NCBI GenBank assembly: GCA_013306675.1 | Contig: JABLUY010000266.1 | Location: forward strand, 1-46,687 | DNA length: 46,687 nt | Direction: 5' to 3' | Origin: Thraustochytrium sp. TN22 | Lineage: Eukaryota; Sar; Bigyra; Thraustochytrida; Thraustochytriidae | Shown here: piece by piece, positions 1-46,687 of the stretch | Position numbering within the stretch: the stretch's first letter is position 1 | Layout: each line of letters starts with the position of its first letter | Translations under genes and position numbers: made by a program | Notes under the pieces: model-generated | What the model saw: only the letters and a program-made list of their open reading frames with translations | What the model was told of the DNA's origin: nothing | The model's database searches: none

Positions 1-2598
1 GGAGGCGAGTTCTTTGGGGTCCCAGCAGAGCGCGTTCATGGCCTTGCTGAGGAGTTGGGGCGTGTCGCTGTCCTCGGAGAACATAATGCCGGCGTCGGTG
101 CAGTCGCGGAGGAGCGCGCCGATGGCGGTGCGGCGCTGGGCCTCGTTGTCGCCCTGCGAGATGACCTCTTGCACCCAGCCAAAGTCGTTGAGCAGCGCAA
201 AGGCGTCCGACCGCCTTCCGCATGTGATGAGGTGGTAGATGGCGTGCTTCATGGAGAATGGGTCGGTGCGCTTCTCGCTGCAGAAGTCGGCGAGGCGCTC
301 ATGGCCCTCCTGGGAATCCACGAAGAGATGGCGGCTATCGTCAACGTTGATGAGCCAGTCAGCCATGCGCTTGTGGAGGAGAGCGTACTTGCCATCACCG
401 GACTTGTAGATGAGGTTCCTCGCGTCGCCTAGAATCAGCTTCATGCGGGCCTCGCTCTTGCTGAGCGCGAACTGCAGCTGCTCGAAGGTGAGGGGCTCCC
501 GCGCTGCGACCATGGGCGCGAGCAGTGCGGTGTACTTGTCGCTGCCGCCGACCTTGTCCTTCAGACGCTGAAAGTATTCCTTGAACATGCCGCCCAGGCC
601 GATGGGAATGACGTCTTCACGCCGGATATCATCGGCCGTGAGCAGGCCGTTGTGCTTGGCGTTCCATGCCGCCCGGAGCGTGTCGGGCAAGAAGCTAGCC
701 CAGAGGAAGAGGCCCCCGGAGCGCTCCGTGAGGATGTCCGCGCATGCGTCCGCGTCGCGTGCGTCGACAGTGTCGCTCATGTCGTCGAGGAGGTGCCTCA
801 CGTGGAGGCGGATGTCGGCTTTGTTTTCCTCGTCCTCGAGCCTCAGAACCGTCCGGTCGTGGCTGACGTCTCCGATCGCACTCTCGATACCTCCCTCGGG
901 CCTCGTGCTGACAATCAGGCCAAGCCACGGCGGCAGCACCCGCCGCCAAGGCTGGATGACCTTCTGGAGCAGGTCGTCGGACGCGCTGCACTCGTCCAGG
1001 GCGTCCAGGAGGACTACCTGGCGCGGCCGGTCGCCCAGCTTGCTCAGGGGCTCGCGCAGCACAGCTTCGAAAACCGTGGCCACCTTGCTGCTGAGGAGCT
1101 TGGCGCGGCTTGGCGTCCCGAGCGCATCCGCAAAGCCGTCCACGCTCACGCAGAGCTGCCAGGCGATGCTCAGCAGAGCCTCCTGAGGCGACGCTGCCGT
1201 GTCGACGTCGTGTTTGAAGAAGTGGTACGCGGCGACCACGATCGCCGGCCTGTCCTTGCCGCTGCGCCGCCACATGCGTTTGGCGAGCGTGGCGCGCGTC
1301 GCTGGGGCTGTATTTGGCTCGGTCTGACCGAGCGCGCCGCCCCTGGAGCACACCTCGCCCATAATGACGCTCTTGCCGATGCCGCCGGCGCCCTCCAGCA
1401 CAAAGACGGGGCTCGCGGCTTGCTGGTGGCTCGCGGCTTGCTGGTCCCAAGCGCTTAGTTCGTCGAGGACCCTGGTGCGCGTGCCGGGGGTGAACTTCTT
1501 TGCATTGCCCTTCGCCCTGGTCTCGGAGCTCCTCGGGTCGAGGGCCGCGTACAGGTCTCTCATCTTGGGCGTGAAGTTGAAGGCAGCAGACGCCTCCGGT
1601 TTGCGCATGCGTTCGCGGATCTTCTCGGCGAGGTTCGACAGGACAGACGCCTCGGGCATGGCACACACGTCCACGGGGTCTAGGCGCGAAAGCGACAGTT
1701 GGAACTCGCCGCGCCAGTGCGAGCGCGCACTCATCATCTTCGGCTCTGCTGCCGCGACCACGATGCGGTCGAAGCGTTGCGAATACCCGTGGCGGAACTC
1801 CTTGAGGCAGTTGTCCTCCGGTTTCCCGCTGTTGATCTTGCTCATGTAGCCTTCGGTCGCAACGACCAGGAATACCTTGGAGCCTTCGATGCCACGCGAC
1901 ATGGCGCGGTTGACGCTCCCAGCCATCTCCCGTTCATCCAGCCAAACCTTGAGCCCGTCCGCCTCGAGCGCCACCGCGATCTCTTTGGCACGATCGTGCA
2001 CGTGATTGTCCTTGCCCCACTCGTGGGAGATGAAGACGTCCCACTCGCGGTCGAGCTGCTCGCCGCGCGCCTTGCGTTCGATGTTCTTGGCGATCTCCGA
2101 CGCCTTTTCCGCGCTCGGCTCACAAAAGTCCACATACAGCTCGTTGGCCATGGTCCAGCTCAGCGCGCCTCGCCACGCCTTTTGCGCCAGCATGCTCTTG
2201 TCCACCACGACCGGCACCAGCTTGCCGGGCAGCGCGCCGTCCGCGGCCATGAGGAGCGCCTCGTCCTCGCGCTGCAGCGCTTGGCTCACGACCACCACGG
2301 CCGCCGTGGCCCCGTTCGCCTTTGCCACCCGAATTTCCTCTGCTGTGGAGGCCGTCTGCAGCGTCTGCGCAATCTGCCGCGGCAAGGCCTTCGCGAGCTG
2401 CCCGGCCTTGACCCCGTCCGCCGGCGCGTGCACCACCACGACGTCCACGCCGCCCCTTGCCCCGCTCGAGCTCACGCGCGGGGTCGCCGCTGCCGCCGCC
2501 GCCGCCGCCGCCGCTCCTGCACGTACGCTCGCGCGAGCACTCTCCCTGCGCTCGTCGCGCGCGCGCCGCGCGAGCCCGAGCAGCCGCAGCATCATCAT
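1..2598 (-). CDS. TIR-NACHT STAND NTPase, C-terminus beyond window
   Basis: The minus strand is open through the left window edge, giving about 866 codons. Residues 30-39 are an Ala run. Residues 51-165 look like a degenerate TIR/flavodoxin-type fold, with strands VDVVVVHAP, AAVVVVSQ and KLVPVVVD. Residues 186-290 are a clear TIR domain: WDVFISHEWGKD at its start, then LKVWLDEREMAGS, and NCLKEF, where Glu267 matches the catalytic glutamate of TIR NADases. A NACHT NTPase follows: Walker A GAGGIGKS at 403-410, Walker B VVLLDALDEC at 528-537, sensor STRPE at 564-568. Next is a winged-helix-like part (LLHKRMADWLIN) and the helical linker that precedes WD40 repeats in many STAND proteins (FALLNDFGWVQEV, ALLRDC). 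Known: TIR-STAND proteins sense pathogens and signal by oligomerising and often by cleaving NAD. Inferred: a WD40 sensor lies off the left edge. The start is uncertain. I chose the triple ATG at 2598; in-frame ATGs also exist at 2805 and 2931, and an in-frame stop lies near 3258. Confidence 0.88.
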   Translation of the reverse strand, partial: MMMLRLLGLARRARDERRESARASVRAGAAAAAAAAAATPRVSSSGARGGVDVVVVHAPADGVKAGQLAKALPRQIAQTLQTASTAEEIRVAKANGATAAVVVVSQALQREDEALLMAADGALPGKLVPVVVDKSMLAQKAWRGALSWTMANELYVDFCEPSAEKASEIAKNIERKARGEQLDREWDVFISHEWGKDNHVHDRAKEIAVALEADGLKVWLDEREMAGSVNRAMSRGIEGSKVFLVVATEGYMSKINSGKPEDNCLKEFRHGYSQRFDRIVVAAAEPKMMSARSHWRGEFQLSLSRLDPVDVCAMPEASVLSNLAEKIRERMRKPEASAAFNFTPKMRDLYAALDPRSSETRAKGNAKKFTPGTRTRVLDELSAWDQQAASHQQAASPVFVLEGAGGIGKSVIMGEVCSRGGALGQTEPNTAPATRATLAKRMWRRSGKDRPAIVVAAYHFFKHDVDTAASPQEALLSIAWQLCVSVDGFADALGTPSRAKLLSSKVATVFEAVLREPLSKLGDRPRQVVLLDALDECSASDDLLQKVIQPWRRVLPPWLGLIVSTRPEGGIESAIGDVSHDRTVLRLEDEENKADIRLHVRHLLDDMSDTVDARDADACADILTERSGGLFLWASFLPDTLRAAWNAKHNGLLTADDIRREDVIPIGLGGMFKEYFQRLKDKVGGSDKYTALLAPMVAAREPLTFEQLQFALSKSEARMKLILGDARNLIYKSGDGKYALLHKRMADWLINVDDSRHLFVDSQEGHERLADFCSEKRTDPFSMKHAIYHLITCGRRSDAFALLNDFGWVQEVISQGDNEAQRRTAIGALLRDCTDAGIMFSEDSDTPQLLSKAMNALCWDPKELAS

Positions 2599-3690
2599 GG
2601 TCGTCTCGCGTTGTCTCGCGCCGCGCCGCGCCGCACCCGCCGCGCCACGCCTCGAACCAGGACTGCCCTCGAGTCGTCGCCGCTGCGTTCGAGTCTGCTG
2701 ACGCTGGTCGCCGCTGCGAGCCTGCGGTGGCTCGCGAGTCCGAGTCGATCTCGGCTGCGCCGCTGCAGACTCGGGCCGCGGGCCAAGCCAATCCGCGCGA
2801 ACCATCGTGATGCCTGGATCGGCTGCAGCCTGCACGCGCGCGCTGTGGGGCGCTGTGGGTGTGGAAGGCGGCACGCGCGCCACTGGCGGCACGCGCGCGC
2901 AGAGGCTCTGGCTGTGGGCGGCTGTGGCCATGGCTGGCAGACTCCAGGCAGAGGGCCGCGCACGTGACAGCGGCCGGCGGCCAGCCCGCGGCGGCCGCGG
3001 CCCGCCAGCCTGACGTGAGGCCTCAGGCCTGACAGCGCCGCCGTCGCGCTGCAGGAGGCTGTCCGCAGTGTACTTCGGCGCGGTTTCCCGGCTGGTTGCG
3101 GACCAGCCTGAGGGTGCCGCCTCCCGCAGCGGTTGCACCCGGAATTTCGCGGAAAGGCTCAGCGGCTGGCTGGCTCGCAGCTGGCTCGTGTCGTGACGGC
3201 TCGTCGCTGCGGACTCGGACGGCGTTCGCCGGCGCTGTGCGCGCGCATGTCGCGGCTACGCTCTGGCTCGCCAGCGCGGCCAGCGCGGCGGAGAGCGGCT
3301 TGGAGAGCGGCTTGGAGAGCGGCGAGCAGCCAATGCGACGAATGCGCTCTCCGAGTCCCGGCCTCCGAGACTCCGTCAACAGCTTGGCCTCTCAGTGAGT
3401 CTGCAATGCGCTGCCAGTGGCGGAACAATCGGAAAGTTACGCAACAAGTAAGTGACAACCGGGCCGGGCCGGTCCGGGTACCCCGTGACAGGCTGCCAAT
3501 TTGCCAAACTCGTCCGGCTTCTAAATCTTGGCGGCGCCAGCGCGCGCCAGCGTCCGTGCCCGTCCGGCCAGCGGCCGGATCGTTCGGCGGCGACAGAAGG
3601 AACTCACATTCAGGCTGCTGGCAGCAGCGGCCTGCCTGAGCCTGCACCTGGGCCGCGGCGGCGGCCACCACCACGGCAGCAGCAGTAGCC
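2599..3690. other. GC-rich spacer and probable leader of the TIR-NACHT gene
   Basis: No gene is recognised. The TIR-NACHT frame stays open up to about 3255, so part of this stretch could encode an N-terminal extension. Its predicted residues are rich in Arg, Ala and Pro and look non-coding. Around 3300 the sequence repeats the phrase gagagcggctt. Confidence 0.5.
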
Positions 3691-4250
3691 TCACCGACAG
3701 TGAGCTGAGCCTGGCCGGAGCCAAGCCGCCCGAGCAGCCAGTGAGCTGGGCAGGAAAACAGCACCGCGGACAGCACTAGGACGCCGCCCGCCCCGGAATC
3801 GCGCCGTAGCGGTGATAAGCGCTGCCGCTGCCGCACAGGCCGCTGCCGGCACCAACCACTTGCTGCCACCCACCGGGTCGGCAGGGTTTGTGTCGTGCGC
3901 GTTCTTGTAGACGGCAGCACAAATGGCCGGCATCTGCAGCTCGCAGGTGATGACGTCCTCCGCCACCGCCTGGCCGTGGCCGACGTGCAGGCCCACTGCG
4001 TTGAATGCCTTTTTCACCTCAACAGCAGGCACTGCCTCGATGCTGCTGCCATCGAGCTCGCTGGCGCCAGTCCACCCGCCGTGCATGTGCCGCGCGCACT
4101 GGATAGTGAAAATGGGTCGCAGGAGGAGGAGGGCGCCACCGTCGGGCTGTCGGTGGGCACCGACATCGGTTGTGGCAGCGGCGTGGGCGCCGGCGTCATG
4201 GCCACGACGTCCTCGTAGAGGATCGGAGCGTAGCTGTGTGCTGGTGCCAT
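3691..4250 (-). CDS. Possible surface protein with Pro/Thr/Ser linker and one membrane segment; intron or frameshift
   Basis: Two adjoining minus-strand frames have protein-like composition, unlike the Arg/Ala-rich shadows around them. The first frame starts at ATG 4250 and reads a Thr/Pro/Ser linker (MTPAPTPLPQPMSVPTDSPT), a style common in stramenopile surface proteins. The second frame reads GGWTGASELDGSSIEAV, then VITCELQMPAICAAVYKNA, then a hydrophobic stretch WLVPAAACAAAAALITA that could span a membrane, and ends at 3691. A 41-nt GT...AG segment ending in CTATCCAG would join the two frames, but its donor (GTGGCG) is weak. The last 30 residues look low quality. No family is recognised. 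It could be a spliced gene, a frameshifted relic, or chance. Confidence 0.35.
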
Positions 4251-4378
4251 GCGTCTCGCCTGGAAGGGCAGCGCTGCTGTCGTTGCACAAGCACACGAGC
4301 TCGTGCGATGCACAATTGGCACAGAGATGGAGGCCACTTCAAGCGACGAACAAGAGATATAATCGCGAACCTCCTTGA

Positions 4379-5701
4379 TCAAGCCTTTGTGGCGGCGGAG
4401 GACTTGCGCTTGGAGTCGAGAAGGGAGTTGTGGAAGGCGACCAGGAGGCGCACGCCGCGCGCTTTGTGGAGCTGCGTGTCAAGGCCCGAGACCGTGTACG
4501 CGAAGGAGGCGCGGAACTCGGGGTGGAAGACGTAGATGCCGCCGCCGGCGCCAGCCCAGCCGATCCAGCCGGGCGCGCCAAAGGCGGCGAAGCGGTCGAG
4601 TCCCCAGCCGCAGGCAGACATGCGCAGGACTCGGCGCAGGTAGTCGTCCTTGAGCGGCGGGTTGCGCGTCTCGTCGAGCGAAAGCGCGGCATTTATGCCT
4701 TGTTCGGAGAGGTAGCTGCCCATGACGAGGTTGCTGAGGATGCGCGCGAGCGAGCGCGCGTTCGAGATTCCCGTCACCGAGGCGAGCGGGAGTGCGCGCA
4801 CCTCCGGGTCATTGGCCACTTTGAGGAGGTCGGGAAATTCGTCGGAGAAGAGCATGAGCGCACGCGAGCGGGCTGTGCCTCTCTCGGCGAGGCCTTTGAC
4901 GATCTCCACGTCAAAGGGCTGCAGGCGATCGAGTGGCGCGAAGAAGAACGAGAGCAAAAACCGCGGCAGGAGCAGGTACAGCAATGCGCGCACCACGATG
5001 TAGAGGCGCGACTGCACGAGCTCGCAGTTCACGACGCGGGCCTGGCGCTCGGGCGGACAGCCGATGGTAAGGTCGACGTCCGAGAAGCCCGAGATGATCT
5101 CGTCCTGCACGAAAGCCTGCATTGTGCGGCCGTCGACGCGGCGCACGATCTCGCTCGCGTACAGGCCGCGCGTGACGGCGTGGTAGACCTGGCGCGTCGG
5201 CGGGTGCTCGACGGCCCACTCTGGCTCGTTCTCCTCCAGGTATGCGCAGGTTTTGTCTGGGTCTGCGAGAATCTCAAGGCCCTCGGCGCGGCGTAGCTCC
5301 TTGCGGAAGCCGCTCACGCCGCCCTGGTGGCGCATTAGATCCGCCACCGTGGTCGTCTGGTCCGGGAAGTTTGGCCAGTACTGCGCAACGGGCGCGTCAT
5401 AGTCAAGCTGGCCGCGATCCTGCAGCATGGCGATGGCCAGCGACTCAATCACCTTGGTGCAGCTAAAGACGACGAGCAGCGCGTCTGGCGACAGCTTGTG
5501 CGCCTTGTCGCGGCCGCCCGTGAACTCCGCCACGGTGACGCCGTCCACCATACAGGCGAGTTGCGAGCCGGCCTCCCTGCCCTCGACATAGTTTTGCCGG
5601 AAGGCGTCTTGGACCGCCTCGAAGCCTTCCTGCAGCGCGTGCGTCTCGATCACCATCGCGCGCTCGGCCTTCCACCGCCCGTACGCCGCGCAGGGGCCCA
5701 T
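4379..5701 (-). CDS. Beta-lactamase-like serine hydrolase, copy 1 (no membrane anchor)
   Basis: A 440-residue member of the class C beta-lactamase/transpeptidase-like family (LACTB2/EstB type, Pfam Beta-lactamase). Starting at ATG 5701, the nucleophile motif SCTK is at residues 80-83. The tyrosine motif is YHAVTRG from residue 173, and HQGGVSGF lies between them. The C-terminal third carries GWGLDRFAAFGAPGWIGWAGAGG, the usual third active-site strand region. Known: eukaryotic members are esterases or peptidases, not antibiotic-resistance enzymes; the substrate is not predictable. It is a tandem paralogue of the gene at 6184-7569, with about four of five residues identical by eye. Unlike that copy, it begins directly at the AYGRWK segment and lacks the hydrophobic N-terminal anchor, so it should be soluble or mislocalised. 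A TTG-initiated extension to 5743 is unlikely. Confidence 0.85.
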   Translation of the reverse strand: MGPCAAYGRWKAERAMVIETHALQEGFEAVQDAFRQNYVEGREAGSQLACMVDGVTVAEFTGGRDKAHKLSPDALLVVFSCTKVIESLAIAMLQDRGQLDYDAPVAQYWPNFPDQTTTVADLMRHQGGVSGFRKELRRAEGLEILADPDKTCAYLEENEPEWAVEHPPTRQVYHAVTRGLYASEIVRRVDGRTMQAFVQDEIISGFSDVDLTIGCPPERQARVVNCELVQSRLYIVVRALLYLLLPRFLLSFFFAPLDRLQPFDVEIVKGLAERGTARSRALMLFSDEFPDLLKVANDPEVRALPLASVTGISNARSLARILSNLVMGSYLSEQGINAALSLDETRNPPLKDDYLRRVLRMSACGWGLDRFAAFGAPGWIGWAGAGGGIYVFHPEFRASFAYTVSGLDTQLHKARGVRLLVAFHNSLLDSKRKSSAATKA

Positions 5702-6183
5702 GGTGCCGCGCCGCGCCGCCCACACAGCAAGCACAGGCTTCAAGTTTTACGGGTCTGCGGTGCACCGCCGACCGCAGCGCGGGCCTTGGCCCGATACGGG
5801 CGGGACATCTTGCATGACGTCCTCAGTCTGCCCTGGCTTGGTGAATCTTTTTGCTGTGATGCCTGTGTCCGCCGCTGTCGCGAGGGAAGTACTCGATTCA
5901 ACCTTCCTCACTTGCAGGACCACTGCAAGGCACGGCGCGAAACAATGATGTGATTGCGATCCTCCTTGATGAAGCCATTATGGCGGCGGAGGACTTGCTT
6001 GCGCTTGGAGGCGGCGAGAAGGGCGCGAGAAAAGTAGACCGCCTGGAAGTACTCGATTTGACCCCTGCTTGCAGGACAGGAAGCACTTCAACCATTCGTA
6101 ACGTTACGTCCTGCTTGCAGCCACGGCGCGAGACAGGTAATTTTATGATGGTGACGTATGTATGTAATCGCGAACCTCCTTGC
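5702..6183. other. Spacer between the two hydrolase copies
   Basis: Holds the leader of copy 1, a decayed third-copy fragment (listed separately) and a local direct repeat. The phrase gaagtactcgatt occurs near 5887 and again near 6045, each followed by a variant of acttgcagga and then ggcgcgaaaca or ggcgcgagaca. This suggests the 3' flank was duplicated along with the gene. Confidence 0.5.
5948..6035 (-). pseudogene. Decayed 3' end of a third beta-lactamase-like copy
   Basis: About 85 bases match the last codons and 3' flank of the two flanking hydrolase genes. Shared blocks are cctccttga, a variant of caagcctttgtggcggcgg, aggacttg, gcgcttggag and gagaaggg. On the minus strand it gives LLAASKRK in place of LLASKRKSS, so it is the extreme C-terminus without the rest of the gene. 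The reading frame is no longer maintained and there is no catalytic region. It indicates that the array once had at least three units. Confidence 0.65.
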
Positions 6184-7569
6184 TCAAGCCTTTGTGGCGG
6201 CGGAGGACTTGCGCTTGGAGGCGAGAAGGGAATTGTGGAAGGCAACGAGGAGGCGCATGCCGCGGGCCTTGTGGAGCTGCATGTCGAAGCCCGACACGGT
6301 GTAGGCAAAGGAGGCGCGGAGCTCGGGGTTGAAGACGTAGACGCTGCCGCCGGCACCAGCCCAGCCGATCCAGCCAGGCGCGCCAAAGGCGGCGAAGCGG
6401 TCGAGGCCCCAGCCGCAGGCGGACATCTTGATGACGCGGCGCAGGTAGTCGTCCTTGAGCGGCGGGTTGGTGGTCTCGTCGAGCGAGAGCGCGTCGCGCA
6501 TGCCCTTCTTGGACAGGTAGTCACCCATGACGAGGTTGCTGAGGATGCGCGCGAGCGAGCGCGCGTTGGAGATGCCAGTGGCCGAGGAAAGCGGAAGCGC
6601 ACGTACCTCGGGCACGTTGGACAGCGTGAGCAGGCTCATGGGCTCGCCAGTGAAGAGCTTGAGCGCGCGCGCGCGCGCAGTGCCCTGCTCGCTCATGCCC
6701 TGGATCAGCTCCAGGTCGAAGGGTTGCAGGCGGTCGAGCGGCGCGAAGAAGAGGTTCGCCAGAAAGCGGGGCAGGTACGAGTACAGAAGCGCGCGCGCAA
6801 TGACGAAGTTGCGCGTCTGCACGAGCTCGCAGGTCGCGACGCGGTCCTGCCGCTCAGGCGGGCAGCCGATGGTGAAGTCGACCTCGGCCTCGTACGAGAC
6901 GATCTCCTTCTGCACAAAGTCCTGGATGGCGCGGCCGTCGACGCGGCGCACAATCTCGCTCGCGTACAGGCCGCGCGTGACGGCGTGGTACACCTGGCGC
7001 GTCGGAGGGTGCTCGACGGCCCACTCCGGTTCGTTCTCTTCGAGAAATGCGCAGAGCTTGTCCGGGTCCGAGAGGATCTCGAGGCCCTCCTCGCGGCGCA
7101 GCTCCTTGCGGAAGCCGCTCACGCCGCCCTGATGGCGCATCAGGTCTGCCACCGTGGTGGTCTTGTCCGGGAAGTTTGGCCAATACTTGGCGATGGGCGC
7201 GTCGTATTCCAGCCGCCCGCGGTCCTGCAACATGGCGATGGCCAGCGACTCGATCACTTTGGTGCAGCTGAAGACCACGAGCAGCGCGTCCGGCGACAGC
7301 TTGTGCGCCTTGTCGCGGCCGCCCGTGAGTTCCGCCACGGTGACGCCGTCCACCATGCAGGTCAGCTGCGAGCCGGACTCCCTGCCCTCCTTGTAGTTCT
7401 GCCGGAAGGCCTCGGCGACCGCCTCGAAGCCCTTGTGCAGAGTGTGCGTCTCAATCACCATCTCGCGCTCGCGCTTCCATCGCGCGTACGCCGAGTACAG
7501 CGTCGCCGCGGCCACCACCGCGCCCGCGCCGCCGGCCAGCGCCCACTTGACGTCCTCGCCGCGCCCCAT
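6184..7569 (-). CDS. Beta-lactamase-like serine hydrolase, copy 2 (membrane-anchored)
   Basis: A 461-residue paralogue of the 4379-5701 gene. I chose ATG 7569 (context CTCGCCATGG), because upstream codons back to the GTG at 7821 are Arg/Ser-rich and shadow-like. Residues 9-28 (WALAGGAGAVVAAATLYSAY) form an N-terminal membrane anchor that copy 1 lacks. Nucleophile motif SCTK is at 101-104, HQGGVSGF near 147, YHAVTRG from 194, and the C-terminal GWGLDRFAAFGAPGWIGWAGAGG block is intact. Length and motifs fit the LACTB-like family; activity is probably as an esterase or peptidase on an unknown substrate. Inferred: this is the ancestral form of the pair because it keeps a complete N-terminus. Confidence 0.88.
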   Translation of the reverse strand: MGRGEDVKWALAGGAGAVVAAATLYSAYARWKREREMVIETHTLHKGFEAVAEAFRQNYKEGRESGSQLTCMVDGVTVAELTGGRDKAHKLSPDALLVVFSCTKVIESLAIAMLQDRGRLEYDAPIAKYWPNFPDKTTTVADLMRHQGGVSGFRKELRREEGLEILSDPDKLCAFLEENEPEWAVEHPPTRQVYHAVTRGLYASEIVRRVDGRAIQDFVQKEIVSYEAEVDFTIGCPPERQDRVATCELVQTRNFVIARALLYSYLPRFLANLFFAPLDRLQPFDLELIQGMSEQGTARARALKLFTGEPMSLLTLSNVPEVRALPLSSATGISNARSLARILSNLVMGDYLSKKGMRDALSLDETTNPPLKDDYLRRVIKMSACGWGLDRFAAFGAPGWIGWAGAGGSVYVFNPELRASFAYTVSGFDMQLHKARGMRLLVAFHNSLLASKRKSSAATKA

Positions 7570-8183
7570 GGCGAGCGAGACCTCGTCCAACTCCGCGCAC
7601 TTCAAAGAGGCCGGCCTCGAGCACGAAGGGCGTTTGCGGGCGGGAGACCGCGACGCGCGGCGGCGCGAGGCTGGCCGCGACAAGATCGGCGAGCTCGCGT
7701 CGGGCTTGGCCGCGTGGAAGGTTCTGCAGTGAGGTCTGTCGCCGCCGGCACAGGATACGCTTGCCACGCGCTGCGGTCGGACTTCGGCACACCGCCGTTG
7801 ACCGACCATGGCGACAGACACGAAGGCAAGTTCAAGTTCAACTTGAAGCGGATCAGGCCTGCTTTCTAGCTAGCTAGAGATTGTTCGCCTTGGACGACGC
7901 TCTCCGCTGCCGCCGTGCGCAGGCTCTTGAGCCCGCGAGCAGGCGGCGGCTGGGCCGTCCTGCTTGCGGTTTGCGGTCATGTGATGAGCCCGCGACTTGC
8001 CGATCTTGGCAAGCCTTGCGACCAACACAGCTCGTTGCGCAACACTTACTTGCTCTGTTGATTATACGATGACACAGGATTTTTACTAGGCCGCGCCGCC
8101 TACGTTACTGCTTCTGGCGTGCGGCCTGGCCGAGTTGGGTGCGGCGGCAACGCTGGGCAAAGGTGAGCGAGCAGCCGCCTACG
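7570..8183. other. Spacer between hydrolase copy 2 and the kinesin
   Basis: No gene is seen. It contains a ctagctagctag tract at 7866-7877 and, at its right end, the outer copy of the 79-bp duplication described separately. Confidence 0.5.
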
Positions 8184-8252
8184 TTACTGCTTCTGGCGTG
8201 CGGCCTGGCCGAGTTGGGTGCGGCGGCAACGCTGGGCAAAGGTGAGCGAGCA
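8095..8252. repeat. Perfect 79-bp tandem duplication at the kinesin stop codon
   Basis: Bases 8095-8173 and 8174-8252 are identical, head to tail. The inner copy holds the last 22 codons and stop of the kinesin. The outer copy, past the stop, repeats the same peptide end (SLTFAQRC... to RQKQ stop). The unit is not a multiple of three, so a shifted kinesin frame also ends in this peptide. No mismatches means a very recent duplication or an assembly artefact. Confidence 0.95.
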
Positions 8253-11200
8253 GAGGGTCTCGGAGGCGTTCCACTCGACGGGAGAGACATTGACGAACAT
8301 GAGGACCTTGGACGCGCCGGAGAGGGAATCTTGGAGCAGGTAGGTGAGCTTGGAGTCACGAAAGGGAACGTGGTCCTGCTTCTCGTTGCCAAGGGCCTGA
8401 ATGACGTTGCCGAGCGCGGAGAGCGACTTGTTGATGGCCTTGGCCTCGGTGAGCATGCCGCCGGAGGCGTTGGTCTTGTCGAGGCGCTCGGAGCCGGCGA
8501 GGTCGATGAGATTGAGCTTGGAGCGCGTGGTGAATTTGTCGTGCTTGGCGACGAGCGTGACGGTGACGACGAGGTGGGAGCGCGAGGAGTGCTGGTTGAC
8601 ATTGTGCTGGCCGACGGTGCGGTTCTGCAAGCCGCGGCGCATGAGGTCCTCGACGGCCTCGAGCGACTCGATGCGCGCCTGCTCGAGGCCGGGGACGTGC
8701 AGGCCGTGCTGGCCCTGGCGAACCTCGAGCTTCTTGCGCACCTGGTGCTGCGGGAGCTGCTTGGGGTCCACGGGCGGCGCGAAGAGGTCACGGATGGACT
8801 CGTTGTAGATCTCCAGCATGGACATCTCGAGCTCGTACTGGACAAGGCCTTGACGCTCCTCGACGGTGCGAAAGAGCGTCTCGAAGGTGCGGTGGATGAC
8901 GCCGCGGTCCGAATCCGTGCCATCCATGGTATAGGTCTTGCCTGAGCCGGTCTGGCCATAGGCGAAGATGCAGACATTGTAGCCGTCGAGAGCGGATTGC
9001 ACGAGCGGCTCGACCTCGTTGAAGACCTGGGCCTGCTGCGAGGTGGGCTGGAAGACCTGGTCGAACTCGAAGAGGTCCTCCTGGTCGCGGCAGGCGAGCG
9101 ACTGCTGCAGCTGAATCTCGCCCTCGTTCGGGAAGCGCACGACGACCTCGGCGCGGCCGGAGCGCGTCTCGTGCGCCAGCACGGGGCGCACGCGGCAGTA
9201 CACGCGAATGTTGCCTTGCAGGTCGACGAGCTTGTTGTGGAGCGCCCGGCGCTTGCGAATCTCGCCCGTGAGGCGGTCCTGCGCGGCGGCAAGTGCCTCG
9301 CGAAGACGCTCAAGCTCCATGGGGTCGATCTCGTCCGGCTTGGGCGCGCTGCGCAGGGCGTCCAGCTCGAGCTGCAGCGCTGCGGCGCGCTGTGCCTCGG
9401 CCTCGGCCTGCGCGCGCGCCTCCTCGGCCTGCGCCTGCGCCTGGCCCGCCTGCGCGCGCAGGCGCTCCTCCTGCGCCTGGAGCTCCTGCTTGCTGGCGGC
9501 GTCGGTGCGCGCGTCGTGCGCACGAATGGCCGTCTCCATCTCCTCCTTGCAGCGCGCCAGGCTCTGCTCGAGAGCGCGGACCTTATCCTTGCTGCGGCGC
9601 AACTTGGTCTCCAGGTCAACGAGCTCCTGCTCGTGCGCATCCTGCTGCGAGGGCGCGGCGCTGAGCTCCTCGACCTTGGCCTGCGCGGCAGCCAGCTCGC
9701 GGCGCAGCTGCGCGGCGGCGGCGGTCTCCCGCGCGAGCTCCTCCTTGGCGGCCTGCGCGGCCTTGTCGCGGACGTCGCGCTCGGCGGCCTCGCGCTCTCG
9801 CCCGCGCGCCGCGCTTTGCGCGTCCTCGCGCGCCGCCAGGAGCTGCGTCTGCGCCTCATCCAGCTCGGCGTCCTTGTCGCGCAGGGCCTGCCGCAGCTGC
9901 AGCACCGACCCCGTGAGCTCCTCCAGCTTGCGCTGGGCGCCATCATCGCCCTGGGCGCGCGCCTTGCCGGCGGCCTCGGCGGCCTCGGCGGCCTCGCGAG
10001 CTGCCTGGAGCTCGCGCTGCAGGGCCTCGGCGGCGTCCTGCGCGCGCTGCGTCTCGTGCCGGAGCGTCGCAGAAGTGCCAAACTCCTGCTGCAGCTCCTC
10101 CTTGACCTGCTGCAGCGCGCGCTGCAGCACGTCGCGCTCGTTCTCCGCACGCGTTGCCCGTCGCTCCGCGGCGTGCACGCGCTCCTGCGCGTCCACCAGG
10201 TCAGCCTGCCGCTGCGAGAGCGCGTCCTGCAGCCTGTTGGCCTCCTCGCGCAGCGCCCGTGTCTCGGCGGCCGCCTCCCCGGCGGCGTCGAGGTCCTCGC
10301 CGCCGGCGCTGCCGCGCTTGGGGCTGCCGCGCTGCTTGGAGGGCGACCCACGCGCCGAGGCGGAGGCCAGCTCGAGGCGCGCCGTCTGCAGCGCGCGCTC
10401 GAGGCTGTCAGCGCGGTCTTGCGCCTGCTGCGCGTCCTGCCGCAGGCGCGCCGTGGTCTTGAACTCGAGGTCCAGCTCCACCTTGACCTTGTCGAGCGCC
10501 GACTGCACGACGTCGCGCTCGTTCGAGGCGCGGTTCAGCTGCCGCTTGGCAGCCTCGAGCGCCTCGGTGGCGGCCAGCAGCTCGTTCGACTTGGCCGAGA
10601 GCTCGGATCGGGCGCGCTGCAGCTTTTGATCGGACGCCTCGTCCGCCGCGGACGCCTGGCCAGACGAGCCCTCCGCCTTCTCCTCGCGCTCGCGCAGGCG
10701 CTGCTCCGCCTCTCGCGCGCGCTGCTTGGCGAGCGCGCGGTCCTCCTCGGCCTGCGCGCACTGGCGGCGCGCCTGGTCCAGCTCGGCCTCGAGCGCCACG
10801 ACGCGCTTGCGCGAGGTCAGGCTCGCCTCGATCTCCTCGTTCAGCTCCTGCTTGACCTGGCCCAGCGCGTGCCCTAGGCTGCGCTTGGCGGCCGTCATGT
10901 CTTCGAGCTGCTGCGCGAGCGCCTCGCGCTCGCGCGCCTCGGCGGCCGTGCTGCTGCCAGCCGACCCCTGCGCGGCCGCTTTGTCGCTCGTGCCGCGCGC
11001 GCGCTGGCGTTCCGCGTCGAGGTCCTCGCGCAGCTCGCTCAGGGCCTCCTCGGATCGCGCGCGCTCCTCTTCGAGCGTGCGCCGCAGCGCCGCCACGCGC
11101 GCGCGCTCCTCCTCGAGCTGGCCCTCCAGCGACTGGGTGGCCTGGGCGCGCGCCGCGAGAATCACGTTATTGTACTCGTGGATCAGGTCCGGGACTTCTG

Positions 11201-11933
11201 AGAAGAGCACGCTGGCCGAGTACCACGCCGACGACCCGTCGCTGTACACCGCCTCGTACTGCATATCCGCCTCGCCGTCTGGCAGCGCCGACGCGCGGTG
11301 GTCTGTGATGCGCACGATGTCCGGCTGCGCCTGCCGTTGTGCCGCCCCGTCCTCCGCCTCGGCGTCCTCGACGGCGAGGCCGTGCTCCCCCCCCTCCTCC
11401 TCCTCGAGCGCGTGCTGCAGCCGCCGCTGCCGCTGCCGCCATCGTTGCCGTTCCTGCTCGTCCTCTGGCGCGTTCGGCGGCCTCTCGCTCTGCGCGTGCA
11501 GGCTGTACGGGTCGAGCCCGAGCTCCTCGGTCATCTTGCGCTCGCGCTCGGAGAAGTCCTCGATCTCACGGCCCTTGTTGCTGGCGCTGCTGACGGCGCT
11601 CGCCGCCGAGAAGCGCGACGACCCAAGCGAGTCGCGTCGGCGCGCGCGCTCCTCGCGCGCGATGTCCGGATTGCTGCGCAGCTTGACGAAGAGCCGCCGG
11701 TACGGCTCGTCCAGCGGGTTTTCCCACGTGCTCTGGCCCGTTGTTGCGTTGTAGTAGTACGTGCCCTCCTCGCTGTCCACCACCTGCCACTCCTGCGGCA
11801 GCTCCGCCGTCAGCGACTCCTCCGCGAGCCACAGGAAGCTCGCGTCGTGTACCGGGTCCATGCCCAGCGTCACCGCGTGATCCATGACGGCCTTGCGGAA
11901 GACCTCCTCGCTCGCCAGCCCTTGCGCCGCCAT
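8184..11933 (-). CDS. Kinesin-14 (C-terminal motor) with N-terminal CEP164-type WW domain
   Basis: A 1249-residue protein from ATG 11933; the open frame runs upstream to 12134 but is low-complexity there. Residues 34-85 resemble the N-terminus of the centriolar protein CEP164: FLWLAEESLTAELPQEW, then YYYN, then STWENPLDEPYRRL, with the two signature tryptophans at 49 and 70. Residues about 140-900 are a long Glu/Ala/Gln-rich coiled coil. The motor begins near 907 with the kinesin-14 neck GNIRVYCRVRPV. P-loop GQTGSGKT is at 993-1000, switch I NVNQHSSRSH at 1111-1120 and switch II DLAGSE at 1144-1149. Known: kinesin-14s are minus-end-directed microtubule motors of spindle and cilium; CEP164 sits at basal-body distal appendages. 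The combination suggests a basal-body or ciliary motor, by inference. Confidence 0.93.
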   Translation of the reverse strand: MAAQGLASEEVFRKAVMDHAVTLGMDPVHDASFLWLAEESLTAELPQEWQVVDSEEGTYYYNATTGQSTWENPLDEPYRRLFVKLRSNPDIAREERARRRDSLGSSRFSAASAVSSASNKGREIEDFSERERKMTEELGLDPYSLHAQSERPPNAPEDEQERQRWRQRQRRLQHALEEEEGGEHGLAVEDAEAEDGAAQRQAQPDIVRITDHRASALPDGEADMQYEAVYSDGSSAWYSASVLFSEVPDLIHEYNNVILAARAQATQSLEGQLEEERARVAALRRTLEEERARSEEALSELREDLDAERQRARGTSDKAAAQGSAGSSTAAEAREREALAQQLEDMTAAKRSLGHALGQVKQELNEEIEASLTSRKRVVALEAELDQARRQCAQAEEDRALAKQRAREAEQRLREREEKAEGSSGQASAADEASDQKLQRARSELSAKSNELLAATEALEAAKRQLNRASNERDVVQSALDKVKVELDLEFKTTARLRQDAQQAQDRADSLERALQTARLELASASARGSPSKQRGSPKRGSAGGEDLDAAGEAAAETRALREEANRLQDALSQRQADLVDAQERVHAAERRATRAENERDVLQRALQQVKEELQQEFGTSATLRHETQRAQDAAEALQRELQAAREAAEAAEAAGKARAQGDDGAQRKLEELTGSVLQLRQALRDKDAELDEAQTQLLAAREDAQSAARGREREAAERDVRDKAAQAAKEELARETAAAAQLRRELAAAQAKVEELSAAPSQQDAHEQELVDLETKLRRSKDKVRALEQSLARCKEEMETAIRAHDARTDAASKQELQAQEERLRAQAGQAQAQAEEARAQAEAEAQRAAALQLELDALRSAPKPDEIDPMELERLREALAAAQDRLTGEIRKRRALHNKLVDLQGNIRVYCRVRPVLAHETRSGRAEVVVRFPNEGEIQLQQSLACRDQEDLFEFDQVFQPTSQQAQVFNEVEPLVQSALDGYNVCIFAYGQTGSGKTYTMDGTDSDRGVIHRTFETLFRTVEERQGLVQYELEMSMLEIYNESIRDLFAPPVDPKQLPQHQVRKKLEVRQGQHGLHVPGLEQARIESLEAVEDLMRRGLQNRTVGQHNVNQHSSRSHLVVTVTLVAKHDKFTTRSKLNLIDLAGSERLDKTNASGGMLTEAKAINKSLSALGNVIQALGNEKQDHVPFRDSKLTYLLQDSLSGASKVLMFVNVSPVEWNASETLCSLTFAQRCRRTQLGQAARQKQ

Positions 11934-11969
11934 CCTCCCGCCGCGCCACCGGCGCGCGCCGCCCGCCCG

Positions 11970-11995
11970 CCTGCCTGCCTGCCTGCCTGCCTGCC
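11970..11995. repeat. (CCTG)n microsatellite in kinesin leader
   Basis: Six to seven CCTG units lie 37-62 bases upstream of the chosen kinesin ATG, on its non-coding side. The same motif sits just upstream of the PX-START gene. Confidence 0.9.
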
Positions 11996-12265
11996 AGGCC
12001 GCCGCCGTCCGAGCGTGCCTTGATTGCGTTGGTGAGCTGTACTCTGTGCCGAGGCTGCTGAGGGAAAAACGCGAGGCCGTTACACCACCGAGTCCAAGTC
12101 TCACTGGCAGTGCCACTGCCAATGGCATTCGCACTCGCAGTCAGACCTGCAAAGCCTAGTGGGCCACGACTCGGACGGAGACTCGAACTCACATCTGGCA
12201 GATCGTGCTGCGCGTGCTGCGCGTGCTGCGCGAGCAACCAGGCTCGCGAAACGGGAGGCACAGTT

Positions 12266-12398
12266 CATTGCCAGAAAGCGTTCGTTCCTTGTCGGCCTCG
12301 GCGATGGCATTGTCCTTATCGAGCCTCGGCACGGCCCTCTGGAGAAGGGATTTGAGGCGATGGCATTGTCAGAAAGGATTCGTTCCTTGTCGAGCCTA
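12266..12398. repeat. Diverged direct repeats, 98-bp period
   Basis: The phrase cattgccagaaagcgttcg, continuing to ccttgtcggcctcgg at 12266-12301, recurs with a few substitutions at 12364-12398. A shorter related phrase (gatggcattgtcc...cgagcctcgg) lies between them. Function is unknown. Confidence 0.8.
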
Positions 12399-12520
12399 GA
12401 AACTCGAAGTGCAGAGTGGTACAAGCGCACAAGTGGGAGAGCCGTACAAATCCGTCATCCAGCAGTCGCGTCTGCATGGATCTGCCGCCATCCCATGTTC
12501 TTCTACCTCTTTCTACTTCG

Positions 12521-13774
12521 TCACTGATCGTTGACCACGCTGGAGACAGCGTCGCGGAAGATGTCAATGGCCTGAGACATCTCGTCCTCGGAAATGACGA
12601 GGGGCGGGATGAAGCGCACGGTCTCAAAGGCGGAGCAGCCAAGGAGGATCATGTCGCGCTCGAGGCAGGCCTGGGAGACCTTGGACTTGATCCCGGGGCG
12701 GCTGCCGTCAAACTCAACGCCGACCATGCAGCCGAGGCCGCGCACGTCGGAGATGACACCCGGCATGTCGGCCTGAATGTCGCGCAGCGCGGCGCGCAGC
12801 TGCTCGCCGCGGCGGTGGCTGTTGCCGACGAGGTCCTCGTCGCGGATGACGGCCTGCGTGGCGATGGCGGCGGCGCAGGCGACGGCGTTGCCTGCGTAGG
12901 TGCCGCCCATGGTGCCGGGCGCCTGCTTGTCGGTAATGTCGCGGCGCGACCAGACGGCGGCGAGCGGGAAGCCGGAGGCGATGCCCTTGGCGGTGACGAG
13001 GATGTCCGGCACGATGCCATAGTGCTCGCAGGCGAAGAGCTTGCCCGTGCGGCCGAAGCCGGTCTGCACCTCGTCCATGACGAACATGATGTTGTTCTCC
13101 TGACAGAACTTGTAGACGTGGTCCACGTAGCCCTGCGTGACGGGCACGTAGCCGCCCTCGCCCAGCACGGGCTCCATGACGACGGCCGCCACCTCCTCCG
13201 GGTGCAGCTGTTGCTTGAAGAGCAAATCGAACTCCCGAATGGCCATCTCTGTCGAGTAGCCCTGGTGCTCGTACGGGAAGGTGGTCACGTTGACGGCCGG
13301 CATGAAGGGGCCGAACTTTTGCCGGTACACGCGGCTCGAGGTCGTCATGGCCGCCGTGCCGAGCGTGCGGCCGTGGTACGAGCCTTGCATCACCACGACG
13401 CCGCCCTTGCCCGTGGCGTTGCGCGCCATCTTGACGGCATTCTCCACCGCCTCGGCGCCCGTGTTGGTGTAAAACACGCTGTCCAGCCCGCTCGGCATCA
13501 GGGGCTGCAGCACCTCGGTCAGCTCCAGCATCGGGTCATGGTAGCTGATGTTCACCTGCGCGTGGATGATGCGCCCCACCTGCTCCTGCGCCGCCGCCAC
13601 CACGCGCGGGTGGCAGTGGCCCGTGCTGCACACGCCGATGCCGGACGCCATATCCAGCAGCCGCCGTCCATCCTTGGTGTTCACGAAGCACCCCTTGCCA
13701 TCGGTCACCACGAGCTCCGAGAGTCGCCCAATGCCGCGGTTGATGGCACGCTTCGCCGCCTCCCTGCCGGCCAT
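12521..13774 (-). CDS. Class III PLP aminotransferase (4-aminobutyrate aminotransferase-like)
   Basis: A 417-residue, complete fold-type I enzyme. Conserved points: SGIGVCSTGHCHP at 44-56, the phosphate-binding FYTNTGAEAVENAVKMAR at 101-118, SYHGRT at 132-137, the cofactor aspartate in MDEVQTGFGRTG (Asp234), and the Schiff-base lysine Lys263 in ILVTAKGIASGFPLAAV. The family moves amino groups from omega-amino acids such as GABA, ornithine or acetylornithine to a keto acid; overall character is closest to GabT-type enzymes, but substrate cannot be fixed from sequence. ATG 13774 is chosen; the GTG 14 codons upstream would add MQVDARAQRGFAVR. No clear mitochondrial targeting helix is seen. It is divergent from the methyltransferase gene at 14569. 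Confidence 0.92.
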   Translation of the reverse strand: MAGREAAKRAINRGIGRLSELVVTDGKGCFVNTKDGRRLLDMASGIGVCSTGHCHPRVVAAAQEQVGRIIHAQVNISYHDPMLELTEVLQPLMPSGLDSVFYTNTGAEAVENAVKMARNATGKGGVVVMQGSYHGRTLGTAAMTTSSRVYRQKFGPFMPAVNVTTFPYEHQGYSTEMAIREFDLLFKQQLHPEEVAAVVMEPVLGEGGYVPVTQGYVDHVYKFCQENNIMFVMDEVQTGFGRTGKLFACEHYGIVPDILVTAKGIASGFPLAAVWSRRDITDKQAPGTMGGTYAGNAVACAAAIATQAVIRDEDLVGNSHRRGEQLRAALRDIQADMPGVISDVRGLGCMVGVEFDGSRPGIKSKVSQACLERDMILLGCSAFETVRFIPPLVISEDEMSQAIDIFRDAVSSVVNDQ

Positions 13775-14568
13775 CCTCACCGCAAATCCCCTCTGCGCAC
13801 GCGCGTCAACCTGCACAGCAGCTGCACGTCCTCGTCAGTCTCCTTGGCCCTGCAAGCGTCCCTGTGGCTCAGGCACGAGCCGGGTCGCTGGATGGCAGCA
13901 GCTCGGCGCCGACCGGCCACCACACGCCAAGGCCGTCTGCGAGCCGCGCTTCGGTCGCCTGCTGGCGGCCGCCGCCCCGTCGCCGCTCCTGCGCACGCAC
14001 CGAGTCGCCTGCCCCTGTCGCGCTGCGTTGGCGCTCTGCCTGCCGCACTGCCGAGGCGCAGCCATCTCGAGATTAGACCAGCCAGCTATCATCTTCAGTT
14101 CATCTTCACCATGCTGGCTGCTGGTGGGACCTGGACCCGGCGCTTCTCAGGCTGGCCAGGGCCAGCGGCCTGCCAGCCTGCCAGCCTTCGAGCGTGCGCG
14201 TCTGCCCGCCGGCGCACGCGACCTGAGCTGCGAGCTCCCGAGACGAGCAGCTCTGAAGAGCTCCGTGGCATCATCTGCATGTCCACATGCACATGCGCCA
14301 CGGGACGTCCTAAGGATGCTGCTCGAGCGCCCGTCACCATCACGCCTCGAGGCGCGCGCGTCCACCGGCGCATGCTGCCGGCACGAGTTCGCCTACGTCG
14401 TGGCGTCTCAAGACGTCGAGGGGCTCGGAGCCCGGGTCCTGCGCGCTCTCCAGGTCCTCGTCCTCGTTGAGCGAGTTCCTGGCGAACCCGAGGCTGCAGC
14501 AGCGCACAGCACGCGGGCGGCAGACGCGCAACTGCGAGGGCGGCCCGCGCGGAGACGAGCGGCGCGCG
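13775..14568. other. Divergent promoter region, aminotransferase / methyltransferase
   Basis: About 790 bases between two outward-facing genes. No gene is seen. It contains the purine/pyrimidine phrase ccagcctgccagcc (near 14170) and no obvious TATA box. Confidence 0.5.
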
Positions 14569-15576
14569 ATGGGCAGCTCGGAGTGGACGGCGGCGGCGGC
14601 CGGCGCCGTGGCCGGCGCCGCGCTGGTGGCCGCCGTGGTGGCGCTGCAGCAGTCGCGGCGCGCGGCGACGGTTGGCGGCGCGGCGGCGACGACGTCGGCG
14701 ACCAGCTCGCCGACGAGGAGGCCGCCGACGCGCGGCGGCGAGCGGCGCGTGGTGCTGGTGGGCGCGGGACCCGGCAGCGCGGACCTCATCACGGTGCGCG
14801 GCGCGAGGGCGATCGCCGAGGCGGATTTCCTGGTGCACGACCGGTTGGTGTCGCCGGAGCTCATGGAGCTGGCGCGCGACGCGATCTGCATCAACGTGGG
14901 CAAGGCGCCGACCAAGAAGCGGTTTCCGCAGTCGGAGATCAACGATATCCTGGTGCAGCTGGCCACGGACTCGTACCCGGAGCACCGCGTGCCGGAGGGC
15001 GCGCGCATCGTGCGACTCAAGGGCGGCGACCCGTTCGTGTTTGGCCTGGGCGGCGACGAAATTCTGGCGCTGCGCGAGGCGGGGGTGCGGTGCGAGATCG
15101 TGCCGGGCCTCTCGAGCGCCACGGCAGTGCCGGCGTGCGCCGGGCTGCCGGTGACGCAAAAGGGCGTGGCGACGAGTTTCATGGTGCTGTCTGGCCACGT
15201 GGCACCGGGCGAGCCGGGCGCTGCGGATTGGGAGAACGTGCCGCACCGGGACACGACGCTCGTGGTGCTCATGTGCGTCAAGAACATGCGCGCCATTTGT
15301 AATTACCTAGTGACGCACCGCGATTGGGCGGCGTCCACGCCGGCGGCCGCCGTGCAGAGCGGCGCGACCTCGGGCGAACGCGTCCTGCGCGGGACCATGA
15401 CGACCATCGCCGACAAGGCGGAGCAGGCTGGCGTGGCCTCTCCTGCCATTCTCGTGCTAGGCCAGGTGTGCGACGTGCTGGACGCTGACGCTGTGGTCTC
15501 GTACGCGGAGATGGCTGCGGACGAGACACCTGGCGAGCGCCAGCTGTGGGGTCTGGCACGCGCGCCACCCGAGTAA
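14569..15576 (+). CDS. Membrane-anchored uroporphyrinogen-III C-methyltransferase (SUMT)
   Basis: 335 residues from ATG 14569; the frame upstream to a TTG at 14467 is unlikely to be coding. Residues 6-27 (WTAAAAGAVAGAALVAAVVALQ) form an N-terminal membrane helix, followed by an Ala/Thr/Pro linker. The catalytic domain starts with VVLVGAGPGSADLITVRG (61-78), the SAM-binding glycine loop. It continues with DRLVSPEL, RLKGGDPFVFGLGGDE (149-164) and EIVPGLSSATAVPACAGLPVTQKG (176-199), all hallmarks of SUMT. The enzyme methylates uroporphyrinogen III twice to make precorrin-2, the precursor of siroheme used by sulfite and nitrite reductases. No fused siroheme synthase (CysG-type) part is present. 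The anchor is an unusual addition; which membrane it enters cannot be read from sequence. Confidence 0.93.
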   Translation: MGSSEWTAAAAGAVAGAALVAAVVALQQSRRAATVGGAAATTSATSSPTRRPPTRGGERRVVLVGAGPGSADLITVRGARAIAEADFLVHDRLVSPELMELARDAICINVGKAPTKKRFPQSEINDILVQLATDSYPEHRVPEGARIVRLKGGDPFVFGLGGDEILALREAGVRCEIVPGLSSATAVPACAGLPVTQKGVATSFMVLSGHVAPGEPGAADWENVPHRDTTLVVLMCVKNMRAICNYLVTHRDWAASTPAAAVQSGATSGERVLRGTMTTIADKAEQAGVASPAILVLGQVCDVLDADAVVSYAEMAADETPGERQLWGLARAPPE

Positions 15577-15912
15577 AGATTTTGAAGAAGAAGCAATTCA
15601 CGGAGAAGAGGAGAATGGAGAAGATGAGAACGGAAAAGAGGAGAAGAGAGGGAGAAGAGGACAAAGGAAAAGAGGAGAATGGAGAAGAGGAGAAGAGAGG
15701 GAGGTAGAATCTATGGTGTCGTTCATGAGTTGAAGGCGCGCGCGCGCTCAAGCGCTCAAGCACCCGGAAGAAAAGAGGGAGGCGAGCAAAGATAGAATCT
15801 ATGATGTCATGATAAAGGCCGGGCCTTGCCGCGGCGCTAGCTAGCGCTCTCAAGCGCTCAAGCGCCCGCATCAGCTTTTGTTTGCCAGCCAGAGCTAGAC
15901 TAATACAGTCAT
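15577..15912. repeat. Convergent spacer with purine tract and duplicated segments
   Basis: Bases 15587-15715 are an A/G-only-like tract made of gagaagagga and gagaatgga units. After it, tagaatctatg[g/a]tgtc occurs at 15705 and 15793, and the phrase gcgctcaagcgctcaagc occurs at 15745 and, with two extra bases, at 15845. The 3' spacer was therefore partly duplicated. The palindrome gcgctagctagcgc lies at 15835-15848. Confidence 0.85.
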
Positions 15913-17139
15913 CTACTGGCGCGATGAGACAAGTTCCAAGGCCGGTGGGTAGATGGCAACCACGACCAGGGCGACGGCCACAGCCGAGAGCACGCCGACG
16001 GCGAGCCAGGGGCGCGACCGGTCCTCCGAAGAGGAGGAAGCGTTGTCCCGCTTGGCGGCGCCCTTGTCGACAGCGGCGCGCGAATGCTGCGCACCGGCAG
16101 CGGCAGCACCGTCCTTGCTGGCGGAGGTGGAGGCAGGGGCCGTGGGCGCGACCTTGGCGTCGGCCTTGTTGGCCGAGGCGCCAGCGAGCTTGCGCAGGTT
16201 GACGAGGTTTTCGGCGACCATCTTGGTGGTGTAGTCCTCGATCATGGGCTTGTAGCTGTCGGAGACGCCGGAGACGCGCGCGTCGAGGTCATTGGCGATG
16301 AGCACGAAGCAGCCGTCCGGCTTGGGGCGCAGCACCATGCCGCCAAAGTTCTGCACGGCACGCTTGCGGTCGCCGGCATCCGAGGCCGGTGGCACGTCTG
16401 GGTGCTCGTCCAGACCGATGTGCACGATGACGATGGTGCCGTCGGGCTCCTCCACGCGGCGCATGGCGAGCACGAGGTCGCGCGGGCGCATGAGGACCAT
16501 GAACTTCTTCATGACAATGTGCTTGACGTCGAGGTCACCCAGTGGCGCAACCTCGCGCACCGAGGCGATGTTGGTCTCCACGTCCGAGAGGCGGTCCGAG
16601 AGCAGGTCGGCGAGCGCCTCAGGCGAGGCGCCAGGCACGAGCCCCGACACGCAGCGGCGGCCAGCATCCAGGTCGTTGCAGCTCGTGACGCCATCCGCGC
16701 TCTTGCACAGTTTCCAGCCCGCGGGGCAGGCGTTCGGCGCCGCCTCGACAGCGGCCGCCAGCTCCAGCAGTTCGCGGTGCGTGCGTCGCGCGCTGGCGCT
16801 CAGGCTCGACTCGTCCGCTGGCACGCGCAGGAAGCGGTGCAGCGCCGCGGCGCGCGGCTGCGCGCGCACGATGGCGGCCAGCGCTGCCTCCAGCATCACC
16901 TTGCGCTTGCGCGGCGACTTGGCGCCGAAGACCTTGCCGGGAAGCTCCTCGCCGCCGCGCCCCAGCTCCGCCGTCAGCGCGTCGAATTCGCGGAAGCGCC
17001 GCCACGTCGATCCGCGCTGCCCATCCTCCAGCTCCCACGCCACCTCGTACTCCGTGTGGCCCTCCTTGGCCTCGCGCCACTGCGCCACGTGCGCGGCCTT
17101 CACCTTGGCGACCTCGGCCGGCTCGCCGTCCGCGCCCAT
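15913..17139 (-). CDS. PX-START lipid-binding protein with C-terminal tail anchor
   Basis: 408 residues from ATG 17139. Residues 12-106 form a PX domain: YEVAWEL, then the phosphoinositide-binding WRRFREFDAL (Arg47-Arg48-Phe49), LPGKVFG, SPRKRKVML and LHRFLRV. Residues about 141-318 form a START-type lipid-transfer fold: GWKLCKSADGV, MVLMRPRDLVLAMRRV, DGTIVIVHIGLDEHP, GGMVLRPKPDGCFVLIAND and a final helix ENLVNLRKLAG. An Ala/Ser/Lys linker follows, then a hydrophobic helix PWLAVGVLSAVAVALVVVAIY (378-398) ten residues from the end. This architecture suits a contact-site lipid-transfer protein held on one membrane by its tail while PX binds a phosphoinositide on another. That role is inferred from domains only. 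The start sits directly after a CCTG-repeat leader. Confidence 0.87.
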   Translation of the reverse strand: MGADGEPAEVAKVKAAHVAQWREAKEGHTEYEVAWELEDGQRGSTWRRFREFDALTAELGRGGEELPGKVFGAKSPRKRKVMLEAALAAIVRAQPRAAALHRFLRVPADESSLSASARRTHRELLELAAAVEAAPNACPAGWKLCKSADGVTSCNDLDAGRRCVSGLVPGASPEALADLLSDRLSDVETNIASVREVAPLGDLDVKHIVMKKFMVLMRPRDLVLAMRRVEEPDGTIVIVHIGLDEHPDVPPASDAGDRKRAVQNFGGMVLRPKPDGCFVLIANDLDARVSGVSDSYKPMIEDYTTKMVAENLVNLRKLAGASANKADAKVAPTAPASTSASKDGAAAAGAQHSRAAVDKGAAKRDNASSSSEDRSRPWLAVGVLSAVAVALVVVAIYPPALELVSSRQ

Positions 17140-17143
17140 GTTG

Positions 17144-17175
17144 GCCTGCTGCCTGCCTGCCTGCCTGCCTGCCTG
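17144..17175. repeat. (CCTG)n microsatellite in PX-START leader
   Basis: About seven CCTG units, one interrupted, begin five bases upstream of the PX-START ATG. This is the same motif as in the kinesin leader. Confidence 0.9.
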
Positions 17176-17461
17176 GTTGCCGTCGGCAGCGGGCGCGCGG
17201 GCCGGGCGAGGGGCGCGTCCGGGCTCTCCTCCCTCCCCGCTTCTCCCGCGCCGCCGCCGCTGCCGTGCCGCCGTGCCGCCTTTGCCGCCGTGCCGCCGGC
17301 GCGGGGCCCGATTGTGGTCTGCGGTGGGCTCGCCGAGCTCGAGTACGACATGCCCTCACAAAGGAGGACCACCAAAGAATGCGCGCTCTGAGCCGACGGC
17401 GACTCGGACGACGGCAGGCTCGATCAGATCTGAGATCGCCGCTTGTGGTAAGAGCTGCTCT

Positions 17462-17498
17462 CTAGGCCTAGCTAGCTAAGTAGCTAGCTAGCTAGCGC
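17462..17498. repeat. CTAG-rich palindromic tract
   Basis: Runs of GCTAGCTA units flanking an AAGTAG interruption. Related short tracts lie at 7866, 15835, 19163 and 19411, all intergenic. Confidence 0.85.
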
Positions 17499-17728
17499 TC
17501 AGAAAAAGCGGGCGAACTCCTGCGGCAGAGCACCTTGAGAATGCAACCTCTCACAGTCAGGCTCAGCTTCAAGGAAAGTGGCGTGTCGTACGAGGTCGCC
17601 AGGCAGCACAAGGGCAACACAGGAGCACTTTGATTTCGTGTGGGAAGAGACGAGAAACGTAAGTTGATAAGAGAAGAAAGGTGGGGCCGAAGAACGTGGG
17701 GCCGAAGAAGGAGGCTTGCTGGTTGGTC

Positions 17729-18991
17729 TCAAAACCATTCACCGTAGGACATGTGGTCGTCGATGCCGCCGTCAATGGCCCAGGAGAAGCTAGGGCTGTC
17801 GCGGCCCTCGGTGTAGCCGCAGTTGTTGCACTTCATGGTGCCAAAGTGCTTGTAACCCATCCATCCGTAGGGGACCGAGGGCACGGGGTCCTTCTCGTAA
17901 ACAAGACGGAGCTGCTCGAACTTGCCATGGACCTCGTCGGAGAGTGAGTCGGCGAGCGTGCGCGGGGAGCCGAAGTTGACGTAGACGGTGCGCTTGAGGT
18001 TCCACAGGCTGTCCTTGTAGATGACGTAGGCGAGCGCGTTGAGAATGCCAGCGCCGCGCGAGTAGCCGGCCAGCACGAGGCGGTCCGTGGAGATGCACTT
18101 GGACTGGATGCGGTCCCAGATCTCCATGCGCATGTCATTGTAGGGGATGGTAAAGCCGTCGTAGCCGTTGCTGTAGAGCTGGTACGTGGAGCAGGACTTG
18201 TAGGTGGAGCACCACCAGAAGGTGTAGCTCTCGCAACCGCACGCCTCGGCGCGGTAGGTGTACTCCTTGATGGACATGAGGTTCTCGTCGCCCGTGTTGA
18301 GGTTACCAGCCCAGTCCGCCACGTCGCCACTCTCTTCGGCGATGACCCAGCAGATGTTGCCGGAGGAGCCCTGGGCCGTGCCATAGATGTTGTCCGACGT
18401 GCGGAAGACGGTGGCGCGGTCGCTCCCGGAGACGACCTCGTCCGGGTACGTGGTGGACTCGATCTGGGCCCAGGCCTCGGTGGCGAGCGTGGTCTGCGAG
18501 GAGGAGAGCGCCAGCTGTCGGTAGTTCTCGCGGCGCACCGCGTCAAGGCCGCCACCGTTGCGCAGCTCCCGCCGCGAGTACGTGCCGCCCTGCTCGCTGT
18601 CGCGCAACGCCTTGAGCGCGTCCATGATCTCGGTCGTCATGAACTGGTCGTCCCAGGCCGCCGGGTCCGCCTCATAGTCGTCCAGGAGCGAGTTGATTTG
18701 CGTGGCCGTCAAGTTGGACGTGAAGGCGACGTTTGACTCATCCTCAAAGGCATACTGAAGAGTCGCCTGGGCCTGCGAGAGCGGATCACCTGAAGAGCCA
18801 TCGCTGGACGACGTAGACGTGCTGAAGTGCCCGGCAAGGAAGCCCAGGCCGCCGGAGAGCCCCACCACACCCAGGACCACGAAGGCGCGGAGAGCATGCT
18901 TGCGCCACTGCGTGCCGGCCGAGGAGGAAGCCGAGCCGACCGGGTCCACTGCCTCGACCTTGTAGCTCGGGTTCGCGGCAGCCACCTGCAT
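17729..18991 (-). CDS. Class 3 lipase, type II membrane protein
   Basis: 420 residues from the ATG at about 18991; a GTG extension to 19138 is unlikely. Residues 33-54 (ALRAFVVLGVVGLSGGLGFLAG) form a single signal anchor after a short cytosolic tail, so the catalytic part should be lumenal or extracellular. The alpha/beta-hydrolase elbow RLVLAGYSRGAGILNALAYV gives GxSxG with Ser311. VNFGSPR follows, then EKDPVPSVPYGW with Asp368 and the C-terminal DDHMSYGEWF with His413, a complete lipase_3 triad in the standard order. A cysteine-rich stretch (CGCESYTFWWCSTYKSC, 251-267) and CNNCG near 388 suggest disulfides, consistent with a secretory location. Family members hydrolyse acylglycerols or phospholipids; the actual substrate is unknown. 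Confidence 0.9.
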   Translation of the reverse strand: MQVAAANPSYKVEAVDPVGSASSSAGTQWRKHALRAFVVLGVVGLSGGLGFLAGHFSTSTSSSDGSSGDPLSQAQATLQYAFEDESNVAFTSNLTATQINSLLDDYEADPAAWDDQFMTTEIMDALKALRDSEQGGTYSRRELRNGGGLDAVRRENYRQLALSSSQTTLATEAWAQIESTTYPDEVVSGSDRATVFRTSDNIYGTAQGSSGNICWVIAEESGDVADWAGNLNTGDENLMSIKEYTYRAEACGCESYTFWWCSTYKSCSTYQLYSNGYDGFTIPYNDMRMEIWDRIQSKCISTDRLVLAGYSRGAGILNALAYVIYKDSLWNLKRTVYVNFGSPRTLADSLSDEVHGKFEQLRLVYEKDPVPSVPYGWMGYKHFGTMKCNNCGYTEGRDSPSFSWAIDGGIDDHMSYGEWF

Positions 18992-20912
18992 GCTGGTTCT
19001 TGGTGCCAAGTCAAAGTTCAAAAGGCCTGAGAGTGAGAGGAGTTGGCGATTTGCTCCCGCATCGCCTCGGCCAGGCAGCCAGGCCTCGGGCCGGGCATGT
19101 GAGCGAGGCGCCCCAGCGGCTTCATGCCAACGCGCCACGAGCGGCGCTAGCTCCCAGGTTAGTAGCTAGCTAGCTCCCTGGGCATGGCAGATCGACAAGC
19201 AGCCAGGCAGATCCATCGACGAGCATTCGACGAGCTGCGAGCATTCAAGACTGCAACGGCCTTGCCAGCTGAGGCCTGCTCATCATCCTAGCGCGAACTG
19301 ACCCTGGCTAACTCCGAGTCCGACTCTGTGGCTGTGCCTGGCAAAATACGAACCACGTGTGCACTGTGACAAAGTGAGGGGAAAGTGCTGGCATGTCCTC
19401 TTAGACTCCTCTCTAGCTAGCTAGAGCCTCTGAGCTCGTCGCCATCATGAGCTCGGCGCGTAAAGGTATCTTGGACCGGATCATGCGCGATCTGCCAACC
19501 TACGCAGCATGGCGCCGATGGCGGAACCAGCAACGCTTCAACTCACAGGCCGTGGCACGACGTCCTGGAGCAGAGGTGGCACCGAGCCCGAGCCTGTGAC
19601 CAGCTGCCACTTCCGCAGGCCGCAGGCGCAGCCGCGCGAGGAGGATTCAGCTCCGCGCCATGTACCTGGCGCGACAGGATCTGAACCGTTTGATCCTACG
19701 GCGAGCTCTAATAAGAGAGCTGGGCAGCCTGGGCGCACCGCGACCCATTTACCTCGAAACGTCTTTCGCGGCTGCGCGCACTGCCAGGCGGCGCAGCGGC
19801 GCGCAGCGGCACGCAACGGCGCGCAGCGCGCCAGTCAAGACTTGGCCCAAAAGTGCGTCCTCCGTCCACAATTTCTTCGCGTACCTGGAGCCGTGCCTGG
19901 CGAGATGCCGGACCCATCGTGCCAAGCAGCCTATGCCCGCTCTCGCGCCCGCAAAATCTGATCCGGCATCATGCAGCCTCATCCGAGTCTCAGGAAGCTG
20001 GGCCCCGGGCCCCATGTCCAAGTCTTGACTCCTCTTCATAAGAGCGTGCGCCGTTGGCGAGCTTGCTCTCGCCAGTCCGCTTGCCTGTCGCCGGTCGTGG
20101 CACGGTAGCTACTAGAGCCTGGCCAGCGGCGCAGCGCACCTTGCACAGGACAAATTGCGGACATACAAAGACAAAGGAAGCCTAGCCCGCCGCAGGCTGG
20201 CCGCCGTGACAGCATGTGCTGCAAGACCCTCTCCGGCGCCCGGCCGTGACTTGCACCGCACTGCGCATTCAGTTATCTTGCCTCCCCGCGAGCCCTCCTC
20301 GTCCTCCTCGCCGTCCTCCTCCTCCTCGTCCCCCTTCACGGGCCTCGCCCTTCGCTGCTTTATCTCCCCGTGTTCCCGTTCCCCTGTTCGCGCCCGGTGC
20401 GCGCACCCTCGGAGGTCCCCGCGCGCGGCGGGCGGCGTGGCGGCGTTGTTCGCGAAGGCGGCGGTTGTGCGCGTGTGGGCCGGCGGTTGCCGCACTTGCG
20501 GCGCGCGGCGCAAGTGGCGGCGCGGGCCTTGGCGGCACTTGCGCGGCGCGCGGCAAGGGCGCCGTGCGCGCGCGCAAGCGGACCTTCGCGAAGGCCGGCG
20601 CCACGGACGGGTGCGAGGGCGGGCGGCAGAACCCAATCAAATCCAGATCAGATCAGACCGAGGCAGGCTTCGAGCGCGGCGGTACGTGCGGCAGGGCGGA
20701 GGGCGAGCGAGGCGCGCGGGCGAGCAGGCGCGCGAGCGAGCGCAAGGGCGCAAGAGCGCGGCGCGCGAGGGCCGGCGAGCCCCGGAGAGCGGCATCGGGG
20801 ATCGCACCGCGCGGCGCGACGGTTGGCGGCGGTGCCAGGTGGCGAGAGGCGCAGGCAGGGACGAGTGGCTGACGACTGGGCGGAGGCGCAGACAGAAGCG
20901 AGGCAAGGCAAG
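18992..20912. other. Long divergent spacer, lipase / HSP90
   Basis: No convincing gene. It contains CTAG tracts (19163-19175; the perfect palindrome ctctagctagctagag at 19411-19426) and a gcgcagcggc repeat near 19785-19830. A CCTCCTCGT pyrimidine tract lies at 20280-20335 and two heat-shock-element-like sites are listed separately. The open plus-strand frame upstream of HSP90 from 20370 is Arg/Ala-rich and is best read as leader. Confidence 0.5.
20449..20592 (+). promoter_or_regulatory. Two heat-shock-element-like sites upstream of HSP90
   Basis: TTCGCGAA, the nTTCnnGAAn core of a heat shock element, occurs at 20449-20456 and 20585-20592, about 460 and 325 bases before the HSP90 ATG. Each has only two of the usual three or more alternating units, and TTCGCGAA is not rare in GC-rich DNA. 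This is a candidate site only. Confidence 0.35.
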
Positions 20913-23060
20913 ATGAGCGGGGACTCGGAGACGTTCTCGTTCGCGGCGGACATCAGCCAGCTGCTGTCGCTCATCATCAACACGTTCTACTCGTCCAAGG
21001 AGGTGTTCCTGCGTGAGCTCATCTCGAACTCGAGCGATGCGCTGGACAAGATCCGGTTCTCGTCCATCGGCGACCCGTCGGTGCTGGAGGCGAACGAGAA
21101 GATGGAGATCAAGCTCATCCCGGACAAGGCCAACAAGACGCTGACCATCGTCGACACCGGCATCGGCCTGAGCAAGAAGGAGCTGGTGACCAACCTGGGC
21201 ACCATCGCCAAGTCGGGCACCAAGGCGTTCATGGAGGCGCTGCAGGCTGGCGCGGACATCTCGATGATTGGCCAGTTCGGTGTGGGCTTCTACTCGGCGT
21301 ACCTCGTGGCGGACCGCGTGGAGGTGCACTCCAAGAGCAACGACGACGACAAGCAGTGGGTGTGGTCGTCGAGCGCCGGCGGCTCGTTCACCGTGGCCGA
21401 GGACACGGACTACGAGAAGATCCCCCGCGGCACGCACATTGTGCTCCACCTCAAGGACGACCAGGAGGAGTACCTGGAGGAGCGCCGCATCAAGGACCTC
21501 GTCAAGAAGCACTCGGAGTTCATCAGCTTCCCCATCTACCTGCTCGTGGAGAAGGAGACCGAGAAGGAGGTGACGGACGATGAGGAGGAGGAGGAAGAGG
21601 AGGAGGAGGGCGATGCCCCCAAGGTCGAGGACGTGACCGACAAGGAGGAGGACGGCGAGAAGAAGAAGAAGACCAAGAAGGTCAAGGAGGTCACCTCGGA
21701 GTGGGAGCTGCTCAACAACCAGAAGCCCATCTGGATGCGCAAGCCGGACGACGTGACCACGGAGGAGTACGACGCGTTCTACAAGAGCATCAGCAACGAC
21801 TGGGAGGCGCCCCTCGCCACCAAGCACTTCTCGGTCGAGGGCAACCTCGAGTTCCGCGCGCTTCTCTTCGTGCCCAAGCGCGCTCCCTTTGACATGTTCG
21901 AGGGCGGCAACACCAAGAAGAAGAACCAGATCAAGCTCTACGTGCGCCGTGTCTTCATCATGGACAACTGCGAGGACCTCATGCCCGAGTACCTCGGCTT
22001 CGTGCGCGGCATCGTCGACTCGGAGGACCTCCCGCTCAACATCTCGCGCGAGACCCTCCAGCAGAACCGCGTGCTCAAGGTCATCCGCAAGAACCTCGTC
22101 AAGAAGACGCTCGAGCTCTTCGCCGAGCTCGCCGAGGACGACTCGGCCGACGGCAAGTACGCCAAGTTCTACGAGGCCTTCAACAAGAACCTCAAGCTCG
22201 GCGTGCACGAGGACTCGCAGAACCGCAACAAGCTCGCCGAGCTCCTGCGCTTCGCCAGCACCAAGTCCGGTGACGACATGACCTCGCTCAAGGACTACAT
22301 CTCGCGCATGCCCGAGAAGCAGCAGGGCATCTTCTACATCACCGGCGAGTCCCGCAAGGCCGTCGAGAACTCGCCCTTCCTCGAGCGTCTCCGCAAGAAG
22401 GGCTACGAGTGCCTCTTCATGTGCGACCCCATTGACGAGTACGCCGTGCAGCAGCTCAAGGAGTTCGACGGCAAGAAGCTCATCTCCGTCACCAAGGAGG
22501 GCCTCGACCTCAGCCTCGACGACGACGAGAAGAAGAACTTCGAGGAGGAGAAGGCCAAGACCCAGAAGCTCACCGAGCTCATCAAGTCCGTCCTCGAGGA
22601 CAAGGTCGAGAAGGTCGTCGTCTCTGACCGCATGGTCGACTCTCCCTGCACGCTCTCCACCGGCGAGTACGGCTGGAGCGCCAACATGGAGCGCGTCATG
22701 AAGGCTCAGGCTCTCCGTGACTCCTCCTCCATGGGTTACATGGCCTCCAAGAAGACCATGGAGATCAACCCGTACTCGTCCATCATCCAGGCCCTGCGCA
22801 CCAAGGCCGACGCTGATGCCTCTGACAAGACCGTCAAGGACCTCATCTGGCTCCTCTACGAGACCGCCCTCCTCACTTCGGGCTTCTCCCTCGAGGACCC
22901 CGTGCAGTTTGCCGGCCGCCTCCACAAGCTCGTCAAGCTTGGCCTCTCCATTGACGACGGCGCCGAGGGCGACGATGGCCTTGACGACCTCGACGACCTC
23001 CCGGCCCTCGACGAGGCTGGTGGCGAGGAGGACTTCTCTGCCATGGAGAGCGTCGACTAA
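20913..23060 (+). CDS. HSP90: Cytosolic HSP90 chaperone, C-terminus MESVD
   Basis: 715 residues, intron-free, from ATG 20913 ([20 protein letters not shown]). The N-terminal GHKL ATPase is intact: [14 protein letters not shown] with Glu35 and Asn39, [13 protein letters not shown] with Asp81, and [16 protein letters not shown] Glu- and Lys-rich charged linker spans about 217-260. The middle domain carries [23 protein letters not shown], and the C-terminal dimerisation domain follows. There is no signal peptide and no KDEL, so it is the cytosolic form. Known role: ATP-driven folding of kinases and receptors with TPR co-chaperones that grip the terminal MEEVD. Here the end is SAMESVD, with Ser in place of the second Glu. 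Strong C/G third-position bias fits high expression. Confidence 0.98.
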
Positions 23061-23491
23061 GTCTCTCTCTCACTACTTAGTTTTCACTTTGGGTACAAGA
23101 TCGAAAATGAAAATCTCAATCCACAATCCATAGTTCACACACAATCCGTCTTGTCGTCTGCGATTTGCGACCAACTGTGGCCTCGCCTCAATCGCTCGTG
23201 AGTCGAAATGGTGAGCCAGATCGAAACAGAACCCCGGAGGAATTCACAAGTGCTTGGCGGTCCGAGTCAGTCGCACGCGTTAGACGTCGCCTGCGCAAGA
23301 CGCCGCCCTCGCCTGCTTGGTTGGTGGTCAGGCACTACACCAACCTTGGCACTGCCGCTCCTCAGCATTTCCTTCCTGCCGCCGCTGTGGCGCAACTTGG
23401 GAGGTCTTGTCCGGGCCATTGCTGCGCAGCGGTGCATTGGCGTGTGCGACCACGATTTTGCAAGCAAACTGCAAAAAGCTTCTTTCTCACT
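23061..23491. other. Convergent spacer, HSP90 / GPC acyltransferase
   Basis: The 3' flanks of two tail-to-tail genes, less GC-rich than the surroundings. No further gene, RNA or repeat is seen. Confidence 0.5.
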
Positions 23492-24924
23492 TCACCTCGT
23501 CTGGAGGCGTTCTCGTTGGAGGTCAGACACCTGTTGGGAAAGATTGAGCTGCGGCTGCAGCTGCACGGTCTGTGACTTGTTGCTTCGATCGTGCTGCCGC
23601 CCAGACAAGAGCGCCTTGTACTCTTCCTCGCTAATCATGACCTGACCTGGCGGAGCCTTGAATCGGCCAGAACGCGCGGCCTTGTAGTTGTAGGCGAAGA
23701 CCTCCAAATAGAAGTTCGCGCCGTTTTGGATTGCACGCAGCGTGACTATGAGGGCAAATGCGACGTCCAGCGCGAACCAGTTGTAGTACGCGTACCCGGG
23801 CGCGATGGTCACGAGCGCAATGGCCAGGTTCAGCAAGTACCAGGAGAAGATACGGTAGCGCGGCCCGAGAAAGTCCACGAACCGTGAGCCGCCCGAAGCA
23901 ACGGTGTAGCGGAAGAGCGTGAGGTACTCTTTGTCCTGGTGGAGGTGGAGCCAGCGCTGCGCGCAGGGCAGCTTCGCGATTCCGTGGACCACCGTTGCCT
24001 GCAGCGCCATGTGGCCGGCAAAGACCGCAAAGGAATGCAGCGGGACGTAGATCCAGACCATCAATCCCCCACGCGAGGGCTCCAGGTCCACGGCGAACTC
24101 GCGGTGCCAAAGCCGTGCGCAGTCCGTCGGGTAGTTGCGGATCGCCAATGTCACGGCGAGGGGCACCATGTGGATGGCACAGCTCGTGAACTTGTCGATC
24201 GAGTGAAAGACCATCGAGTTGCGAAACATGAGCACGGACCACGCGAGCGGCCCGCGTGCCACCGAGAAGAGAACTGCCAAAACCTCTGCGCGTCATCCGT
24301 GCGAAGGCATCTTCGTCAGTCATCTCCAAGACTCTGCACCCTTTTTCTCGCGTGCCAAGTCCTCCACCTGGAAACGAGGTGCCAAACGTACGAGCGCGCT
24401 CTGGAAAAGCGATCAGATACACCATGACCGCCGTATTTGCAAAATAGCAAAAGTCCAGCAAAAAGTACTGCCACTTGCGCTTGGAATACTGCACGTATCG
24501 AATGACGAGCAGAATGGGCATGGCTATGCAAAAGAGCCATGGAACAAAGGCGCGCCCCAGAGGGTTCGAGATGCAAAAGGTGAGGCCGAGGGTGCCGGCC
24601 ACCGAGCTTACGCTGCATTTTCGCGTCAGTCCTGGCTCTGTCTACTCGGGCGGGAGCTTGGCTTCGTGGTGCATGAACTTACAAGGTCACCTTGTCCAGA
24701 AAGCGGTCCCGTGCTTTGGTATCACTGAAGAAGAACAGCTGTTGCGCCAGGTCTTGCACCTCCTCGCTGTGCAGCTTGCTCGAGAGCGACAGCGGCTCCT
24801 GGTGCGACCGCAGCGCCAAATCATTATGCCAGCGCGGCTCCGGCGTGGACGCCGCGGATGCCACCACCTCCCTGCCGGACGACGGCTTCGACGGTGTCCG
24901 GTCCGGCTCGACCCGAATCGTCAT
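23492..24924 (-). CDS. GPC1: Glycerophosphocholine acyltransferase, GPC1 family (three exons)
   Basis: Exons at 24924-24683, 24612-24392 and 24273-23492 join in frame to a 414-residue polytopic membrane protein. Exon 1 gives the cytosolic N-terminus ending LFFFSDTKARDRFLDKVT. Exon 2 carries CISNPLGRAFVPWLF and the family signature YSKRKWQYFLLDFCYFAN (123-140). Exon 3 carries SVARGPLAWSVLMFRNSMVFHSIDK, a WIYVPLHSFAVFAGHMALQA helix, YLTLFRYTVASGG and several further membrane spans. This matches the DUF2838/GPCAT family of yeast Gpc1 and plant GPCAT. These enzymes use acyl-CoA to acylate glycerophosphocholine to lysophosphatidylcholine, recycling choline into phosphatidylcholine, usually at the ER. 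The Gln-rich tail is not conserved in the family as far as I know. It is the only gene here with clear introns. Confidence 0.88.
24274..24391 (-). other. Intron 2 of the GPC acyltransferase gene
   Basis: 118 nt, phase 1. Donor GTACGT and acceptor TTTTGGCAG. Removal joins AFPERA to LLFSVARGPLAW, restoring the conserved family order. Confidence 0.85.
24613..24682 (-). other. Intron 1 of the GPC acyltransferase gene
   Basis: 70 nt, phase 2. Consensus donor GTAAGT and acceptor AAAATGCAG. Removal joins DKVT to FVSSVAGTLGLTFCISNP. Confidence 0.87.
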
Positions 24925-24990
24925 CGTGACAGCCTCCAGCTAAAAGAGAGCTGCGCCGTGCTGCGCCGCAACGCGTCGCTGACCCGCGCC

Positions 24991-25096
24991 GCGCCGTGCA
25001 GCGCAGCGCAGCGCCGTGCAGCGCAGCGCCGTGCAGCGCAGCGCCGTGCAGCGCAGCGCAGCGCAGCGCAGCGCAGCGCCGCGCCGTGCAGCGCAG
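24991..25096. repeat. GCAGC / GCCGTGCAGC microsatellite
   Basis: About 20 near-perfect 5-base GCAGC units with interspersed GCCGT, 70-170 bases upstream of the GPC acyltransferase ATG. Confidence 0.92.
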
Positions 25097-27792
25097 TTCG
25101 GACTTGCAGTGAGCGTCCATGCACCGCCAATCTCGTCCCGCCCAGATCCGTTGAGCTGGCAGACCCCCTCAAATCACCGCAGCGCAACCCGCTGGCGCCG
25201 CTGGCGGTGCTGTCGAGCATTCCTGTACGCTTCCGGTTCAAGTTGGACTCGGACGACTCGGAGTCGTTGAATTCCAGGCCGGCCATTCATGACCTCAGAG
25301 GCTGTGTGCGCATCAAATATGCGTCACCGCTGGTCGAAGCTTCCTGGTCGACTGGGCGAGCTTGCAGCTTGACAGTGAAAAGAAAGATGTTCCAGCACAT
25401 GACTGGCGGATCAGACAACGTGCTCGCTCGATGAGGGAGCAAATGTAACGGTGTGCGGGGGGGGGGAGTGCCGGGGTCGTGGCAGCGGCGGAACATCACG
25501 CCGTGCTGACAGCCGCTGCCAGCCTGAAGACTGGCCCCGCTCCGAGACGATACAAGCGCGGTCGGCTGCGCGGTGCGGTCACGCGAACCAGCCCTGATGT
25601 GTGGAGGGCGGTCTCGTCGTTGTCGAGTTTCGCACAGCGCAGAGACCTGGACGAAGATGCTCTTGGCCCGCGTGAGAGCACCTTGCGCCCATTGGCGTGC
25701 GACCGAGACCAAGAAAAAGAAAAGACGGAGCAGATGGCAGAGAATGCATGCTTGTTGCGCGCCTGGTCTTGCGCAAGACAGTGCAAGAGCGAGCGCGACA
25801 TGCCTGAACGTCTCAATCAATTTGGGACGTGTGTCTTTTTTCGGGATCGACACGCAAACAGGGCCCGGCTGGCCGAGCCGAGATGATGGATCATCGATCA
25901 CACGATTCTTCATCACGAGCGGTACGGCAATCGAGGCGCAACGGAGCTTCAAACAGCGCGGCACGGTGGCGCGCGCTGGGCACGCGAGGTGACAGCGTGC
26001 ACATGCGCGGCAGCAACTTGAAATGGGGAACGCTCGTTGGTAATGGCGGCGCAGAGCGTTGATCGTACTTGGCGTTGCGTGCGAGAGGTCGTGCAAGGGG
26101 AGGATGATGCATGTCAGCAGAGACACGGCAACGCGGCTGAAACGGTGGCTCATTTGATCGCGCGAGATCATTGCATGAGGTCAGACTTCGATTTCAGGAA
26201 AGGCAAATTGCGCAGGAACACAGTTCCGCCTCATTGTGTGCCGCCTCATGCTCGCACTGGTGGCGCTTTATTGCCGTCCTGCACGCGTGCAAGTCGAATT
26301 CGCCGGCGTCCAGCGCGAGCAGCTGCCAGGCGCGCGATTGCACGCGATGCACGTCCGCGGCCTTTGTCGGTTCGTTCAGCGGGCGGAAGACGGCGCTGCA
26401 CAATCAAAGAAGGGCAATCCGCGCCCAGCTCCGTCGTCAGTTTGCCACTAGCTTGCATCATCTCGCGTCGGCGCGAGCGGCCTGCAGGCAGCCCGCCACG
26501 AGCACCTGCCCCGGCATCGCGAGCGCGGGATTGGTCTTGCGCACGGCCAAGGCTGCCTCTTGGCCCATCCCAACGTGGGAGCACCTGCAGCAATTTCGTC
26601 GGCGAGCCAGTCGATCAAGCTTCGCACTGCCGCCACCGACGTCGTAAAATTTCAGGCGAGTAGGCCCGCTTGGCTTGCGAAATGAAGACTTTCGAGCGTC
26701 GGGTGACCCTAATGCCGCGGTGAGCGAGCATGTCCCGTCATCGCCGATGTTGTGAGCAAGCGCACAACGGCCGTGGCTCTATCGGTGCATGCGCGCTCTT
26801 TTCCTCGGGCCACGCCACTGCGCCGTGCCACCGTGGGCCTCGGCGCCTTGGCCGTCTACAGTCTCTTGTGTGCGGGTCCGTACCCAAGTTGTGCGGCACG
26901 CTTTGCACGCGCGAGTCGGGTCGCAAGTTGGAGTAGGTCGCCAGCGTTGCCCAGCGGCGACGGTGCCATCTCAGGGCCTGTGCTGAGGCCGGCGGGCGGC
27001 TCTGGCGACGTGGCCGCTCTCGCGGTTGCCCTCCTCGGTCTGCCCCGCATTGCAGCTCGACCTGGACGTGGGCGACAAGGCGCCATGCTGGCGTCGCCAA
27101 CCCATGCACCAAGAAGCCCGCCCCTGTGCGTGCCTGTGATAGCCCCTGCGCTTGGCTGTGCTCACCAAATCTCGCCCCGGCACCTACCTGCCGGCCACGC
27201 TCGCTCTCGCGCGCGCCCGCTGCGCCAGCACCCGCCTGTCGTCCCCGCGTCCTTCAGCTTCTGCCCGAGTCGCGGGCTCCTGGGCCTGGCGTCCCCGTCG
27301 GCCTCGCTGCGCGGGTCCGCGTCGTCCTCCCGCGCCGCCTCGCGCGCCGCGCGCCCGCGCCTGCAGGCGTCTGCCGCCGCTGGCCGGGGTTCCGCGCGCC
27401 GCTCTTGCCTCTGCCCAGGTCGCTCGCTCCCTCGCCGCGCAGCGTCCCGGTCCCCGCCGCGCCGCGGGCGCCGCGCGCGGGCGCCGCGCGGCGCGGCACG
27501 GCGCGCGGGCGGCGGGCGCGGCGCGGCGCGGCGCCGGAGCGCCGCCGCCGCCCGGCGCAGGGCGCGCCGCGCGCGCGCGCGCCGGCGGCGGCGGCGGCGC
27601 GCCGCGCGCACGCGGCCATGCGCACGGTCCCGTGCCGACTCGACTTTGCCTGCGCGCCGCGGATGGACAGCGCGCGGCGGCAGACCGGAGCCGGCGGCGC
27701 GCGGGCGCGGACGGGCCGGCGGCGCGCGGCGCGGCGGCGGGGCGGCGGCGGCGCGGCGCGGCGCGCGGGCGGGCTCGAGGCGGCGGGATCGG

Positions 27793-27826
27793 GGATTTCG
27801 ATTTCGAATTCGAATTCGAATTCAAA
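27793..27826. repeat. GATTTC/GAATTC hexamer repeat in myosin leader
   Basis: Two gatttc-like and three to four gaattc units, ending about 47 bases before the myosin ATG. This is an AT-rich island inside very GC-rich DNA. If the frame upstream were translated it would give a Ser-Asn repeat. Confidence 0.85.
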
Positions 27827-27872
27827 GCGCCAAGGCGGCGCGCGGGGCGGCGGCGCGGCGCGGCGCGGCGCG

Positions 27873-30800
27873 ATGGAGCGCGACCTGACGGCGCTCGGGA
27901 CGGTGACGGAGGCGTCGGTGGTGAAGCTGCTGCGCGCGCGGTTCGATGAGGGCCGGATCTTCACGCGGCTGGGCGAGGAGGTGCTGCTCAAGGTGAACCC
28001 GTTCGAGGACACCTCGACGGCGCAGCGCGCGGAGGAGGACGCGCCGCGAATCGAGGCGCTGGCGGACAGGGCCTTCGTGGGCGCGCTCAGGTCGCGCGAG
28101 GCGTTCTCGTGCGTGATGACGGGCGAGAGCGGGTCCGGCAAGACCGAGGCCACCAAGGTCTACCTCAAGGAGCTGGCGGGCGGCCAGCGCTGCGCGAACC
28201 AGCAGCTGCAGACGCAGCTCGTGGACAGCTGTACCCTGCTGGAGAGCTTCGGCAACTGCGCCACGGAGCACAACCACAACTCGAGCCGGTTCGCGCGCTG
28301 GTTCGAGCTGCGCATCGACACCGGCGTGGGCCGCGTCGTGAGCGGTCGTGTGCACCAGTACCTGCTCGAGAAGGGCCGCGTGGTGGCCGGGTCAGCGACC
28401 TCGTCCAACTTCCACGTCCTGTACGACATCTGTCGCAGCTTCGCGGACGCCGAGGCGGACGAGGTGCGCCAGCGCGAGGACCACTTCGCGTACCTGGCGG
28501 GCCGCGCGCCGGGAGCGCAGGGCCGCGCCGACCGCTGGACGCGCATGACGACACAGCTCGGCCACATGGGCGTGCCGGCGACCGAGGTGGACGCGCTCGC
28601 GGACGCGCTCTGGTGCGTGCTGCACCTGGGCAACCTCGAGTTCGCAGACGTGGACGCGGGCGGCGGCGCCGAGGGCTGCACGGTGGAGCCGGCCAGGGCC
28701 GACGCGCTGCGCCAGGTCACGCGGCTGCTGGGCATGGGCGACGACCAGGCCGCCGTGGAGGCGCTCTTCAGCACGCGCCGCCTGCAGACCGGGCGCGAGT
28801 TCGTCACCCAGACGCGCACGGCGGAGCAGGCGCGCGAGGCGCGCGACGCGCTTGCCAAGGATCTCTACAGCCGCATCTTTCGCTACGTGATCCGCCGCAT
28901 CAACGACAGCATCGACACGCGCCACGGCGCCGGCGCCGAGGCGACCAGCGCGGCCGCTAAGGTCAGCATCCTCGACATCTTCGGCTTCGAACGCTTCGAG
29001 AAGAACTCATTCGAGCAGCTCTGCATCAACTATGGCAACGAGAAGCTCGTGCAGCAGTTCCACGATGTGCTCGTGCGCGCCGAGGTGGCCGTCTGCCGCG
29101 AGGAGGGCGTGCCGGAGGGCGCCATGGGCGTCGAGGACGCCTACGAGCGCGAGCAGGCGGCCAAGGAGGCCACGCTCAGCGGCATCGACGCCGCCTTTCA
29201 CGTCATTCAGGACGAGACGCGTCTGCCGCGCTCCACGGACGCCACGCTCACCAAGAAGCTGCTCGATCTCAAGCTCGGCGACCCGGTCAAGCTCACGCGC
29301 ATCGGCAACCCGGTGCACTTCACAGTGAACCACTACGCCGGCCTCGTCGTCTACAGCGCGCAGGGTTTTCTGGAGAAGAACCGCGATGAGACCCCGCGCG
29401 GCATTGAGGACGCCATCCTTGAGGCCTCGCAGAGCGACTTCCTCAAGGCGCTCTTCGCCGAAGGCCACACTGACACGAGCAAGGCGGATGGCCCGTCGCG
29501 GGCCAAGGCCAACAAGAACAAGATGCGCACGCTCGGCGTGCAGTTCCGTGACGAGTTCTCTTCGCTGGCCACCGAGCTCGCCAGCTCGCGTCAGCAGTTC
29601 GTCATGTGCATCAAGCCGAACCGCGAGGCCACGCCCGGCCTCTTCCTCGACGACCTCGTGCGCGACCAGCTCGAGGCCAATGGAACGCTCACCATTTGCA
29701 AGGTGCGCCAAAGCGCCTTTGCGGAGCACATCGCCAAGCCGGTCTTCCTCGAGCGCTTCGGCTTCCTCGCGCCGGACGCCAAGGCCGCCGCCTCGGCTGA
29801 CAGTCTCGCGAGCGCGCTCTCGGCGCCCGGCGGCATGCTCGACCCGCGCGACGTCTTCGTGGGCAAGACCAAGATTTTGCTCCGCTCCGACGGCCGCGAG
29901 GCGCTTGCGCTCGCCTGTCAGGCGCGCAACGAGGCTGCCGCCAAGATCCAGGCCCTCGTGCGCCGTGCCCACTGCCGCCGGGCCTACCTGCGCCAGCTGC
30001 AGGCGGCCGTGCGCATCCAGGCGCTCTCACGCGCCGTCGCGGCCCGCGCCCTCGTCGCGGGCCGCCGTGTGTCCATGACGCGCGCCGCGATCGTGCTGCA
30101 GGCCTTCGCGCGGATGCTGCAGGCCCGCTCGCGCACCGCGGTGCTCCGGGCCAAGGACCTTGCGCGTCGCCAGGGCGTTGCCGTCGTGCAGCTGCAAGCC
30201 TTCGCGCGCCGCTGCCTTGCTGTCGAGGCACTGCGCAGGCTCCGCTTACGGCGCGACGAGCAGATCATCTTCACCAAGCGGGCCGCCGCTGTGCTCTCGC
30301 TGCAATGCTGGGCACGCCAGCTCGCCGCTCGTGCGCACCTTCATCGGGCGCAGGCCCTCGCCCGCTGGCGTCATGTCAAGGAGTCCGCTGCGATCCGCAT
30401 CCAATACTTTGTGCGCAGGTTTCTGCGCCGCTGCCGCCTCGCGCGGGCCCAGCGTCGCCTCGCGATGCAGCAGGCTGCCGAGGCCTCTTTGCTGGCCGCC
30501 CGTGCCCCTGTTCCGCGTGCCGTCGTCAAGGAGGAGTTGGGTGGCGAGGACGAGGACGAGGGCTTGGACACGGACAAGGAGGCTGTAGAAAAGGCGGCGA
30601 CGGATCCCGTGCCGTCCTCGACGCGCGCTCCCCCGCGGAACGTCTCGGCGGATGAGGACCGCGTTAATGCTGCTCTCATGGGACGCCCCACCATCCCGCG
30701 CGGCCGGCGCAAGCGCTCCACGCAGGCGGCGTCGGCCGCTCTGGGCGTCGCTGCCGCAGCGGCAGTCGCTGGCGCTGCTACGGCGGCAGCTGCTTTGCCT

Positions 30801-31955
30801 GCTGCGGGTACTACGCCTGCAACTGCTGTTGGTGCTGCTGGTGCTGATGCTGTGGGTGCTGCTGGTGCTGCTGGTGCTGCTGGTGCTGTTCCTGCTGCTG
30901 CCTCACCCGTGCCGGCGCCTGCTGCAACGCCCTCCGCTGCTCCTGCGTCAGCCAAGGCCGCTGCTCCTGCGTCAGTCAAGACCGCTGGTCCTTCCTCAAC
31001 CGAGGCTGTTGCTCCGGCGCCAGCCAAGGCCGCTGCTCCGGCGCCGGCCAAGGCCACAGCCAAGGCTGGCAGCGGCAAGGATGTGGTGAGCAACGTGCCG
31101 CCCGAGCTCGAGAACATCCAAAAGGCCATTCAGGTGTGCGCGGCGATCGTCATTCAACGCTTCGTGCACCGCGTGCACGGGCGTGCCCAGGCGGGCCGGT
31201 CGACGCAGGTGGTCGTGACGAGTCGCAACAGCCCTGCGGGCGCCACCGGAGCGAGCGGCGCGGGCGTGCGCGTGAGCAAGTCCAAGGAGGCAAAGGACTC
31301 GCAGAGCGCGAGCATGACGCGCGAGCGCGCGCGCAAGATGGTCTTTTCGGCCATTGCCGTGCAGCGCGTCTACCGTGGACACCGCGCACGCCAACAGCTG
31401 GACGACGAGGAGGACGCAGTGCATCAGGATGCGTCGGCGTTGGCGGCGGCGCCGGCGCCGCTCCAGGTCAAGGCGCCCGATGCGAGCGGCGAGACCGAGA
31501 CAGGGTCGGCCAAACAGGGCCGTGCGCGGCGGCTGTCGACGCACCTGCGGCGGTTTGGATCGGCGCTCAAGGTGTCCGGGCGCTCGTTCAAGCAGCGCTT
31601 CGGCAAGACGGAGGAGGAGCACTACGAAGCCATTGCCGAGGACGAGCCGCGCCTCAGCTACCTGGTGGCCAAATCACCTCGGAAGCACCGCAATACGCCA
31701 CACGGCGCGGCGTCCTCGGTGACGTCGCCAACGAACAATAACGCCGAGTACCGCGAGGTAATGCGGTCGCTCAGCGACGCCTCCAACAGGCGCAACGTCA
31801 TGGAGCTCAAGGACGCGCTGGAGAACGCGTACAACCGCGGCTACGTGAACTCGCCCGAGATCGAACGCGCCGAGGCGGTCCTGAGTCATATCCGCAAGGT
31901 GCATCTGAAGCAGCTCGAGCTTGAGAGCAGCTACACGGCAGTCTCTGGCGCCTGA
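27873..31955 (+). CDS. Divergent myosin heavy chain with IQ motifs split by an Ala/Pro linker
   Basis: 1360 residues from ATG 27873 (MERDLTALGTVTEASVVKLL); the frame is open upstream to a GTG at 27126 but is Arg/Ala-rich there. The motor (about 1-686) lacks the N-terminal SH3-like barrel. P-loop GESGSGKT is at 84-91, switch I NHNSSRF at 134-140, and switch II DIFGFERFEKNSFEQLCINYGNEKL at 368-392. FVMCIKPN lies at the SH2 region (576-583). The usual PHIFALAD stretch is altered to PRIEALAD and the relay loop is divergent, so I cannot assign a class. Six IQ-like motifs follow (about 688-860). An Ala/Pro/Gly low-complexity linker (about 943-1070) separates them from two more IQ motifs near 1089 and 1160. 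The tail has a basic Arg/Lys patch (KKVSGRSFKQRF-like) and no recognised cargo domain. Role: actin-based motor binding calmodulin-type light chains. Confidence 0.92.
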   Translation: MERDLTALGTVTEASVVKLLRARFDEGRIFTRLGEEVLLKVNPFEDTSTAQRAEEDAPRIEALADRAFVGALRSREAFSCVMTGESGSGKTEATKVYLKELAGGQRCANQQLQTQLVDSCTLLESFGNCATEHNHNSSRFARWFELRIDTGVGRVVSGRVHQYLLEKGRVVAGSATSSNFHVLYDICRSFADAEADEVRQREDHFAYLAGRAPGAQGRADRWTRMTTQLGHMGVPATEVDALADALWCVLHLGNLEFADVDAGGGAEGCTVEPARADALRQVTRLLGMGDDQAAVEALFSTRRLQTGREFVTQTRTAEQAREARDALAKDLYSRIFRYVIRRINDSIDTRHGAGAEATSAAAKVSILDIFGFERFEKNSFEQLCINYGNEKLVQQFHDVLVRAEVAVCREEGVPEGAMGVEDAYEREQAAKEATLSGIDAAFHVIQDETRLPRSTDATLTKKLLDLKLGDPVKLTRIGNPVHFTVNHYAGLVVYSAQGFLEKNRDETPRGIEDAILEASQSDFLKALFAEGHTDTSKADGPSRAKANKNKMRTLGVQFRDEFSSLATELASSRQQFVMCIKPNREATPGLFLDDLVRDQLEANGTLTICKVRQSAFAEHIAKPVFLERFGFLAPDAKAAASADSLASALSAPGGMLDPRDVFVGKTKILLRSDGREALALACQARNEAAAKIQALVRRAHCRRAYLRQLQAAVRIQALSRAVAARALVAGRRVSMTRAAIVLQAFARMLQARSRTAVLRAKDLARRQGVAVVQLQAFARRCLAVEALRRLRLRRDEQIIFTKRAAAVLSLQCWARQLAARAHLHRAQALARWRHVKESAAIRIQYFVRRFLRRCRLARAQRRLAMQQAAEASLLAARAPVPRAVVKEELGGEDEDEGLDTDKEAVEKAATDPVPSSTRAPPRNVSADEDRVNAALMGRPTIPRGRRKRSTQAASAALGVAAAAAVAGAATAAAALPAAGTTPATAVGAAGADAVGAAGAAGAAGAVPAAASPVPAPAATPSAAPASAKAAAPASVKTAGPSSTEAVAPAPAKAAAPAPAKATAKAGSGKDVVSNVPPELENIQKAIQVCAAIVIQRFVHRVHGRAQAGRSTQVVVTSRNSPAGATGASGAGVRVSKSKEAKDSQSASMTRERARKMVFSAIAVQRVYRGHRARQQLDDEEDAVHQDASALAAAPAPLQVKAPDASGETETGSAKQGRARRLSTHLRRFGSALKVSGRSFKQRFGKTEEEHYEAIAEDEPRLSYLVAKSPRKHRNTPHGAASSVTSPTNNNAEYREVMRSLSDASNRRNVMELKDALENAYNRGYVNSPEIERAEAVLSHIRKVHLKQLELESSYTAVSGA
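30770..31075 (+). repeat. Coding Ala/Gly/Pro minisatellite in myosin neck
   Basis: GGTGCTGCT repeats, then degenerate CCTGCGTCA.GCCAAG.GCCGCT units, encode GAAGAAGAAGA and PASAKAAAPASVKTA-type repeats between two groups of IQ motifs. Confidence 0.85.
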
Positions 31956-32929
31956 TGACTTTTTCCGCGACTTGCCTGCCAGTGCGACGCAGGCGGACAG
32001 GCCTCGCATGCCGTGAATGAATACAGTACCACCGCCTTGGACAAGCAAAGCAGTCAAGCAATCAAGCGAAATGTGATTTTCTGTCTCGTTCCACCGGGCG
32101 CAAAGGCGCGTGCGTGGCGCATGGACGACGCATGGACACCACTTTGTCCCCGCGTCCACACCAAGGGAGTACAGCCGTCCGCCTGAGGCGGCGAGTGCCC
32201 TTGGACCAGACAGACAGACAGACGTAGACGGGCAAAGTGAGAGACGCCCGCATTCTCGGACTCTCGTACACGCATCCTGGACGCACCCATCTCCATCATG
32301 GCCAATGACTTCTTCGTGCCGTCCCCGGAGGAGTTGTCCTCCACCAAGTGCATTGACATGAATGTGGAGTGGCGTGCATGGACGCACGAGCGAGCTCAGC
32401 GAGGCGGGCGAGCAGGTGGGTGGGCCAGCCGGCACGCGCGGAGCGTCTCACTCACGGTAGGTTGTGGGTTAGCACTGGTAGAAAATGTATTGTTGCGGGG
32501 CGAAGTCGAGTTCTGCGCAATGCGATATCAGCTCTGGTCCACGCGGGCGTTGGGTGTTGTCGTCGGAGACGTACGTCGTCCGGTCTCCTCCGCACGCATG
32601 TGGTACTGGCGGCGGGTCACGGCTCGTGGAGAAAGTGCCACGATGAGATTTTCGCGTAAACTCGGGTCGATGATGCCGGTGTTCTTCTTGGCGAGGCGAA
32701 AGGGCGCCTTGGAGATGGAGAAGCCTGGGCGGATCAGAAGCCGTCGGCGGCCTTCATCTGCACGTCAGTGTGGTAAGAGGTGACAGCGCCCACTGTGACT
32801 CGGGGAGAATGCTGGTTAGGGCGGCAGCAGTGACGGTATCAAGGATGGCAAAAGAGCAAGGGTTCACATCAGTCTTTTTGCGAATCACGGACAGAAAGGT
32901 GGTCAAGGGTTCTGGACCACCACTACCAC
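31956..32929. other. Convergent spacer, myosin / 7-TM gene
   Basis: Lower GC than the flanking genes. It holds an acagacagacagacg repeat near 32212 and the dUTPase-like segments listed separately. Nothing else is recognised. Confidence 0.5.
32469..32758 (-). pseudogene. Broken dUTPase-like fragment
   Basis: Two short minus-strand segments recall a trimeric dUTPase. One (32633-32758) reads LLIRPGFSISKAPFRLAKKN then TGIIDPSLRENLIVAL. This resembles the motif 2-3 region seen in many cellular and large-virus enzymes (SSISKTPLRLANS.GIIDxxYRG). The other (32469-32542) resembles the later G-x-x-L...AxxL.P strand. The N-terminal AGYDL motif and the C-terminal P-loop-like motif are not found. The element is partial and broken, with at least a few breaks. 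Whether it descends from the host gene or an old viral insertion cannot be told here. Confidence 0.4.
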
Positions 32930-34987
32930 CTATACTTGCGAAGCGTCGCGGCAGGGCCGGCCAATCCCACTGGCCTGGCCCGTCGCGGCATTCGCTGTTC
33001 TCATTGAAGTTGATGTCGCCGAGACTACTTTCCTCCAGTGCCCGTCACGGCGGTCGAGCTCGTGATCGACAAGGCCGGTTGGGTCCGTGTCGTGGCCTGA
33101 AGTGTAGCGCGACTCACGCAATTGGCGCGACTTGCGCGGCGGGCTGGTGAGCCTTCCCGTAGGCTCACCGGCGCTGGCGCCGCGGCCGCGGCCAATGTTG
33201 TCGCCGATGGCACCGTCTGCGGAGGACGCCTGCTCATCGTCCAGATCGTCGAGATCACCGTCGAACTCTTCGTCGACGTCATCCGTCTCCCCCTCGTCGT
33301 CTGCGTCGCACAAATCGCCAAGGCCGGAGCGCGTCTCGTCGGTGATGGGTGCCGGGTTGTTGCGCTGCCAGGTTCGCCAGCGACGGTACTCGACGGCGCT
33401 AAAGTGCGCGGCGCGCACGAAATACACAATAGTGGCGTGGATCATGACGAGGCTGAGGCTGAAGACGAGCGCGAAAGAAGGCGCCAAGCCGCCGCGCTGA
33501 AAGTTCTCAACCGTGAGAGCCACGCCGAGCGCGCCTGCGCTGACAAAGCCGAGCGAGACGACCATGCCCAGGCTTGCGTAGGCCATGTGGTCGAGACTCT
33601 CCATGAGGATGCTGGCGCGCTTGACGCGCGCTCGCGCGCTGCCCTTGGCGCTCCCGCGACGGCGGGGGCCGCGTCGCGGGCCGCGGCCGCGGCCGCGGCC
33701 ACGGCCGCGGCCGTGCCCCGGCGAGGGGGGGGCGACCACGGGCGCGTCGGCGCACGGGCCAAGAAAGCCGGAAGCCTTGCGCGCGCGCAGCGCCTCGAGC
33801 TCCAGGTCCGCCACGCGCTCTCCCGGCGGTACCGTGGTGGTCGCCGCCGGCATGCTGCTGCTACTGGCAGAGGAGCGCGAAGTGGCGCCCGAGTTGCGGC
33901 CCGAGCTGGCCCCCGAGAGCGTGCGCATGATGTTGGGCAGCAGGGTATCGGCCCAGGTGAAGAAGAGGTTGCCGGCGGTGCGCTTGCCCGGCTTGACGGG
34001 CTCGCGGCCATCGCTGTCGTCGCTGTCCGGCACGACAACGTGCGGCGTGGCGGTGCGCACGCAGGATCCCTCCACGCCCGTGGCTGCTGCCACGGCGGTG
34101 CGCGCCTCCGCGAGCGCCGCCGCGCCTCTGGTCGAAGCCGCCTCGTCATCCGAGACGCCCTGCATGGAGGCACGGAATGCGACGGTGCGCTCGAGCTTGG
34201 CCAGCTTGCTCTTGACCTGGCAAACGCGCACAAAGACAAAGGCGTAGATGGCCATGACAAAAACGGCAAATGGCACGCCGGCGAAGCTGGACAACCTAAA
34301 GGTGCGCACCGTGTTGAGCGAAGCCACGACCACCACCAGGACCAGCGAGAAGACGGCCGCCACCAGGTAGGTCGGCCTGCTCAATCTGCCGTGCACAACG
34401 AGCCCGGACTTGCGCGCCTGCAGAACGACCACCCAGACGATGGACAGAAGGAAGATCCCGGCGGCGGTGGCGCAGGTGGCCAGCACAAAGAACACCTTGC
34501 CGCCGTAGTACGTGAGCGCTTGGCCCGCGGCGCCCAGCTTGCCGACCGTGGCGACCGCGAACGCCACATTCCAGACCAGCCCCGTGAGCGCGCCCACCAT
34601 GGCGAGTCCGAGCGAGACCCACATCGGGTTCGACCCGAGCACGCGCCTTCGCCGCGCCTCCAGCAGCGTCGACGCGCCCACGTACAGCACGTACACCTGG
34701 AGCGCCACGATGCCGACGCGCATGTACCTGTACACCAGCGTGCCCAGATCTTCCTCATCGCACATGGGTCCTGTCAGCGACAGCCGCGGGTCGCACGTGC
34801 ACTTGAAGGCGGCCGCCGTCGCGTTCACGCCCAGCAGCTCGCTCAGCGCCGCCGCCGAGAACTCCGCGCAGACGCCTCGCGTGAACAGCCTCCCCTCAAA
34901 CCACAGGCAGTCCGCGGACCTCACGCACGAGCTCGCGCTCAGCGGCCACGGCCCGCCGGCGCCCCACGCCGCGGCCGCCGCCGCCAT
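32930..34987 (-). CDS. EGF-like domain plus seven-transmembrane protein, family unknown
   Basis: 685 residues from ATG 34987; a TTG ten codons upstream is not preferred. The N-terminal 80 residues hold six cysteines (21, 27, 40, 63, 65, 76) ending in CTCDPRLSLTGPMC, an EGF-like pattern, so this part is probably extracellular. Five hydrophobic spans follow closely: YMRVGIVALQVYVLYVGA, MWVSLGLAMVGALTGLVW, VFFVLATCATAAGIFLLSIV, YLVAAVFSLVLVVVVASL and FAVFVMAIYAFVFVRV. A loop of about 200 residues with Ser/Thr- and Arg/Gly-rich tracts separates them from two more spans (ASLGMVVSLGFVSAGALGV and ALVFSLSLVMIHATIVYFV). The tail has an acidic patch (DDEGETDDVDEEFDGDLDDLDDE). I recognise no family. It may be an orphan receptor, but the 5+2 arrangement is not that of a standard GPCR. 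Confidence 0.8.
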   Translation of the reverse strand: MAAAAAAWGAGGPWPLSASSCVRSADCLWFEGRLFTRGVCAEFSAAALSELLGVNATAAAFKCTCDPRLSLTGPMCDEEDLGTLVYRYMRVGIVALQVYVLYVGASTLLEARRRRVLGSNPMWVSLGLAMVGALTGLVWNVAFAVATVGKLGAAGQALTYYGGKVFFVLATCATAAGIFLLSIVWVVVLQARKSGLVVHGRLSRPTYLVAAVFSLVLVVVVASLNTVRTFRLSSFAGVPFAVFVMAIYAFVFVRVCQVKSKLAKLERTVAFRASMQGVSDDEAASTRGAAALAEARTAVAAATGVEGSCVRTATPHVVVPDSDDSDGREPVKPGKRTAGNLFFTWADTLLPNIMRTLSGASSGRNSGATSRSSASSSSMPAATTTVPPGERVADLELEALRARKASGFLGPCADAPVVAPPSPGHGRGRGRGRGRGPRRGPRRRGSAKGSARARVKRASILMESLDHMAYASLGMVVSLGFVSAGALGVALTVENFQRGGLAPSFALVFSLSLVMIHATIVYFVRAAHFSAVEYRRWRTWQRNNPAPITDETRSGLGDLCDADDEGETDDVDEEFDGDLDDLDDEQASSADGAIGDNIGRGRGASAGEPTGRLTSPPRKSRQLRESRYTSGHDTDPTGLVDHELDRRDGHWRKVVSATSTSMRTANAATGQASGIGRPCRDASQV
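33665..33718. repeat. GCGGCC repeat encoding Gly-Arg tract
   Basis: Tandem GGCCGC hexamers inside the 7-TM gene encode an alternating Gly-Arg run followed by RRGPRRRG in the long cytosolic loop. Confidence 0.85.
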
Positions 34988-35900
34988 GCCTTTGTCCCAC
35001 GCGGCTTTGACCGTCAAATCGATGCCCGATCCCGCGTCAATTCAAATTTCAAATCCTCCCGAGCGGCCGCCCGAGCCGCCCGGCCCGGCGCGCCGCTGGC
35101 CCGCGCCGCCGCCGTGCGCCCGCCGCCGCGTGGGCCGCGTGGCGCCGCGCCGCGCGCGCGCGCCGCGCGCGCGCGGCGAGGCTCGTACGAGCCTCGCTGT
35201 CGCCTCTCCTCCAACTCCGAGTGAAAGGCGTCTGCCGCCGCCGCGCCCGCGCCGCGCCGCTGCGGGCCTCTGCGGGCGCCGCTGCGGGGCTTGCGCGGCC
35301 GCGCCCAGTTCGCGCGCGGGGCCGGCCACTTGCGCCGCGCACTTGCGGCCGCCGCGCCGCGCCTTGCTGCCCCGCACGCCGCCCGCACCCGCCCGCACCG
35401 GCGCCGCGCTGCCCGCAGCCTCCGCGTCGCGGCAGCTGGGAGCGGCTTTCTCGCCGCCGCGGCTGCGGGCGGTGCGGGGCGAAAGACCGCCGCGGGGCCC
35501 CTATGCACCGCGAAGCGGCCCGCCTTTGAGTACGCCGCGGATGCCGCCGCGAGCAGGCAGGTTGAATCAATCAGCCCCAGGCTGCGATCTCGCTGCGCTT
35601 CTACGGAGGCTCCGCGTCGTCGGCGGCAGCGGCGCTCGCTGCTTTGCGCGTATGCTCGCCCGGGCCCGCGCCGCCGCGCCGCCCGTTCGGCGCGGCGCGG
35701 CGCGCGGGGCGCCCGCCACGCGCTCGGCGCGGCTGTCCTCTCGAACGCCGGCCGTTTGTGCAAGCAGGTCGCTGCGATCAACTCAGGCTAGGAGCCGTGC
35801 ACAACTTGCAGTCAGACCTCAGCTCGCAGGCCAATCTACGCGGGGCGCGAGCCGAGCCGCGCCGCGCCACGCCAGTGCAATGCAGCGCCGTGGCGTGCCG

Positions 35901-35963
35901 CGAGCGAGGCGAGGCTCGAGGCGAGGCGAGGCGAGGCGAGGCGAGGCGAGGCGAGCGAGCGAG
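35901..35963. repeat. (GAGGC)n microsatellite
   Basis: About nine GAGGC units, one interrupted by tc, passing into GAGC units. Confidence 0.9.
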
Positions 35964-36180
35964 TCTGGCACGCGGGTCTCGCGCGCGCGGTCTCGCGCTT
36001 GTAGGCCTAAACCTTGCCGTGGCTCGCGTCGTCTTGTCCTTCTTCAGCGGCGGCGGTCGTGAGCGCGACCGCGCGACCGCGACATCGTCGGCGATGCGGG
36101 ACGAAGATAGTCAACGCGCTCCTTGTCTGCGAAGCCGTGGCACGCTACAGCTGCAAGCCTGCCTCGCGCCGAGCCGCACT

Positions 36181-36206
36181 GCGGCTGGAGATCGATCTCC
36201 AGCCGC
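36181..36206. repeat. 26-bp perfect palindrome
   Basis: The half-site gcggctggagatc is followed at once by its exact reverse complement, with no spacer. It could be a dimer binding site or an inverted duplication. Confidence 0.95.
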
Positions 36207-37044
36207 CCAAGCCTTGCTCAAGGGCGCATTTCGCGCTGCGGTCGGCCTGCAGACCTACGAGCCCGGCTCGGACGGAGACGGGCTCTGACGGAGCGGAGCG
36301 CGCGCCGGGCCTCGAGCCGCTTCCATTTACATTCACCTTCAGTATCGCAGCTATCGCTGACTCCGCTGCGCCGCTGCGCCGCTGACCCACTGGCAAGAGA
36401 GATCATGATGATCACCGTGCCGCGCCGCACGCCGTATCACCCGGGTCGGGCGCGACCTCGAGCGGTTCACGGCCGGCGGCTGCCGGCTGCCGGACAAGCG
36501 GCCACTGGCAGGCTGAGTTTGGAGGCCACCCCGGCCGCTGCCGCGTGCCACTACTACTCAGCCAGCCGCGAGGCTCAAGCCGAGGCCCGAGAGACAGGCA
36601 AGACTCGGAAGCTGCGGCGCAGAGCTGCGGCGCGGTGGCTGGCCACGACGGCGATGTGGCGTCTTCGTGCCGACAGACAGACTGTCCAAGTGAGTGCCTC
36701 GTGACTCGTGAGTGCGATGATGATTGGGCGTGTCGCGAATTTCCGGGTAAATTGGGATTCGTGCAGACGGTCATCTGAGAATGTCAAGAACCCGGAAACC
36801 CTCCGCTTCCGGCCGCTCCCGTCGTGGCGTGGCGTGCGCCGTGTGGGACAACTCGGTGACGACAACGACTTGACAGAAGAACCAAACGCGACCTTTCATC
36901 CTTTCTGGAAGGGACGGTATGCTTTGCTACCAAGTCCCTCTACTTGCTCCGGAGAGCTCCGTGTAGACAGCCAGCCAGCCTGAGCCAGGGCTGCCAGGCA
37001 GCCAGGCAGCTCTCGCTTCGACACGCCACGCAGGCTGCCGTGGG

Positions 37045-40000
37045 TTAGCTTGAGGTGGAGCTGGAGCAGGTGCTCGCGCCTCGGGTCCTCGGGATCGCCG
37101 CCGGACCGCCTGGCAACTGGAGATCGAGGTCGCCCAGGGCCTGGCCCAACGTGCGGCGCAGCGAGGCGATCTGCGAGTCCTTGCGCTGCAGCGTGGCTTG
37201 GAAGCGCGTCTTTTGCAGGCGCAGGTCCGCGAGCTCGAGCTTGAGCTGCTTCAGGTGCTGGATCTTCTGGCGCGGGTTCTGGTGGCCGGCCAGCGCCGCC
37301 GTCTCGGTGGCCAGGCGGTCCAGCTCCGCGCGGACGCGCTCCTCCTCGGCCTGGGTCAGCGCCAGTTGACTGTCGCGGGAACCCTCACTGTCCGCGAGCA
37401 GGTTGCTCTCCGCCAGCTTCACGCGGTATACGTGCACCTGCGCCTCCAGCGCGCTCTCCTTGGCCGACACCGCGTCCAGCTGCTGGTGCAGGTCTTGAAC
37501 CATGTGCTTGAGCCGCGCCATCACCTCCGGGTCTGCCTGCGCGCCCTTGCGCTCGGCCTCTCGCAGCCCGGCCTCCAGCTCCTCGCACCGCGCGGTCTGC
37601 ATCGCGAGCCCACGCTCCAAAGCATCTCTCGCCTGCTCGAGCTCGTCCACGCGCGCCTCGCGCTCGCGCAGGCCAGACTCCAGCGTCACTTCGCGTTCCG
37701 CGCCGGCTGCGCGAACCACGCACAGCGCCTCGCCCAGGCCCTCCAGGTCCGCGCCCCCTACCACCTCGATCTCGAATGCACCAGTCACGCGTGCCACGAG
37801 CGCTTGCACGCGCGCGCGCAACTCCAAGGCCTGCTGATTCAGCTCGTTCGCCGTCGCCCGGGCTTCGTCCAGCTCCGCGCGTGCGTTCTCGCTCGCCGCC
37901 TTGGCCTCGGCCGCAGCGGCTTCCGCGTCCGCCACCTGCCACTCCAGCGCCGCCTTGTCCTCGACCAGCGCCAGCTTCGCCTTTTGCTCGCCCTCGAGGT
38001 GGTCTTGCAACTGCGCAGTACGAGCCTCCGCCTCATTTCTTGCCGTCTGCGCGGCCGCAAGCTGTCGCGCGAGCTCGCCGGCAGAGGCGAGCTGCCCCTC
38101 GAGGGAGGACTTGAGCTCACCTTGCGCCGCCTCAAGGTCCGCAAGCTGCTCGCGGAGTCCCAACTCCGAGCTCGCATGGTCTTCGCGCTCGGAGTCCAGC
38201 GTTGCCTGGAGGTGCGCGATCTGCAGGTCCGCCTCGGCACGAGTCTCCTGCTCGCGCTCTAGACTCTCCTCGATGCAGGCAAGCTGCCCCTCCAGGGAGG
38301 ACTTGAGCGCGCCCTGCGCCGCCTCAAGGTCCGCAATTTGCTCGCGGAGGCCCCTCTCCAAGCTCGTGCGTTCTTCGCGCTCGGACTTCAACGTAGCCTC
38401 CAGGTTTGCGATGTGCGCACGGGCCTCCGCGGTGGCCTCTCTCTCCGTGGCCAGCGCCGCCTGTGCCTCTACGAGCTGCGCCTCGAAGCCAGCCTTGGCG
38501 GTAGCGATCTCGTTCAGCTGCGCCTGTAGCACCTGCGCCTGCTCCTCAAGCGAGGCCGCCCGCGCGCTCGCCGTCTCTACTTTGGCCTGCAGACCCGCGC
38601 CGAAGGCATCCGACTCGGCCTTGGCAGCTTGCTCCGTGGCAAGAGCGACCTGAAGGCCGGCAAGCTGTGCATCGACCTCTGCTTTGGCGTGGTTCGTCCA
38701 ATCCAGCTGCTCCTGAAGTGCCGCCTCCCGCTCTTGGAGCGAGGTAGTGCGCGTGCGCTCCTCCTCGATACGCGCATGCAGGTCAGCCATCCGACGCTCC
38801 GCCGCGGCCTTGGCCTCCCGTTCAGCCGCCAGCGCCGCCTCCACATCAGCCAGCTGCGCATCAACCTCCGCCTTGGCAACGCCCACCTGCTCCAGAACGC
38901 GGGCCTGCTCCCCGGTCTCTCGCTCGAGCCGTGCGTGGGACTCCTGCGCCAGCTGAAGCTGCTCGTGCAGCGAGGCCTCAACCTCGGCCCGGGTCTGGCG
39001 CTCGCTGGCGATGTCAGCCTGGAGGGCGGCCAGCTCGGCGCCTACGTCGCTTCGGTGCTGGCCAAAGGATGCCTCAAGCCCAGCCCTGAGCTCCTGCTCG
39101 CGGGCCAGTGCAGACCGCACCTCGGCGAGCTCCCCGTCGAGCTCCGCCCTGTTCCGCGCATCGGCGTCCACCTGCGTCTCGAGCGCAGCCTTTGCCCCGA
39201 GGGCAGCTTCGAGCGCGACCTGCAGCTCGGCAACCTGCCCCTGCAGCGTCTCACGCTGCTGCGCTGCCTCGGCAAGCTGACCCTGCAGCTCAACCTTGGC
39301 ACTGCGCTCGGCGTCGGCCTCCATGCGCTGCTGCTCGAGCGCAGTCTCCACCTGGGCCTTGGCATCCACCTCACGCGCCAGCGAAACCTGCAGCGCCGCG
39401 AGGTCGGCGCCGAGGCGGGACCTGTGCTGGTTCGCCTCAGCGAGCTGTTCGCGCAGGCCCGCCTGGGCCGTCTGCTCGCCCGCCACCGTCGCGCGCAGGT
39501 CGACGATGATGCGCTCCGCCTCGACCTTGTCGGCAAAGAGCAATTGGAGCTCGTCGCGGCAATTGGAAAGCTCGTCCTCGAGGCAGTCGATCTGCACCCG
39601 AGCCTGCTCGAAGTGGTCGCCGTGCTCCGCCTCAGCGTCCTCCAGGGCGCGGAGCAGGCTGGCCTCGCGCTGGCGCAGGCGCGTGTTGAGCGCCTCCACC
39701 ATGGCCTCCGTCTCCGCGAGCTCATCGTCGGCGACCCGGTGCGCTTCGACGAGCGCGACCTTCTCGGTGACGCTGCGCTGGCAGGCCTCGGTGATGACGC
39801 GCATCTGCGCGAGGAGCGTGCGCGTCGAGGCAGCCTGCTCCTTGAGCGAGTGCTCGGCGCTCTGCAGCTTGGCACGGGTCGCGCGCAGCTCGTCCCGCTT
39901 CCTGGCCAGCGACGCCTTGATGTCGCGGGCGCCCGTGCGCTCCAGCTCGAGCTCCGTGGCGACGCCGTCCCGATCGGCGACCAGGCCATCGTACTCGGCG

Positions 40001-40755
40001 CGTAGCAGAGCGATCTCCTCGCGCAGGTCATCGAGAGCCTCTGCGTCGGCGGCCGCCGCGGCGCCGCGCAAGTCCTCGTTCTGGCGCACGTCAGCGTCCT
40101 TGGGGCGCAAGGCGGTCGCGCAGGCCAGCGCTTCCTCCGCGAGGCGCGAGAGCTCCCACTCGCGGTCAAGGCCCTGGTCGCGCTGGTCGAGCGCGGCGCG
40201 CTGCAACGCGTCGTGCTGGCGCTCAATGCGCGCAACCTGCGTCTGCGCATTAAGGCGGCTGAGCTCCAGGTCGTCGATGCGGCGCTCGGCCAGGGCAGCC
40301 AGGTCGTGGTGCAGAACGCGCTCGCGCGAGATCATGGCCTTGACCTGGCGCGTCAGCGCGTCCTTGTCGGCGAGCGCAGCGCGGAGGCGCTTCCGCATGC
40401 GCTCCGCATCCGACTCAGCGGCCTGCGGCACGTTGAACTCGATGGTGTTGAGCGTTTGGCGACGCGCACCCGGCGCGAGCGATAGGCGCGGCTTGCGTGC
40501 CACGGTTGGCGGCGCCTGCGGGTGCTCGCCATCCTGCTGCGCTGCGAGCTCCGTGTTGTAGTAGCCCGGCCCGACATTCTCCTCCTCGGCGCCCTCGCGG
40601 AACCGCGCCGTCACCGAGAGCGGCACATTCTGGTACGCCTTGGACCTGAGTGCGAGCTCCGCCTTGTCCACGTCGTACGCGCCGGGCCCCACGCTCGGGT
40701 TCTTGCCCTTGGACGAGTCCTCCCAGAACCTCTGCACCTTGGACTTGGCAAACAT
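37045..40755 (-). CDS. Long coiled-coil protein with HMMR/SHIPPO-like N-terminus
   Basis: 1236 residues from ATG 40755 (MFAKSKVQRFWEDSSKGKNP); the frame extends 12 codons to a GTG. The N-terminus resembles the hyaluronan-mediated motility receptor (HMMR/RHAMM): KVQRF, then SVGPGAYDVDKAEL (21-34) and a second VGPGYYN (61-67), the Pro-Gly-Pro type repeats of SHIPPO/STPGR proteins. From about residue 120 to the end it is nearly uninterrupted coiled coil rich in Glu, Ala, Leu and Gln. It includes repeated blocks of LREQ(I/L)ADLEAAQG(A/E)LKSSL. HMMR proteins bind microtubules and act at spindle poles and centrosomes. A similar role here is inferred from the N-terminus, since coiled coils alone are uninformative. 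A Ser/Thr-rich end (TRGASTCSSSTSS) closes the protein. Confidence 0.82.
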   Translation of the reverse strand: MFAKSKVQRFWEDSSKGKNPSVGPGAYDVDKAELALRSKAYQNVPLSVTARFREGAEEENVGPGYYNTELAAQQDGEHPQAPPTVARKPRLSLAPGARRQTLNTIEFNVPQAAESDAERMRKRLRAALADKDALTRQVKAMISRERVLHHDLAALAERRIDDLELSRLNAQTQVARIERQHDALQRAALDQRDQGLDREWELSRLAEEALACATALRPKDADVRQNEDLRGAAAAADAEALDDLREEIALLRAEYDGLVADRDGVATELELERTGARDIKASLARKRDELRATRAKLQSAEHSLKEQAASTRTLLAQMRVITEACQRSVTEKVALVEAHRVADDELAETEAMVEALNTRLRQREASLLRALEDAEAEHGDHFEQARVQIDCLEDELSNCRDELQLLFADKVEAERIIVDLRATVAGEQTAQAGLREQLAEANQHRSRLGADLAALQVSLAREVDAKAQVETALEQQRMEADAERSAKVELQGQLAEAAQQRETLQGQVAELQVALEAALGAKAALETQVDADARNRAELDGELAEVRSALAREQELRAGLEASFGQHRSDVGAELAALQADIASERQTRAEVEASLHEQLQLAQESHARLERETGEQARVLEQVGVAKAEVDAQLADVEAALAAEREAKAAAERRMADLHARIEEERTRTTSLQEREAALQEQLDWTNHAKAEVDAQLAGLQVALATEQAAKAESDAFGAGLQAKVETASARAASLEEQAQVLQAQLNEIATAKAGFEAQLVEAQAALATEREATAEARAHIANLEATLKSEREERTSLERGLREQIADLEAAQGALKSSLEGQLACIEESLEREQETRAEADLQIAHLQATLDSEREDHASSELGLREQLADLEAAQGELKSSLEGQLASAGELARQLAAAQTARNEAEARTAQLQDHLEGEQKAKLALVEDKAALEWQVADAEAAAAEAKAASENARAELDEARATANELNQQALELRARVQALVARVTGAFEIEVVGGADLEGLGEALCVVRAAGAEREVTLESGLREREARVDELEQARDALERGLAMQTARCEELEAGLREAERKGAQADPEVMARLKHMVQDLHQQLDAVSAKESALEAQVHVYRVKLAESNLLADSEGSRDSQLALTQAEEERVRAELDRLATETAALAGHQNPRQKIQHLKQLKLELADLRLQKTRFQATLQRKDSQIASLRRTLGQALGDLDLQLPGGPAAIPRTRGASTCSSSTSS
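38091..38480. repeat. 192-nt (64-residue) coding tandem repeat
   Basis: The blocks beginning gctgcccctc at 38091 and 38283 are similar over almost their whole length and encode the LREQ.ADLEAAQG.LKSSLEGQLA module twice in phase. This internal duplication lengthened the coiled coil. Confidence 0.85.
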
Positions 40756-41394
40756 GCTCCGGCGGCCGGTCGTTGGCGCTGCCGCTGCCACTCCCGCTTC
40801 GGCACTGCACCTGCTGCTGGAGCCCGCTGCTGCGCGCGCCTCAGCCTGGTCTCAGCCGCCTGGGACGATGGTTTCACCCCAGCCTCGAATGCGCGCGCGC
40901 ACAGACCCTGACACGGCACGCGCACGCAAGCCTAAACACGTCCGCGCGCCCGCGCGCCGCCGAGCGGCGCCGGGTCCAGCCCTGCGACCTTGCGAAGCGC
41001 GACTGCCGCGTCTAACGTTCACGTCCCAGCCGAGCTTCATGCTCGCCCGCTGCTCTTGTCGCGGCGCAGAAAAGCAGGAAACAAGCGCAGGACTCGTGCG
41101 CAGACCCTGCGGCGGTTGCACTCTGGGTCACTCCGAATGATCACTACCTTATAATCTATGTGACCTCTCATGATCTTGCCAATCGTGTAGTGTGCACCAT
41201 GTACCCACCAGAGCCGTTCGCGCGCACTGCGGTAGAAGGCGAGCCTCTGCGCGCACCCCTCCTCGGCAGCCTAGGAGCCTCGGCAGCCTTGCCTTGGCAG
41301 GCAGGCAGCGCCGCTCGGGGTCCGGGCGCGGCGCCGCAGGCACGAGTCGTCGATCCTTGGCGCTGGCGCAGGTCGGCTCTCTCGGCTCGGCGCG
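40756..41394. other. Divergent spacer between two coiled-coil genes
   Basis: A head-to-head promoter region of about 640 bases. A short AT-rich patch (ccttataatctatg, near 41147) is the only TATA-like string, roughly 240 bases before the plus-strand ATG. ggcaggcaggcag lies near 41297. No gene is seen. Confidence 0.5.
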
Positions 41395-42939
41395 ATGGCC
41401 GCGGCGGAGGGCGCGCGCGAGGACAAGGTTGCGGCGCGCATCGCGGCGCTGCGCAGCGAGCTAAACGAGGCGGCAGCGCACAGCTCCAACGCGGGCGGCG
41501 GCGGCGCCTCCGCCATGGACCCCTCCCGCGCAGCTGGCGCCGCGGCGGCGACGGACGGCTCCGCCGAGGCGCTGCAGGCGGACCTGAAGCGGCGCCAGGA
41601 GAGCTACATCCGCAGGCAGCGCCAATACGAGGCGCGCATACAGACGCTTGAGGCGGAGCTGGACGCCATCAAGACCGGACGCACGAACTGGATGGAGAAT
41701 GACGACCGCATCTGCACGATTCGCAACATGCACAAGCAGCTCATGAAGAACGTGGAGCACGTGCAGGAGAGCACGGCCAAGGTGCTCAAGGACCAGGAGC
41801 GCGACCTGCTGCGCGCCTTCCGCGCGCGGCTCTTTGACATCCAGAGCGAGCTTGAGGTGGAGAAGAGTAAGGCTGATGTGGGCGCCTCCTCGTGGATTGA
41901 GAAGAACCGGCAGCTCGAGCGTGGCTTGGACTGGGCCAAGGAGATGGCGGACCGCCTGGAGCGCGTCAACCAGAGCCTGCAAAAGGAGAACACGCGGCTA
42001 AAGTCGCAGTTCAAGACGCAGGAGGACGACCGCGAGTTCCTCATCAAGCAGCTCGTCACGGTGAAAAAGGACAACGTGCAGCTGCGTCAGGAGCTGGAGA
42101 ACAAGGAGGACGCGCTGCGCAAAAAGGACGAGGAGCTGGAGGCATTGCAGGCCTTCAAGAAGCAGGCGATGGCGCAGAAGATGTCCACGCTCAAGAGCGT
42201 GCAGTCCTCCGCCGCCATCCCTGGCGTTGGTTCGCAGAAGCGCGCCTCAAGCGGCGGTCTCCCGGTGCCGGGCCCGCCGTCCGCTGCAGGGTCCGCGGCG
42301 CACGCGCTGGATGCCGGCTCGTCGCTGCGGGATTCCCTGAGCAGCCCTTTGAACGGCTCGGGCAATGACAAGGAGACGCGCTACAAGGAAATCATTCGGC
42401 GGCTCAAGAAGTTGCTCGACACAGAGCGCAAGAACCTGCAAAAGGTGCGGAACGCCTATGCCGCGGACCTCAAGTCCCGCACACAGCTCGAGGTGCTCCT
42501 GCGGCAGTGCGTCGAGGACGTGCGCTCGAACGTTATTCGGCAGCGCCAGGGTGCCTCCGCGTCCGCTTCGGACGCACCAGAGAGTCTGCTATCTGCGCCC
42601 TCTGACGCGCTCGACGTGAGTGACTTCGCGGAACACGATCGGGAGAGACTACTGGAGATTCTCCTGTCGCAAGAGCGCGTCGTCAGCCTGCTGTACAAGA
42701 AAACCTTTCCCAAGTCAGCGGCTGCGCCGGGCACCTTTGTGGAAATGGCTGCTTCGTTGGACCTCTCCTCGCACTCCTCGACGGCCGCCGGTCTTTTGGA
42801 CCCTGCTGGCGGCTCCGCGGGCAACCAAGCGAGTCAGGCGAGTCTCGAGGGCGTCGAGGCCGCGCTCGAGGACGAGGCCATGAAGCCGACAGATGGCTCC
42901 GGCGCGGCAGAGATGGCTAATAGCAGCGTTGATCCATGA
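41395..42939 (+). CDS. Coiled-coil protein, unassigned
   Basis: 514 residues from ATG 41395 (MAAAEGAREDKVAARIAALR). Residues about 60-260 form a long coiled coil with well-balanced, non-repetitive sequence, including WMENDDRICTIRNMHKQLMK, SSWIEKNRQLERGLDWAKEM and LKSQFKTQEDDREFLIKQLV. These look like a conserved orthologue core, not a low-complexity rod. A Ser/Pro/Gly-rich hinge (about 265-320) follows, then a second coiled coil starting YKEIIRRLKKLLDTERKNLQKVRNAYAADL (about 330-385) and a Ser/Ala-rich tail. The style recalls conserved ciliary or basal-body coiled-coil proteins, but I cannot name the family. It is divergent from the HMMR-like gene. Confidence 0.82.
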   Translation: MAAAEGAREDKVAARIAALRSELNEAAAHSSNAGGGGASAMDPSRAAGAAAATDGSAEALQADLKRRQESYIRRQRQYEARIQTLEAELDAIKTGRTNWMENDDRICTIRNMHKQLMKNVEHVQESTAKVLKDQERDLLRAFRARLFDIQSELEVEKSKADVGASSWIEKNRQLERGLDWAKEMADRLERVNQSLQKENTRLKSQFKTQEDDREFLIKQLVTVKKDNVQLRQELENKEDALRKKDEELEALQAFKKQAMAQKMSTLKSVQSSAAIPGVGSQKRASSGGLPVPGPPSAAGSAAHALDAGSSLRDSLSSPLNGSGNDKETRYKEIIRRLKKLLDTERKNLQKVRNAYAADLKSRTQLEVLLRQCVEDVRSNVIRQRQGASASASDAPESLLSAPSDALDVSDFAEHDRERLLEILLSQERVVSLLYKKTFPKSAAAPGTFVEMAASLDLSSHSSTAAGLLDPAGGSAGNQASQASLEGVEAALEDEAMKPTDGSGAAEMANSSVDP

Positions 42940-43108
42940 ATTGTGTGATGCTTGTCGTGCAAAGGTCGTGTTCGGATCATGAGCGAGACAACCAACCTGA
43001 CAATGGGAAGAGGACAAGACGCTGCAGGCAAAGGATGGCGCTCTCGTCTCTGGCAGACGCAGCAGCGTTGCTCCATGAATCGTGGAGTTGTTGTCGTGCA
43101 ATGCAGTG
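42922..43108. repeat. Imperfect 48-bp direct repeats at a gene end
   Basis: gcagcgttgatccatgaatt at 42922, continuing to gtcgtgcaaagg, spans the stop codon of the coiled-coil gene. It recurs about 139 bases downstream as gcagcgttgctccatgaatc through gtcgtgcaatgc. Confidence 0.85.
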
Positions 43109-43336
43109 GTCATGGTCGGTCCTTGGTTTCGAGGCTGGTGACGTTGCTGACCTGCGCTGCGGTAGAGGGCGGCCTTTTGACGCGCTCTTCTCTCATCATC
43201 AGTCATTTGCATTTGCAAGCCGGCGCTCCCGCACGGCAAAACATCTTGGCTACTTCTCCGTTCACGCACACGCAAACAAGCCCGGGACAGAGAGAAAGAA
43301 AGAGAGAAAGAAAGAAAGAGAGAAAGAAAACCCTTA
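42940..43336. other. Convergent spacer, coiled-coil gene / class C GPCR
   Basis: Holds the outer copy of the 48-bp repeat and, at 43292-43330, a GAAA/GAGA purine microsatellite adjoining the GPCR stop. No gene is seen. Confidence 0.5.
43292..43330. repeat. (GAAA)n purine microsatellite
   Basis: agagaaagaaagagagaaag-type units directly 3' of the GPCR gene. Confidence 0.9.
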
Positions 43337-46300
43337 TTAGGCTACATTGACACGGGCCTCGGAAGACCCAGAGCTAGGCCAGCGTTCGCTGGACCGCGCA
43401 TGGTCGTCGGTGGGCGATAAGTGATTGTTATGCAAATGCAGAGCATCGATCTCTGCGGCAGCCGCGGCCGCAGCCGCAGCCGCAGCCGCGGCGGCGGCTG
43501 TGGAGAGCGCAGCGGATGAAGCGGCGGAGGAGTGCCGCGACTGTGAGTCGACGGTCTTACTGTGGTTGGAGTTGGGCATGCTGCGTGTGCCGCGGACGGA
43601 GGTGGGCTCCTCACGGTACATGCGCGTGGCCTCCTCGGTGAGCGACTCAAAGAGACTCTCGCTGCGGTTCGCGTGGTAGCTGGAGCGCTCATCTTCGTCT
43701 TCAGAGCCGGCGTTGGCGCCGGCGCGAGAAAGGTCCGAGGAGCGGCGGCGGCGGCTTGCGTCATGCAGGCGGTCGCCCGAGTCCGAGGCTGCGTCGCTGT
43801 CAAGCACGAGGCGCCGGCGCAGGTCCTGTTGGACTTCGGCGTGATGCGAGGGCGACTCCTGCTCGGAGGCGTGCTTGGCCATCTCGCGCAGACCGTGCGC
43901 GCCGGGCGCGGACTTGGGTCGCGTGGCCACCCTGGGCGGGGGCGAGCGGCGGCCGTCGGCGTTGGCATCGCGGCCGCGATCGCGGCGCGGGTGATTGGCC
44001 CGTTTGATGTTGAGACGGCCGCGGGAGTCGTCTTCCGTCTGGTAGTGCACCGCCCAAACCTTGGGCACCATGACGTAGAGAGCCGCAAAAAGGTTGGCCA
44101 GAAACACGGCCAGGCACATAATAAGGAACTTGATCTGCGTCTCGGTCTCGCCAACGGCGAGGATGATGGGCGCAGCGATGAGGTAGAGCTGAAACTGCCA
44201 AATGACGGCAAGCGCCAAGGTCTTGCCCTCCTGGAAGGAGCTGTCCACGTCGCGCACGCGGTAGGCGATGGTGGCGCCTGCCACGTAGAGCCCGAGGTGA
44301 AAGACGAGCAGGAGCCAGAAGAAGCAGCGAACAACGACGTCGTCCGCAAAAGTACAGGAGGCGTAGCTGCTGGTCGGGTTGTCGAAGGAGTCCGTGGTGA
44401 CGACGCGACGCGTCCACGAGAGCGGGCCGACGACCGTGGGCACGAGCAGAAGCACAACGTTGACGACGAGCACCGAGGCCATGACCTTGAGAAGCGAGGA
44501 GGCACGGATGAGGAGCGAGCGCAGGCTCGGGTTGTGGAAGATGCGCATGATGCGGTAGAGCTTGAGGATCATGGCCGAAGCCGTCATGGTGGTGCCGAGG
44601 CTGAGCAGCCAGACGAAGGCGTTGCAGGCCACGGAGGCGCCCGCGTCGCCGCTTTCCTGCTCGTCCGGATATGCGTAGGCGAAGAGGCTGGCAACGGCGA
44701 CGCAGATGCCGACGAGGAAGCATAGCAAAAATTCTGGCTGCGCCTTGCGCACGACGCGCGTGCGGCGGTTGACCCAGACCCAGACGCCGAGCCCGAGGCA
44801 GAGCGCAAAGGTGAGGAGCGCCATGACGACGGCGAGGGCGCGCAGCGCGATGCCCACGTAGTGCGTGTCCTCGAAGGGAAGGTCGGTCTGGAGCGGGATC
44901 TCGGTGGTGTCGCCGGGCGGGAAGACGAGGTTGTCCTGGAGCTCCCAGCTTCCGTTCCAGCTGCCGACGCTGACTGTGCGCACGACGTTGGTCTCCGGGT
45001 TGATGAGGAAGCTGCGCAGGCGGAAGTAGGCTGTGCTCGGCACTCGCGATCCCGTGTCCTCGTCGAAGCGGACCCAGCCCGAGGCCCCCTGAAAGGGGAA
45101 GCGCGTCTGGTTTTTGATGAGGTCAATGAGCACGCCGCCGCGAAGCCAGCGCGGGCGCGCATCCTCGCCGTCGAAGGACAAGGCGGTCGTGGCCGAGGCG
45201 TTGGCCGGGACCTGGGCGCCCGCGTCCAAGAACGCCAGGCAGGCGGCGCGGCAGGCCGTGGCCACGGCATCGTAGGCGTAGGCGACGTCGTAGATGAGAT
45301 CATCCAGGGCGTCGGCGCTGAAGAGCGACTCGGAGATGGCCACGGTCATGTTGTCGCCCGAGAGATTGTCGTCGAGGCTGGCGGTGGGGTCGGAGAAGTT
45401 GGCGCCTCCTGGCATGTTGGCATTGATGAGATCCAAGTACTTGACGTACGAGGGCCACTGGTCGCGCAGCACGCGGAAGCGCTCGTTGGACTCGTCGCCG
45501 GCAACGGCCTGTACAATCTGCGAGGCGTTGAGCACGGTGGCGTACTGCGGGTACTCCTGCACCACCTGGGTGAGCTCGTCGGCGCCGATGGCGTCGCTGA
45601 ACACGAAGAGCGTGCCGCGGCCCGTCATGCCGCGCGAGACGAACTGCTCCAGGATATCCGGCATGTCGCCCATGAAGGCGATGACGAGAATGACGTTGAG
45701 CTGGCTGGCCTCCAGGCCGCTGATGGCGTTGGCGATGGACAGCACGTCCGCCTCGCGGTACGAGATGGCCTGCATCTCGATGCCGCGGCTGTCGTTCTCC
45801 TTGAGGAGCGCCTCGCGGAAGCCGTCGCCGTAGGAGTCGTCCACGTAGAGCATGCCGACGTGGCCGAGCCCGTAGCGTTGGAAGAGGTCGGCGAGCGCCG
45901 ACGAGGTGGCGCTGTCGGACGGGATGGTCCGCACGAACTCGCCGTGGATGCTTTTGTCGTCCAGGTCCGGCGAGGTGGCCCAGTACGACACCACGGGCAC
46001 CTCGTTCACGTTGGCCAGGATCGAAACGGGCAGCGCCGTCAGCGAGCGCACCGGCCCGATGATGAAGTGCGTCGGGTGCTCGGAGCTCTGCACGCCGTCC
46101 AGGTAGGACTTGACGGCCACGGACTGCGTGCTTCGCGAGTCGTACGAGGTGAAGCCGAACTCGAGCGCCTCGCAGCCGGCCATTTGCTCGCTGCCCAGCT
46201 CCGCGACCACGTCCCCGTTGCGCTCCTCGCAGTGCCGCGCCGCGATCATCGTCGCCGCGGCCTTGCTCGTGCTCAGCTTGCCCAGCACCGTGCGCACGCC

Positions 46301-46684
46301 CTCCTGGCTGTACGTCGTCACGCCGCCCAGCAGCTGCAGCGTCACCTGCATCTTCGACTCCGACCCTGCCGCCGCGGCGCGCCGCCTCCCGGCCTGCGCC
46401 CGCGCGGCGGCCGCCGCGGCGGAGGGGCCCGCGGCCCGGGCTCCCGGCGGCGCCCGCGCATCCGCTGCCCCCAGCTCTCGCGCGGGCTCCTCCGCGCGCG
46501 CGCGCTTCCCGCCGCCGCTGCGCCGCTGCGCGCGTCCGGTCTGGCGCGCCTCGTCATCGCGCATGGCCTGCGCGGCGGTCGCTCCCGCCATCCCCGCTGC
46601 CGCCGCGGCCGCCGCGCCGCGCGCCGCCGCGCCCGAGGCCGCGGCGCGCGCGCGCGGCGGTAGCAGCGGCAGCAACGGCGGCAC
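43337..46684 (-). CDS. Class C (GABA-B-like) G-protein-coupled receptor; start uncertain
   Basis: Up to 1115 residues in an open frame that reaches the right window edge. The Venus-flytrap ligand-binding domain (about 112-640 in this numbering) starts MQVTLQLLGGVTTYSQEGV. It contains HFIIGPVRSLTALPVSILANVNEVPVVSYWATSPDL, GMLYVDDSYGDGF and AISGLEASQLNVILVIAFMG, with several N-glycosylation sites. The 7-TM domain (about 640-900) shows RRTRVVRKAQPEFLLCFLVG, CNAFVWLLSLGTTMTASAMILKLYRIMRIF and WQFQLYLIAAP, as in GABA-B receptors. A long Ser/Arg-rich cytosolic tail ends with 17 alanines (43444-43495) and a His/Asn segment. The first 111 residues are Ala/Arg-rich and contain no signal peptide. The true start may be ATG 46351 or 46591, or an upstream exon outside the window. 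Role: plasma-membrane receptor for a small ligand, probably an amino acid derivative. Confidence 0.9.
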   Translation of the reverse strand: MPPLLPLLPPRARAAASGAAARGAAAAAAAGMAGATAAQAMRDDEARQTGRAQRRSGGGKRARAEEPARELGAADARAPPGARAAGPSAAAAAARAQAGRRRAAAAGSESKMQVTLQLLGGVTTYSQEGVRTVLGKLSTSKAAATMIAARHCEERNGDVVAELGSEQMAGCEALEFGFTSYDSRSTQSVAVKSYLDGVQSSEHPTHFIIGPVRSLTALPVSILANVNEVPVVSYWATSPDLDDKSIHGEFVRTIPSDSATSSALADLFQRYGLGHVGMLYVDDSYGDGFREALLKENDSRGIEMQAISYREADVLSIANAISGLEASQLNVILVIAFMGDMPDILEQFVSRGMTGRGTLFVFSDAIGADELTQVVQEYPQYATVLNASQIVQAVAGDESNERFRVLRDQWPSYVKYLDLINANMPGGANFSDPTASLDDNLSGDNMTVAISESLFSADALDDLIYDVAYAYDAVATACRAACLAFLDAGAQVPANASATTALSFDGEDARPRWLRGGVLIDLIKNQTRFPFQGASGWVRFDEDTGSRVPSTAYFRLRSFLINPETNVVRTVSVGSWNGSWELQDNLVFPPGDTTEIPLQTDLPFEDTHYVGIALRALAVVMALLTFALCLGLGVWVWVNRRTRVVRKAQPEFLLCFLVGICVAVASLFAYAYPDEQESGDAGASVACNAFVWLLSLGTTMTASAMILKLYRIMRIFHNPSLRSLLIRASSLLKVMASVLVVNVVLLLVPTVVGPLSWTRRVVTTDSFDNPTSSYASCTFADDVVVRCFFWLLLVFHLGLYVAGATIAYRVRDVDSSFQEGKTLALAVIWQFQLYLIAAPIILAVGETETQIKFLIMCLAVFLANLFAALYVMVPKVWAVHYQTEDDSRGRLNIKRANHPRRDRGRDANADGRRSPPPRVATRPKSAPGAHGLREMAKHASEQESPSHHAEVQQDLRRRLVLDSDAASDSGDRLHDASRRRRSSDLSRAGANAGSEDEDERSSYHANRSESLFESLTEEATRMYREEPTSVRGTRSMPNSNHSKTVDSQSRHSSAASSAALSTAAAAAAAAAAAAAAAEIDALHLHNNHLSPTDDHARSSERWPSSGSSEARVNVA
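43444..43495. repeat. Poly-alanine (GCX)n tract in GPCR tail
   Basis: About 17 consecutive Ala codons (mixed GCC, GCG, GCT on the minus strand) near the receptor C-terminus. The mixed codons indicate a tract that is not a simple slippage repeat. Confidence 0.9.
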
Positions 46685-46687
46685 TTC

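What the first reader, a model, noticed from the sequence alone, without database searches (positions are those of the whole stretch)
1..2598. TIR-NACHT immune-type NTPase in a unicellular eukaryote
One gene joins a TIR domain, a complete NACHT NTPase (Walker A 403-410, Walker B 528-537, STRPE 564-568) and the winged-helix/helical linker that normally leads into WD40 repeats. TIR-STAND proteins are well known in bacteria, plants and some animals. Here the TIR keeps the glutamate (267) in the position of the NADase catalytic residue, so it may kill or signal by NAD cleavage. Defence systems of this kind are little described in free-living protists. This is my best candidate for an undescribed system.
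Basis: partly seen in the sequence, partly recalled or inferred. Interest (0 to 1): 0.8.

Follow-up and report, generated by a model that had tools for sequence, protein, structure and literature searches.

The report
Variable TIR-NACHT receptor family in protist
A single-celled eukaryote, probably a thraustochytrid, carries a family of immune-receptor-like genes that join a TIR domain of the NAD-cutting type, a molecular switch and a repeat propeller whose copies vary at four surface positions, much as in fungal self/non-self genes, so even single cells may keep a diversified recognition repertoire.

Summary
Window 1-2598, minus strand, encodes a TIR-NACHT-winged-helix STAND protein, cut by the contig start before the expected repeats. 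The TIR model matches SARM1 and TIR-1 best. The contig is eukaryotic; the genome looks like a thraustochytrid.

The finding is larger than one gene. The genome has 123 TIR_2 matches: 24 before a NACHT-type match, 36 after a COR match, 63 other. Of 30 family frames, 25 run on into WD40 repeats. Repeats within an array can be 93-98% identical. Their variation falls on four positions that correspond to those under selection in fungal HET-D/HET-E: 36 nonsynonymous to 1 synonymous change, against 18 to 16 elsewhere, in four homogeneous genes.

Best explanation: non-self receptors that oligomerise on ligand binding and cleave NAD+. Architecture and variability are shown; ligand, oligomerisation and enzymology are inferred. 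A bacterial contig has the same architecture; searches found no report in thraustochytrids. New variant of a known kind.

The parts
1..2598 (-). degenerate TIR - TIR - NACHT - winged-helix STAND gene (P0001, 866 aa), C-terminus cut by the contig start
2059..2457 (-). residues 48-180: degenerate first TIR, Leu opposite Glu267; present in the 7 family rows of alignment A3
   Evidence: profile-profile match to the family TIR, E 3.5e-15, with negative controls; no significant Pfam or PDB sequence match; single-sequence fold uninformative, pLDDT 44.5
1564..2052 (-). residues 183-345: TIR domain as modelled (Pfam TIR_2 188-281 = 1756-2037)
1798..1800 (-). Glu267 codon, NADase catalytic position
952..1428 (-). 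NACHT-type NTPase core (NPHP3_N), residues 391-549
1369..1392 (-). Walker A GAGGIGKS
988..1017 (-). Walker B VVLLDALDEC
895..909 (-). STRPE (sensor-like motif; the name is recalled)
265..531 (-). winged helix (HTH_TANC1), residues 690-778
1..150 (-). residues 817-866, linker that in relatives leads into WD40 repeats; 90% identical to a stretch of contig C277 that continues into WD40

Best explanation
The gene is one member of a large family of intracellular STAND (NLR-like) receptors. The WD40 propeller, present in relatives and missing from this window because the contig ends, binds a non-self or altered-self protein with its top surface. Binding releases the NACHT/winged-helix switch, which exchanges nucleotide and oligomerises. 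That brings TIR domains together, and they cleave NAD+ through Glu267, killing or alarming the cell. The family keeps its repertoire varied by duplicating near-identical repeats, in part exchanging them, while selection changes four surface positions per repeat. Shown here: domain order, intact Walker motifs, TIR fold by prediction, conserved Glu, a large family (counts are lower bounds), repeat homogeneity in some genes, position-specific variation. Inferred: ligand binding, oligomerisation, NADase activity, cell death, selection as the cause of the variation, and whether the target is a pathogen or kin.
For: Pfam order TIR_2, NPHP3_N, HTH_TANC1. Relatives continue into WD40: 25 of 30 family frames have three or more WD-type motifs, mostly 40 aa apart (L038 has four motifs, irregularly spaced, and is not counted); Pfam WD40 in 4 of the 4 relatives scanned. 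TIR model best matches SARM1 6o0u and TIR-1 8p2m, both E 1.1e-5; the 50 matches listed of 76 at E<=0.001 are TIR-bearing proteins. The Glu267 position is Glu in 26 of 30 rows of the wide alignment, in the 16 of these that I chose for A1 and in 8 of 8 TIRs of other architectures, the 8 best of 123. Variation: the four highest-entropy positions of the 40-aa unit over 17 genes are 21, 23, 37 and 39. They flank conserved V22 and invariant D38 and correspond to codons 7, 9, 25 and 27 reported under strong positive selection in Podospora NWD genes (PMC1805685, passages read). At those positions pN/pS is 3.17 against 0.34 at the other 36 (39 repeat pairs of at least 90% DNA identity); variation is concentrated there in 17 of 17 genes at p<0.05 and 15 of 17 at p<0.01; 113 distinct four-residue combinations in 139 units. 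In four homogeneous genes changes are 36 nonsynonymous to 1 synonymous at the four positions and 18 to 16 elsewhere (Fisher p 8e-6).
Against: No function was measured. The window gene itself carries no WD40 (contig end). Sequence matches of the TIR to solved structures are weak: best single-sequence E 0.021, best profile match a SEFIR protein, E 1.3e-4. The model has mean pLDDT 71 from a 4-row alignment, and query TM-scores in the list run from 0.46 to 0.65. Some family members are decayed or diverged: L022 lacks Walker A and B, L016 has Gln at the catalytic position, L038 has no recognisable TIR, L014 and L036 have gaps there. PADLOC models hit the window protein (ThsB 2.4e-8, Avs1b 2.3e-7) but neither of the two relatives scanned with it. 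The NPHP3_N model also rings in 9 of 14 prokaryotic control genomes, 5 over the cut-off, so weaker matches among its 46 may be other P-loop NTPases. Repeat pairs are not independent, and at 75% identity pN/pS at the four positions is only 1.12, as expected if silent sites saturate but also weaker as evidence. I saw the entropy ranking before I read the fungal paper, and the correspondence rests on the paper's description of which positions flank conserved sites; the two spacings differ (16 residues here, 18 there).
Confidence: 0.7

Rival explanations
1. Kin recognition (allorecognition) rather than defence, a sub-case of the best explanation: the propeller reads an allelic product of the same species, as HET-D and HET-E read HET-C, and TIR activation kills or separates unlike cells.
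For: The variable positions match those of fungal allorecognition NWD genes; repeats are homogenised within some arrays.
Against: Thraustochytrids are not known (recalled) to fuse cells like filamentous fungi; the genome also has 36 COR-TIR matches, which this model does not need. Genome data cannot separate the two.
Confidence: 0.2
2. Housekeeping scaffold: a NACHT-WD40 protein of the TEP1/TANC/nephrocystin kind, with the TIR as a protein-binding module.
For: The best Pfam NTPase model is NPHP3_N and the winged helix is HTH_TANC1; TEP1 propeller models score among the WD40 hits.
Against: About thirty paralogues, repeat homogeneity in some of them and replacement-rich surface codons are not expected of a scaffold; the catalytic-position Glu is kept in most rows.
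Confidence: 0.08
3. TIR without NADase role (overlaps with the others): it works only by assembly, or as another nucleotide enzyme.
For: Not all TIRs carry the catalytic Glu or show NAD+ hydrolysis, and some work by assembly (PMC9153377, passages read); the best profile match is a SEFIR protein; a degenerate TIR precedes the window's TIR.
Against: Glu kept in 26 of 30 rows; SARM1, TIR-1 and AbTir, known NADases (recalled; the AbTir entry title says NAD+ consuming), are the closest structures.
Confidence: 0.2
4. Bacterial sequence in the assembly, or a recent transfer from bacteria that is now decaying.
For: A Burkholderiales MAG contig (L069) has the same four-part architecture.
Against: The window has kinesin, HSP90, myosin and a class C GPCR; TIR matches lie on 84 contigs; L069 is 25% identical over the NACHT region; 49 of 54 family matches have no stop inside.
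Confidence: 0.03

Closest known systems
Fungal NWD/HNWD genes (Podospora HET-D, HET-E, HET-R)
   Same: NACHT followed by WD40 arrays, near-identical repeats in some genes, corresponding surface positions variable with excess replacement (PMC1805685 and PMC4986451, passages read)
   Different: TIR effector in place of the HET domain (itself remotely TIR-like), 40-aa rather than 42-43-aa repeat, about thirty rather than ten members, another eukaryotic lineage; repeat exchange between members seen here mainly for one gene, L013
Bacterial TIR-STAND proteins with WD40 (L069; Avs-type STANDs)
   Same: TIR_2, NPHP3_N, HTH_TANC1 and WD40 in the same order; the PADLOC Avs1b model hits window residues 470-817 (E 2.3e-7)
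   Different: 25% identity in the NACHT region; no second TIR before the first in L069; its few repeats do not look homogenised, by eye; found only in the centre genome of a 398-genome phylum sample, with few candidates scored per genome
Plant TIR-NB-ARC-LRR receptors (TNLs)
   Same: N-terminal TIR, central STAND NTPase, C-terminal repeats; RUN1, RPV1 and RPP1 among the structural matches
   Different: NACHT-type rather than NB-ARC NTPase, WD40 rather than LRR
SARM1 / TIR-1
   Same: best structural matches of the TIR; Glu in the corresponding position
   Different: ARM-SAM-TIR order and no NTPase (recalled)
Brown algal ROCO candidate immune receptors
   Same: another set of expanded GTPase/NTPase receptors in stramenopiles (PMC11378527, search listing and start of abstract only)
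   Different: the window gene is not a ROCO; COR-TIR genes do occur elsewhere in this genome

Membership tests
TIR domain | TIR fold | tested here: met
   Pfam TIR_2 E 2.8e-14; model pLDDT 71, pTM 0.73; the 50 listed PDB matches are TIR-bearing proteins
TIR NADase | catalytic Glu | tested here: met
   Glu267 aligned with a TIR-1 Glu; Glu in 26 of 30 rows, 16 of 16 chosen rows; the catalytic role of the TIR-1 residue is recalled
TIR NADase | NAD+ cleavage | not testable with these tools
   needs an enzyme assay
STAND/NLR | NACHT or NB-ARC with Walker A and B | tested here: met
   NPHP3_N above cut-off, PF05729 below it; motifs intact
STAND/NLR | winged helix after the NTPase | tested here: met
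   HTH_TANC1 E 8.8e-8
STAND/NLR | C-terminal superstructure-forming repeats | tested here: inconclusive
   absent from the window because the contig ends; present in 25 of 30 family frames
STAND/NLR | ligand-induced oligomerisation | not testable with these tools
   needs biochemistry
Fungal HNWD family | N-terminal HET domain | tested here: not met
   TIR_2 instead; no HET model among Pfam hits at E<=1
Fungal HNWD family | repeats over 85% identical | tested here: met
   in relatives only: runs of 3 or more such units in 5 of 22 genes with at least 3 usable units
Fungal HNWD family | excess replacement at the four propeller positions | tested here: met
   in relatives only, by simple counting
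Plant TNL | NB-ARC and LRR | tested here: not met
   no NB-ARC in P0001 at E<=1; 2 NB-ARC matches in the genome; WD40 in 4 of 4 relatives scanned, no LRR among the 25 best families shown for each
SARM1 orthologue | ARM and SAM domains with C-terminal TIR | tested here: not met
   no ARM or SAM model in P0001 at E<=1; TIR precedes an NTPase
Bacterial TIR-NACHT-WD40 STAND | same domain order | tested here: met
   L069 against the family; the window gene lacks its WD40 part

The most novel reading that the evidence does not exclude
The protist runs an actively diversifying recognition repertoire: WD40 arrays expand as identical units, and four surface codons per unit are then replaced, often by two or three base changes with little else altered, by a targeted or exchange-driven process under strong selection. 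This would be a repeat-based analogue of anticipatory immunity in a single cell, with two parallel TIR receptor classes (TIR-NACHT-WD40 and COR-TIR).
Probability: 0.2. Interest if true: 0.88.

Novelty: new variant of a known kind. Interest (0 to 1): 0.66.

Why it matters
NLR-type immunity is studied mainly in plants, animals, fungi and bacteria. A single-celled heterotroph with a TIR-based NLR family whose propellers vary at positions corresponding to those of fungal allorecognition genes would mean that diversified STAND recognition is not tied to multicellularity or hyphal fusion, and that the same solution arose, or was kept, in distant lineages. Thraustochytrids are cultured and some are transformable (recalled), so the NADase step, the ligand and the cost of the repertoire could be tested directly.

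Tried and rejected
Organism: a Rfam 18S search failed twice on the machine and a universal 18S pattern found nothing. I first thought of Cafeteria, but its four published assemblies are given as 34-36 Mb and 70-71% GC, and the contig counts visible to me (218, 170, 270; the fourth was cut off) differ (PMC6972860, passages). No match to the light-harvesting family PF00504, so a photosynthetic alga is unlikely. The PfaA search then pointed to a thraustochytrid.

Viral relatives: three viral scans found none. Structure of the N-terminal region: a single-sequence fold was too poor to use. Chance or sequencing error as the cause of the variable positions: unlikely, because variation concentrates on the same four positions in 17 of 17 genes. 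The five-position test used positions chosen after seeing the data; I rely on the four-position test. Only repeat units of exactly 40 aa were counted (139 units in 22 genes); other lengths were dropped. General exchange of repeats between clades: not shown. Over 231 gene pairs repeat identity and NACHT identity correlate at 0.64, and the 8 pairs with the largest excess of repeat identity all involve L013.
Full report
What the sequence shows. The gene runs on the minus strand from 2598 to 1 and is cut by the first base of contig C184. Its 866 residues contain TIR_2 at 188-281, an NPHP3_N-type NACHT core at 391-549 and a HTH_TANC1 winged helix at 690-778, all above Pfam cut-offs; the model named NACHT is below its cut-off. 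The contig is eukaryotic: kinesin, HSP90, a myosin head and a class C GPCR are encoded on it.

TIR and Glu267. A model of residues 183-345 from a four-row alignment (pLDDT 71.3, pTM 0.73) matches TIR domains in the PDB; the best are human SARM1 6o0u and C. elegans TIR-1 8p2m, both E 1.1e-5, and AbTir and RUN1 are among the first ten. phmmer aligns DNCLKEF with EDWVHKEL of TIR-1, which places Glu267 on a Glu that I recall as catalytic. The position is Glu in 26 of 30 family rows; the four others are gaps in L014 and L036 and Gln in L016 and L038, of which L038 has no recognisable TIR. It is invariant in the 16 rows that I chose for alignment A1 and in the 8 TIRs of other architectures that I held, the 8 best of 123. 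Sequence-only matches to solved structures are weak: single sequence best E 0.021; family profile best a SEFIR protein, 1.3e-4, then Cat1 TIR, 0.0087, and RPS4 TIR, 0.013.

A second, degenerate TIR. Residues 48-180 have no Pfam match better than E 0.15 and their profile no PDB match better than 0.19, but that profile (7 family rows) matches the family TIR profile with E 3.5e-15 over 116 columns. The match to the other-architecture TIR profile is E 7.1e-9 over 66 columns, while NACHT, winged-helix and three column-shuffled controls give 0.14 to 0.94. In both alignments the window has Leu opposite the catalytic-position Glu. A single-sequence fold was too poor to help.

A family, not a gene. The genome (37.9 Mb, 453 contigs) holds 123 TIR_2 matches at E<=1e-3, 114 above the cut-off, on 84 contigs. 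By position, 24 lie within 2.5 kb before an NPHP3_N match, 36 within 1.5 kb after a COR-A match, and 63 are neither. These are matches, not genes; some are tandem or split, and the search gives lower bounds. Of 46 NPHP3_N matches 23 have a TIR_2 match upstream and 23 do not; the model also rings in 9 of 14 prokaryotic control genomes, so some of the 23 may be other P-loop NTPases. A protein search with P0001 gives 54 matches including itself, with only 52 of 126 candidates scored. Of the 30 frames I examined (the window gene and 29 loci), 25 have three or more WD-type motifs, mostly 40 aa apart; the exceptions are the window gene and L014 (contig ends), L035 (repeats in another frame), L036 (partial copy) and L038 (four motifs, irregularly spaced). 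Pfam confirms WD40 in 4 of 4 relatives scanned. NB-ARC is nearly absent, 2 matches.

The propeller varies like a fungal allorecognition propeller. In 22 genes with at least three exact 40-aa units (139 units; other lengths dropped), mean identity within a gene reaches 98% (L025), 95% (L017), 93% (L026) and 87% (L018), and is as low as 40% in others. Five of the 22 meet the published criterion for internally conserved repeats, over 85% across at least 100 aa (PMC4986451, passages). In 17 genes with five or more units the four most variable positions are 21, 23, 37 and 39, flanking conserved V22 and invariant D38. Podospora NWD genes have four strongly positively selected codons that likewise flank two consensus sites, in the d-a loop and the b-c turn, on the top surface (PMC1805685, passages read). 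I ranked positions before reading that paper, and the equivalence is by description. At these four positions pN/pS is 3.17 (39 pairs, at least 90% DNA identity), 1.94 (56 pairs, 85%) and 1.12 (157 pairs, 75%), against 0.34, 0.49 and 0.41 at the other 36. Concentration on the four positions exceeds random sets at p<0.05 in 17 of 17 genes and p<0.01 in 15 of 17. In L017, L018, L025 and L026 together, changes from the gene's own consensus are 36 nonsynonymous and 1 synonymous at the four positions, with 14 of 37 involving two or three bases; elsewhere they are 18 and 16, with 3 of 34. Fisher p is 8e-6 for the first contrast and 0.004 for multi-base changes. Units within a gene are related, so these p-values are guides only.

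Exchange between members: suggestive. Repeats of L013 are 77% identical on average to those of L025, though the NACHT regions are 34% identical; but over 231 gene pairs the two identities correlate at 0.64, and the eight most discordant pairs all involve L013. On C277 (L035) a TIR-NACHT of another branch is interrupted; downstream, in another frame, comes a linker 90% identical to the last 50 residues of the window gene and then WD40 units resembling those of L017. This may be a recombinant pseudogene or an assembly fault.

Organism. A PfaA-type PUFA synthase scores 2540 bits in a 3044-aa frame, with a divergent 2083-aa frame beside it that matches the ketosynthase part of the same model; this is the thraustochytrid OrfA/OrfB arrangement (recalled). 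No PF00504 light-harvesting match was found. I take the organism to be a thraustochytrid, at about 85%; no 18S was obtained.

Comparison with what is known. TIR joined to an NTPase and LRR, WD40 or TPR repeats is described for plants and bacteria (PMC9153377, passages). Fungi have a small group of TIR-NLRs and many NACHT-WD40 proteins with HET and other effectors (PMC10197012 and PMC4986451, passages). Choanoflagellates were reported with SARM1 homologues and NACHT-LRR proteins but without the animal NLR family (PMC6040629, passages). A sponge paper says in passing that NLRX-type genes are known from bacteria, fungi and protists (PMC12909245, passages), so NLR-like genes in protists as such are not new. 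L069, a Burkholderiales MAG contig of 3.5 kb, has the same four parts; with one gene on a short contig its bacterial origin is not certain. L070, on a 72-kb Propionibacteriaceae contig, has TIR-NACHT with no WD40 match. Searches of the paper library for 'thraustochytri' with 'TIR domain' gave 0 papers, and 'labyrinthul' with 'NACHT' gave 1, on a desaturase by its title. In broader searches the listed titles and abstract beginnings showed no report of TIR-NACHT-WD40 in protists. Most subscription papers are not in that library.

Verdict. It works like an NLR by its anatomy; it meets the testable features of a TIR-STAND receptor apart from the repeats cut off by the contig end, fails the HET feature of the fungal family and the NB-ARC/LRR features of plant TNLs. 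Immune or allorecognition function and NADase activity remain inferred.

Noticed in passing
own genome, e.g. L002, L006, L007, L008: 36 TIR_2 matches follow a COR-A match within 1.5 kb on the same strand: a second expanded class, COR-TIR; a Roc part is seen only by eye.
   Followed up: partly
own genome C160:1247-4627: Four TIR_2 matches of equal score, each with one TGA, spaced 1043 bases apart: tandem duplicate copies.
   Followed up: no
L001:1279-3327: TIR at the end of a protein whose upstream part looks ARM/HEAT-like by eye, a SARM1-like layout; Pfam finds only the TIR.
   Followed up: no
L003, L005: TIR domains joined to Mind-bomb SH3 repeat domains (and, in L003, a ZZ finger).
   Followed up: no
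window 43340-46684, minus: Class C GPCR with ANF_receptor and 7tm_3 domains.
   Followed up: no
window 8187-12134, minus: Kinesin with a WW domain in its N-terminal part.
   Followed up: no
window 17732-19138, minus: Class 3 lipase gene (Lipase_3), the family to which plant EDS1 belongs (recalled); probably coincidence.
   Followed up: no
own genome C124:26703-41142: Divergent PfaA-like and ketosynthase-bearing frames, the thraustochytrid PUFA synthase arrangement (arrangement recalled).
   Followed up: partly
window 2539-2598, minus: The window protein starts with an Arg-rich stretch (MMMLRLLGLARRARDERRES) that could be a targeting peptide; relatives begin differently.
   Followed up: no
own genome C242:28655-32878: A partial TIR-NACHT copy with one in-frame TAG lies directly upstream of the complete copy L013.
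   Followed up: no
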